In this document: positions 1 to 40,427 of the stretch, piece by piece
Layout of the letters: every line of letters begins with the position of its first letter
How positions within the stretch are numbered: the first letter of the stretch is position 1
From: a virus
IMG/VR virus record: IMGVR_UViG_3300009087_000001
Coordinates: 1 to 40,427 of that record
Strand: one strand, 5' to 3'
Length of the DNA stretch: 40,427 bases
The notes under the pieces: generated by a model
Database searches by the model: none
What the model saw: only the letters and a program-made list of their open reading frames with translations
Told to the model about the DNA's origin: nothing
Program-made: the position numbers and the translations under genes

Positions 1-123
1 GAAAGGAGGCAAAATGAAACTGATTTTTGTGGATGTCCGAAATGAAGAAAAGGTTGGTTGTTATCAGGAGGACGGTAGAGTTTATTACTGCTGTGAAAAA
101 AAGTGCTTTCAAGACAAGGTAGA
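1..123. repeat. Terminal direct repeat, copy 1
   Basis: These 123 bases are identical to the last 123 bases of the window. This is expected when a circular or circularly permuted genome is assembled as a linear contig; a genuine short terminal repeat is also possible. The repeat lies inside two overlapping small genes, so the open frames continue across the junction when the ends are joined. Confidence 0.95.
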
Positions 124-175
124 TTGTCCGCCAGAAGACGCTGAAAAATTGTATATTCCTTTTTATTACGATTAG
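14..175 (+). CDS. Small cysteine-containing protein, 53 aa
   Basis: I do not recognise this family. The protein starts MKLIFVDVRNEEKVGCY and has four cysteines (a CC pair, a third three residues on, and a CP further along), which could bind a metal. The start is supported by an AAAGGAGG ribosome site seven bases upstream. Its TAG stop is embedded in the AGGAGG site of the next gene, so the two are tightly linked. The first 110 bases of the gene occur again at the right end of the window, showing that it spans the circle junction. It overlaps the 3' end of the zinc-ribbon gene 40194-40349 when the ends are joined. Confidence 0.7.
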   Translation: MKLIFVDVRNEEKVGCYQEDGRVYYCCEKKCFQDKVDCPPEDAEKLYIPFYYD

Positions 176-183
176 GAGGTGCT

Positions 184-390
184 ATGAAAAAACCGAAAGG
201 CTTATGTGCAAAATGTCTTGAAATGAAAGTTTTAACAAAACACCATATTTACCCCAAGCAGTATTTTAAGCGTTCGCCCGTAATTTATCTTTGTGCGGAA
301 TGCCATAAAAAATTGCATACGCTCTATCCGTTGAAAAAAGCTCACGAATATAGGTATATGCAAATCACCCGAGACTTTATCTGCGAATAG
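184..390 (+). CDS. Mini HNH-type zinc protein, 68 aa
   Basis: The order of motifs is that of a minimal HNH nuclease: CAKC (residues 8-11), a KHHIYP core with paired histidines at about residues 20-21, then LCAECHKKLH (about 36-45), whose CxxCH completes the zinc site. The family cuts or nicks DNA using the HH and distal H residues with a metal; some members have lost activity. At 68 aa it is near the lower limit for such a domain, with nothing else attached. A TAGGAGG site lies just upstream. It belongs to the cluster of tiny zinc proteins at the left end. A DNA-binding or recruitment role without cleavage is equally possible. Confidence 0.7.
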   Translation: MKKPKGLCAKCLEMKVLTKHHIYPKQYFKRSPVIYLCAECHKKLHTLYPLKKAHEYRYMQITRDFICE

Positions 391-398
391 GAGGCATA

Positions 399-569
399 AT
401 GAAAATGTGTATCTGGCAATCAATCTGTCTATTGTGCGGAGAAGTTTATTCTGTTAAAATAGTAATGCGTCCGGACAATAGCAGGCGTAGGAACAACGAA
501 TCCTATGGTTATTGCCCGATATGCTTGCATAAATTAAGGAGGCAAAAATGCAATACTACGAAGCGATAG
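399..569 (+). CDS. Small zinc-ribbon protein, 56 aa
   Basis: Two cysteine knuckles, CLLC near residue 10 and CPIC near residue 39, are separated by a basic stretch rich in arginine and asparagine. This is the pattern of a zinc ribbon. Function is unknown. The start is preceded by TAGGAGGCATA, which overlaps the stop of the previous gene, and the 3' end runs 22 bases into the next gene, so translation is probably coupled. It may be a relative of the other small CxxC proteins in this cluster. Confidence 0.65.
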   Translation: MKMCIWQSICLLCGEVYSVKIVMRPDNSRRRNNESYGYCPICLHKLRRQKCNTTKR

Positions 570-739
570 ACACCGACAATCAGATCGCCATAATTTTTCA
601 GGATGATGAAATTCCGTTAGGCTTCCAAATAATGGAAGACTTAATCCAAGTGGTTAAAGTGAATGGCGGAACGGAAGCACCCGATATGCGACAATGGCTT
701 AACGAATCTAAAAAAAAATACAATTCTCCAACGCAGTAA
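548..739 (+). CDS. Small acidic protein, 63 aa
   Basis: I do not recognise this protein. It is acidic, has no cysteines and no membrane segment, and reads as a compact alpha/beta fold. The start follows TTAAGGAGGCAAAA, a strong ribosome site located inside the previous gene. It is the last member of the Shine-Dalgarno-led cluster and is followed by a perfect hairpin. Confidence 0.65.
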   Translation: MQYYEAIDTDNQIAIIFQDDEIPLGFQIMEDLIQVVKVNGGTEAPDMRQWLNESKKKYNSPTQ

Positions 740-757
740 CCGAGGGGGTGGAACTCA

Positions 758-783
758 AGGAGTGTAGTAACATCTACACTCCT
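758..783 (+). promoter_or_regulatory. Perfect 10-bp hairpin with AAGGAG in its arm
   Basis: AGGAGTGTAG and CTACACTCCT pair perfectly around the six-base loop TAACAT. No T-run follows, so it is not a standard terminator. The left arm contains an AGGAG sequence that could act as a ribosome site hidden by the hairpin. Two tandem copies of ATGATACATCT follow at 784-805 and lead into the next start codon. Confidence 0.6.
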
Positions 784-805
784 ATGATACATCTATGATA
801 CATCT
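784..805 (+). repeat. Tandem 11-bp repeat before a start codon
   Basis: ATGATACATCT occurs twice in a row and runs directly into ATGAG of the next gene. Each unit contains an ATG, but neither opens a useful frame. It could be an operator or a slippage product. Confidence 0.5.
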
Positions 806-982
806 ATGAGTTTAACAAAAAAAGAATTACAAATTAGAAAATATGAGTTTTATGTTTTAGATGGTTTTGAAGTTTGGAAAAATTGGTATAAAAATAAATA
901 CCATATAAGGAGAGGAACAACTCGCCTAGAAGGGTTTGTTTCTCGTGCAGAAGCTAATCAATTTATAAAAAAATATTTGTAA
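806..982 (+). CDS. Small basic protein, 58 aa
   Basis: The frame runs MSLTKKELQIRKYEFYVLDG and then a lysine- and tryptophan-rich middle, ending in a predicted helix. The content recalls phage domains with an AP2-like or single-strand DNA-binding beta-sheet and helix, but I cannot assign it. There is no Shine-Dalgarno site; the hairpin and tandem repeat sit immediately upstream. It is supported by normal codon use and by lying between two clearly non-coding stretches. Confidence 0.5.
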   Translation: MSLTKKELQIRKYEFYVLDGFEVWKNWYKNKYHIRRGTTRLEGFVSRAEANQFIKKYL

Positions 983-1010
983 AAAAACTATTCAGCACTG
1001 TTTAGATGTG

Positions 1011-1124
1011 ATGATTTTTTTACTAGTAATTGTTTTTGGCTTTATTGTGTTAGTGGAAAGCGTTAGCGGAATTGAAAGCCGAGTGGACGAAAGAGGAAAT
1101 TGGAACACCGCTTATCTTGAATAA
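1011..1124 (+). CDS. Small membrane peptide, 37 aa
   Basis: The reading frame begins with a hydrophobic segment of about 18 residues (MIFLLVIVFGFIVLVE) followed by a polar tail. It would be a single-pass membrane peptide. It ends just before a terminator, which fits it being the last gene of its transcript. No ribosome site is clear, so the call is tentative. Confidence 0.35.
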   Translation: MIFLLVIVFGFIVLVESVSGIESRVDERGNWNTAYLE

Positions 1125-1134
1125 AAAAGCGATA

Positions 1135-1167
1135 AAAAAAACGGGCTTAAAAAAAGTCTGTTTTTTT
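1135..1167 (+). terminator. Intrinsic terminator of the left-end cluster
   Basis: AAAAAAACGGGCTT pairs with AAGTCTGTTTTTTT (two G-U pairs) around a five-base loop and ends in a run of seven T. A second, weaker hairpin follows at about 1175-1198. Together they separate the left-end small-gene cluster from the promoter at 1243. Confidence 0.7.
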
Positions 1168-1242
1168 AAAAAAAATAAAGTGGCGTTTTAGCCTTTATAC
1201 AAGGGATTTTTTAGTTATTAACACTTTAAAACAAGAAAAGAC

Positions 1243-1270
1243 TTGACAAAACAGATAAAAAGAGTATAAT
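1243..1270 (+). promoter_or_regulatory. Sigma70-type promoter P1
   Basis: TTGACA at 1243-1248 and TATAAT at 1265-1270 match both consensus boxes with a 16-base spacer. It would start a transcript near 1277, about 73 bases before the first gene. A stretch from ACTTGACA to TATAATTA is almost identical to promoter P2 at 2507. Confidence 0.85.
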
Positions 1271-1349
1271 TACAATTAGGATTAACAATTAACAAAAAAA
1301 ATATGTAGAACAAAAAAAGGGGACAAATAATTAAATTAAAAAAAATAAT

Positions 1350-1583
1350 ATGAATAACGAAAAACAACTTAAAGAAAAAATTGAAAAAATAGAAGAAGCT
1401 ATGCAACTTATTGAAGAAGCCCAAACATTAGTAGATGAAGCAGTTAGGGGGACAGGAGAAGAAGCGGGATATAATGCTTATGGTAAATATGGGTTTAATC
1501 AATTATTAGGAAATGGAAATCCATATGATAATAGTTTGAACACGATTATAAATAATATGACTAACAATTTATTAAACAATTAA
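1350..1583 (+). CDS. Small coiled-coil protein, 77 aa
   Basis: I do not recognise this protein. Residues 1-35 form an acidic and lysine-rich coiled coil with repeated isoleucine and leucine positions; the second half is rich in glycine and asparagine and probably disordered. It is the first gene after promoter P1 and has the typical leader of this genome, an A-rich run ending in AAATAATATG without a Shine-Dalgarno site. Confidence 0.65.
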   Translation: MNNEKQLKEKIEKIEEAMQLIEEAQTLVDEAVRGTGEEAGYNAYGKYGFNQLLGNGNPYDNSLNTIINNMTNNLLNN

Positions 1584-1594
1584 ATTAAAAAAAT

Positions 1595-1942
1595 ATGAAT
1601 AATATAGAAAAAAAAATATTGGAGTTAAAAAGGAATACTGATAATAAATTAGAGGAACGAGTATTAAGAGACTTGCTTAAAGAAGATGAGCCCGAAACGT
1701 ATTTAAAGGATTTACTTAATCACGGATGTCAGTGTGGAATGGTTAGAAACTTAATATATTTTGCCGATACAAAAAAGTTTTACATTAAATATTTGGAGGA
1801 AATTGATGAGATAAAGGAAAATTTGGAATTTTCTACTGGAGAAGTTTTGAAAGTTAAATATCCTTCATATAATTTCCTTGCCTGGTTTGGATATGAAGAA
1901 ACCGCCAGAAACATTGCGGATAAATTAGAATTAGATTATTAA
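1595..1942 (+). CDS. Conserved phage protein, 115 aa
   Basis: The protein contains a CQCG cysteine pair near residue 46, a LIYFADTKKFYIKYLEEI helix, and LAWFGYEETARNIAD near the C-terminus. I associate this combination with small phage and plasmid proteins of unknown function (a DUF7222-like family), but cannot confirm it here. It lies 11 bases behind the previous gene with the A-rich leader AAATTAAAAAAATATG, so the two probably share the P1 transcript. Function unknown. Confidence 0.65.
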   Translation: MNNIEKKILELKRNTDNKLEERVLRDLLKEDEPETYLKDLLNHGCQCGMVRNLIYFADTKKFYIKYLEEIDEIKENLEFSTGEVLKVKYPSYNFLAWFGYEETARNIADKLELDY

Positions 1943-1974
1943 AAATTAAAGCGAGGGTGACGCACAATTAATCA

Positions 1975-2502
1975 ATGAATAAATTATTAAAGAGATTTTA
2001 TTTGAAAATTAGGATTTATTTAATCATTCTTCTGTCCATTTTGATAGGTGCTTCTTATATGTTCGTTTGCGAGGAGACAAACAAATTAAGAAGCGATTAC
2101 AACCAATCAATGGTAATTTGGAATGATTATAACGCGAGAAAAGTTATCCGTGATTCGGTAAGGGATATTTCTCCCGAAGCGGAAGCACAGGATACGCCAT
2201 TATCAGAGGAGGAGGCACAGCTTCCTCCTCCCGATGTGGAGGATAAAATCAGAGCAGTATTTGGAAGCGAGGCGGATAACGCTATAAAGGTATGTCAATG
2301 CGAAAGTCAATTTCAATCAGACAGAATAGGCGATACGCATATGTCTAAATACAGTTATGGATTATTTCAGATTAACCGGACTTGGTGGGATTATTCCCCC
2401 GAGACTTTACTTAATCCCGATGAAAATATCAGAATTGCTAAAATGATTTTTGATGAGGGCGGTTGGGATAAGTGGACTTGTGGTAAGAGATTGATGAAAT
2501 AA
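1975..2502 (+). CDS. Membrane-anchored lytic transglycosylase-like protein
   Basis: Residues 12-31 form one membrane segment after a basic N-terminus, followed by a linker of about 60 residues rich in E, P and Q. Residues 100-170 resemble the lysozyme-fold transglycosylase (SLT/Rpf-like) domain: a CES motif with the likely catalytic Glu110, YGLFQIN at 128-134, and a NIRIAKMIF helix before GGWDKW. Such enzymes cleave the glycan strands of peptidoglycan. The N-terminal anchor could be a signal-anchor that holds the enzyme in the membrane until lysis, or it could be a host-envelope remodelling enzyme. It is unusual that it lies among early genes under promoter P1 and apart from the holin-like genes at 39.7 kb. 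Four cysteines could form disulphides outside the cell. Confidence 0.8.
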   Translation: MNKLLKRFYLKIRIYLIILLSILIGASYMFVCEETNKLRSDYNQSMVIWNDYNARKVIRDSVRDISPEAEAQDTPLSEEEAQLPPPDVEDKIRAVFGSEADNAIKVCQCESQFQSDRIGDTHMSKYSYGLFQINRTWWDYSPETLLNPDENIRIAKMIFDEGGWDKWTCGKRLMK

Positions 2503-2506
2503 AAAC

Positions 2507-2534
2507 TTGACAAAACAGATAAAAAGAATATAAT
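2507..2534 (+). promoter_or_regulatory. Sigma70-type promoter P2
   Basis: TTGACA at 2507-2512 and TATAAT at 2529-2534 with a 16-base spacer. It repeats P1 over about 30 bases with a single change between the boxes, so the two should be controlled together. It serves the recombination genes that follow. Confidence 0.85.
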
Positions 2535-2575
2535 TAAAATAAAGGTCGGTTAATTAAAAAACAATTAAAAATATT

Positions 2576-2791
2576 ATGATTGATGAAAAAAAATGGTATT
2601 CAATTAAGGAGATTGTTGAAGCTAAATTATTTCCAATGTTTAAGTCAGGACATTCCGTTAAAAAATGGATTGACGCAAAAAAATTAAAAGCGATTAAAAT
2701 AGGAGATGATAAAGGTATCCGATATAAAATTAAAGGAATGTGGATAATTGAATTTATTGCGAAGTGGGAGAGTGGAGATTTCCATAATTAA
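2576..2791 (+). CDS. Excisionase/MerR-like DNA-binding protein, 71 aa
   Basis: The sequence WYSIKEIVEAKLF, then SVKKWIDAKKLKAIKIG, then RYKIKGMWIIEFIAKW has the layout of a helix-turn-helix domain of the excisionase/MerR-like (HTH_17) type: recognition helix, wing with a basic turn, and closing helix. Proteins of this type act as excisionases, architectural DNA-bending proteins or repressors. No integrase is present, so a regulatory role is more likely. It is the first gene after promoter P2 and may control it. Confidence 0.65.
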   Translation: MIDEKKWYSIKEIVEAKLFPMFKSGHSVKKWIDAKKLKAIKIGDDKGIRYKIKGMWIIEFIAKWESGDFHN

Positions 2792-2807
2792 TTAAATTAA
2801 AAATAAT

Positions 2808-3503
2808 ATGAAAAAGAAAAAAAGAGTAATTAAAAAAAGAGAGGTGGCTATTAAAAATCTATCAATGGCGGATACATTTGTAGATTCCAAACAGTTAGCA
2901 TTTATGTTAGGCAGAACGCCCGAACAGCATATCTACTCACGCCCAGCTAAAGGGGGCGGGACTTGGAGTTATGTAACTGGGATTTATGTGCAGAAAATCT
3001 TAAATTATGTTTTTGGTTGGAATTGGGATTTTCAAATTGTGGATAAAGGGCGAGAGGGCAATTTAGTTTGGGTGCAAGGGCGGTTAACCATCCGAGACAA
3101 GGACGGAAATATTAGAATTATTAAAGAGCAGTTTGGTAGAGCCGATATTAAAATGAAAAGGGGAAGCAACGAGGCTTTGGATTATGGGAATGACTTAAAG
3201 GCTGCGTCTACGGATGCTTTGAAAAAATGTGCTTCTCAATTAGGGATTGCTTCGGATGTCTATGGTAAGAATGAGTTTAAAGATGTGGGCGTTAAAGTTG
3301 TTACGGCGGATATGGTTAGCCCGATACCGAACAAGAAAAAAATGGAAGCGATAAATAAATTATCAAAATGCACATCGCAAAAGTCTCTTATATCAGCTTG
3401 GCATAAACTTCCAAAGGAATTAAAAGCAGACAAGGAAATTATTGCCGAAGCGGGAAACATAAAATCTTTTATCATTGATGCTAAAAAAAATGAAAATATA
3501 TAA
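2808..3503 (+). CDS. Rad52-like single-strand annealing protein
   Basis: Residues about 40-150 match the Rad52/Rad22-type recombinase core: a YVTGIYVQKILNYVFGW segment, a beta strand VWVQGRLTIRD, then YGNDLKAASTDALKKCASQLG and the terminal IASDVYGK. These ring-forming proteins coat and anneal complementary single strands during phage recombination and replication. It lies immediately before an exonuclease of the YqaJ type, the usual partner that produces the 3' single strands. About 70 C-terminal residues form a less conserved helical tail, probably for partner binding. The 3' end overlaps the exonuclease start. Confidence 0.85.
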   Translation: MKKKKRVIKKREVAIKNLSMADTFVDSKQLAFMLGRTPEQHIYSRPAKGGGTWSYVTGIYVQKILNYVFGWNWDFQIVDKGREGNLVWVQGRLTIRDKDGNIRIIKEQFGRADIKMKRGSNEALDYGNDLKAASTDALKKCASQLGIASDVYGKNEFKDVGVKVVTADMVSPIPNKKKMEAINKLSKCTSQKSLISAWHKLPKELKADKEIIAEAGNIKSFIIDAKKNENI

Positions 3504-4095
3504 ATTAAAACAAAGAACTGAAGAATGGTTTAGATTAAGGCGAGGCAAGATGACAGCCAGTCAAGCACAATGCATTGCTAGTAATGGGAGGGGTTTTGAA
3601 AGTTATATTTATTCAATCGTTGCCGAAAAACACAGTAATTCAAATGACGAAAATTATATAAATAAAGATATGCAAAGGGGAATTGATTTAGAGGGACAGG
3701 CGAGAATGGTATATGAATTGGAAAATAGCAAGGTTGATGAAGTTGGTTTTGTTGAAATGGATAAATATGTGGGTTGTAGTCCGGACGGGTTAATTGGGAA
3801 AAATGCTGGGCTGGAAATTAAATGCCCGAATGATACAAATTATTGCAGAATATTAGCCAACGGACAGAATGAAATAAACACTGGTTATATATGGCAATGT
3901 CAGATGTCGCTTTTAGTTACGGGCAGGAAGTTTTGGGATTTAGCTTTTTACAATCCAAATTTCAAGCAGGACTTAATTGTCTTTAAGCTTTTCCCCGATA
4001 AATTAAAATTTGATAAATTGATGATTGGAATTGAAAAAGGCAAAAAGATGATTAAGGAAATTGAAAACAAAATGAAAGGGGGTGGGAAAATATGA
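3490..4095 (+). CDS. YqaJ-type alkaline exonuclease
   Basis: The protein follows the YqaJ/lambda exonuclease (PD-(D/E)XK) plan: QRTEEWFRLRRGKMTASQ at the N-terminus, RGIDLEGQARMVYE in the middle, then the catalytic SPDG aspartate and LEIKCP (Glu and Lys of the active site). A WQCQMSLLVTGRKFWDLAFY segment fits the family's C-terminal half. It resects duplex DNA so that the Rad52-like protein encoded just upstream can anneal the strands. I chose the ATG at 3490 because it follows an A8 run as other starts here do; in-frame TTG at 3475 and ATG at 3478 are alternatives. The start lies inside the upstream gene, indicating coupling. Confidence 0.88.
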   Translation: MKIYKLKQRTEEWFRLRRGKMTASQAQCIASNGRGFESYIYSIVAEKHSNSNDENYINKDMQRGIDLEGQARMVYELENSKVDEVGFVEMDKYVGCSPDGLIGKNAGLEIKCPNDTNYCRILANGQNEINTGYIWQCQMSLLVTGRKFWDLAFYNPNFKQDLIVFKLFPDKLKFDKLMIGIEKGKKMIKEIENKMKGGGKI

Positions 4096-4265
4096 GAAGT
4101 TTAACTAAAAAACAAAAAGAATTATTAGATAAAACTTTAAAAAAAAATGATGATATACGAACAAGTGACGATTTGCCCATTTATGTTTGGGAAGAGCTTG
4201 AAAAAATAAACGATACGGAGATTTTATATCAAGAAGTTGATCGGTATATTAGCGATCAGAACTAA
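4092..4265 (+). CDS. Small acidic protein, 57 aa
   Basis: The start overlaps the exonuclease stop as ATGA, the standard sign of coupled translation, and a GGGGGTGGG run lies just upstream. The protein is helical and charged, with a lysine-rich first third and an acidic remainder. I do not recognise it; its position suggests an accessory role in recombination. Confidence 0.6.
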   Translation: MRSLTKKQKELLDKTLKKNDDIRTSDDLPIYVWEELEKINDTEILYQEVDRYISDQN

Positions 4266-4286
4266 CTTAATAATTAAATTAAAAAA

Positions 4287-4904
4287 ATGGAAAATGAAAA
4301 AAAATTAAATCAAATTAAAAAAGATGCAAGGGCGATGATTCGCAAGGTTGAAAATGTCAGTGTTAATAGCGATAAGGAAATGGTTCAAGCGACAGAATTA
4401 TTATCGCAAGTTAAAATCAGAATGAGACGGATTGAAGAAATAAGAATTGGTTACACAAAACCGCTTAACGAAAGTTTGAGAAAAATAAATGCTGATTTTA
4501 AAAGTGCTTTAGTTCCCTATGCTGAAATGGAGGAAAAAATAAAGGTAGCAATAATCCAATATAGATTTGAATTGGAAAAAAAGAGACAAGCCATGGAGGC
4601 AAAACTTCAAGAACAGGCAAGGCAGTTAGCCATTGCGGAAGCTAAGAAAAATAAAAAGTCTGCCAAAAAGGCACTTGAAAATGTGATTATGCCGACTATT
4701 GAAAAGCAGGAAAATATAATTGAATCAAAAAGCGGGAAAGTTAAAACAAGGAAAGTTAAAAAGTTTAGGATTGTTGATGAAAAAAAAGTGCCTAAAAAAT
4801 ATTGGATTATTGACGAGGGAGCAATAAGACAAGATGTTATGGCAGGAGTTAAAACAATAAAAGGCGTGGAAATTTACGAAGAGGAGCTATTAAGTGTTTA
4901 CTAG
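4287..4904 (+). CDS. Coiled-coil phage protein beside recombination genes
   Basis: Residues 1-130 are an almost continuous, highly charged coiled coil. The C-terminal part contains KYWIIDEGAIRQDVMAGV followed by KGVEIYEE, a pattern I know from phage proteins of unknown function encoded next to annealing proteins and exonucleases. It may serve as a scaffold or regulator of the recombination complex, but that is inference from location. The leader is TTAAATTAAAAAAATG. Length is typical for such proteins. Confidence 0.65.
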   Translation: MENEKKLNQIKKDARAMIRKVENVSVNSDKEMVQATELLSQVKIRMRRIEEIRIGYTKPLNESLRKINADFKSALVPYAEMEEKIKVAIIQYRFELEKKRQAMEAKLQEQARQLAIAEAKKNKKSAKKALENVIMPTIEKQENIIESKSGKVKTRKVKKFRIVDEKKVPKKYWIIDEGAIRQDVMAGVKTIKGVEIYEEELLSVY

Positions 4905-5022
4905 AACGCCTTTAAAACGCAAAAAACGAGCCTACAACGATTTTAAATAGCTGGATACACAACTATACCCGCTTATTTAAAATAAACGCTTAAAACGCAA
5001 AATAACAATTAATTCAAAAAAT
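4905..5022 (+). promoter_or_regulatory. Non-coding spacer with repeated AACGC(C/T)TTTAAAACGC-type motif
   Basis: No gene fits in these 118 bases. The spacer holds two related motifs, one at 4905-4926 and one at 4979-5004 (AAAATAAACGCTTAAAACGC and following bases). The second is matched at 25 of 26 positions by a spacer at 33497-33522, which also shares a similar ACAACTA-C-CC stretch upstream. The repeated motif may be a binding site or an RNA processing signal in front of abundantly needed proteins. Confidence 0.5.
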
Positions 5023-5328
5023 ATGAGAAAACAAATTAGAGACATTTTAATCGGAGAAAAATATACCGACAGTCAGGGGCAAGAAAAAACCGCCTGGACT
5101 AAAATTGGAGTGATGTTTATTCAAATTGATGACAACGGAAACTTAGGAAATATCAGTATGCTTCTTAAAGCTTATCCAGCAAAAGGAGAAAATCCGATTG
5201 CTTTTCCGCCAAAACCGAGAAAAACAGAACAATCAAATTATAGTCAGCCCAGTCAAGAGCCGAGCATACCGACAGTTGATATCAATGAAGACATAGAGGG
5301 GCTTAAAGTTGAGGATGTTCCATTTTAA
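5023..5328 (+). CDS. Putative single-stranded DNA-binding protein, 101 aa
   Basis: Residues 1-65 appear to be a small all-beta domain (KYTDSQGQEKTAWTKIGVMF, then a strand with an aspartate/asparagine turn, then SMLLKAYPA). A proline- and serine-rich linker follows, and the protein ends in an acidic segment closing with EDVPF. Bacterial and phage SSB proteins end in a similar acidic tip (DDDIPF type) that recruits repair and replication partners. The tip and the position among recombination genes suggest an ssDNA-binding role, although the beta domain is shorter than a standard OB fold and I cannot align it to SSB. The gene has the repeated spacer motif directly upstream. Confidence 0.55.
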   Translation: MRKQIRDILIGEKYTDSQGQEKTAWTKIGVMFIQIDDNGNLGNISMLLKAYPAKGENPIAFPPKPRKTEQSNYSQPSQEPSIPTVDINEDIEGLKVEDVPF

Positions 5329-5342
5329 CTATTTAAAAAAAT

Positions 5343-5570
5343 ATGAATACAATTATTAAAACTTATAAAAAATCATTAAATGGAAAAATGAAAATGAAGA
5401 TAGACAAAACATTAATGAGCCGTAAGGGATATGTTGAAGTTGAGAGAGAGGAAATTAAGCAGTTTAATGGAGGAAAAGGATGTCTATTATTTTTATTATT
5501 TCCGCCGTTAGTTTTATTGGGGAGAAGTAAGTATATAAAAATTAAATACCAAAAATATGAAAAAATTTAA
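5343..5570 (+). CDS. Small membrane-associated protein, 75 aa
   Basis: A polar, lysine-rich first half is followed by a glycine turn and one hydrophobic segment, CLLFLLFPPLVLLG (about residues 47-60), then a basic tail. The double proline inside the segment suggests a hairpin-like or interfacial membrane segment. I have an impression of similar small proteins in Patescibacteria genomes, but no function is known to me. The 3' end overlaps the next gene by 14 bases. Confidence 0.6.
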   Translation: MNTIIKTYKKSLNGKMKMKIDKTLMSRKGYVEVEREEIKQFNGGKGCLLFLLFPPLVLLGRSKYIKIKYQKYEKI

Positions 5571-6114
5571 AGAAAAATGTGTAGACGCAGAAGTCACAAA
5601 ATTAATGGAGGAGTTAGTGGATAGGGATTTAAAAGCGATTAGTATTCCTAGTGATGTTATCAGACAGATAAAAATATTAAATGATTTAAGGGAGGAAATA
5701 AAGCCAGAGCAAATGGATAAATATTTTGTGCCAAATTTATTGCAAACACAAGTAAAAATTATTAACGCTAAATATTTAATCCATAGGCACTTGTCTTTGA
5801 TGAAAGGGGCTCAAAGTTATTCATACATTTATCGGAAATTTAAAACCGCAGGCGATTGGAATAAAACTAAAGAGAGATTGGGAGTGGGGAAAAGCAAACA
5901 GCCGACAATCAATGAAATTGAAAGTGCGATTGAAAATGATTTAATAAATATTAGAAAAACGGAAGTAGCTTATCAAGTGGCGGGGGATAAATTAGAGGGA
6001 TTATTAGATTGGGCGGATAGGATGGTGATGATAATTCAAAATAAATTAAGAGATGCGGACACGATTAGAAAAACTACCAGCTTCGGGCAAGGAGTTGTGC
6101 CTGATAATAATTAA
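5557..6114 (+). CDS. Helical hypothetical protein, 185 aa
   Basis: I do not recognise this protein. It is predicted to be largely helical, with a basic central stretch (YIYRKFKTAGDWNKTKERLG) and a conserved-looking LLDWADRMVMIIQNKLRD helix near the end. No cysteine cluster, P-loop or membrane segment is visible apart from one N-terminal cysteine. It is co-transcribed with the recombination genes and overlaps the gene before it. Confidence 0.6.
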   Translation: MKKFKEKCVDAEVTKLMEELVDRDLKAISIPSDVIRQIKILNDLREEIKPEQMDKYFVPNLLQTQVKIINAKYLIHRHLSLMKGAQSYSYIYRKFKTAGDWNKTKERLGVGKSKQPTINEIESAIENDLINIRKTEVAYQVAGDKLEGLLDWADRMVMIIQNKLRDADTIRKTTSFGQGVVPDNN

Positions 6115-6122
6115 AAAAAAAT

Positions 6123-6347
6123 ATGGAAACACAAAAAGAATTAATAAAATTGTATATCAATTTGCACGGATCAATCGTTCCCGCAAGAATGGGGGGCAAA
6201 CATTTCGCTGGTAATTTTTTTGGGAGTGAAACAAGCAAGCGATGTAGAGAAATGCGAAGGGCGGGGATTTTAACAAGTTGCCCATGGAAAGAAAATCCGA
6301 AATTTGAAGAGTTTTTTTATCCCAGCAAACAAAAAACAATGTTTTAA
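6123..6347 (+). CDS. Small winged-helix-like protein, 74 aa
   Basis: The sequence IKLYINLHGSIVPARMGGKHFAG, then SKRCREMRRAGILTS resembles a small winged helix: the CREMRRAGILTS segment matches the recognition helix and wing found in many phage DNA-binding proteins. It could bind DNA as a regulator. The leader is ATTAAAAAAAATATG. It is the last gene before promoter P3. Confidence 0.55.
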   Translation: METQKELIKLYINLHGSIVPARMGGKHFAGNFFGSETSKRCREMRRAGILTSCPWKENPKFEEFFYPSKQKTMF

Positions 6348-6353
6348 AAAAAC

Positions 6354-6381
6354 TTGACAAAAAACCATACACAGGTATAAT
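6354..6381 (+). promoter_or_regulatory. Sigma70-type promoter P3, start codon 6 nt after -10
   Basis: TTGACA at 6354-6359 and TATAAT at 6376-6381, 16-base spacer. The next ATG is at 6388, where transcription from such a promoter would be expected to begin. The message for the following gene would thus be leaderless or nearly so. Confidence 0.8.
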
Positions 6382-6387
6382 GAAAAT

Positions 6388-6639
6388 ATGAAAACAATAT
6401 TTAGAGACGAAAAAAGACCATATATAGACGAAGAGGGTAATTTGATAATTCCAACAAGCATAAAGTTTGGTGGAGAAACTCTTCCTACACTCAAACCGAG
6501 AGAATGGTTTTATTTATTGTATGAAAAAACAAAAGACAATAAAAGGGGAGATTTAATAAAATATAAAAAGGGCGTTTGTGGCTCAGCACCAACATTAAGT
6601 AGAATTAAAAAATCATTAAAACAAAAAGGATATTCATGA
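6388..6639 (+). CDS. Hypothetical protein from a likely leaderless message, 83 aa
   Basis: I do not recognise this protein. It is basic, with a WFYLLYEKTKDNKRGDLIKY stretch and a C-terminal SRIKKSLKQKGYS helix that could contact nucleic acid. Its start codon lies six bases behind the TATAAT box of promoter P3. The stop overlaps the start of the replication protein gene (ATGA-type overlap), so it is probably translated together with it. Confidence 0.6.
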   Translation: MKTIFRDEKRPYIDEEGNLIIPTSIKFGGETLPTLKPREWFYLLYEKTKDNKRGDLIKYKKGVCGSAPTLSRIKKSLKQKGYS

Positions 6640-7340
6640 AACACGAATTTATAGAAAACAATATAATAATATTATCAAAGCAAACAATTGATGCTTTTTT
6701 GGATGAAGAAAAACCGTCTGACTTAATAGCGTTATATTGCTTTTATTACTATACTGCCAAATGGCAAAAAACTAATCAACCAAAGGCAACTACAAGCTAT
6801 GTAGAAAATGGTCTTAAGTGGACGAAAGAAAGAGTTCAAATAAACAAAAAACAATTAATAAAATTGGGATTAATAAATGATATTGTAAAGAAAAGTAAAG
6901 AGGGGAAGATAATCGGTTGGTATATAAAATTAAATTATTTATGGAAAAATGAAACAATTAAAAACCACCAGCAGGAAAAACCAGCCAGTGGAAAATCCTA
7001 CCCAGTGGAAAATCCGACCACAAATGCTTTAAGTGATAATAATATAAATGCTTTAAATGTTGATAATATAATAAAACAAAAAACAAAAAAATTTATTTTT
7101 TTAGTAGAAAACACTTGTAATGATATAGAAAAAGAAAAAAATATTAAATTTACAAAACAGCATAAGGAGATAATACAAGATTTTATATTATATTGGACAG
7201 AACCAACAAAAAGCGAAAAGCAGATCAAGTATGATAAAGAATCAACTTGGGATACCAAAAGAAGATTAAGGACTTGGTTTAAAAATGCGAATAAGTTTAG
7301 TGGTAATAGTAATAACAAATATAAAATTAAAAAAATATGA
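6636..7340 (+). CDS. Winged-helix replication initiation-like protein
   Basis: Residues 20-115 look like a DnaD/RepO-type winged helix (FYYYTAKWQ, then TTSYVENGLKWTKERVQINK with LIKLGLINDIV). A variable, asparagine-rich linker follows. The C-terminal 50 residues carry YWTEPTKSEKQI, then DTKRRLRTWFKNANK, a motif I know from phage replication proteins encoded near helicase loaders. The likely role is origin recognition and recruitment of the host helicase. No phage helicase, primase or polymerase is seen in the genome, so replication must rely on host enzymes. An origin might lie in the linker-coding region (about 6960-7080), which is repetitive and AT-rich, as in lambda O; this is inference. 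Confidence 0.65.
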   Translation: MKHEFIENNIIILSKQTIDAFLDEEKPSDLIALYCFYYYTAKWQKTNQPKATTSYVENGLKWTKERVQINKKQLIKLGLINDIVKKSKEGKIIGWYIKLNYLWKNETIKNHQQEKPASGKSYPVENPTTNALSDNNINALNVDNIIKQKTKKFIFLVENTCNDIEKEKNIKFTKQHKEIIQDFILYWTEPTKSEKQIKYDKESTWDTKRRLRTWFKNANKFSGNSNNKYKIKKI

Positions 7341-7657
7341 GGTGGATAAAATTTACAATGTCACGGGGAAACGATATATCTTTGCCGATGTATAAGGCGG
7401 AAGAAATAATTGCGGATGAGGGACAGCTATTGGCTATTTATAACGATAAGGGAAACTGGACGGGGAAGACTATAAATAAAGCTCATATAGTCTCTACCGA
7501 ATTTGATTTAGAAAAAGAAAAAGCGGAAAATGAAAAATTAAAAAATAATTTTAAAAAAATAGATGAGCCGAGAAACACATTAGAACAAATACAAGAGATA
7601 TCAATAGAATTAGAAAAATTAAGAAAAAGATTCAATTTCAATAGATTGCGAAAATAA
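7337..7657 (+). CDS. Hypothetical protein with C-terminal coiled coil, 106 aa
   Basis: The N-terminal 50 residues form a small beta-rich domain (RWIKFTMSRGNDISLPMYKA, then QLLAIYNDKGNWTGKTINKA), the rest a charged coiled coil. The N-terminal pattern resembles small phage proteins of unknown role found beside replication genes. It overlaps the replication gene by an ATGA and is probably coupled to it. Confidence 0.6.
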   Translation: MRWIKFTMSRGNDISLPMYKAEEIIADEGQLLAIYNDKGNWTGKTINKAHIVSTEFDLEKEKAENEKLKNNFKKIDEPRNTLEQIQEISIELEKLRKRFNFNRLRK

Positions 7658-7696
7658 CATTTGATTTTTTTGTTTTTAATAATTAAAATAAATAAT

Positions 7697-7807
7697 ATGT
7701 GGTGGAGATATGGACACTTAAATAAAACCTTTATTAAAAAAGGCGACAAAATAAAAAAAGGCATAAACGCCTTTACGGAAATACCAATCTTGAACCAGAG
7801 GAACTAG
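7697..7807 (+). pseudogene. Remnant of an M23-type peptidase, 36 aa
   Basis: The short frame reads WWRYGHLNKTFIKKGDKIKK and continues KGINAFTE before ending. The YGHLN and KKGDKIKKG segments match the core of M23 (LytM-type) metallopeptidases, where a HxH-like histidine strand is followed by a VKKGDxVKKGQ loop. Only about a quarter of the domain remains and the second histidine motif is missing, so it cannot be an active enzyme. It lies just before the C39-like peptidase, suggesting that one cell-wall enzyme was exchanged for another. It has the usual A-rich leader and may still be translated. Confidence 0.5.
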
Positions 7808-7825
7808 AGTTTATAATTTAAATTT

Positions 7826-8626
7826 ATGTTAAAAAAATATTCGCAAAAAGACCCCCGCTGGAAAAATATACTTGTCGGATTCGGAGCGAAAACAATCGGA
7901 CAAGCTGGATGCTATCTTTGTTCGCCTTCAATGATAGCAGAAATCCCGCCCGATAAAGCTAATGAACTTTTAAAAAAGAATGGAGGCTATTCAGGCAATT
8001 TAATCAAGTCAGCCGAAGCTGCCGAAGCACTAGGATTAGAATATGGTGGCAAAGTGTATTCTAACAACAAGTTTCCGTGCGTTATGGAAACAGACCACTA
8101 CAAGTCTCAAGGCGTGCCTCAGCACTTTGTAGTGATGACAGACGCCTCACATATCCTTGACCCGCTGGATTATCCGGTGGAAGAAAAAAAGAACAAGTAT
8201 AATATAATTTCTTATAGATTATTTAATAAAAAAAATATGGAAAAAGAATATCACATAAAAAGCGTGTTAAAAAACGCTATTGAGAAAATTACAGGCAAGG
8301 ACTACGGAAGCGAGATGAACGAGAAAGAACAAGAGGAGGCGACAGAAGATTTAAAAAATTATCAAGCGAAATGTGAAGATTATATTCAAGATTTTGAAAG
8401 TGTTGTAGATGACTTAAGGAATTGTCAGATTGACCGAGAAAATTTAATTGACAAATTAAAGCAGAGCAATACTACAGTTAGCGGATATGTTAAAAAGGCA
8501 CAGGAGCTTAACGCCGAGCTGGTTAAAAAGAATGAGGAAATTAAAACGCTAAAAGAAAATAATCCAGCTTACAACCTGCTTCATCGTTTAAAGCAAGCTG
8601 TATTAGATTTAATAAATTTCAGATAA
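7826..8626 (+). CDS. C39-like cysteine peptidase, probable endolysin
   Basis: Residues 1-130 match the C39-like papain fold: YSQKDPRW at the N-terminus, GQAGCYLCSPSMI with the likely nucleophile Cys29, PQHFVVMT with His100, and ILDP with Asp112. Proteins of this family cut peptides, and phage members serve as cell-wall hydrolases. The remaining 130 residues are a long acidic coiled coil and a short helical end, which could bind the wall or a virion structure. No signal peptide is visible, so release would need a holin. An M23-like relic lies upstream and a group of tiny genes downstream. It might instead process a phage or host protein. Confidence 0.75.
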   Translation: MLKKYSQKDPRWKNILVGFGAKTIGQAGCYLCSPSMIAEIPPDKANELLKKNGGYSGNLIKSAEAAEALGLEYGGKVYSNNKFPCVMETDHYKSQGVPQHFVVMTDASHILDPLDYPVEEKKNKYNIISYRLFNKKNMEKEYHIKSVLKNAIEKITGKDYGSEMNEKEQEEATEDLKNYQAKCEDYIQDFESVVDDLRNCQIDRENLIDKLKQSNTTVSGYVKKAQELNAELVKKNEEIKTLKENNPAYNLLHRLKQAVLDLINFR

Positions 8627-8637
8627 AAAATATAGGT

Positions 8638-8814
8638 ATGAGTAATTATTCAAAAAATATTAAGCATCCAATCACAGGCGAAAAAGTAAAGGCAAACTTC
8701 CTTGACGATTATTTTGGCAAGCACGAATACGGAGTTTTTATCGTTGGAAGTAAAGACACTGACCCAGTATACCTAGAAGACGAAATTGAAGTATTGCCTG
8801 ATGATGAAGATTAG
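8638..8814 (+). CDS. Small acidic protein, 58 aa
   Basis: Starts MSNYSKNIKHPITGEKVKAN and ends in a strongly acidic tail (PDDED). The HPITGEKVKANFLDDYFGKHEYGVF core reads as a small beta domain. Unknown function. First of a run of tiny genes that could encode inhibitors of host proteins. Confidence 0.55.
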   Translation: MSNYSKNIKHPITGEKVKANFLDDYFGKHEYGVFIVGSKDTDPVYLEDEIEVLPDDED

Positions 8815-8848
8815 AGAACAAAAAATAATATGAAAATAGAATTAAAAG
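8811..8848 (+). repeat. Direct repeat around a gene start, copy 1
   Basis: The stretch TTAGAGAACAAAAAATAATA followed by TGARAATAGAAYTAAAAGA occurs here and at 8983-9020 with only about three differences. Each copy covers the leader and the first codons of a small gene, indicating a local duplication. Confidence 0.7.
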
Positions 8849-9000
8849 ACGAAAACAAAAAATACATAACTCTTGATGAAGTCTGGGATATGATTTTTGA
8901 CTCCTACCCCAAGGATATGGAAAACTTTGACACTATGACAGAAGACCAAGCATATAGACTTATTAAGCAATTTTGGAAAAAATTAGAGAACAAAAAATAA
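8830..9000 (+). CDS. Small acidic protein, 56 aa
   Basis: Begins MKIELKDENKKYITLDEVWD and ends in a helix with lysines. Its leader and first eight codons are nearly identical to those of the next gene, although the remaining parts differ. Unknown function. Confidence 0.55.
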   Translation: MKIELKDENKKYITLDEVWDMIFDSYPKDMENFDTMTEDQAYRLIKQFWKKLENKK

Positions 9001-9020
9001 TATGAGAATAGAACTAAAAG
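8983..9020 (+). repeat. Direct repeat around a gene start, copy 2
   Basis: Second copy of the repeat at 8811-8848, covering the leader and first codons of the gene at 9002. It may have arisen by partial tandem duplication or replacement of the downstream part of one copy. Confidence 0.7.
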
Positions 9021-9211
9021 ATAATGCTGATTTTGAAGACGAAAACGAATTATTAGCTCTAACAGATGACGAGCTAGACAACGAAAACTACATTGAACTA
9101 TACTTCGGCGGAAAAGTAGTCTGTGTCAGTTTGGATGAGTTGTTATCAGCGGTTCAAGCCTTTGAAAACAAAAGAAGTTTGAGACTAACAAGAGAAAATT
9201 ATGAAAAATAA
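9002..9211 (+). CDS. Small acidic protein, 69 aa
   Basis: Highly acidic, beginning MRIELKDNADFEDENELLAL. A YIELYFGGKVVCVSLDELL strand-helix segment forms the middle. It shares its first codons and leader with the gene before it and overlaps the gene after it by 11 bases. The DNA-mimic-like charge is compatible with an inhibitor, but this is speculation. Confidence 0.6.
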   Translation: MRIELKDNADFEDENELLALTDDELDNENYIELYFGGKVVCVSLDELLSAVQAFENKRSLRLTRENYEK

Positions 9212-9389
9212 AATAACAAGGTGGGCAGTTTTCAGCAAAAGAGGCAAACTAATTTCTCTCGGAGAAACAGCCGAATCAGCTAAGAGAACCGCCTTAGAGA
9301 TGAGTGGTTATCGCTGGACATATCAGACACTCAATAAAGATTTTAAGAATTTAGAATACACAGTTAAAAAAGTAGAAATCACTTATTAG
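9201..9389 (+). CDS. Small basic protein, 62 aa
   Basis: MKNKITRWAVFSKRGKLISL opens a beta-hairpin; a SAKRTALEMSG helix and a strand at the C-terminus complete a small alpha/beta fold. Function unknown. It overlaps the end of the previous gene. Confidence 0.6.
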   Translation: MKNKITRWAVFSKRGKLISLGETAESAKRTALEMSGYRWTYQTLNKDFKNLEYTVKKVEITY

Positions 9390-9392
9390 CTT

Positions 9393-9500
9393 ATGTCTTC
9401 TCATTGGTCGGAGATGGGGAATTGGAGAGAGCGGGATGCCTCGATAAAACCCGAACGCCTCCGCCCATTGAGAATACATAATTTTAAAAAAATAATATGA
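9393..9500 (+). CDS. Possible small arginine-rich peptide, 35 aa
   Basis: The frame starts MSSHWSEMGNWRERDASI and ends with a TGA that overlaps the next ATG (ATGA). The overlap and lack of another explanation for this GC-richer stretch support it; there is no ribosome site. It may equally be non-coding. Confidence 0.3.
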   Translation: MSSHWSEMGNWRERDASIKPERLRPLRIHNFKKII

Positions 9501-9655
9501 AAAAAAACAAAATATTAGACACAGTAAGTTCTTCTTGCGAAGCAGGTATATGGTGGTTTTCTGAACCAAAACAAACAACTGAAGATAGAATTTTAGAAAA
9601 ATTAGAAAAAATTGAAAAACAATTAAAAATAATAAATAAAAAATTAAAAAAATAA
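9497..9655 (+). CDS. Small coiled-coil protein, 52 aa, paralogue of 9841
   Basis: A short N-terminal segment (MKKNKILDTV, later GIWWFSEP) is followed by TTEDRILEKLEKIEKQLKII, a lysine/glutamate coiled coil. It shares MKKNK, TTEDxIL and the C-terminal INKKL with the protein at 9841-10011, so the two are duplicates that diverged. Unknown function. Confidence 0.6.
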   Translation: MKKNKILDTVSSSCEAGIWWFSEPKQTTEDRILEKLEKIEKQLKIINKKLKK

Positions 9656-9674
9656 TAAATTTAATTAGAGGCTT

Positions 9675-9839
9675 ATGAAAATGTTTTGGATTTTAATCTA
9701 TGTCTTCTTATTAGGAATGTTTTATATTTCCGCTTCGGTTTGCTTCAGCGTCAAGGAGTTTGAATGGTTGTCGTGGATTTACATAATTACTTTCGCTTGC
9801 TTAATGGTATCTTTTGGACACTTAATTTTTAAAAAATAA
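9675..9839 (+). CDS. Two-pass membrane protein, 54 aa, holin-like
   Basis: Two hydrophobic segments (about residues 4-25 and 34-51) are joined by a short polar turn, KEFEW. Size and layout are compatible with a class II holin or a small membrane effector. It lies among early small genes, about 1 kb after the C39-like peptidase, so it is one of three holin candidates in the genome. AGAGGC lies just before the start. Confidence 0.5.
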   Translation: MKMFWILIYVFLLGMFYISASVCFSVKEFEWLSWIYIITFACLMVSFGHLIFKK

Positions 9840-9840
9840 T

Positions 9841-10011
9841 ATGAAAAAAAACAAAACCGAAGTAGGTAAATGGTATATCAATGGCGATGTAATTCCAGAA
9901 TACGCCAAAACAACTGAAGACATAATTTTAGAAGAACTTATTAAAGCCCATAAACAGTTAGAAGAAGTTGGAAAACAATTAGAAGAAATAAACAAAAAAT
10001 TAAATGGATAA
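9841..10011 (+). CDS. Small coiled-coil protein, 56 aa, paralogue of 9497
   Basis: MKKNKTEVGKWYINGDVIP is followed by TTEDIILEELIKAHKQLEEV and a coiled-coil end. It resembles the protein at 9497-9655 at both ends. The last codons overlap the next start as ATGGATAA. Unknown function. Confidence 0.6.
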   Translation: MKKNKTEVGKWYINGDVIPEYAKTTEDIILEELIKAHKQLEEVGKQLEEINKKLNG

Positions 10012-10468
10012 AATAAAAACAATAAAAGAGGAGAGAAAAACATATTTAGGAATTGATTATGTTTTAAAAATGTTAGGGACTAAAAATTATAAGAATATAG
10101 ACGATGAAAAAATAAATGATAATGTTTGGTGGGTATTGGAATATGAAAAAAAGGATGAGCAATTTGCGAGAAGCACTTTTAGAAATTTTTTGTGGTATGA
10201 TACGAGGGGAATGGCGGGATCTCGGTTAAAAGATAAATATAACCAGTGCGAATTAACAGCGATTGATATGATAAACAGATTATTAGCGGGACATTTTTTT
10301 AGTAGAATGAAATTTATTTTAATGTTTTTATTTAGGGAAATAAAATTTTTTATAATTTGCGAGAGGCGTATTTTTTGGAAAAGGATTAAGTATTTTAAAG
10401 AATTATTTAAAATTAGAAAGCAATGGAAAGCTGGACAAAAAAATGGGAAGCCGATAGGAAAAAATTAA
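10004..10468 (+). CDS. Hypothetical protein, 154 aa
   Basis: I do not recognise this protein. The first 95 residues look soluble (LGIDYVLKMLG, YEKKDEQFARSTFRNFLWYD). Residues 95-150 alternate hydrophobic and basic residues (FILMFLFREIKFFIICER), which may form an amphipathic or membrane-attached helix. The 3' end overlaps the HNH gene by 46 bases in another frame, so the last residues may be of little importance. Confidence 0.55.
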   Translation: MDKIKTIKEERKTYLGIDYVLKMLGTKNYKNIDDEKINDNVWWVLEYEKKDEQFARSTFRNFLWYDTRGMAGSRLKDKYNQCELTAIDMINRLLAGHFFSRMKFILMFLFREIKFFIICERRIFWKRIKYFKELFKIRKQWKAGQKNGKPIGKN

Positions 10469-10719
10469 AAGAAGTTTTTGCCGACAAGGGAATGGTTTAT
10501 TGCGAGGCGAGATTGCCTGGATGTTTGGTTAATAATTTTCTTTCCTTCCACCACCGACATAAAAGAATTTGGTATAAAAGAAAAGGGCGGGAAAGATTAT
10601 TAGGGAGTTTCAATCAGGTAATTTTAGTATGTCAGAGTTGTCACGATTTATTAGAAAACAATAAGGAGCTTTCAAACAAAATATTTAAAGAGTTAAGAAA
10701 GATTGACAAAAGACAATAA
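10423..10719 (+). CDS. HNH endonuclease-like protein, 98 aa
   Basis: A first zinc knuckle (CEARLPGC), then the SFHHRHKR core containing the paired histidines, and the second knuckle with the distal histidine, LVCQSCHDLL, give the order expected of an HNH nuclease. Phage HNH proteins either assist packaging by nicking DNA next to terminase or act in recombination. Terminase lies about 4.2 kb downstream, so the first role is possible but not shown. It differs from the shorter HNH-like protein at 184-390. Confidence 0.75.
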   Translation: MESWTKKWEADRKKLKEVFADKGMVYCEARLPGCLVNNFLSFHHRHKRIWYKRKGRERLLGSFNQVILVCQSCHDLLENNKELSNKIFKELRKIDKRQ

Positions 10720-10731
10720 AACATATACAAT
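10703..10731 (+). promoter_or_regulatory. Sigma70-type promoter P4
   Basis: TTGACA at 10703-10708 and TACAAT at 10726-10731 with a 17-base spacer. The expected start is near 10738. An intrinsic terminator follows after about 95 bases. Confidence 0.65.
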
Positions 10732-10737
10732 AATTGT

Positions 10738-10835
10738 AGAAATAAAGATTAAAATAATAGCTATGCAAAAAAATATAATTACTAGTAATATAGCCACCGT
10801 ATTATGCCATTTTTTGGAACGGTGGTTTTGTTTTT
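10738..10835 (+). ncRNA. Possible short RNA or attenuated leader
   Basis: Between promoter P4 and its terminator lies a stretch with further self-complementary parts: a 12-base palindrome ATTACTAGTAAT at about 10779-10790 and flanking GCTAT / ATAGC. The product would be an RNA of about 98 bases ending just before the gene at 10843. It could be a free regulatory RNA, or a leader whose terminator is sometimes read through to express the RusA, terminase and following genes. Confidence 0.4.
10793..10835 (+). terminator. Intrinsic terminator just before gene 10843
   Basis: CCACCG (10795-10800) and CGGTGG (10820-10825) form a GC-rich stem that A-T and G-T pairs extend. The right arm runs straight into TTTTGTTTTT. 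The T-run ends eight bases before the start codon of the following gene. Confidence 0.75.
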
Positions 10836-10842
10836 ATAAAAA

Positions 10843-11109
10843 ATGGAATTAAAAAATACTCAAATTTTAATTACGAAAAATAAAAAAAGTAATAAAAAAC
10901 ATAAAGGATATTCAATTCAAATTTGGATTGATAAAATAAGCTCGTGGCTTGTGTTTGATAATTTCAAATCATTAAAGCAGGCTAAAGAGTTTTTGGCAGA
11001 CAAAAAGGAAATTGCCGAAGTAAAGAGGTATATTAAAAAAGTGATAAAAGGGGATACTGCTTTAAAGGAAAAAAATGCACGGAATAAAAGTAAAGGCGTT
11101 AAGCGTTAA
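10843..11109 (+). CDS. Small basic protein, 88 aa
   Basis: I do not recognise this protein. It is strongly basic and begins MELKNTQILITKNKKSNKKH; the YSIQIWIDKISSWLVFDNF part suggests beta strands, followed by two helices, an arrangement seen in small nucleic-acid-binding proteins. The start lies immediately after the terminator. It overlaps the RusA gene by 35 bases. Confidence 0.55.
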   Translation: MELKNTQILITKNKKSNKKHKGYSIQIWIDKISSWLVFDNFKSLKQAKEFLADKKEIAEVKRYIKKVIKGDTALKEKNARNKSKGVKR

Positions 11110-11419
11110 CTCCGTATGGCAGGGACGCAGGTTTAAAACTAAGATTTACAAAGATTATGAAAATGAGGTATTATATTTATTGCCGAGAATAAAAATACCC
11201 GAAGGCAAACTAGAACTTGAATTATTATTTGGAGTGTCTAGCAAAAATGCGGATGCGGATAATTTAGTAAAGCCGTTCGCAGATATTTTACAAAAAAAAT
11301 ATAGGTTTAATGATAAATTATTTTACAAAATAAAAGTAGAAAAAATTGATGTTAAGAAAAAGGAGGAGTTTATAAAATTTAAAATAAAAAAATATGGAGA
11401 ACATAAAAGGAATTTTTGA
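11075..11419 (+). CDS. rusA: RusA-type Holliday junction resolvase
   Basis: The protein has the RusA layout: SVNSVWQGRRFKT at the N-terminus, a central beta strand, and NADADNLVKPFADILQ followed by FNDK. Asp60, Asp62 and Asp80 are in the places of the three metal-binding aspartates of E. coli RusA. The enzyme cuts four-way junctions, here probably to resolve recombination intermediates made by the Rad52-like and exonuclease proteins, or to clear branches before packaging. At 114 aa it is close to the family length of about 120. The next gene overlaps its end. Confidence 0.85.
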   Translation: MHGIKVKALSVNSVWQGRRFKTKIYKDYENEVLYLLPRIKIPEGKLELELLFGVSSKNADADNLVKPFADILQKKYRFNDKLFYKIKVEKIDVKKKEEFIKFKIKKYGEHKRNF

Positions 11420-11756
11420 CGGGGTAAATATGATAACAGAAGACGGAGAAAGCTATCCCGTTCCCGATAATTATGCTTCAAAATCAAAATTATTAGAGGG
11501 AGACGGAATGGAATTAAAAATAAGTGCGGATGGCGACTATTATTATAAAATAGTAAATACCATACATAGGATAAGAGCCATTGCGAATATTATAAAAGAA
11601 GATGATCAGCTTTTTGTTTTTTATGATAACAAAAAATATAAATTAAATGCTTCGGTTATTTCTTATTATGAATTAAAAGAGGGGAGTAAGGTTATGGCAG
11701 TTTTGCCGAAGTTTAAAAAAGCGAAGTGGGCTGCGATAGAGGGGAAAATAAAATAA
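11394..11756 (+). CDS. Hypothetical protein of a Patescibacteria-like family, 120 aa
   Basis: The segment ITEDGESYPVPDNYASKSKL followed by LEGDGMELKISADGDYYYKI is very like a beta-domain protein that I recall as common in Parcubacteria-type genomes. The function there is unknown to me. If the recollection is right, this gene points to the host. The rest contains two further beta segments (LFVFYDNKKYKLNASVISYY). It overlaps RusA by 26 bases and its stop overlaps the next start. Confidence 0.65.
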   Translation: MENIKGIFDGVNMITEDGESYPVPDNYASKSKLLEGDGMELKISADGDYYYKIVNTIHRIRAIANIIKEDDQLFVFYDNKKYKLNASVISYYELKEGSKVMAVLPKFKKAKWAAIEGKIK

Positions 11757-11935
11757 TGAAAAAAAAATATAAATATTTTGTTAGTTTTATAGGGGACGGG
11801 AAATTTGGAGATACGATTTTTGAAATTGATAAGCCTCTTAATTGTTGGGAAAGATTTACAGAGGTTAGAGAGCATATTGAAAAAGCAGTTAATTATAAAA
11901 AAGTTGTTTTATTAAATTTTAAAAGAATTAAATGA
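11756..11935 (+). CDS. Small basic protein, 59 aa
   Basis: Starts at the ATG in TAATG, sharing a base with the stop of the gene before. The protein (MKKKYKYFVSFIGDGKFGDT and a REHIEKAVNYKKVVLLNFK end) looks like a compact beta-beta-alpha-beta fold of unknown role. Its stop overlaps the ParB-like start. Confidence 0.55.
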   Translation: MKKKYKYFVSFIGDGKFGDTIFEIDKPLNCWERFTEVREHIEKAVNYKKVVLLNFKRIK

Positions 11936-12591
11936 GGAGTATGAATAATAAAAAAGCGAAAGAAATATTAAAAGAGGCGGTTTATAAGAAGCTAAAATTA
12001 AGTGATTTAAAACCGGCTAAATATAATCCTAGAATAATGACAGATGCTCAGCTAGAGGAACTTGAAAAAAGTATAAATTTGGCATACATCGAACCGATTG
12101 TGGTCAATAAGGACTTAACTATTATAAGCGGACACCAGCGGTATAAGGTTTTAAAAAAAAAGGGCATAAAGGAAAGCACTTGCGGTATTATAGATGTGGA
12201 TAAAAAAACAGAGCAGAAATTAAACCTGTCTATGAATCAAATATCCGGCTTTTGGGATGAAGACATGAGAAATGAGTTAGTGTTTAAATTAAAAGATGAT
12301 GATATTCCGGGGTTTGATGAAACCGAGAAGGAACAGATATTATTACAAAGGCAGTTAAAATTTCAAACACAAGAATCCTACGAACCTGACGAAGATGAGG
12401 AATTAAAAATGCTATTTGAGCGAAACGAAAAAGTGCCGGTAAAAGTTGAAGAGCCGGAAGCGATGCACCGGAAAGACCAGCTAGCATTTTATGTTGAAAC
12501 ATTTGAAGAATATGATAAAATTAGAAATTTTTTCAAAACAAGCAGACAAGGAGAATTAGATAAGGACGCATTATTAAATCTTTTGAAATGA
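11932..12591 (+). CDS. ParB/Srx-like nuclease-domain protein
   Basis: Residues 20-130 are a ParB N-terminal-like domain: KLSDLKPAKYNPRIMTDAQ, VVNKDLTIISGHQRYKVLKK with the SGHQR motif at 66-70, and NLSMNQISGFWDEDM. In phages this domain is often fused to or placed beside DNA methyltransferases and other base-modifying enzymes. The C-terminal 80 residues are acidic and carry no methyltransferase, so this is the free-standing form. The gene overlaps the radical SAM gene by four bases (ATGA), strong evidence that the two work together. A second ATG at 11941, behind GAGGAGT, is an alternative start. The domain may bind nucleotides or cut or modify DNA. Confidence 0.8.
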   Translation: MRSMNNKKAKEILKEAVYKKLKLSDLKPAKYNPRIMTDAQLEELEKSINLAYIEPIVVNKDLTIISGHQRYKVLKKKGIKESTCGIIDVDKKTEQKLNLSMNQISGFWDEDMRNELVFKLKDDDIPGFDETEKEQILLQRQLKFQTQESYEPDEDEELKMLFERNEKVPVKVEEPEAMHRKDQLAFYVETFEEYDKIRNFFKTSRQGELDKDALLNLLK

Positions 12592-13853
12592 AATTAGAAA
12601 AATATCATTCTCCAAGGATATCAAGTGAATTTGGCGACTGCTCTATGCCGATAACATTTGACCAGTATTCTAATTGTGCATTTAATTGTGCTTATTGTTT
12701 TAGTCAATACATAAGGGGCGTTGGTCCGGCATCTAAAAATTATAACAAGAAGCAGGTAATAAAGGCGGTCAGTTTAGATGAGATAAAAAAAATTTGGAGC
12801 GGAGAAAAAAAAACCGGATATTACGATTGGATAAAAGCAAGGAAACCGATACAGTGGGGTGGGCTGTCAGACCCGTTTTGTCCATATGAAAAAAAGTATG
12901 GAGTTGGGTTAGAACTTTTAAAATTTTTTAACGAAGTTAAACAACCGATTAGCTTTTCTAGTAAGGGCGATTTGGTGCTTGAAGATGAAAGATATTTTAA
13001 TGAGTTTAAAAAAGCCGGAAATATGTGGCACTACAAAGCCAGCATAATTACCCTAAGCGACTCGAAGAGTCGTTTACTAGAAAAAGGCACGCCAACACCA
13101 CAAAGGAGAATTGAGGTTCTTAAAACGCTGAATAGAGAGTGTGGAACGCTGACTACTTGGAGAATGCGACCATTTATAGTTGGGGTGACGGATTTAGACT
13201 TGGAAGAACAAATAAGGACTGCCAAAGAGATTGGTTGCCAAAGTATCACAACTGAATTTTTTTGTTTAGATACGAGAGCATTTTTTAGGAACGAAACATT
13301 GAGAAATTACAAAGATATTTCAAAAGCGTCCGGGATGAATTTATTGAAATTTTACAAGAAATACGGTGGCGGTTGCGGGTATGTTAGATTGAAATATGAT
13401 TTTTTAAAAATTTATGTAAAGAGGTATATTGAATTGTGCAATAAATACAAGATAAAATACTTTATATCAGATGCGATGCACAAAGAAAAAAGTTGCGGTG
13501 GAAGTTGTTGCGGTTTACTAGACAACAATAAATATTTTAAAGGATACGCTAAAGAGCAGATGACTTATTTAATTTTAGTTGCTAAGAAAAAGGGGCATAT
13601 AACCCTTGACGATGCTAGGAGCTTTGCGGATGATGCCGAGAAAAGTTGGAGAAAAAACAGCAGGATAGAAGACCATATGAATATTGGCAACAAAAGAGGC
13701 AGATTAAGAGATATGACATATTACGATTATTTTATTAAAAGGTGGAACGATGGATTTTTCGAAAAGTATTTTGACGGAGTATTGCAGATTAAAGGAAAGG
13801 ATAAGAACGGAAATGCAGTATATTTTTATAATAATAAAAAAGCACGAATATGA
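12588..13853 (+). CDS. Radical SAM enzyme of the spore photoproduct lyase-like group
   Basis: Cys30-x3-Cys34-x2-Cys37 (NCAFNCAYCF) binds the 4Fe-4S cluster that activates S-adenosylmethionine. IQWGGLSDPFCPYE and PISFSSKGDLVL, then LEKGTPTPQRRIEVLKTL, follow the pattern of the SPL/Rv2578c-like branch, several members of which act on DNA. The C-terminal 120 residues hold an unusual SCGGSCCG cluster (Cys303, 307, 308) that might bind another metal site. Coupling with the ParB-like gene and the glycosyltransferase gene downstream suggests a role in modifying bases of phage DNA before packaging. The substrate is unknown. A repair function such as reversing UV lesions is the main alternative. Confidence 0.82.
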   Translation: MKLEKYHSPRISSEFGDCSMPITFDQYSNCAFNCAYCFSQYIRGVGPASKNYNKKQVIKAVSLDEIKKIWSGEKKTGYYDWIKARKPIQWGGLSDPFCPYEKKYGVGLELLKFFNEVKQPISFSSKGDLVLEDERYFNEFKKAGNMWHYKASIITLSDSKSRLLEKGTPTPQRRIEVLKTLNRECGTLTTWRMRPFIVGVTDLDLEEQIRTAKEIGCQSITTEFFCLDTRAFFRNETLRNYKDISKASGMNLLKFYKKYGGGCGYVRLKYDFLKIYVKRYIELCNKYKIKYFISDAMHKEKSCGGSCCGLLDNNKYFKGYAKEQMTYLILVAKKKGHITLDDARSFADDAEKSWRKNSRIEDHMNIGNKRGRLRDMTYYDYFIKRWNDGFFEKYFDGVLQIKGKDKNGNAVYFYNNKKARI

Positions 13854-13872
13854 ACGAGGATTACAAATAAGG

Positions 13873-13878
13873 TATAAT
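13873..13878 (+). promoter_or_regulatory. TATAAT box 8 nt before a start codon
   Basis: A perfect -10 hexamer stands eight bases before the ATG at 13887. No good -35 box is seen at the right distance. If used, it would give the glycosyltransferase a leaderless message, as for promoter P3. Confidence 0.4.
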
Positions 13879-13886
13879 TTAAAGTG

Positions 13887-14936
13887 ATGAAGATAGCGTT
13901 GTTAAATTTTGAGTTAATGAAAGTTGGGGGCGTAGTGACATTTCAGCGTCAAATTTATGATATGTTTAAAGACGGTGGGCATATTCCAATAATATTTTAC
14001 ACGGGAGGAAAAAATAAAGCGTCTAATGAACTGAATAAGGACGGATATTTCACAGTTAACTACCAAAAGAAAGACTGGGTTAAAATGAAAAGAAGTTTGG
14101 AAGCGTTTGATGTTATACTGATACCGCAGGCGTTTTGTAAAAAGGGAAGTCCTGAGTATTTATACCCACTGAAAGGGAAAAAGGTTTTCATAGTGATTCA
14201 CGACCCTGCCGAGGATAAGTTAAAAGACCGTGCATTACTAAAGTTAATATTAAATAATTACAAGAAACTGAAAATTGATTTAAGGGCTATTTTTATTAGA
14301 CCCGCTCCGAAGAAGTATTACGAGGATAATTACAAATTGGAAAAAACGATTTTCATAAAACATCCGTATAAAAGAAGGTGCAAGTTGCAAGAAAAAAAAG
14401 AGGATTTAATTATAAGCACTACAAGGATAGATTTTGACAAACATATTGAATACATTGTGGCGAATATGGATAGATTTGAAGGAAGGTTGGAAATATATAG
14501 CAGTTGGATAAACAGAGTTTACGAATGGCATATTTTGGACGGGAGATATAATTGGAAAAGAAGATGTTATTGTGGAGGATTCGATTTTCACGAAATGGAA
14601 AAGATTTATTCAAGAGCAAAAGTGATGATTGATATGAGCCATATTGCAGATGACGGTGGAGGAACTCAATACACTTTTTTGGAAGCTATGGATTATGGGG
14701 TGGCGATTGTTGGAAACGAAAAGTGGAATACGAAGTATGGCGAAATGCGACCCGATAAAAATTATTTATTGGCTAACGAAGGAAACTTAGCTGACAAGGC
14801 AAACGAATTATTAAAAAGTAACATTAAAAGAAAAGAGTTGGTTCAGAACGGGTATGAGTTATTAAAGATACATAATTACACTCAAATCCTTCCTGAATAT
14901 ATTGACTTTTTAAAAAAAAAAGATGAAAACATATAA
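13887..14936 (+). CDS. Glycosyltransferase, GT-B fold (GT4-like)
   Basis: GGVVTFQRQIYDMFKDGGHI at the N-terminus is the acceptor-side glycine loop of GT-B enzymes. In the second half, DGGGTQYTFLEAMDYGVAIV corresponds to the donor-binding EX7E-like motif of GT4-type transferases, followed by the closing helices. The enzyme would move a sugar from a nucleotide donor to an unknown acceptor. It sits between the radical SAM enzyme and the small terminase, so modified DNA is an attractive acceptor; virion or host-surface sugars are alternatives. I chose the ATG at 13887 over the GTG at 13884. The 3' end overlaps the small terminase gene by 14 bases. Confidence 0.8.
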   Translation: MKIALLNFELMKVGGVVTFQRQIYDMFKDGGHIPIIFYTGGKNKASNELNKDGYFTVNYQKKDWVKMKRSLEAFDVILIPQAFCKKGSPEYLYPLKGKKVFIVIHDPAEDKLKDRALLKLILNNYKKLKIDLRAIFIRPAPKKYYEDNYKLEKTIFIKHPYKRRCKLQEKKEDLIISTTRIDFDKHIEYIVANMDRFEGRLEIYSSWINRVYEWHILDGRYNWKRRCYCGGFDFHEMEKIYSRAKVMIDMSHIADDGGGTQYTFLEAMDYGVAIVGNEKWNTKYGEMRPDKNYLLANEGNLADKANELLKSNIKRKELVQNGYELLKIHNYTQILPEYIDFLKKKDENI

Positions 14937-15387
14937 TGATAAAACTAAACATTGGAAAGAAATCTCAAAAAAATTGAAGGGGTGGGAAAGGCGTTTAATT
15001 GAGCTAAGAAATTCCGGTGCCGGATATAACGAAATAAGGGATTTATTACAAAGGGAATTTCCTAATCAAAAAAAAGGATTTAAAACGAATCAGCAATTAA
15101 GAACATTACTTTATAAGGGCGGAAGATTAAGCAAGGAATATAATATATATAGTGAAATGATGGCGGAAGAGAGTTTTGAGCAAGGGCAGTTGATTTTAAA
15201 AAATATTTTCAAGCAAGCCACAATGACGATTGCTAATTTGTTGAGCAAAAGCACGAATGATGCGATAAGATTAAATGCTGCTAAGGAAATATTGGCAAGG
15301 AAATTAGGAACGCCCGTTCAAATGATAGAAAATAAAGATTCCGAGGAGTTAGAAGAGTTAAGGGAAAAATTAAAAGATATTTTATGA
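14923..15387 (+). CDS. terS: Small terminase subunit (probable)
   Basis: The protein sits directly before the large terminase. Residues 15-65 form a helix-turn-helix type DNA-binding part (WERRLIELRNSGAGYNEIRD), followed by helices with ARKLGTPVQM and an acidic C-terminal helix, the typical order for a ring-forming terminase small subunit that recognises the packaging site. The assignment rests on length, layout and position. Its TGA overlaps the ATG at 15384, the natural start of the large subunit. Confidence 0.7.
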   Translation: MKTYNDKTKHWKEISKKLKGWERRLIELRNSGAGYNEIRDLLQREFPNQKKGFKTNQQLRTLLYKGGRLSKEYNIYSEMMAEESFEQGQLILKNIFKQATMTIANLLSKSTNDAIRLNAAKEILARKLGTPVQMIENKDSEELEELREKLKDIL

Positions 15388-16852
15388 AAAAAAAAACAAA
15401 TTAAAACCTATTGATATAATTTTAAGTTGTTTTCAGATAAACGATAATCCCGCTAATGAAGTTTTAACGCCGACACAAAAACTAATTTTTGGGGAATTGA
15501 TTGAAAGAAAAAACAAAAGACTTCAGATTGAAAGCTCTACACAATATGGGAAAAGTTTAACAGTAGCGTTAGCGTGTGTGTGGCTTGCTTGTATGAAAGG
15601 AAAAGTAGTGGCGGTTGTAGCACCGAATGCACAAAAAGCTAGGATTATAATGAGATATTTTATTGACCATTTGGGGGATAGCCGTTTATTTTATTCAAGG
15701 CTTGAAGTTGGCACACGATTAGAGCGGTTGAGAAAAGAAGAGAGTAAGGAAAGAATAATGTTAAAGGGGAATGGTGGTATTTATGTGTTGTCTACAAATG
15801 AAAGAAGTTTATTGAAAAGTTTTGAAAGTGCGATGGGCTTCGGGGCGGAAATAACAATACTTGATGAAGCGTGTTTAGTAAGTGATAATTCGGAAGCGTC
15901 TATTTATAGAATGATTGCGGGGAAAAAGGATGCTTTCTATTGTAAAATTGGAAATCCGTTTTACAGGACAGAACCATTTAGCCATTTCTTTAAGTCAAGT
16001 AATAATCCAAAATATAAAAAATATGTAATTAATTATAAGGTTGGGTTAAAAGAGGGGCGATACACTGAAGAATTTATTGAAGAAGCGAGAGGGAAACCAT
16101 TTTTTGATGTTTTATTTAAGTGTGAGTTTCCGCCAGAAGAAGAAGTTGACGACAAAGGGTATAGAAGACTATTAACGATTGAGCAGATTAAAAATGCCTT
16201 TGTTGATAAATTGCCAGAATTTTATGCGGGTAAATTTAGATTGGGTTGTGATATTGGGCGGGGAGGAAACTTCAATGCATATGTGGGCAGGGATAATTCT
16301 TATATGTGGGTAAATGGAATAAATAAAAGCACGGATTTAATGACAAATGTAACGGAAATAGAAAAGGCGGATGCAGATATAAATGCGATTGACGACATTG
16401 GCGTTGGCGGGGGCGTAGTTGATAGATGTAGGGAACGGGGGATTTATGTTATTCCAGTTGTTGAGGGAGGCAGTGCGGAGGAGAATACTGTTTTTGCGAA
16501 TATTAGAAGCGAGTTATTTTTTAGATTTAAAGAATGGATTTTATCAGGCGGGAAATTATTGCGGAGTGACCATTGGTTGTTATTAAATGAAATTAAATGG
16601 AAAAAAAACTCAGCAGGTAAATTTATGATTGAGCCGAAAGATGAAATGAAAAAAAGGGCGAGGGGAATGATGTCATTATTGGGTTCGGATAGCCCCGATG
16701 TTATAGATGCTGGGAGCTTAACCTTTATAAGTGATAATAAACCAAAGGTGGAATTCTTAGAAGCAGAAGCGGATGAGCCGAAAGTGGGAGTTTTAAGAAA
16801 AATTAAAGACTTAGAAAATAAAATAGTAAATAAAAAAGATTTAGGAGTTTGA
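15384..16852 (+). CDS. terL: Large terminase subunit, start codon separated by a -1 frame
   Basis: The packaging motor: an ATPase that pumps DNA and an RNase H-like nuclease that cuts it. The STQYGKSLTV P-loop, the ITILDEACL Walker B strand, the nuclease GCDIGRGG strand, IDDIGVGGGVVDR and the final DVIDAG aspartate are all present. The body frame is open from 15386 on and encodes the conserved NPANEVLTPTQKLIFGELIE N-terminus, but contains no ATG there; the first in-frame TTG is at 15497. The expected ATG (15384, ATGA overlap with the small subunit) is followed by ten A and is one frame off. One extra A would join them. Slippage on the A10 run, an atypical start codon or an assembly error could explain it. 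Confidence 0.9.
15387..15396 (+). other. A10 homopolymer at the terminase start
   Basis: Ten A follow the ATG at 15384. Eleven would place that ATG in frame with the whole terminase. Runs of this length are known to make RNA polymerase slip and to cause sequencing and assembly errors. Confidence 0.75.
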
Positions 16853-16877
16853 CGATAAGTATTTATAATTATATAAT
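16849..16877 (+). promoter_or_regulatory. Sigma70-type promoter P5 before the structural genes
   Basis: TTGACG at 16849-16854 and TATAAT at 16872-16877 with a 17-base spacer. It overlaps the terminase stop and would start the portal/capsid transcript near 16884. The leader contains a G8 run at 16890-16897, followed by GTTAACAATAAC, which could form a small hairpin. Confidence 0.7.
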
Positions 16878-16919
16878 TAAAATAAAAGTGGGGGGGGTTA
16901 ACAATAACTACCCTATTTT

Positions 16920-19025
16920 ATGATTAAAGAATTTTTTGAAAAGATTTTAAATAGAACAAAATACTTTTTTAGCGGAAATCTTTTAGTGTCGGGAATGGAT
17001 TTGCCGACAGCGTCCACGAAAGATTATCTTGAAAGTTTTAGGGCGTCTTCTCTAGTGCATTCTTGCACAAAAAAAATAGGAGAAAAGATGTCTACGATTG
17101 AATACGAGTTATATAGTTTACGGGGGCTTAATGCGAAAGAAATAGAACAGCATGAGATACTTGATTTATTAGCTAAGCCAAACAGTTTAATGACGGGAAG
17201 TCAGCTGGTTGAAATAACTTCTATTTATTTGACGCTATTAGGAGATTGCTATTGGTATAAAGCGAGGAGTAAAAATAAACAAATTATAGAGTTGTGGTTA
17301 ATGCGACCAGACTTAACAAGCATAGTTCAAGCTAAAGACGGAAGCGTTGCGGGGTATAAATTTAGAAACGGGGCGAATGCAATTATCTATCCGACGGAAG
17401 ATGTAATCCATTTCAAAGAGCCAGATCCACTATCAGATTATTATGGTTATTCAGCGGTTAAGTCAGCCATGGAAGTTATTCGGGCGGATGTTTACGCTAA
17501 GAAATGGAATACCCGATTTTTTTACAATTCCGCTAGACCAGACGCAATCTTAACGACTAAGCAAGAGATTGGAAAAGAAGACAGGGATGAGATAAGGCAG
17601 AAGTGGACAATGAAATACGGGGGTTGGGAAAATGCCCAAAAAGTTGCGGTGCTATCACACGGATTGGAATATAAGCAAGTGTCCGTTACTCAAAAAGATA
17701 TGGACTTTGCGAATATGAGAATTGCTAACCGTGATGATGTTTTGATGTCTTTAGGCGTTCCGAAAAGTATTGTGAGTGTTACGGATGATGTTTCTAGGGC
17801 GAACGCTGATGCGGGAATTTATGTTTTCTTGTCAGAAACGATTAAGCCGAAAATGGAAAAAATGGTTGATATTCTTAATCAGTTTTTAATTACTGATTTT
17901 GGCGAGGATTTATTATTATTATCAATAGATCCAACGCCCGAAGATAATACTGCTTTAGATGACCATTATGTAAAGGCTTATAACAAATGGTTGACAGTTA
18001 ATGAAATAAGAATAGAGCAGGGTTATGATCCCATTGACGGGGGAGATATTTTATATATGTCCGCTAATAATAAAGACGGAGAAGAAAAATCAATTATTGA
18101 AATTGGGGGAGATGTCAAGGCGAAAGATTATTATAATAAGAAAAAGGAAAAGAGATTAAGGGAAATTTACAAGAGAGCAATGCGAGGGCGGAAGCTGTTT
18201 AGGCTAAAAGAAAATATGGTAGATAAAATTACAATCAGTATTTCTCAAGAAATAGATAAAATAATTAAAAACAAAAATAATGAAAACGAAAAAGATATAG
18301 TTTGGAAAATATTTGATGAGCGATTACAGAAGTGGGATAAAAAGTTTAGAAGTTTAATGGATTCATTATTTAGAAGTCAAGAAAAAAAAGCCATTAAGGA
18401 ATTGGAAAAAATAAAGCCGAACAAAAAAGCTAAGGGCAATGATTTGGGCTTGCTTGATTTTAAAAAAGAAGTTAATATATTTATAAAAAAAGCAACGCCA
18501 GTGATTAAGAGTATTGTAGCGGAAGCGGGCAATTTAGCTTTACAAGAAGTTGGAAAAAAAATAAAAAAAGATTTTGATATTAACGATCCGATGACAGCCG
18601 AGTGGATTGATAAAAAAGCGATGAAGTTTGGCGAGGAGGTTAATGAGACAACTATAAAAAAATTAAAAGCAACTTTGGCGGAAGGAGTTTTAAAAGGCGA
18701 AAGTATTGCCCAATTAAAAAAGCGGGTTGAAGATTTATTTGAAATGTGGTATACTGGGAGAGATAAAACTATTGCGAGAACAGAAGTTTTATCTTCCAAT
18801 AACGCAGGGAGTTTATTTGGCTATGAGCAGTCGGGGGTAGTAGAATATAAAGAATGGTTAGCGACAAGAGACGCTAGGGTAAGAGACAGCCATAAATATT
18901 TGGATGGCGAAAAGGTATTACTTAATAAAAAATTTAGCAATGGATTAGAATACCCTGGCGATCCGAACGGAAGTCCAGAGGAAATAATAAATTGTCGTTG
19001 CACTTTAATACCGATAATAAAATAA
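16920..19025 (+). CDS. Portal protein fused to a MuF-type minor head protein
   Basis: Residues 15-400 are an HK97-type portal: SLVHSCTKKIGEKMSTIEYE, LLAKPNSLMTGSQLVE, GDCYWYKARS, DVIHFKEPDPLSDYYGYSAV, and ANRDDVLMSLGVPKSIV. A lysine-rich helical connector follows. Residues about 600-701 are a Phage_Mu_F domain: TIARTEVLSSNNAGSLFGYE, LATRDARVRDSHKYLDGE, and the final NCRC. The portal forms the dodecameric DNA gate; MuF proteins sit inside the head near the portal. In most phages these are separate adjacent genes, so the 701-residue fusion is notable. It has no ribosome site of the Shine-Dalgarno type. Confidence 0.88.
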   Translation: MIKEFFEKILNRTKYFFSGNLLVSGMDLPTASTKDYLESFRASSLVHSCTKKIGEKMSTIEYELYSLRGLNAKEIEQHEILDLLAKPNSLMTGSQLVEITSIYLTLLGDCYWYKARSKNKQIIELWLMRPDLTSIVQAKDGSVAGYKFRNGANAIIYPTEDVIHFKEPDPLSDYYGYSAVKSAMEVIRADVYAKKWNTRFFYNSARPDAILTTKQEIGKEDRDEIRQKWTMKYGGWENAQKVAVLSHGLEYKQVSVTQKDMDFANMRIANRDDVLMSLGVPKSIVSVTDDVSRANADAGIYVFLSETIKPKMEKMVDILNQFLITDFGEDLLLLSIDPTPEDNTALDDHYVKAYNKWLTVNEIRIEQGYDPIDGGDILYMSANNKDGEEKSIIEIGGDVKAKDYYNKKKEKRLREIYKRAMRGRKLFRLKENMVDKITISISQEIDKIIKNKNNENEKDIVWKIFDERLQKWDKKFRSLMDSLFRSQEKKAIKELEKIKPNKKAKGNDLGLLDFKKEVNIFIKKATPVIKSIVAEAGNLALQEVGKKIKKDFDINDPMTAEWIDKKAMKFGEEVNETTIKKLKATLAEGVLKGESIAQLKKRVEDLFEMWYTGRDKTIARTEVLSSNNAGSLFGYEQSGVVEYKEWLATRDARVRDSHKYLDGEKVLLNKKFSNGLEYPGDPNGSPEEIINCRCTLIPIIK

Positions 19026-19054
19026 AAAAAATTAACTTTTTATTACAATAAATT

Positions 19055-19945
19055 ATGAAAAAGATTTATGGATTAGGGGAGGCAAAACTAAAAGGAATTG
19101 CCGAAGACGGAACATTTGAAGCAATCATTTCAGGAATAAAAACCGATAGATATGGCGACACTATTGATCCCGAGGGTTGGGACTTAAAAAATTACAAAAA
19201 AAATCCCGTGCTTTTATGGGCTCACGACCATTCAATTCCTGCTGTGGGTAAAGCGTTAAAAGTTTGGGTTGAAGATAAGGTTTTAAAATTAAAGGGCGAG
19301 TTTGCCCCTACTCAATTTGCACAAGAGTTAAAGTTATTAGCGGAGGGCGGATTCTTAAAAGCATTTTCAGTTGGCTTCGCACCGAAAGATTATAAGTTTA
19401 ATGATAAGGGGGTAGATTTTCTATCACAGGAATTACTAGAAACTTCTTTTGTTAATGTGCCTGCTTATGCGGATGCTTTAATGAAAGGAGTGGCGGAAGA
19501 TAAAAATAAATACAAACATTTTATTAAGGAAACGGAAGGCACTTTAAATTGGGATAAAATAATTGAAACGGATGATCGGGAAAAAATTGTAAAAAAGGAA
19601 AATGAGATTATATTTACACAAAAAGAATTTGAAGATTTTAAAAAGGAAATGGAAGTAAAAGCGGGAAAAGTTTTAAGTAAAAAAAATAGAGATTTAATTA
19701 ACTCGGCGATAGACGCAATGGATAAGGCTACGGAGCCTTTAAAGAATTTATTGGAAGCTACTGATGAAGCTATCAATAATTCTTCTTCTGTAGCCAATGG
19801 TCGGACAGAAGCGTCTAGTGAAGCTAAGGCTAATCTAAAAAAAATAGATTCAGCGAAAGCTAAAGACCAGTTAATTAAAATTGCGAATAAGGCAATAGAA
19901 GCCTATTTAATAAAGGCGAGGGAATTGTCTAGAAAAAATAATTAA
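19055..19945 (+). CDS. HK97-type prohead protease with scaffold-like C-terminus
   Basis: Residues 10-150 match the S78 prohead protease: TDRYGDTIDPEGW, WAHDHS with the catalytic His57 (or His59), and LKAFSVGFAP with Ser105, ending in TSFVNVPAYADALM. It trims scaffold and capsid N-termini during head maturation. Residues 165-296 are helical and charged, including an alanine-rich part, and probably act as an internal scaffold. Start supported by the A-rich leader and by position 30 bases after the portal. Confidence 0.88.
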   Translation: MKKIYGLGEAKLKGIAEDGTFEAIISGIKTDRYGDTIDPEGWDLKNYKKNPVLLWAHDHSIPAVGKALKVWVEDKVLKLKGEFAPTQFAQELKLLAEGGFLKAFSVGFAPKDYKFNDKGVDFLSQELLETSFVNVPAYADALMKGVAEDKNKYKHFIKETEGTLNWDKIIETDDREKIVKKENEIIFTQKEFEDFKKEMEVKAGKVLSKKNRDLINSAIDAMDKATEPLKNLLEATDEAINNSSSVANGRTEASSEAKANLKKIDSAKAKDQLIKIANKAIEAYLIKARELSRKNN

Positions 19946-19951
19946 AAAATT

Positions 19952-21100
19952 ATGGATGAAAAAGAATTAGTTAAATTAGTTGGTGAGGCGGTTAACACTG
20001 CTGTCACTAAAGAATTTGACAAAATCAAAGAACAAGTAAAGGAAACTAAAGGGGAAGTTAAATTTGTTAGCAAGGAAAATGAGATAGCCGAAAAGTCTGT
20101 TTTGAATATCAAGAACCACCGAGCTCCTTTTGTAAAATTAGGAGCAGAAATGGAAAAATATTGCAACGACTTAAAGCAGATGATTAAAGGGGCTCCGGTT
20201 TTAAAAACCGAACAAGAAAAAGCTGCCTTTAATATTGGAGATGACGCTGACGGCGGATACACTGTGCCTGAAGATTTGGAGTCTGCAATTCTTTCTTATG
20301 TAGAAGAAGAAACTATTGTCCGACCACGAGCTACAACTGTTAAGATGAAATCAGACACTTGGACAAAAAATAAGTTAGACCAGTCAAGCACACAGTTTGG
20401 CGGGGTAACTGTTTCTTGGGTAGGTGAGGGCGTTACTGCGGATGATACTTCATTTGCTTTGACGCAAATTTCAATGACCGCTAGGAAAATGTTATTGCTA
20501 ACAACCGAATCAAGAGAGATTTTATCCGACAGCAATATTGACTTTGCAAACTATGTTGTAAATATCTTCGGACGGGCTATGGCTTATTATGAAGATTATT
20601 ACTTCTTGCGAGGGAACGGAACTACACAGCCATACGGAATAATTTCCGATACTGGTATTGACACAGTCAATAGAGCCGTAGCCAATCAGGTAAGTTATGC
20701 TGATGTTATTTCAATGTTTTACGGATTGAAACCGCAGTTTAGGAGTAAGGCAATTTGGATTGGCGGAACGGATGTAATTGAATATGTTGATTCCTTGGTG
20801 GATGCTACAACTGGCAGACCGATTTGGGCTGATAGTATGAAAGAGGGAACGCCTCCGACTTTGAAAGGGCGACCATTCATTGAAACGGAAAAAGTCCCAG
20901 CACTTGGAACCAAAGGCGATTTGTCTTTAGTTGATTTAAGTTGGTATTACATTGGAGATAGAGAGGGAATTACAGTTGATGCGTCTATACACGACAGATT
21001 TAGGTATGATGAAATTACGGTTAGGCTTATTAAAAGAGTTGATGGCGTGCTTGCGATGAAAGAAGCTGCCGTTATTCTTGATGTGCCTTCTGTAAGTTAG
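19952..21100 (+). CDS. Major capsid protein, HK97 fold
   Basis: The first ~95 residues are a charged coiled coil (delta domain) that acts as an internal scaffold and is expected to be cleaved off by the protease encoded upstream. The remainder is a typical HK97-fold subunit: DDADGGYTVPEDLESAILSY, VSWVGEGV, LTTESREILSDSNIDFANYV, the FLRGNGTTQPYGI loop, GRPIWADSM, and DREGITVDASIHDRFRYDEI. Length 382 aa is normal. It is followed by a strong hairpin, so it may be made in larger amounts than the genes downstream. Confidence 0.93.
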   Translation: MDEKELVKLVGEAVNTAVTKEFDKIKEQVKETKGEVKFVSKENEIAEKSVLNIKNHRAPFVKLGAEMEKYCNDLKQMIKGAPVLKTEQEKAAFNIGDDADGGYTVPEDLESAILSYVEEETIVRPRATTVKMKSDTWTKNKLDQSSTQFGGVTVSWVGEGVTADDTSFALTQISMTARKMLLLTTESREILSDSNIDFANYVVNIFGRAMAYYEDYYFLRGNGTTQPYGIISDTGIDTVNRAVANQVSYADVISMFYGLKPQFRSKAIWIGGTDVIEYVDSLVDATTGRPIWADSMKEGTPPTLKGRPFIETEKVPALGTKGDLSLVDLSWYYIGDREGITVDASIHDRFRYDEITVRLIKRVDGVLAMKEAAVILDVPSVS

Positions 21101-21109
21101 GAGTTTTGA

Positions 21110-21142
21110 GAGGAGTAATCTTTTAAAGGATCATTACTCCTC
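21110..21142 (+). terminator. Hairpin behind the capsid gene
   Basis: GAGGAGTAAT and ATTACTCCTC pair perfectly over 10 bp around a 13-base loop. Only a weak AT-rich tail follows, so it may end some transcripts or protect the capsid message from decay. Confidence 0.55.
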
Positions 21143-21160
21143 GATTAAATTTCAAACGAA

Positions 21161-22048
21161 ATGAAAACTGCTTTTAAGCAAAAAGACGGAAGCGTCAAGT
21201 GGGTTAATTATCAAGACTTGCCGAATATAAAAGGTGAGAGGAAAATTGAAGACCGCATAAAGTATTTTAATAAAAATGATTTTGGTGGGGCGAGTGTTTT
21301 AGACATAGGATGTTGGGGCGGGCAAATGATGTTGCAAGCCAAAGAATGGGGAGCAAAAAAAGTTTTTGGAGTAGAGATTGACAGGGATGCGATTAGGTTA
21401 GGCAGGGGGCTGGGATTAGATATCATAAGAGACGATATTGAAAATCCTATTTTTTGGAGGGAAATTGAAAATTTTGATGTTATTCTTTTATTGGCGATAT
21501 TGGGGAATATGCGGAATAAAGAAGCGGTATTATCAAGAGCTAGCCAAAAAGCAAAAATATTATATGTAGAGGGACACGGGAAACAGCATAAGTTTAGTGT
21601 AGCTGATTGGATTGATTTATTTTTAACCTATACTACATATAAAAATATTGAGTATTTAGGCGATATACAGGGCAGACCATTCTTTAGACTAACAAATACA
21701 CCATTTAACACAAAAAACCTCACAGAAGCGAATTTCAAGCGTCTGGCACTCATTGGAAAGCCTGGGGCGGGGAAGACATATACGCTTAAATACTTTAATC
21801 AGCCACCGAACAACGGATATAAAGTTTATTCGGATGTTGAAAAAATTGGGGGCGAGGAAAAAGTAATTGTTGATAGTCACGGGGCGTTAACATTGACTAA
21901 TTATGATTGTGTTATAAATATAATATCGGATAAAAGATTTAAGAGAATTGAGTTAAGGGCGGGGGCTAATTTAGATGATTTTGCTGATACGATTAGCCCG
22001 CTTTACAAAAAAGGATTTTATAATTTTTATACAATAAGAAATGACTAG
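21161..22048 (+). CDS. Methyltransferase fused to a P-loop NTPase/kinase-like domain
   Basis: Residues 40-175 form a class I S-adenosylmethionine methyltransferase: SVLDIGCWGGQMMLQAKEWG (motif I, 45-64), VFGVEIDRDAI (motif II), and FDVILLLAILGNM. Residues 193-295 start with RLALIGKPGAGKTYTLKYF, whose GKPGAGKT (199-206) is a Walker A loop, and resemble a small P-loop kinase or NTPase. I have not seen this fusion described. It stands next to glycosyltransferases and overlaps one by eight bases, so it probably belongs to a sugar or DNA modification route. The P-loop part is short, without a clear Walker B, so its activity is uncertain. Confidence 0.75.
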   Translation: MKTAFKQKDGSVKWVNYQDLPNIKGERKIEDRIKYFNKNDFGGASVLDIGCWGGQMMLQAKEWGAKKVFGVEIDRDAIRLGRGLGLDIIRDDIENPIFWREIENFDVILLLAILGNMRNKEAVLSRASQKAKILYVEGHGKQHKFSVADWIDLFLTYTTYKNIEYLGDIQGRPFFRLTNTPFNTKNLTEANFKRLALIGKPGAGKTYTLKYFNQPPNNGYKVYSDVEKIGGEEKVIVDSHGALTLTNYDCVINIISDKRFKRIELRAGANLDDFADTISPLYKKGFYNFYTIRND

Positions 22049-23369
22049 AGATTTAATTTCCGTTATTGTGCCGAACAGAAGCGGGGAAAAAAATGAAAGT
22101 TTGACGAGTATTAAAAATCAGACTTATAAAAAGATTGAGATTATTGAAGCAGTGGATAAGAACAATAAGGGGGCTGCTTTTACAAGGAATCAAGGATTAA
22201 AAAAAGCCAAAGGGGAGTATATATTTTTTTGTGATAACGATATTGAATTAGCTCCGGATTGTTTGGAAAATCTTTATAACACTTTAAAAGATAATCCGCA
22301 GGCGGATTGGGCTTTTGGGAAATTTAGCATTGATGGGGTTATTTTTAACGAGGGAAAAGGGGAAGTGCCTAAAAGGGATTTTACGCAGGAGTTTATTGAT
22401 TATTTTTGCGGAATTAGCACGATGTCTTTAGTGCGAGCTAAGTGTAATCCAAAAATGGATATTAAGATGAGAAGATTTGACGATTGGGACTTGTGGATAA
22501 CTTTAACACGAAAGGGATATAAGCCAGCATTCTGCAATCAAATGTTATTTACAACTAAGAATAGACCGAATGGAATTTCAATGCAGAATGATACAGAATT
22601 GTGGAAAAAAAGATTATATAAAAAGCATGCTAAAAAAATTGCCGATATTATTATTCCGCACCACGATCAGCACAGAATATTGGCTAGCTGTTTAAGCACT
22701 ATTGATAATTCAATATTTAATATAATTATAGTTAGTGGCGGGACATTTGCGGTAAATTGTAATAAGGGGGCGAGATTAGCCGAAACGGATAATCTTATTT
22801 TCTTAAATGATGATACCGAGCCAGACAACGAAATTTTAATTAAAATGGTTGAGAACGAAAATGATATTACTGGGATAGCCCAATATAGTATGGGGCATAG
22901 GCGAGTATTTTATGGGATAGGATTTAAAGATAATTTTTATAAAAGATTTTTAGCGGAAGATCCGAATGATGTTTGTGTGCCGAGTGGATTTTGTTTTAAA
23001 GCTAAAAATAAAGTGTGGAAAAAATTAAAAGGCTTTGATGAAATATTTAAAAACGGGGCGGAAGACATTGATTTATTTTTAAGAGCCAAAGAAAAAAAAT
23101 GTTCAATCGGATATTTAACAGAACATATCAATCACCATATTTCAAGATCCGAGGGGCGATTTGACTTCGCTGATGAGAATGATAAAATACTGGAAAACCG
23201 ATGGGCGGAAAAACTTTTTACAAAAAAGGAAATTAAGCGAAAGGAAAAAATTGACGGGAGTATTGTAAAAAATAATTTTCTTTTTCGTGGAAAAAAATAT
23301 GAAAAAGGAGATTTTATAAATTTTGACGGGGATACAATGGAGCAGATAAGAATGATTGGATGTGTTTAA
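22041..23369 (+). CDS. Glycosyltransferase with two GT-A (GT2-like) domains
   Basis: Domain one (residues 1-200): ISVIVPNRSGEKNESLTSIK, AAFTRNQGLKKAKGEYIFFC, and a DND metal site in FFCDNDIEL. Domain two (210-420): DIIIPHHDQHRILASCLS, LIFLNDDTEPDNEIL with a DD site, and GAEDIDLFLRAKEKK. Both halves have the donor-binding features of GT2 enzymes, so the protein could add two sugars in sequence. A short tail with EKGDFINFDGDTMEQIRMIG resembles a capping motif found at the end of phage head proteins. It is coupled to the methyltransferase/P-loop gene. The acceptor is unknown. Confidence 0.82.
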   Translation: MTRDLISVIVPNRSGEKNESLTSIKNQTYKKIEIIEAVDKNNKGAAFTRNQGLKKAKGEYIFFCDNDIELAPDCLENLYNTLKDNPQADWAFGKFSIDGVIFNEGKGEVPKRDFTQEFIDYFCGISTMSLVRAKCNPKMDIKMRRFDDWDLWITLTRKGYKPAFCNQMLFTTKNRPNGISMQNDTELWKKRLYKKHAKKIADIIIPHHDQHRILASCLSTIDNSIFNIIIVSGGTFAVNCNKGARLAETDNLIFLNDDTEPDNEILIKMVENENDITGIAQYSMGHRRVFYGIGFKDNFYKRFLAEDPNDVCVPSGFCFKAKNKVWKKLKGFDEIFKNGAEDIDLFLRAKEKKCSIGYLTEHINHHISRSEGRFDFADENDKILENRWAEKLFTKKEIKRKEKIDGSIVKNNFLFRGKKYEKGDFINFDGDTMEQIRMIGCV

Positions 23370-23386
23370 TAATTAAATTAAAAAAT

Positions 23387-23605
23387 ATGAAAGCAAAATG
23401 TATTGCACAATTTAAAAAAAATGATAAAATAATAAAAGAGGATGAAATAATAGAATTATCAAAGGATGAATTTGAGAAAATGGAAAAGGCGGGTTGTGTA
23501 GAAAAAATAAAGGGGAGTTTCAAAACAACCGATATAGAAGAAACGCCATTAAATAGACAAATGAAACCAAAAAGAAAAAGGAGGTATATTGCAAATAGAA
23601 AATAA
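23387..23605 (+). CDS. Small phage protein, 72 aa
   Basis: MKAKCIAQFKKNDKIIKEDE is followed by IELSKDEFEKMEKAGCVEKI, a pattern of small proteins often found between capsid and connector genes in siphoviruses, with a strand-turn-helix core and a basic tail. Function unknown; perhaps virion-associated. I chose the ATG at 23387 with its AAATTAAAAAATATG leader. In the tail of the gene a GGAGG lies in KRRR codons without a start behind it. Confidence 0.6.
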   Translation: MKAKCIAQFKKNDKIIKEDEIIELSKDEFEKMEKAGCVEKIKGSFKTTDIEETPLNRQMKPKRKRRYIANRK

Positions 23606-23668
23606 TTATTATTTGGTCGGACATTTGCAAAAAAAAGATTTTATTCTAATAATTTTTTTAAAAAAAAT

Positions 23669-24091
23669 ATGGCAGTATATAATAGTTTTAAAGCAGGGGT
23701 TATGAATGGTTCCATAGATTTGGACACGGATGATATAAATGTGTCTCTCCATACTTCTTCTTATACGCCCGATATTGACACAGATGAATTTTACAGCGAC
23801 ATAACAGCTAGTGAAGTTACCTCAGAAAACGGATACACCACCAAAGGACAGTCTTTAGCCAGCAAAACCGTTTCAACTGACACAACCGACGATGAAGGAG
23901 TTTTTGACGCTGCTGATGTTACTTGGTCATCTTCTACGATTACAGCCAGATATGCAGTTATCTGGAAAAATACAGGAACGAATACTACTTCCCCGTTAAT
24001 CGCTTATGTGGATTTTGCGGCTGACAAGACTTCCGATAACGGAGATTTTTCTGTTCAGTGGTCTAGCGAGGGTATTTTAAATTGTAATTAA
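23669..24091 (+). CDS. Probable virion (decoration-type) protein, 140 aa
   Basis: The protein is acidic, threonine- and serine-rich, and all-beta, with VSLHTSSYTPDIDTDEFYSD, then DEGVFDAADVTWSSSTITAR and a final DFSVQWSSEGIL. I know this pattern from small structural proteins of many siphoviruses encoded near the head genes. It could decorate the capsid or be part of a fibre. The A-rich leader TTTTTTTAAAAAAAATATG precedes it. Confidence 0.7.
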   Translation: MAVYNSFKAGVMNGSIDLDTDDINVSLHTSSYTPDIDTDEFYSDITASEVTSENGYTTKGQSLASKTVSTDTTDDEGVFDAADVTWSSSTITARYAVIWKNTGTNTTSPLIAYVDFAADKTSDNGDFSVQWSSEGILNCN

Positions 24092-24097
24092 ATTTTA

Positions 24098-25237
24098 ATG
24101 AAAATCCCGAGTGTTACTATTGGGACACCGCATAATCGCGACTTAACTCCCGAATATACAATGTCTCTTATCAATCTTTTAAGAGAGACAATAGGAAAAA
24201 TAAATATCAAGATTAAAATGTATCAATCTTGTCTTGTGAATGTTGGCAGAAATGTCATCGCCAATAATTTACAAACCGACTACCTATTATTTATTGACTC
24301 GGACATTACATTTCCTACGTGGGGACTTGAACGTTTAATTTCACACAACAAGGACATAGTGGGCGGGATGTATCACAAAAAACTCCCTCCTCACTTGCCC
24401 CTTGTCTATAAGTTTAAGAATTGGAAACATACCCCGATTGCTAATCCCCCCGCAAAGCTTTTTGAGTGCGACGCAATCGGGACAGGATTTTTACTCATTA
24501 AAAGAAAAGTTTTGGAAGCTCTTTACAATCCTAAATTTGCCCGTAAAAATGGCTATCCTTTTAATTTTATCCAAAAGCCAGACGGAAACGATATAGGCGA
24601 GGATTTAGCTTTCTGTATACGAGCAAAAAAGAAAGGATTTAAGGTTTGGTGCGATCCGACCATTCCTTTAGAGCATATAGGCGATACTGGCTACTCCGCC
24701 CAAACGCAATCAGATTATCTTCAAAAACAAATTAAATTTACTTATGATAACAAGATAGAAGGCTGGATGAGTAAGGAGGAACTTAATTGGCTTTATAAAA
24801 TAGCGAGTGGGGTGGAGAGTATTGTAGAAGTGGGAAGTTGGAAAGGAAAAAGCACTCACGCTCTATTGTCTGCTTGCAAAGGAACAGTTTACGCCGTTGA
24901 TCATTTCAAAGGAAGTCCTGGGGAAGTTGCCCATAAGGGAGTAAAAAATATTTATAAAGATTTTATTAAAAATGTCGGACATTTTAAAAACTTAAAAGTA
25001 ATCAAGTCCGATTCTATAAAGGCGGCTAAGAAGTTTAAAGGAAAAGTGGATTTTGTTTTTATAGACGGAGCCCACGACTACGAGTCAGTTAAAAACGATA
25101 TAAAGGCTTGGCTACCTAAAGCGAGGCTCATAATTGCAGGACACGATTTTCAATGGGCTGGCGTTCAAAAAGCCGTAACTGAAAAATTTGGATTTGTCCA
25201 CCGACAAGACACAATTTGGTATAGAAAATTGAAATAA
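24098..25237 (+). CDS. Glycosyltransferase fused to a class I methyltransferase
   Basis: Residues 1-205 are a GT-A domain: SVTIGTPHNRDLTPEY, NVGRNVIANNLQTDYLLFID with the DSD metal site just after, an AIGTGFLLIKRKVLEAL donor loop, and GNDIGEDLAFCIRAKKKGFK. Residues 225-379 are a methyltransferase of the Methyltransf_24 type: SIVEVGSWKGKSTHALLSAC, GTVYAVDHFKGS, and VDFVFIDGAHDYESV. The protein may add a sugar and then methylate it, or act on a host polysaccharide or a virion glycan. It starts seven bases behind the decoration-type gene, suggesting that the virion is the substrate; this is inference. Confidence 0.82.
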   Translation: MKIPSVTIGTPHNRDLTPEYTMSLINLLRETIGKINIKIKMYQSCLVNVGRNVIANNLQTDYLLFIDSDITFPTWGLERLISHNKDIVGGMYHKKLPPHLPLVYKFKNWKHTPIANPPAKLFECDAIGTGFLLIKRKVLEALYNPKFARKNGYPFNFIQKPDGNDIGEDLAFCIRAKKKGFKVWCDPTIPLEHIGDTGYSAQTQSDYLQKQIKFTYDNKIEGWMSKEELNWLYKIASGVESIVEVGSWKGKSTHALLSACKGTVYAVDHFKGSPGEVAHKGVKNIYKDFIKNVGHFKNLKVIKSDSIKAAKKFKGKVDFVFIDGAHDYESVKNDIKAWLPKARLIIAGHDFQWAGVQKAVTEKFGFVHRQDTIWYRKLK

Positions 25238-25247
25238 TTTAAAAAAT

Positions 25248-26429
25248 ATGGCAGATAAAAAAATAACAGATTTAACTGAGTTAGAAGAAGCTTCAGCGGC
25301 TGGAGATTTGTTTGAATTAGTAGATATTTCTGATACTACTATGGCAGCAACTGGCACGAATAAGAAAATAACTACCACTAATTTATTAAGCGGATATGCT
25401 TTGCTGGCTGGACGATCAGGAGGGCAGACTCTAAAAGGTGGTTCAGCTATAACCGACATTTTGAAACTTCAAGGAACATCTGGAAACGGAACTTTAACTT
25501 CTCCGGCTATTCAGGCTTTGGTTGGAAATAATGGAGCAACTACGGCTTTGACTGTTTTAAATAACGGCAACGTCGGCATCGGGACGACGAGTCCTTCTGC
25601 AAAACTGGATGTTGTTGGCAACATTTTATCAACCACTACTTCAACTTCCAGTTTAATTAATGTTTCTTCTAAACTTATCGGCAATACTATTGCAGATGCA
25701 ACTAATTATTTTAGAGCTGGGATGTTTCAAGCTTATGGAACAAATGGTGGTTTCACGAATAGCGGTTATTTGAAAGCGTTTGAGGCAGAGGCGTTGATAC
25801 GAGATGCTGGAACAACTAATAGTGTTATTGGCGCAACTTTTTCTGTTGGAAATTATGCTACAGGAGGAACAGACCCATTAGCGACAATCAACTCTTTGTA
25901 TGGTGCTCATTATGCTCTTTATAATCAACCTCTTTCAACCATAGGGACTGTCTATGGAAATCAAATTTCTTTGCCTAGTGCAGGAACGATAACTGGGGAA
26001 ATGTTTGGTCTTAATGTAGCAGCAAATTCTTTAGCTTCTGGGACAAGTAAGTATGGTGTCTATATCGGAGCAATGAGTGGAGCAACGAACAATTATGGAA
26101 TTTACTCAAATGGGGGAACAAATTATTTTGCAGGCAACGTCGGCATAGGGACGACGAGTCCGACGGCTAAATTGACGATTGCGGCGGGAACGGCGTCAGC
26201 TAGCACCGCCCCGATTAAATTAACCACTGGCGTAGTAAATACGACACCAGAAGCGGGAGCGGTGGAATACAATAATACTTTCCATTTAACTAATTCAGAT
26301 GCAACCAGAAGACATATTGCAACTGCTCCCAATACAACCAAAGTTACCGCTGGAGCTCCCTACACAAATGACGGATATGTAGTTATAAATATCGGCGGAA
26401 CAGATTTTAAAGTGATGACGACAGCATAA
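25248..26429 (+). CDS. Fibre-like protein with GIGTTSP motifs
   Basis: The N-terminus (MADKKITDLTELEEASAAGD, then LFELVDISDTTMA) is a common particle-anchoring segment of phage fibres. NNGNVGIGTTSPSAKLDV near residue 105 and NVGIGTTSPTAKL near residue 300 mark beta-helical turns, and the DNA encoding them is also nearly the same, suggesting recombination. The central part is a repetitive glycine- and threonine-rich shaft, with a final SDATRRHIAT and a short beta end. It probably forms a trimeric appendage that touches the host. Its place between capsid and connector genes is unusual. Confidence 0.7.
   Translation: MADKKITDLTELEEASAAGDLFELVDISDTTMAATGTNKKITTTNLLSGYALLAGRSGGQTLKGGSAITDILKLQGTSGNGTLTSPAIQALVGNNGATTALTVLNNGNVGIGTTSPSAKLDVVGNILSTTTSTSSLINVSSKLIGNTIADATNYFRAGMFQAYGTNGGFTNSGYLKAFEAEALIRDAGTTNSVIGATFSVGNYATGGTDPLATINSLYGAHYALYNQPLSTIGTVYGNQISLPSAGTITGEMFGLNVAANSLASGTSKYGVYIGAMSGATNNYGIYSNGGTNYFAGNVGIGTTSPTAKLTIAAGTASASTAPIKLTTGVVNTTPEAGAVEYNNTFHLTNSDATRRHIATAPNTTKVTAGAPYTNDGYVVINIGGTDFKVMTTA
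25566..25600 (+). repeat. GIGTTSP-coding repeat, copy 1
   Basis: The DNA for NVGIGTTSP here (AACGTCGGCATCGGGACGAC and following) is repeated with one or two changes at 26137-26164. It is more GC-rich than its surroundings, a sign of recent transfer or exchange between fibre genes. Confidence 0.6.
26137..26164 (+). repeat. GIGTTSP-coding repeat, copy 2
   Basis: Second copy (GGCAACGTCGGCATAGGGAC and following) of the fibre repeat at about 25566. The GC-rich block continues for about 60 bases and then returns to the local composition. Confidence 0.6.
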
Positions 26430-26447
26430 TTAACTAATTTAAAAAAT

Positions 26448-26708
26448 ATGGAATACGAGAAAATAAGCGAAGTTGAATTGCAAGCGACAAAGCCAGTAGA
26501 AGTGAAAGAAGAAGTCAGCACTTATAAATACGATTTCTTGAAACAGCAGGAGCTAGACATTCTAAAGCAGAAAAATGACTTCGTAGAAGCCAGAAACAAA
26601 GAGCTGGTAGAAGTTAGGGCTTTGATTGCAAAATGTGAAGAGTTAGGAGTAAAAAGCGAGTTGGAAGTTGAATTAGCAAAAGAAATAGCTGAAGAAGAAA
26701 TAAAATAA
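26448..26708 (+). CDS. Coiled-coil protein, 86 aa
   Basis: Acidic and helical: YDFLKQQELDILKQKNDFVE and ALIAKCEELGVKSELEVELA form a long coiled coil. It lies between the fibre and the repeat protein and may serve as a fibre chaperone or linker. The leader AATTTAAAAAATATG is the standard one here. Unknown function. Confidence 0.6.
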   Translation: MEYEKISEVELQATKPVEVKEEVSTYKYDFLKQQELDILKQKNDFVEARNKELVEVRALIAKCEELGVKSELEVELAKEIAEEEIK

Positions 26709-26709
26709 T

Positions 26710-26844
26710 ATGAAGCAGAAAATAGAAGATATTAAAAACTATATTCTTAACAGTATTTTACCTAGCAGGGACGCTCAAGAAATAGTTAAAACACTAAACG
26801 AAATTTTAGAAAAATTAGAAAAAAATAAGAAAACAGATAAATAA
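26710..26844 (+). CDS. Tiny helical protein, 44 aa
   Basis: MKQKIEDIKNYILNSILPSR and a NEILEKLEKNKK end form two helices. The start AATAATATG lies directly behind the preceding stop. Unknown function; possibly a partner of the coiled-coil protein before it. Confidence 0.5.
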   Translation: MKQKIEDIKNYILNSILPSRDAQEIVKTLNEILEKLEKNKKTDK

Positions 26845-26951
26845 TTTTAAATAGGCTCAAGCTCTTTTAAAAACGCTCTTTAAAAAGCAGGGCTGAAAGC
26901 CCGAAAATAAATGGCAATACGGAATAATACAAATAGAAAGGAAATAATCTA
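26845..26951 (+). promoter_or_regulatory. Spacer with small hairpin
   Basis: No gene. GGGCT and AGCCC can pair around GAA, and an AAACGCTCTTTAAAAAGC stretch resembles the repeated motif of the 4905-5022 spacer. The end has AAAGGAA before the start of the repeat protein, one of the few Shine-Dalgarno-like sites in the structural region. Confidence 0.35.
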
Positions 26952-29900
26952 ATGGCAAGATTATGGAGCTGTGGCTTTGAATTACAATCAGCAACTTCTG
27001 GCGTTGAGTGGGATACTAGCACTGGGGGCGTTTCTATTGATACCACTACTAAAAGAAGCGGGGCTGCTTCTTTTAGATGTAATCCGACTGCGGCAACTAA
27101 ATATATAACCCACCAATTTACAATTGATGGGACAAAAAATTTATACTTTAGATTTTATTTGAGAATAGCGACTTCCACCAATGCACTAGATACTATTTTT
27201 GTTGTGAAAGACGGTTGGTATCCTACTAATATGATTGGCATTCGGTTAAATTCTGATAGAACATTAGAGTTGTGGGATGAATACTGGCCTGTGCAGATAG
27301 GCTCTGATAGCTCTGCTTTAGATACAGATACTTGGTATAGGATAGAAGTTTCATATACTTACGCTACTAATTCAGTTATAGCATATATTGATGGCGTTAG
27401 TTTTGCTACGGGTGCTTTAATGGTTGAGATGATGGCTACTACAGAGGGAGCTTTTTTAATGCTCGGTGCTACTACTACTACTACGGCAGATTTATATTTT
27501 GATGATATTGCGATAAATGATGATATAGGAACTTCTCAAATAGGACTTCCTGGCGAGGGTTCAATCGTCCATATGCACCCTAATGCTGCAGGAGATGCGT
27601 CAGCAACGACTGGAACTTATGCCGATGTTGACGAAGTTTCTCCCGATGACGCTACTTCTTATATTGAGCAGGACTCTATCGCTGAAGTTGATTATAATTT
27701 TGAGACTTCGGCTAGTGCTGGGATAGGTTCAGGCAATACCATAACTCTTGTTTCAATAGGAACACGCCAGCACCCAGAAACGGCGGCAGCGGCTGGCTGG
27801 AGAGGATTGATTATGAGTCAGTCAGGAGGAACGACTGCTTATGGGGATGCTAAAACTCACAACGATACGACTTGGAGAACTAACGGCGATGTTTTACCTC
27901 AGGTTTACTCATTGACTTCTTATACCGACCCGCAGGGAGGTGGAGCGTGGACAACCGCACTTTTGGACACTATGCAAGCTGGAATAGATGTAACTGACGC
28001 CACGCCTAATTTATTTATATCTACCATTTGGGCGTTAGTGGAATATGCACCGCAAGAGCCTTCCGTTACTATTAACGCTTCTATCCAGTCAGTCACTTTT
28101 TCCCAGCCAACTGCGACAATTATAGCTATTGATAAAGACGCTGTTATCACAGCTTCAATTCAATCTGTTACTTTCTCCCAGCCAACCGCAACGATTGTAG
28201 TTCCTACAAATTTTCCGACAGTGGAGGCTACAAATTACAGCCATGAAGCGACAGCTGTAACTAGCCACGATGTCAGCTTGCCTTCAGGTATTCAAGCGGG
28301 CGATTTATTGCTAGTAGTTTTTGGAAGTTATGTGGTTACGGCTATAACTACACCTAGCGGTTGGAGTAAAATCGGGGATACAGACGCTTATAGCACCTAT
28401 ATTCAAATGGCTCAGTTTTACAAGATTGCGGACGGAGAGGAAGGTGCGACAGTGGCGATTACAACTGCGGGAAGCACTAAATCTTCTGCGGTAGCTTATC
28501 GGATAACTGGTTTTGATAGTGCGACAGCTCCAGAAAAAGGAACAGCGGCGACTTCTGTAAATACCACGCCTAATCCGCCAAGCGTTTCTCCTACTTGGGG
28601 TTCAGACGACAACTTATTTATAGCGGTTGAAACAAACAGGATAAATTCGGCGGTAACCGCTTATCCGACAAATTATTCAGACAATCAAGTTAATGCGGTT
28701 AATAGCTCTAGCACGACAAGCTCCAGCACGGGTATTTGTTCAAGAGAATATGCGGCAAGTAGCGATGACCCTGGAACATTTACGATTGCTGCAAGCCGTT
28801 ATGCTGTTGCGAATACTATTGTTATTAAGCCGTCCAGCGGAGCTACGTCAATACAAGTCTCCGCTTCTATTCAAGAGGCTACTTATTCCCAGCCGACAGC
28901 CACGATCACCGCCAAGAGAAGCACTTCAATTTCAGCTTCAATCCAAGCCTTTACTTCCAACTTGATTTCCGCAACTGTTTCCGCTGTCAGGAATGTCGCT
29001 TTAACCGCAGGCATTTTGACTGTTACTTTTACAGGGCTAGCTCCCGAGGTTACAGCAGAGACTTCAGTTCAAAATACGCCCGATGTTTTCTCTGCACAAT
29101 TTAGCCAGCCCGAAACTTCTATTTCAGCCATTAGAAATATTTCTGTTTCTCCGACTATACTGGAAGCGACATTTAATTTAATCGCTCCCGATGTTTCAGG
29201 CACTATTGGGACAGTTAATATTACTGTTGAGCCGAATGTAGAGGAAAGCACTTTTTCAAACATTTCTCCGATAATTAAGTTAGGGGCAGGAGCAACCGCC
29301 AGCTTGCAATCCGTTGAGTTTTCAGTTTTAAGCCCGACAATTTCAGTTGCAAAAAATATCTTAATTTCCCCAGCCAATGAGAGACTTTTGGAAGAATGGT
29401 CGGCAAGATTATTAGAAGATGAAGGTAATCGTATTTTGGAATCAACAATAGCTTATGGGATACTTGTATTCAACCAACCAGAAACTTCTATTTTAGTTGT
29501 TAGAAATACTTCCGTTTCTCCCTCCACTCAAGCATTTACATTTTCTATATTACAGCCGTCATTATCTTATAATAATAATGAAGTAGTTGCGTTAAGCGTT
29601 CAATCTGTTATATTTAATTTAGTTACGCCGACTATTTCCAGCGTTAGGAATACCGTTCAAGATGTTGCGGTTCAGCCCATTCAAATAACCCTATCGGATG
29701 TTACAATAAATGCGGTTAGGAATGTAGTTATATCGCCAGAAGCCCAAACAGTTTTATTTAGTAATCCCACTCCTTCATTGCAATATCAGGATAACGAACA
29801 AGTTGCTTGTTCATTTCAAGCGTTAAATTTAAGTCAGCCCGTAGCGACAATTTCAGTCATTCGGAATTTAACTTATTTAGCCGAAACTCAGACAGCCGAA

Positions 29901-30314
29901 TTTACTATTATTCAGCCCTCATTATCAATTCAAGATTCCGAGACAGTAAGCATTTCAGTAATTTCAGTAAGCATTTCAGTTATTGCACCAGAGATTATTA
30001 CGCAAGTATCACCTACTATTTTATCTGATTGTCAGTTATTTACATTTACTCCGCTCTCGCCAGTTGTTACAGCGACAAAACAAATTCAATTTTCAGCGGA
30101 AAAACAAGCCCTTTCATTTTCAGTTAATCAGCCCGAGATTGTTATAAGCATTTACACGGATGCGGACATACAAACACTGACTATCTCTTTTCCCGTGCCG
30201 ACTATTTCCGCTTATGGCTTAATCCCTTATTCTGATAAGTCAAGCCCTTATTCTAAAAAAGACAGCCCTTATTCTAAAAAAACAACTCCTTATAATCGTT
30301 ATCGTAATTCTTAA
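26952..30314 (+). CDS. Large beta-repeat virion/adhesin protein, 1120 aa
   Basis: Residues 1-200 resemble a LamG/concanavalin-like sugar-binding domain (GVEWDTSTGG, NLYFRFYLRIATSTNALDTI, WYRIEVSYTYATNSVIAYID, LYFDDIAINDD). Residues about 200-370 are another beta domain. From residue 373, short units of the type SIQSVTFSQPTATI recur, interrupted by a separate domain at about 420-632, and then continue to about residue 1080; I count roughly 15-20 degenerate units. The end has three PYSKK/PYSDK-type steps, often seen at the C-terminus of phage virion proteins. It is likely an extended fibre or surface protein. Such a large one in front of the connector genes is uncommon. Confidence 0.7.
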   Translation: MARLWSCGFELQSATSGVEWDTSTGGVSIDTTTKRSGAASFRCNPTAATKYITHQFTIDGTKNLYFRFYLRIATSTNALDTIFVVKDGWYPTNMIGIRLNSDRTLELWDEYWPVQIGSDSSALDTDTWYRIEVSYTYATNSVIAYIDGVSFATGALMVEMMATTEGAFLMLGATTTTTADLYFDDIAINDDIGTSQIGLPGEGSIVHMHPNAAGDASATTGTYADVDEVSPDDATSYIEQDSIAEVDYNFETSASAGIGSGNTITLVSIGTRQHPETAAAAGWRGLIMSQSGGTTAYGDAKTHNDTTWRTNGDVLPQVYSLTSYTDPQGGGAWTTALLDTMQAGIDVTDATPNLFISTIWALVEYAPQEPSVTINASIQSVTFSQPTATIIAIDKDAVITASIQSVTFSQPTATIVVPTNFPTVEATNYSHEATAVTSHDVSLPSGIQAGDLLLVVFGSYVVTAITTPSGWSKIGDTDAYSTYIQMAQFYKIADGEEGATVAITTAGSTKSSAVAYRITGFDSATAPEKGTAATSVNTTPNPPSVSPTWGSDDNLFIAVETNRINSAVTAYPTNYSDNQVNAVNSSSTTSSSTGICSREYAASSDDPGTFTIAASRYAVANTIVIKPSSGATSIQVSASIQEATYSQPTATITAKRSTSISASIQAFTSNLISATVSAVRNVALTAGILTVTFTGLAPEVTAETSVQNTPDVFSAQFSQPETSISAIRNISVSPTILEATFNLIAPDVSGTIGTVNITVEPNVEESTFSNISPIIKLGAGATASLQSVEFSVLSPTISVAKNILISPANERLLEEWSARLLEDEGNRILESTIAYGILVFNQPETSILVVRNTSVSPSTQAFTFSILQPSLSYNNNEVVALSVQSVIFNLVTPTISSVRNTVQDVAVQPIQITLSDVTINAVRNVVISPEAQTVLFSNPTPSLQYQDNEQVACSFQALNLSQPVATISVIRNLTYLAETQTAEFTIIQPSLSIQDSETVSISVISVSISVIAPEIITQVSPTILSDCQLFTFTPLSPVVTATKQIQFSAEKQALSFSVNQPEIVISIYTDADIQTLTISFPVPTISAYGLIPYSDKSSPYSKKDSPYSKKTTPYNRYRNS
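30234..30293 (+). repeat. Tandem PYSKK-coding repeats
   Basis: CCTTATTCTAAAAAA-type units recur three to four times at the 3' end of the large repeat protein gene, encoding PYSDKSS, PYSKKDS, PYSKKTT and PYNRY steps. Confidence 0.65.
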
Positions 30315-30323
30315 TTTAAAAAT

Positions 30324-30926
30324 ATGGCATACACTACCGAGACAGATATTGAAAATTATCTCTTAACTACAATAGATTCTTCTTTTTCATCTCAAATTTC
30401 TGATTGGATTTCCGTTGTTGAAAAATATATTGAAAACAAAACGGGCAGAGTATTTATTGCGGACACGACTGCAAGTGATAGGTGGTTTGACGGAAGCGGG
30501 GAAACGGATATGTATATTGATGAGTTTGTTGAAATTGACAGCGTAATTATTTATGATTCTCTTGATAATGTTCAATACACATTGACGGAAGATACTCATT
30601 ATTTATCCTTTCCTTATAACGATGAATGCAAGAGGGGGTTAAGAACAAAATACTATAATACTTTAGGCTTTACTTATTTTCCATCAGGGATTAAGAATGT
30701 AAAAATTAGTGCCAAGTGGGGTTATTCTGTTGAAGTGCCTGATCCGATTAAATTTGCTGCGACTGTTTTGGTAGCGGGCATTATAAACTTCTCAAATCAA
30801 TCAGAGGGAGAAGTCGCAAGCGAGAAAATTGGAGATTATCAGATATCATACAAAGATAATAAGCAGGCGGATGATTTAAAAAACGCTTTAGAAATAATAG
30901 GGCAATATACAAAACACGATGTCTAA
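30324..30926 (+). CDS. Head-tail connector protein (gp6-like)
   Basis: The N-terminal TETDIENYLLTTIDSSFSSQ and WISVVEKYIENKTGRVF helices, then RWFDGSGETDMYIDEFVEID and GVKISAKWGYSVEVPDPIK-like strands, are typical of the connector that docks below the portal in siphoviruses (HK97 gp6 / SPP1 gp15 group). It is the first gene of the connector-tail block and overlaps the next by eight bases. Confidence 0.75.
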   Translation: MAYTTETDIENYLLTTIDSSFSSQISDWISVVEKYIENKTGRVFIADTTASDRWFDGSGETDMYIDEFVEIDSVIIYDSLDNVQYTLTEDTHYLSFPYNDECKRGLRTKYYNTLGFTYFPSGIKNVKISAKWGYSVEVPDPIKFAATVLVAGIINFSNQSEGEVASEKIGDYQISYKDNKQADDLKNALEIIGQYTKHDV

Positions 30927-31221
30927 TTTATTAACAATGGATTTTGATACGGAACGATTGACTGCGATTGAGGAGACAAATAAAACAGAATACTCTAGTC
31001 ATTTATCAGATCAGAGAGGAATGATTCAGCCATTCGGAAATATTGAAGATTTGGGCGGGGGGATTAAGATAGGGCAAGCCCATAGATTGTTTTGCGAGAG
31101 GATTGATATTGAAGTTGGCGACAAGGTTATTTATGACGATGTTGATTATATAGTAAAGACGATTAAAGATTTTGAATATGGTTGTTTCCCGCACAAGGAA
31201 TTGTTAATAATTAAAATGTAG
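30919..31221 (+). CDS. Head closure protein (probable)
   Basis: A 100-residue beta-rich protein in the position of the head-closure gene: IEVGDKVIYDDVDYIVKTIK is the barrel segment seen in this group, followed by HKELLIIKM. It would seal the head below the connector and form the tail interface. The assignment relies mostly on gene order. Confidence 0.6.
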   Translation: MSNLLTMDFDTERLTAIEETNKTEYSSHLSDQRGMIQPFGNIEDLGGGIKIGQAHRLFCERIDIEVGDKVIYDDVDYIVKTIKDFEYGCFPHKELLIIKM

Positions 31222-31223
31222 AT

Positions 31224-31604
31224 ATGCAGTTTAATATAAAAATTGACGGACTAGAAAAGCTAAGGCGGAAATGGAATTCTGCACCAGCTAAAATTAAGAA
31301 AATGACGCAAGACGCTTTAGTCCGTGCGGGTTATCTTGTAGAGGGCGAGAGCAAAAGAATTACGCCAGTAGACACGGGCAGACTGCGAGCAAGTATAAGT
31401 TTATCAAGTTCGTTAGCATTAAGAGCCGAGCCTCACGTAGTTATTAGTCCGCATACAAATTACGCATTCTATGTCCACGAGGGAACTCGTTATATGAAAG
31501 CACGACCATTTATGACAAAAGGTTATCACGCTGCGAAAAATAAAATTAAAAGCGAGATGAGAAGTTTATTAAAGAATGTTAATAAGGAATTAAAGTTTAA
31601 TTAA
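31224..31604 (+). CDS. HK97 gp10-like neck/tail completion protein
   Basis: KIDGLEKLRRKWNSAPAKIK, the SKRITPVDTGRLRASI motif, then NYAFYVHEGTRYMKARPFMT are the signature of the HK97 gp10-like family, found between connector and tail tube genes. Length 126 aa is normal. It starts three bases after the previous stop. Confidence 0.85.
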   Translation: MQFNIKIDGLEKLRRKWNSAPAKIKKMTQDALVRAGYLVEGESKRITPVDTGRLRASISLSSSLALRAEPHVVISPHTNYAFYVHEGTRYMKARPFMTKGYHAAKNKIKSEMRSLLKNVNKELKFN

Positions 31605-32039
31605 ATGTCAAAATTTGCTACTTATTCGCCGTTGATAAAATCAAAACTGGAAGCACTAGAAGAAAGTGAGGGAGTTTTACTTTTCAAAGAAGTGCGATAC
31701 GGGCATAAAAAAGAATTCAGTGGATACCCGACTGCCGAATTTTATAAAAAAGCCAGCGAGGGAAAAGTTGAAAGCACTCACGAAAACGAAAGACAATGGC
31801 AATATACTTTACTTTTAATTTACGAATACAAGGGGCAAGCGACGCATGAGGAGATAGAAGCGTTAATGGATGAAACTGTTGATAGCGTAATGACTGCTTT
31901 TGATGAAGATCCGACATTAGGGGGGACTTGTATGTCTTTAGAAGTTGCACCCGTTAATTTTTATGATATAATATTGGAAGAGCCATTTGTCTTTGCGGAA
32001 TTTACAATAACGATAAAAGATTTTGTAGATAGGAATTAA
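31605..32039 (+). CDS. Tail terminator protein (probable)
   Basis: The protein occupies the tail-terminator place between gp10-like and tail tube genes. It has a mixed alpha/beta content with TYSPLIKSKLEALEESEGVL, a YTLLLIYEYK strand and an EEIEALMDETVDSVMTAF helix, consistent with the lambda gpU/HK97 gp10-neighbour fold. It caps the tail tube. The ATG follows the preceding TAA directly. Confidence 0.65.
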   Translation: MSKFATYSPLIKSKLEALEESEGVLLFKEVRYGHKKEFSGYPTAEFYKKASEGKVESTHENERQWQYTLLLIYEYKGQATHEEIEALMDETVDSVMTAFDEDPTLGGTCMSLEVAPVNFYDIILEEPFVFAEFTITIKDFVDRN

Positions 32040-32056
32040 TTTTTAAAATAATTATT

Positions 32057-32218
32057 ATGAAATACAAAAACATTGCGGGAAAGGATTTATTTCTTAGGGG
32101 ATATGGTTTAGTGAAAAAGGATAGCGAGGTTAATTCTGAAATTGAAATAAAAAATAAAAATTTTATAAAGGTCGTTGAAGAAAAAATAATTAAAGCTAAT
32201 AAAACAATAAAGAAATGA
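32057..32218 (+). CDS. Small basic protein, 53 aa
   Basis: MKYKNIAGKDLFLRGYGLVK opens a short strand-rich part, followed by a lysine-rich helix. It overlaps the tail tube start as ATGA, so it is coupled with it. The size and place are like those of the small protein before the tail tube in several siphoviruses. Unknown function. Confidence 0.6.
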   Translation: MKYKNIAGKDLFLRGYGLVKKDSEVNSEIEIKNKNFIKVVEEKIIKANKTIKK

Positions 32219-33420
32219 GTTATTTTAAAGGAGACAGTGGATATTTAGCAATCGGGGTGCAGACTGATCAGGATACAGCGGTTATCCCCGATGTATTTAT
32301 TCCACTACTAGAAGAAGACTTGACCAGCGATCCGAACAATGAAAGGGTTGAGCAAATTGTTGGTATAAACTGGAAATCAAATTTAATTTTACAGGGAAAC
32401 CGAAGTAATAAAGGTAAGATTAAAATAAATGCTGATCCCGATAATCTCGGACACTTTTTAAATATGGCGATGTTAAAAGGATCAACAACGGGAGACACAG
32501 ACGGATATACTCATCCCTTCACTGTTGACGCCGACAGCACGGATTATTACACTGTGGATATATTGAAAGGAAATTATGTTCATAGATTTGTAGGCGTTCA
32601 GGCGACAAAATTAAATTTTTCATTTGAAGATGGAAAGTTGATACTGGAAGCCGAATTAGTCTCAAGGGCTAAATTTAATTACGGGACTTTAAAGACTGCT
32701 TTAACGGGGGCGGGAATGACTACGGTTGAGTTTGATGAGGAATTTGATCCCGAACCTTGTAAAGGATTAGTAGCTGGCGATGTTATTCAGACTTGGGCAA
32801 GTGGAGTTGCAACGAATGTTACAGTGGCGACTGTGGCTGCTGATTATAAGTCAATCACTTGTGCTTCTACGACTGTGACTGCTAGTGCGGGTGCTTTGAT
32901 AACTTTAAAAGAACAAACTCCTAGCTATTCATCTTTAAAGAGACCATTTAGATTCGGACAAATGCTTGTGGGAATTGGAGCAAATGAAACAGCCTCCACT
33001 TCAGCTGCGGGAGCTTATGCGACAGCTACGCCAGTTGATGAATTGACTTTTGAATTTGATAATCAGATACAAGAACACCATGCTAGCGGAGACAATAATC
33101 CTTTATTATTACTTGGGATACCCGATGCTTCTGTCAAGATTAAAAAATTATTTGAAACCGCCGAAGATATACAGCAATGGAATGATATTGCTAAAAAGGC
33201 GATAACGATTATTATAACGGGCGATGAAATTAACGACAGCGATACCTATTCAGCTTTAACGATTAAACTGTATAATGTAAAGCCAAATAAGGTTGATAAT
33301 AAAATACAGGTCGGAGAATATGTTTTTGATGAAACGGAATTTAATGTTGAATATGACGATACAGCGAGCAAGGCGGTTGAAATTACATTAGTTAACGAAA
33401 CAGCGGGGACAGACTACTAG
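32215..33420 (+). CDS. Major tail (tube) protein
   Basis: FKGDSGYLAIGVQTDQDTAV at the N-terminus and NLILQGNRSNKGKIKINADP, then LNFSFEDGKLILEAELVSRA are typical of siphovirus tail tube subunits. The 401-residue length is larger than the minimal tube protein and suggests an added beta domain (residues about 190-240, threonine/alanine-rich) displayed on the tail surface. A terminator follows, which fits a strongly expressed structural gene. Confidence 0.78.
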   Translation: MSYFKGDSGYLAIGVQTDQDTAVIPDVFIPLLEEDLTSDPNNERVEQIVGINWKSNLILQGNRSNKGKIKINADPDNLGHFLNMAMLKGSTTGDTDGYTHPFTVDADSTDYYTVDILKGNYVHRFVGVQATKLNFSFEDGKLILEAELVSRAKFNYGTLKTALTGAGMTTVEFDEEFDPEPCKGLVAGDVIQTWASGVATNVTVATVAADYKSITCASTTVTASAGALITLKEQTPSYSSLKRPFRFGQMLVGIGANETASTSAAGAYATATPVDELTFEFDNQIQEHHASGDNNPLLLLGIPDASVKIKKLFETAEDIQQWNDIAKKAITIIITGDEINDSDTYSALTIKLYNVKPNKVDNKIQVGEYVFDETEFNVEYDDTASKAVEITLVNETAGTDY

Positions 33421-33427
33421 TAAACAC

Positions 33428-33465
33428 ACCTGAGACGCTACCTAATCGTCTCTGCGAGGTTTTTG
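33428..33465 (+). terminator. Terminator behind the tail tube gene
   Basis: GAGACG (33432-33437) and CGTCTC (33447-33452) form the inner stem; outer ACCT (33428-33431) can pair with AGGT (33457-33460) across a TGCG bulge. TTTTTG follows immediately. It would limit readthrough into the chaperone and tape measure genes. Confidence 0.6.
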
Positions 33466-33496
33466 TCAGTTAGAGGCACAACTACACCACCTAATC

Positions 33497-33522
33497 AAAA
33501 TAAACGCTTAAAACACAAAATA
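33497..33522 (+). repeat. Intergenic repeat, second copy of 4979-5004 motif
   Basis: AAAATAAACGCTTAAAACAC and the six bases after it match the motif at 4979-5004 at 25 of 26 positions. Both copies stand directly before a start codon region, and both are preceded by ACAACTA-like sequence, so the shared block may be about 45 bases long. Confidence 0.6.
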
Positions 33523-33914
33523 TGGAATATAAAAGACCAACTAAAATAATTGATTTGCCGAGTGGGAAAAAGGTTGAGATTATTTCTTATTTTTCCAAAA
33601 ATGAAGTTGAAGAACTACAATCAGTTTTATTGAAAGGTAAAAAACTATCTGTTGGAAAAATAAATGAAGCTAATAAAAGTGATAAGGGTAGAGCTGAATT
33701 GTTAAATGATATAGAGTTTGATTTATCCGAAATGTCAAAAGCCGATAGATTAGCTAGGGAATTTGCAGTAAAGAAATTGATTGATGTTGACGGTAAGGAA
33801 TATGAATCAACTCCCGACGGATTAAATGATTTCTTAGATGAAAATGATGGAACCGTCTTAACTTCGGCAATTAATGAAATGAGTAAAAAAAAACCGACAA
33901 AGGTAAAATCATAA
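33522..33914 (+). CDS. Tail assembly chaperone, short form (gpG-like)
   Basis: A 130-residue acidic, helical protein directly before the tape measure gene, beginning KRPTKIIDLPSGKKVEIISY. In siphoviruses this place encodes the chaperone that keeps the tape measure protein soluble during tail assembly. Near its end the codons AGT AAA AAA AAA CCG offer a slippery run, and the -1 frame continues into a second frame to 34102. The short form would be the main product. Confidence 0.75.
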   Translation: MEYKRPTKIIDLPSGKKVEIISYFSKNEVEELQSVLLKGKKLSVGKINEANKSDKGRAELLNDIEFDLSEMSKADRLAREFAVKKLIDVDGKEYESTPDGLNDFLDENDGTVLTSAINEMSKKKPTKVKS

Positions 33915-34102
33915 AAGCATTGTTAACTCCCAATAGCGGAATTGTTTCAAAAGAATATATAAGATATTTTATCTGCAAGAAAATGGGTTGGGATTATTTT
34001 ACATATATGTCCCAACCTTCATTTTTTATAGATGAAGTGCTTGATTGCATTGAAGCTGAAATTTTAGTTAAAAAAGCATTAAATAAAAAAAATGGCAAAT
34101 GA
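33522..34102 (+). CDS. Tail assembly chaperone, -1 frameshift form (gpGT-like)
   Basis: Slipping back one base in the A9 run at 33885-33893 joins the short chaperone to the -1 frame, which is open from 33887 to 34102. The added part (ACC GAC AAA and on, then LTPNSGIVSKEYIRYFICKK and MGWDYFTYMSQPSFFIDEVL) binds the tail tube protein in the lambda model. The -1 frame has no ATG of its own after the run; its first usable codon is a TTG. The ratio of the two forms normally governs tail assembly. The last 11 bases overlap the tape measure gene. Confidence 0.78.
33885..33893 (+). other. Slippery A9 run for -1 frameshift
   Basis: Nine A in a row fit the A-AAA-AAA slippery pattern used by bacterial and phage -1 frameshift sites. 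A TAA in the -1 frame lies just before it at 33884 and the 0-frame stop lies at 33912, so the shift must take place in this window. Confidence 0.75.
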
Positions 34103-35918
34103 GCAAAGTCAATTAGATATAATATTAAGACTAAAGGATGAGTTTTCCAATAAATTAAACTCTGCTAGCAATAATGCTAATTCTTTTAGTAGTAAATTAT
34201 CTTCAGGCTTCAATTCAATGGCGAACGCTGGAAAAATTGTTGCTGGAGTAATTACGGGTGGTGCTGTTGCTCTTGGTGCTTTTGGAGCGAAAGCGGGGAT
34301 GGCTTCTGCGAGAATAAGTGAGCTTGAGCTTGTTTTAGGGGCTGTCGCTAAGGCTAATGATGTTGGTATTGAAAAAGCACAGGGAACTGTAGATCAGTTA
34401 AGAAATTTTAATATCGCACATAAGCAGGCATTGGAAATTACGAACCTCTTTATGCAGGCTCAGCTTGACTTAAATGATGCAGTTAAACTTGGAAATGTCG
34501 CAAAAGATTTGGCTGTTATTGGTGCTATGGACTCTTCCGAAGCTACAAAGGTTTTAATTGAAGCTGTTTCCTCGCAATCCAATATGGCATTAAGGCAATT
34601 TGGAATTATTAAAAACCTTGATGATATTTATGATGAATATGGGGAAACAATTAATAAAGCGGGGGATGACTTAACTGAAACAGAAAAAAAACAAGCATTC
34701 TTAAATGTAATTTTTAAGCAAGGAGAGAATGTCGCCGGAACTTATGACGCTGCCATGGAATCTGTTAGTAAAAGATACCGTTCGTTAACTGGGCGTGTTA
34801 TCCCGGACTTTATCGCACAAGTTGGAAAAGCATTTGAGCCAACCTTAATAGTAATTATTGATAAAATTTCCGAAGCTATCCACCGAATGTCTGATTGGGT
34901 TGAAAATAATGGGGAAACCTTTAAGAGGTGGGGAGAAACTTTGGCGGAATGGTTTAAGAAACTTATGGACTTTAGCGGACAAGCGTTAAACCACTTAAAA
35001 CCCGTATATTTAAAATTAAAAGAATTTTTTGATGAAATGGAAAACAGAAAAGCGACAATAGTTGGTGTGATTACTGTTTTAACTTTAGTGTTTGGAGCTT
35101 GGGCTATTTCAGTTATTGCCGCTATTACTCCGATAATTTTAATTATGACAGCTGTTGGAGTGACTGCGGGATTATTGTATAGAATATGGACAGAAAATTG
35201 GGGAGGGATACAAGACAAAACACAAGCAGTTATGCGGGCGGTTGTTGGATTTTATAATGAATATCTTGTTCCATGGTGGAAAGAATTTAAAGAGGGATTA
35301 AATAAGGCGGTAAAGCTTTGGAAAGAAAACTGGGACGCTATCAAGGTTATTTTTCAAGGCGTTTGGCAAGTTATATATAATGTTTTTAAAGTGGCTTGGG
35401 CTTTATTATCAGGTTCAATAAAAATCGGAATAGATATCTTTACGGGAAATTGGAAAAAGGCGTGGGAAGATGTAAAGGATACATTTGAAAAAGTTTTTAA
35501 GGGTATTTACAATATTGGGGCGGGAATTTTTGAATCTATTATTGGAGCTTTGGCTGCTATGGTTAATGGGGCGATTGATTTGTTAAATGAATTAATAGCG
35601 GGAATAAATAAATTGCCTGGAGTTGATATTGGGAAGATGGGTAAAATTAAGCCATCGGATTTAATGAGTTATATGCCAACGCTTGCCACGGGAACCAACT
35701 TTGTTCCGAATGATACTTTAGCGATGATACATAAAGGCGAGGCGATAATCCCCGCAAGGTATAATCCCTATGCGGGAGGAACAGCGGGAGGCGGGATTAC
35801 GATAAATATAAATGGCGAACAGCATTACTATAATGACCAGAGTGTTGATTTGTTGGTAGAAAAAATAAAAGGAGTGTTATCCCGAGAGCAAGAAAAGGCA
35901 CAATGGGGGTTAGCTTAA
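34092..35918 (+). CDS. Tail tape measure protein
   Basis: A long protein behind the chaperones. The N-terminal LDIILRLKDEFSNKLNSASN and a glycine/alanine-rich region (VAGVITGGAVALGAFGAKAG) belong to the tape measure core; hydrophobic segments at about residues 320-360 may insert in the membrane at infection; the C-terminus has ALATGTNFVPNDT-like and GEAIIPARYNPY motifs common in this family. With 608 residues and about 1.5 angstroms per residue, the tail would be near 90 nm. It overlaps the chaperone frame by 11 bases. Confidence 0.88.
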   Translation: MANEQSQLDIILRLKDEFSNKLNSASNNANSFSSKLSSGFNSMANAGKIVAGVITGGAVALGAFGAKAGMASARISELELVLGAVAKANDVGIEKAQGTVDQLRNFNIAHKQALEITNLFMQAQLDLNDAVKLGNVAKDLAVIGAMDSSEATKVLIEAVSSQSNMALRQFGIIKNLDDIYDEYGETINKAGDDLTETEKKQAFLNVIFKQGENVAGTYDAAMESVSKRYRSLTGRVIPDFIAQVGKAFEPTLIVIIDKISEAIHRMSDWVENNGETFKRWGETLAEWFKKLMDFSGQALNHLKPVYLKLKEFFDEMENRKATIVGVITVLTLVFGAWAISVIAAITPIILIMTAVGVTAGLLYRIWTENWGGIQDKTQAVMRAVVGFYNEYLVPWWKEFKEGLNKAVKLWKENWDAIKVIFQGVWQVIYNVFKVAWALLSGSIKIGIDIFTGNWKKAWEDVKDTFEKVFKGIYNIGAGIFESIIGALAAMVNGAIDLLNELIAGINKLPGVDIGKMGKIKPSDLMSYMPTLATGTNFVPNDTLAMIHKGEAIIPARYNPYAGGTAGGGITININGEQHYYNDQSVDLLVEKIKGVLSREQEKAQWGLA

Positions 35919-35934
35919 TTTTTTAAAAAAAAGA

Positions 35935-36699
35935 ATGGATTACACATTTAACAGTTTAAATTTAAACGACAAAACAAATTATTGGATTATTGAAAGCAAT
36001 CACGATAGCGTGGCTGATCAAGATTTGAATGTGCAAAAATTAGCGAGGACTAACGACAGCGTTGTTTTACGAAAAAATTATAATACTAAAAAAATAACAG
36101 CCAGCTTAATTGTAAAGGATACTTCAAGAGACAATCTTGACAGCCGATTGGATACAGTCAGACAAACGATTGAGGCGGTTGATAAAAACCTTGATATTGA
36201 ATATGCGAGTGGCACAAGGAGATATGTTAGCACGGGTAGAGTAGTTGGGATAGAGGAACGGAAAAACACCTGGGCAAGATTAAAATTAGAATTTACTTGC
36301 TATAAAGCGTTTGGCGAGGATACTGCTGACACGACAGAAACATTTGCGGATAAAACAACTAGCCCATATGAAGATGATATTGAAATTGGCGGGACAGCTC
36401 CCGCCCAGCCCGACATTACAATCACGATTGATACTTTTACGGGGACGGGAGATAAGTATATTCAGATTAAAAACTTAGGAAACCTTGATTATGTAAAGGT
36501 GACTGTTGATGATTGGGCGGAAGACGATGTTATTATTATATCTACCCGAGAAAAGAAAATTACAAAGAACGGGACAGTTGTTGAATATTTGGGGATTATG
36601 CCCGAGTGGTTGCCTGGCGATAATAATTGGGAGTATTCGGATGATCTTGACGCAAGACAGGTTGACATAGAGTTTAGTTATAAGAAACGCTATTTTTAG
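35935..36699 (+). CDS. Distal tail protein (Dit-like)
   Basis: The protein follows the tape measure gene and has the layout of siphovirus Dit: an N-terminal beta domain (YTFNSLNLNDKTNYWIIESN, KKITASLIVKDTSRDNLDSR, LDTVRQTIEAVDKNLDIEYA) and a C-terminal galectin-like domain (DITITIDTFTGTGDKYIQIK). Dit forms the ring at the tail tip that joins the tube and the receptor-binding apparatus. Four bases separate it from the hub gene. Confidence 0.78.
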   Translation: MDYTFNSLNLNDKTNYWIIESNHDSVADQDLNVQKLARTNDSVVLRKNYNTKKITASLIVKDTSRDNLDSRLDTVRQTIEAVDKNLDIEYASGTRRYVSTGRVVGIEERKNTWARLKLEFTCYKAFGEDTADTTETFADKTTSPYEDDIEIGGTAPAQPDITITIDTFTGTGDKYIQIKNLGNLDYVKVTVDDWAEDDVIIISTREKKITKNGTVVEYLGIMPEWLPGDNNWEYSDDLDARQVDIEFSYKKRYF

Positions 36700-36702
36700 T
36701 TT

Positions 36703-38592
36703 ATGAAAAGATATAAATATGATGTGTATGAATCAGACGGAACTTATATAACAACGTGGAGCGATGTTATCAGCGAGCCGAGTTTTTCAAAAAATATAAA
36801 TGGCGGATTAGGAGAATGCAAGATTGTGTTGGCAAGATTGGCAGACGATTTTGGGGAAAGTGATGATGTTACTTTTAACAATCAAGTTATTATAAGATGT
36901 TTTGACACCGATACGAATGACGGAGTAATTGTTTTCAATGGATTTATTTCAGGGTATACCCCCGTTTTGGAAAAAAACGATGAGTATATTGAGGTAAATG
37001 TATTAGGATATGTTCAGGAGTTATCAGGCGTTGAATTATTAGATAACGGGACGGGGATAAATGAAACGCCGACACTTAATAACACGACAGTTGAATACGC
37101 CAGCCAAGATCCAAGTGATATTTTAAAAGATGTGATTGATAAGTATAATGACATTACGGGAGTTTATGGAAAAATAAATTATGCGGTGGATAGCATTGAC
37201 GACACAAGTTTATCAGTTAGCTATATTTTTAAGTCAGTTTCAATTTTGGAAGCGATTGAAAAAATTGTTGCGATGTGTCCAGCTAATTGGTATTGGTATT
37301 TGGATGAAAATAATATAATTCATTTACACCAGTTTTCCATTACTTCAGAGCATACTTTTTATGTGGGCAGGGACATTCAGGAAATCAAGCCGTATAAAAG
37401 AATTGAAAATGTTAAAAATGTTTGCTATGTAACGGGAGGGGATAACTCCGGAGAAAATCATTTTAGAAAATATGACAGATCCGCAAGCATAACCGCTTAT
37501 GGGAGAAAAGTTATTTGGATAGAGGATAACCGCCTAACGGATGCGGATACAATGCAAGCCTTCGCCGATGCGGTGCTTGATAGACAGGACGAGCCAGAGG
37601 TTAGAACGCAGATTACGATAGTTGATAATAATACTGCTGAAAAAATAAGAGATACCTCTTTAATCGCTCATTATAAATTTGATGAGGGTTCAGGAACGGA
37701 AGCGGTTGATTCTCAAAACGGATTAAATGGAACAATAACGGGAGCTACTTATGTGGGTGGTAAAGACGGGTATGCTTTAAGTTTTAATGGCACAAGTGAT
37801 AAGGTTGTTGTCGCTTACGATGACAAACTTGCTCCGACTGAGGAATTATCTTTTGGTTGTTGGGCATATCGTTCAAACTGGACGGAAGCAACTGCTAGGT
37901 CAATTATTTCAAAAACAGAATCGGGGGGTTATTTATTACAATGTGTCAGTGGTTATATTAGAGGGTTTATTTTTCTTAATGGTGCATACAAAAATCCTCA
38001 ATATGCCCTTGCAAATTTATCAGTAGGGTGGCACCACTTTTTTGTTACTTGCGATGGAAGATATTCAAAATTGTATGTGGACGGAGCTTTGCAATCTACA
38101 GTAGATGCTGGAGCAACTTATCCGATTTATTATAAATATGAAAACGCAATGGGGATAGGGATAGAAGCGACTTCGGGAGATACCCCGTCGGGAAGTTATT
38201 TTGATGGAAAAATTGACGAAGTTAAAATCTACAATAAGGCTTTAACACAAAATGAAATTACTGAGATATTTGAAGATGATTTTATTGAAGGAAATGGGAT
38301 GGGCTATGATATTGAATCAATCCACCCTGGCGACACGGTTAATGTTTTAAATTTTCTCTCAAAGAAAACTTATACCCAGTGGGGCAGTGCGATATGGGGG
38401 ACGGATGTTTGGGGATATGATATTGCGAATGTGACTGCGGTTAGTGTGAATATTATAAAGGTTGACTATATACCAGACTATATTAAAATAGAAGTGAGCT
38501 CTATGCTTCCGACAATAACAAGGGGTATTAATGAGTTAAGGCGAAGACTTGAATCGCAAGCGACAGTTAATAATCCCGACGCACCAACTTAA
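36703..38592 (+). CDS. Baseplate hub / tail tip protein with LamG-like insert
   Basis: Residues 1-310 and 525-629 look like a tail-tip hub protein of the Tal/gp37 type (SFSKNINGGLGECKIVLARL, YIEVNVLGYVQELSG, EKIVAMCPANWYWYLDENNI, and GDTVNVLNFL late in the chain). Between them, residues about 318-522 form a LamG/concanavalin-type lectin domain: LIAHYKFDEGSGTEAVDSQN, YALSFNGTSDKVVV, LSVGWHHFFVTCDGRYSKLY, FDGKIDEVKIYNKALTQNEI. The insertion probably binds a host glycan, making this a receptor-binding protein. It ends with a one-base overlap of stop and next start. Confidence 0.82.
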   Translation: MKRYKYDVYESDGTYITTWSDVISEPSFSKNINGGLGECKIVLARLADDFGESDDVTFNNQVIIRCFDTDTNDGVIVFNGFISGYTPVLEKNDEYIEVNVLGYVQELSGVELLDNGTGINETPTLNNTTVEYASQDPSDILKDVIDKYNDITGVYGKINYAVDSIDDTSLSVSYIFKSVSILEAIEKIVAMCPANWYWYLDENNIIHLHQFSITSEHTFYVGRDIQEIKPYKRIENVKNVCYVTGGDNSGENHFRKYDRSASITAYGRKVIWIEDNRLTDADTMQAFADAVLDRQDEPEVRTQITIVDNNTAEKIRDTSLIAHYKFDEGSGTEAVDSQNGLNGTITGATYVGGKDGYALSFNGTSDKVVVAYDDKLAPTEELSFGCWAYRSNWTEATARSIISKTESGGYLLQCVSGYIRGFIFLNGAYKNPQYALANLSVGWHHFFVTCDGRYSKLYVDGALQSTVDAGATYPIYYKYENAMGIGIEATSGDTPSGSYFDGKIDEVKIYNKALTQNEITEIFEDDFIEGNGMGYDIESIHPGDTVNVLNFLSKKTYTQWGSAIWGTDVWGYDIANVTAVSVNIIKVDYIPDYIKIEVSSMLPTITRGINELRRRLESQATVNNPDAPT

Positions 38593-38918
38593 TGAATTAT
38601 TTAAAGTGTCCGATAACGGGCGAAACAATTTTAAAAATTACTCCAAAAGGAATTTTTCAAAGAGTTAATTACTCCGAGATATTTTTTAAATTGAATGACG
38701 GGAGTAAAATGAGAATTGCGGTTAGTAAAAATGCTAAAAAAAGTTTAACCGAAAAACAAGCGGATGACTTATTTTCAAAAATAAATAAAGACAGAATAAA
38801 CAGAATAAAAACGAAAGCGTTAGATGAAGATGTAAAAAACAAACAGTTAAAAAGAATTACTGATTTAAAATATAATTTAATAGAAGATAGGGGGGGCTCT
38901 CTATTTAAAAAGAACTAG
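38592..38918 (+). CDS. Hypothetical tail-region protein, 108 aa
   Basis: Short N-terminal CPITGETILKITPKGIFQRV strands followed by a lysine-rich helical tail. It lies between the hub and the collar fibre and may be a fibre attachment or assembly protein. I do not recognise the family. The start shares one base with the hub stop. Confidence 0.6.
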   Translation: MNYLKCPITGETILKITPKGIFQRVNYSEIFFKLNDGSKMRIAVSKNAKKSLTEKQADDLFSKINKDRINRIKTKALDEDVKNKQLKRITDLKYNLIEDRGGSLFKKN

Positions 38919-38919
38919 C

Positions 38920-39621
38920 ATGGCAATTACAAAATCTTATACTTTTACAAACGGAACAACGATTGATCCCGATGAAGTTAATCAAAACTTTGACGATGTG
39001 TTAGATGAGATTAAGGGGGCTCATCATCAGGACGCTGACGGAACTTTAATTGTGCCTGCGGACATAAATACCGATTGGGGGTTAGTTCCAGTTGGCGGAA
39101 TTATTTTGTGGAGCGGTTTAATTTCAGCGGTTCCTAGCGGATATGCTTTTTGCAACGGAAGCGATGGCACGATTGATATGAGAAATAAATTTGTGATTTG
39201 CCCTGGGCAAGATAGCGGGGGGACTTATGATACAGCCGACACGGGCGGAAGTGCGACTATCAATATCGCTCACACTCACACAGGTCCCTCGCATACGCAT
39301 TCAATAGCTAATGACTCCATAGTTCACAACCACTGGATGAAAAATCATACACACGGATATTCAGGCACGACTTCTACTGTTGGTTGTAATCAGCAAGTAG
39401 GTAACCCAAACGAAGAAGATAGCTTAGGGGTAACTCACTCACATACTTATTCTGGTAATACAGGGGCTCCAAGTGATAATACTAGCGATAATGCTACTGT
39501 AAATCATAGTCACGGAGGAGCAACTGGCTCAGCTGGAACAGGCAACACGGGATCAGCGTTAAGTGCGAGCCAGTCTGTATTAAACCCCTATCGGGCGACT
39601 GTTCTTATTCAGAAAACTTAA
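38920..39621 (+). CDS. Collar-domain tail fibre protein
   Basis: Residues 50-110 are a phage tail collar domain (LVPVGGIILWSG, VPSGYAFCNGSDGTIDMRNK, FVICPGQDSGGTYDTADTGG). A shaft follows with four histidine pairs: HTHTGPSHTHS, NHTHGY, THSHTYS and NHSHGG, a pattern known from metal-binding fibre shafts such as T4 gp12. The end, SALSASQSVLNPYRATVLIQK, is the usual closing strand. It should be a trimeric fibre at the tail tip that touches the host. It is the last structural gene; a large inverted repeat begins at its stop. Confidence 0.82.
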   Translation: MAITKSYTFTNGTTIDPDEVNQNFDDVLDEIKGAHHQDADGTLIVPADINTDWGLVPVGGIILWSGLISAVPSGYAFCNGSDGTIDMRNKFVICPGQDSGGTYDTADTGGSATINIAHTHTGPSHTHSIANDSIVHNHWMKNHTHGYSGTTSTVGCNQQVGNPNEEDSLGVTHSHTYSGNTGAPSDNTSDNATVNHSHGGATGSAGTGNTGSALSASQSVLNPYRATVLIQKT

Positions 39622-39672
39622 TTAACTAGCCAAATATTTAGCCCCCCTACTTTTGTTTGGCTAGTCAATTAA
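39618..39672 (+). terminator. 17-bp inverted repeat with C6 loop behind the fibre gene
   Basis: TTAATTAACTAGCCAAA (39618-39634) and TTTGGCTAGTCAATTAA (39656-39672) pair at 16 of 17 positions around a 21-base loop that contains CCCCCC. The left arm includes the stop codon of the fibre gene. No strong T-run follows, so it may be a terminator for either strand, a processing site, or a binding site. Confidence 0.6.
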
Positions 39673-39689
39673 GTCTGCTAAAAAAAATT

Positions 39690-39869
39690 ATGAAAAAATT
39701 AAAAAAAGTTTTAACTAGTAATCAGGCGAAAACATTTTATTGGGGAACAGCCAACGGAATAATCGCTTTAGCCATCTTGTATTGTAGCGATTTAAATTGG
39801 GCGTATGCTCCAGTGCTGATCGCAGGATTGAATATGTTAACGAAACATATTAACACAAAATATCTATGA
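39690..39869 (+). CDS. Holin-like two-pass membrane protein, 59 aa
   Basis: From the ATG at 39690 the protein reads MKKLKKVLTSNQAKTFYWGT, then hydrophobic ANGIIALAILYC (about residues 20-33) and WAYAPVLIAGLNML (about 38-52), with a short basic end. A basic N-terminus and two hydrophobic segments are typical for small holins. It follows the tail genes, where lysis genes usually stand, although the wall hydrolases are far away at 2.0 and 7.8 kb. The end overlaps the next gene (ATGA). Confidence 0.6.
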   Translation: MKKLKKVLTSNQAKTFYWGTANGIIALAILYCSDLNWAYAPVLIAGLNMLTKHINTKYL

Positions 39870-40108
39870 CTGAAAACGAATGTGCGAGCAAGCAGGACAA
39901 ATGTTTTAGAAAAAACATCAAGCCTATCTTGGACGAAATGAACCAAAAGTTGGATGCGGTGCTTCCAACGATAAAAGAAATAAACAACTTAAAACAAGCG
40001 TGGCAAATCACAGGCTTTATTGGAAGTTGTGTTGTGAAGATAGTTATTGGAGTAGGTATTATAATCGGTGCTTGCTATTCAATCCGCGCTTGGATTAGGG
40101 GAGAGTAG
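39866..40108 (+). CDS. Membrane protein with coiled coil, holin/spanin-like, 80 aa
   Basis: Residues 15-52 form an amphipathic coiled coil (KNIKPILDEMNQKLDAVLPT); residues about 53-74 (FIGSCVVKIVIGVGIIIGAC) form one membrane segment followed by a basic tail. This layout recalls the XhlA/haemolysin-like partners of holins, which hold endolysin or a holin at the membrane. It is coupled to the holin-like gene by an ATGA overlap, so the two are likely to act together in lysis. Confidence 0.6.
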   Translation: MTENECASKQDKCFRKNIKPILDEMNQKLDAVLPTIKEINNLKQAWQITGFIGSCVVKIVIGVGIIIGACYSIRAWIRGE

Positions 40109-40141
40109 GATTGGATTAAAAAATAAAGTTCTTTGTAAAAC

Positions 40142-40184
40142 TAATGTCAAGTAAGGAGAATTAGATTGTCAACCTATTGTCAAG
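40142..40184 (+). repeat. Three TGTCAA motifs before the left-end cluster
   Basis: TGTCAA occurs at about 40145, 40167 and 40178, the last two within TTGTCAACCTATTGTCAAGG. They stand between the lysis genes and the zinc-ribbon start and might be operator half-sites or vestiges of promoter -35 boxes. Confidence 0.4.
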
Positions 40185-40193
40185 GAGGACGAA

Positions 40194-40349
40194 ATGAAAC
40201 TTTACTTTCACTGTATTGTGTGCGAGAAGAAGTGGGGCAATCCGAAAGGAATGATTATAAAAACTTTTTGCCCGAAATGTTTTAGGTTAATTAAAGAAGA
40301 ACGAGAAAGGAGGCAAAATGAAACTGATTTTTGTGGATGTCCGAAATGA
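40194..40349 (+). CDS. Small zinc-ribbon protein, 51 aa
   Basis: CIVC at residues 7-10 and CPKC at about residues 26-29 form a zinc ribbon; two further cysteines (CGC) lie near the C-terminus. CAAGGAGGACGAA provides a strong ribosome site. The frame continues through the start of the terminal repeat and overlaps the next gene (start 40318, equal to position 14) by 32 bases. Probably a small regulator or adaptor; function unknown. Confidence 0.65.
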   Translation: MKLYFHCIVCEKKWGNPKGMIIKTFCPKCFRLIKEERERRQNETDFCGCPK

Positions 40350-40427
40350 AGAAAAGGTTGGTTGTTATCAGGAGGACGGTAGAGTTTATTACTGCTGTGA
40401 AAAAAAGTGCTTTCAAGACAAGGTAGA
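40305..40427. repeat. Terminal direct repeat, copy 2
   Basis: Exact copy of bases 1-123. It contains the end of the zinc-ribbon gene and the first 110 bases (40318 on) of the 53-residue gene that is complete at 14-175. Confidence 0.95.

Follow-up and report, generated by a model that had tools for sequence, protein, structure and literature searches.

The window analysed here is a 40,427-nucleotide stretch of viral DNA (IMG/VR record IMGVR_UViG_3300009087_000001) whose ends are joined by a 123-bp direct repeat (1-123 = 40305-40427). The record gives no completeness, but it is probably a closed circle or complete phage genome of about 40.3 kb, with genes for portal, protease, major head and tail proteins and several glycosyl- and methyltransferases. 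Our subject is the junction of its two terminase genes, around which the following features lie:

14923-15387, + strand: terS, probable terminase small subunit, 154 aa (phrog_2538, E 7e-4, a weak match), directly preceding terL
15385-15387, + strand: TGA stop codon of terS, overlapped by the ATG at 15384-15386
15384-15386, + strand: ATG, putative start codon of terL, forming an ATGA overlap with the terS stop; its position matches that of an in-frame ATG in relatives L077/L083, L086 and L130
15387-15396, + strand: run of ten A (A10) followed by C, the proposed slippage site; equal in length in a second assembly and in sister species L008
15384-15404, + strand: unslipped reading, MKKKTN and a stop, as translated in the frame of the ATG
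15397-16852, + strand: terL, encoding the terminase large subunit; its frame is -1 with respect to the ATG at 15384 and open from 15374
16849-16877, + strand: sigma-70-like promoter by consensus match, TTGACG-17-TATAAT, between terL and the portal gene
16920-19025, + strand: portal protein fused to a Mu F-like domain (Pfam PF04860, PF04233)

The terL start site

The product of terL belongs to the terminase large subunit family, as evidenced by matches to Pfam Terminase_6N (5.7e-5, above cut-off) and phrog_2 (3.3e-22) and by a Walker-A-like motif, STQYGKS; its sequence matched none of the solved structures. The preliminary description of this DNA had noted that the terL frame lacks an ATG ahead of the conserved N-terminus, and this holds more broadly than was stated: between 15374 and 16852, the first 41 codons contain no ATG, GTG or TTG, the first TTG (15497) already falls within conserved sequence, and no ATG occurs until 73 codons in. 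This sets terL apart: in every other + strand ORF of 100 codons or more, a start codon follows the upstream stop within 21 codons. The TTG at 15497-15499 was considered as a start and rejected, as it sits inside the conserved string FGELIE and the codons upstream of it are conserved. ATG is the start codon nearly throughout the genes of this phage, and a Shine-Dalgarno-like motif precedes just 3 of 39 genes.

As also described earlier, the ATG of the ATGA overlap with the terS stop, with ten A behind it, stands one base out of the terL frame. That frame is -1 relative to the ATG at 15384 and +1 relative to terS, and is open across the terS/terL junction. The earlier suggestion that eleven A would restore the frame is borne out by translation: by frame arithmetic, one extra A in the message yields a TerL of 489 aa that begins M-KKKNKLKPIDIILSCFQINDNPANEVLTPTQKLIFGELIE....

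The window holds two A10 runs and no longer run of A. The other one (14912-14921) is found where a glycosyltransferase gene ends, immediately ahead of the terS start, and position 14914 within it (A or C) is the single base that differs between two assemblies of this virus. In the early region, three repeats (1237-1303, 2501-2567 and 6348-6414) each carry a perfect TTGACA-16-TATAAT promoter consensus. The leaders of the window genes are A-rich, and the promoters look sigma-70-like.

The out-of-frame start among relatives

A sister species from another metagenome (L008) has the same arrangement, TATG-A10-CAAA, with the same -1 offset. The linkers behind the run differ by 6 nt, a multiple of three, such that the frame relation is kept in both viruses. 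TerL of the two is 73% identical over 421 comparable codons (about 27% different), with identities of 79, 87 and 55% by codon position in the gene, and codons 15410-15496 are conserved as protein with both L008 and L077. By these codon comparisons, terL is under protein-level constraint, also ahead of its first in-frame TTG. The terS genes of the two viruses can hardly be aligned. Exact blocks of at least 18 nt are common to the window and L008 elsewhere too, so that shared letters around the run would by themselves say little, and the frame offset is the stronger point. In trees of both TerL and the portal protein, the window and L008 are sisters (92/94 and 89/95, respectively) with the in-frame L083 outside: as sister lineages they count once, and the out-of-frame state is, on these trees, best seen as a single event that has been retained since the two split. 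A caveat on L008 is that 46 nt are deleted out of frame from its terL at about 1586, at the site of a stretch (NPFYR-EP-SHFF) that is conserved in L083 and other relatives. Whether it reflects faulty assembly or a broken gene copy, the deletion makes L008 a weaker witness.

We read 73 distinct TerL N-terminal sequences around the TQYGK motif from fetched loci. All but two have an in-frame start 42-118 codons upstream (71 sequences, with ATG in 69 of them). The exceptions are the window and L008, and ten A occur in that stretch in these two alone; the other 71 have runs of nine A at most. In the close relatives L077/L083 and L086, as well as in L130, the in-frame ATG is at the place that matches ATG 15384. 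After one slip, the window would read MKKKNKLKPIDIILSCFQ and L008 MKKKNKKIDTILSLFQ. The preliminary description had offered, as a case against slippage, related phages that use an in-frame ATT, ATA or TTG start without any run; we looked for such a case among the relatives and did not find it, the close relatives using an in-frame ATG.

Scans of viral contigs for the ATG-A-run-CAAA pattern, both exact and of variable length, recovered only the window virus, L008 and unrelated genes (in L011, L012, L104, L105 and L106). A single-protein scan of genome contigs gave no match, an alignment-based scan of genome contigs retrieved two distant relatives of TerL plus a single weak match, and searches with the head protein and the TerL C-terminus found no further close relative spanning the terL start. 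One contig, L004, begins at TerL residue 64 and is thus uninformative about the start. Counting against slippage, an ATG-A10-C string opens an ordinary in-frame gene in L010 (MKKKT...).

Further into the gene, TerL of L008 (1059-1481) and L005 (2110-2548) is seemingly interrupted by a naturally split intein: the candidate N-part ends in a stop, the C-part has its own ATG and ends in HNC, and there are weak Pfam intein-splicing matches. We dropped the notion of an L008 intein frameshifted by sequencing errors, since each of the two parts, N and C, has an ORF of its own in both L008 and L005. The window terL has no intein. In four more distant relatives (L049, L053, L054 and L057), an intein-like insertion of ~330 residues lies inside the TerL motif TQYGK-S.

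Explanations other than slippage

Homopolymer runs are the usual site of sequencing and assembly errors, and a single base would make everything here ordinary: with eleven A as the true length in both viruses, terL would start normally. However, a second IMG/VR contig of the window virus (L003), 30.9 kb long, differs by one substitution and no indel and has ten A at the terL start, meaning that every A-run in that span is equal in length in both assemblies, and L008, from another metagenome, has a run of the same length. Because the second assembly and the sister species agree, an error is less likely. Also against an error, 22 runs of at least eight A (8-10 A) lie inside window ORFs and none interrupts its ORF, and in L008 the genes for TerS, portal, protease and head proteins are all unbroken. 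To be set against this are the other break in the L008 terL and the circumstance that the two assemblies of the window virus may not stem from separate samples. On the agreement of these assemblies, a chance assembly error appears unlikely, and we regard error in general as an unlikely account of the locus.

We give less credence to either of two further explanations, between which we do not distinguish in probability. In the first, terL would use a non-AUG start, most likely the ATT at 15410-15412 (+ strand), and slippage would not be needed. The window and L008 both have this ATT, but in relatives the aligned residue is an internal Ile/Val (M-N-K-I-D-T-I in L130, ...K-K-E-V-D-F in L077), and no Shine-Dalgarno motif lies upstream of it. 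Moreover, the relatives with a complete start all use ATG, GTG or TTG (ATG in 69 of 71), and the starts of the window phage are themselves nearly all ATG. In the second, the run would be a real mutation of variable length, ten A representing the off state of a phase-variable gene or a decaying gene in a defective virus, with in-frame copies elsewhere in the population. Although A10 runs change length easily and the terL of L008 is broken elsewhere, the off state would then be the consensus in both species, in a gene that is otherwise constrained and, being essential for packaging, ill suited to switching; besides, the window genome appears complete, with its other genes intact.

A +1 ribosomal frameshift at the terS stop, to which the +1 offset and the open frame across the junction would lend themselves, was rejected as highly improbable: the codon before UGA differs (UUA in the window, AUA in L008) and offers poor +1 re-pairing, there is no Shine-Dalgarno-like element, and relatives encode TerS and TerL as separate proteins rather than as a TerS-TerL fusion.

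Probable slippage on the A10 run

The out-of-frame start stands ahead of a frame that is constrained as protein in two species, and for one of the two a second assembly shows it as well. We consider it probable that terL is made through slippage on the A10 run. This part of the preliminary description gains from the out-of-frame ATGA and A10 held in common with a diverged sister while 71 of 73 N-termini are normal and lack ten A. The role in timing that it had proposed, with slippage holding terminase back until late, is not supported, as slippage sets a constant fraction and not a time, and the sigma-70-like promoter right after terL (16849-16877) could allow separate transcription of the structural genes that follow.

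We infer the occurrence of slippage, together with the machine that slips, its rate and any benefit, from the arrangement of the locus. Ribosomes would start terL at the ATG (15384), probably by coupling to the end of terS translation at the TGA that it overlaps, and a one-step slip on the run would be needed to reach the terL frame. Most likely, the host RNA polymerase would slip, adding one A to part of the transcripts; alternatively, the ribosome would slip by -1 on the AAA codons, with the identical 489-aa protein as the result. We would assign about two thirds of our confidence in slippage to RNA polymerase and about one third to the ribosome. Messages that have not slipped would encode nothing beyond MKKKTN, a peptide of no obvious use, so that the run would throttle TerL, relative to TerS, at a constant level.

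Bacterial RNA polymerase slips on A-runs of this length class. For poly-A transcriptional slippage, for which we required a run of about nine or more A or T, the locus offers ten A, one added base joins the start codon to the conserved ORF, and the run and its offset are conserved between diverged homologues (two lineages, one event). No phage RNA polymerase was found among the window ORFs scanned, and near-perfect sigma-70-type promoters (TTGACA-16-TATAAT) occur three times in the window, making the host polymerase the likely enzyme. For ribosomal slippage, a heptamer A AAA AAA lies in the right frame for -1 frameshifting (ATG AAA AAA AAA ACA). However, stimulators of the dnaX/IS3 type (an upstream Shine-Dalgarno-like element and/or a downstream stem-loop) were not seen: folding revealed no RNA structure downstream of the run (z-scores of -0.13 in the window and 0.04 in L008), and no Shine-Dalgarno-like element is at a useful distance from it, which mildly favors transcriptional slippage. 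A-runs can nonetheless slip ribosomes without stimulators.

It is possible, though we put this forward tentatively, that obligatory slippage at the terL start codon has become fixed in this phage lineage as a throttle on the packaging ATPase, each TerL molecule requiring a slipped message or a slipped ribosome and the neighboring terS, portal and head genes being exempt. If so, an essential phage motor would be made only via slippage, with the infidelity of polymerase or ribosome setting its dose in place of a weak start site, and genes of this kind would be overlooked or given wrong starts by gene callers. An ATG directly followed by A10 would also be a simple natural test case of how far an essential gene can rely on slippage, in a phage without Shine-Dalgarno leaders.

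Functional poly-A slippage is already known, but it would be unusually placed where translation of an essential packaging gene starts. Frameshifting to -1 on A-rich slippery sites is familiar from dnaX and the IS3 family, with which the window shares the direction of the shift and the tandem AAA codons, but not the Shine-Dalgarno-like stimulator or stem-loop (such sites are reviewed in PMC5009743). Transcript insertions arise in A/T runs (PMC5574713), and in tssM1 of Citrobacter rodentium, transcriptional slippage on A11 gives 20-25% frameshifted product (PMC4256274). As in the window, a long A-run there leaves the full-length product out of frame and one added A restores it; however, slippage in tssM1 is proven whereas ours is inferred, and the tssM1 run comes late in the gene with both products used, whereas the window run is at codon 2 and its unslipped product has six residues. 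In Blochmannia, poly-A frameshifts are described as kept in functional, otherwise intact genes (PMC3017870, citing Tamas 2008 and Wernegreen 2010). The likeness extends to an AT-rich genome, an A-run frameshift common to species and an otherwise intact gene, but those are endosymbiont genes under drift, whereas the window has a phage packaging gene with the run directly after its start codon. Recoding has also been proposed for another phage terminase gene, that of Streptomyces phage Hau3, where bypassing (PMC5009743) is tied to a UUA codon inside the gene, in contrast to the A-run at the start codon of the window terL.
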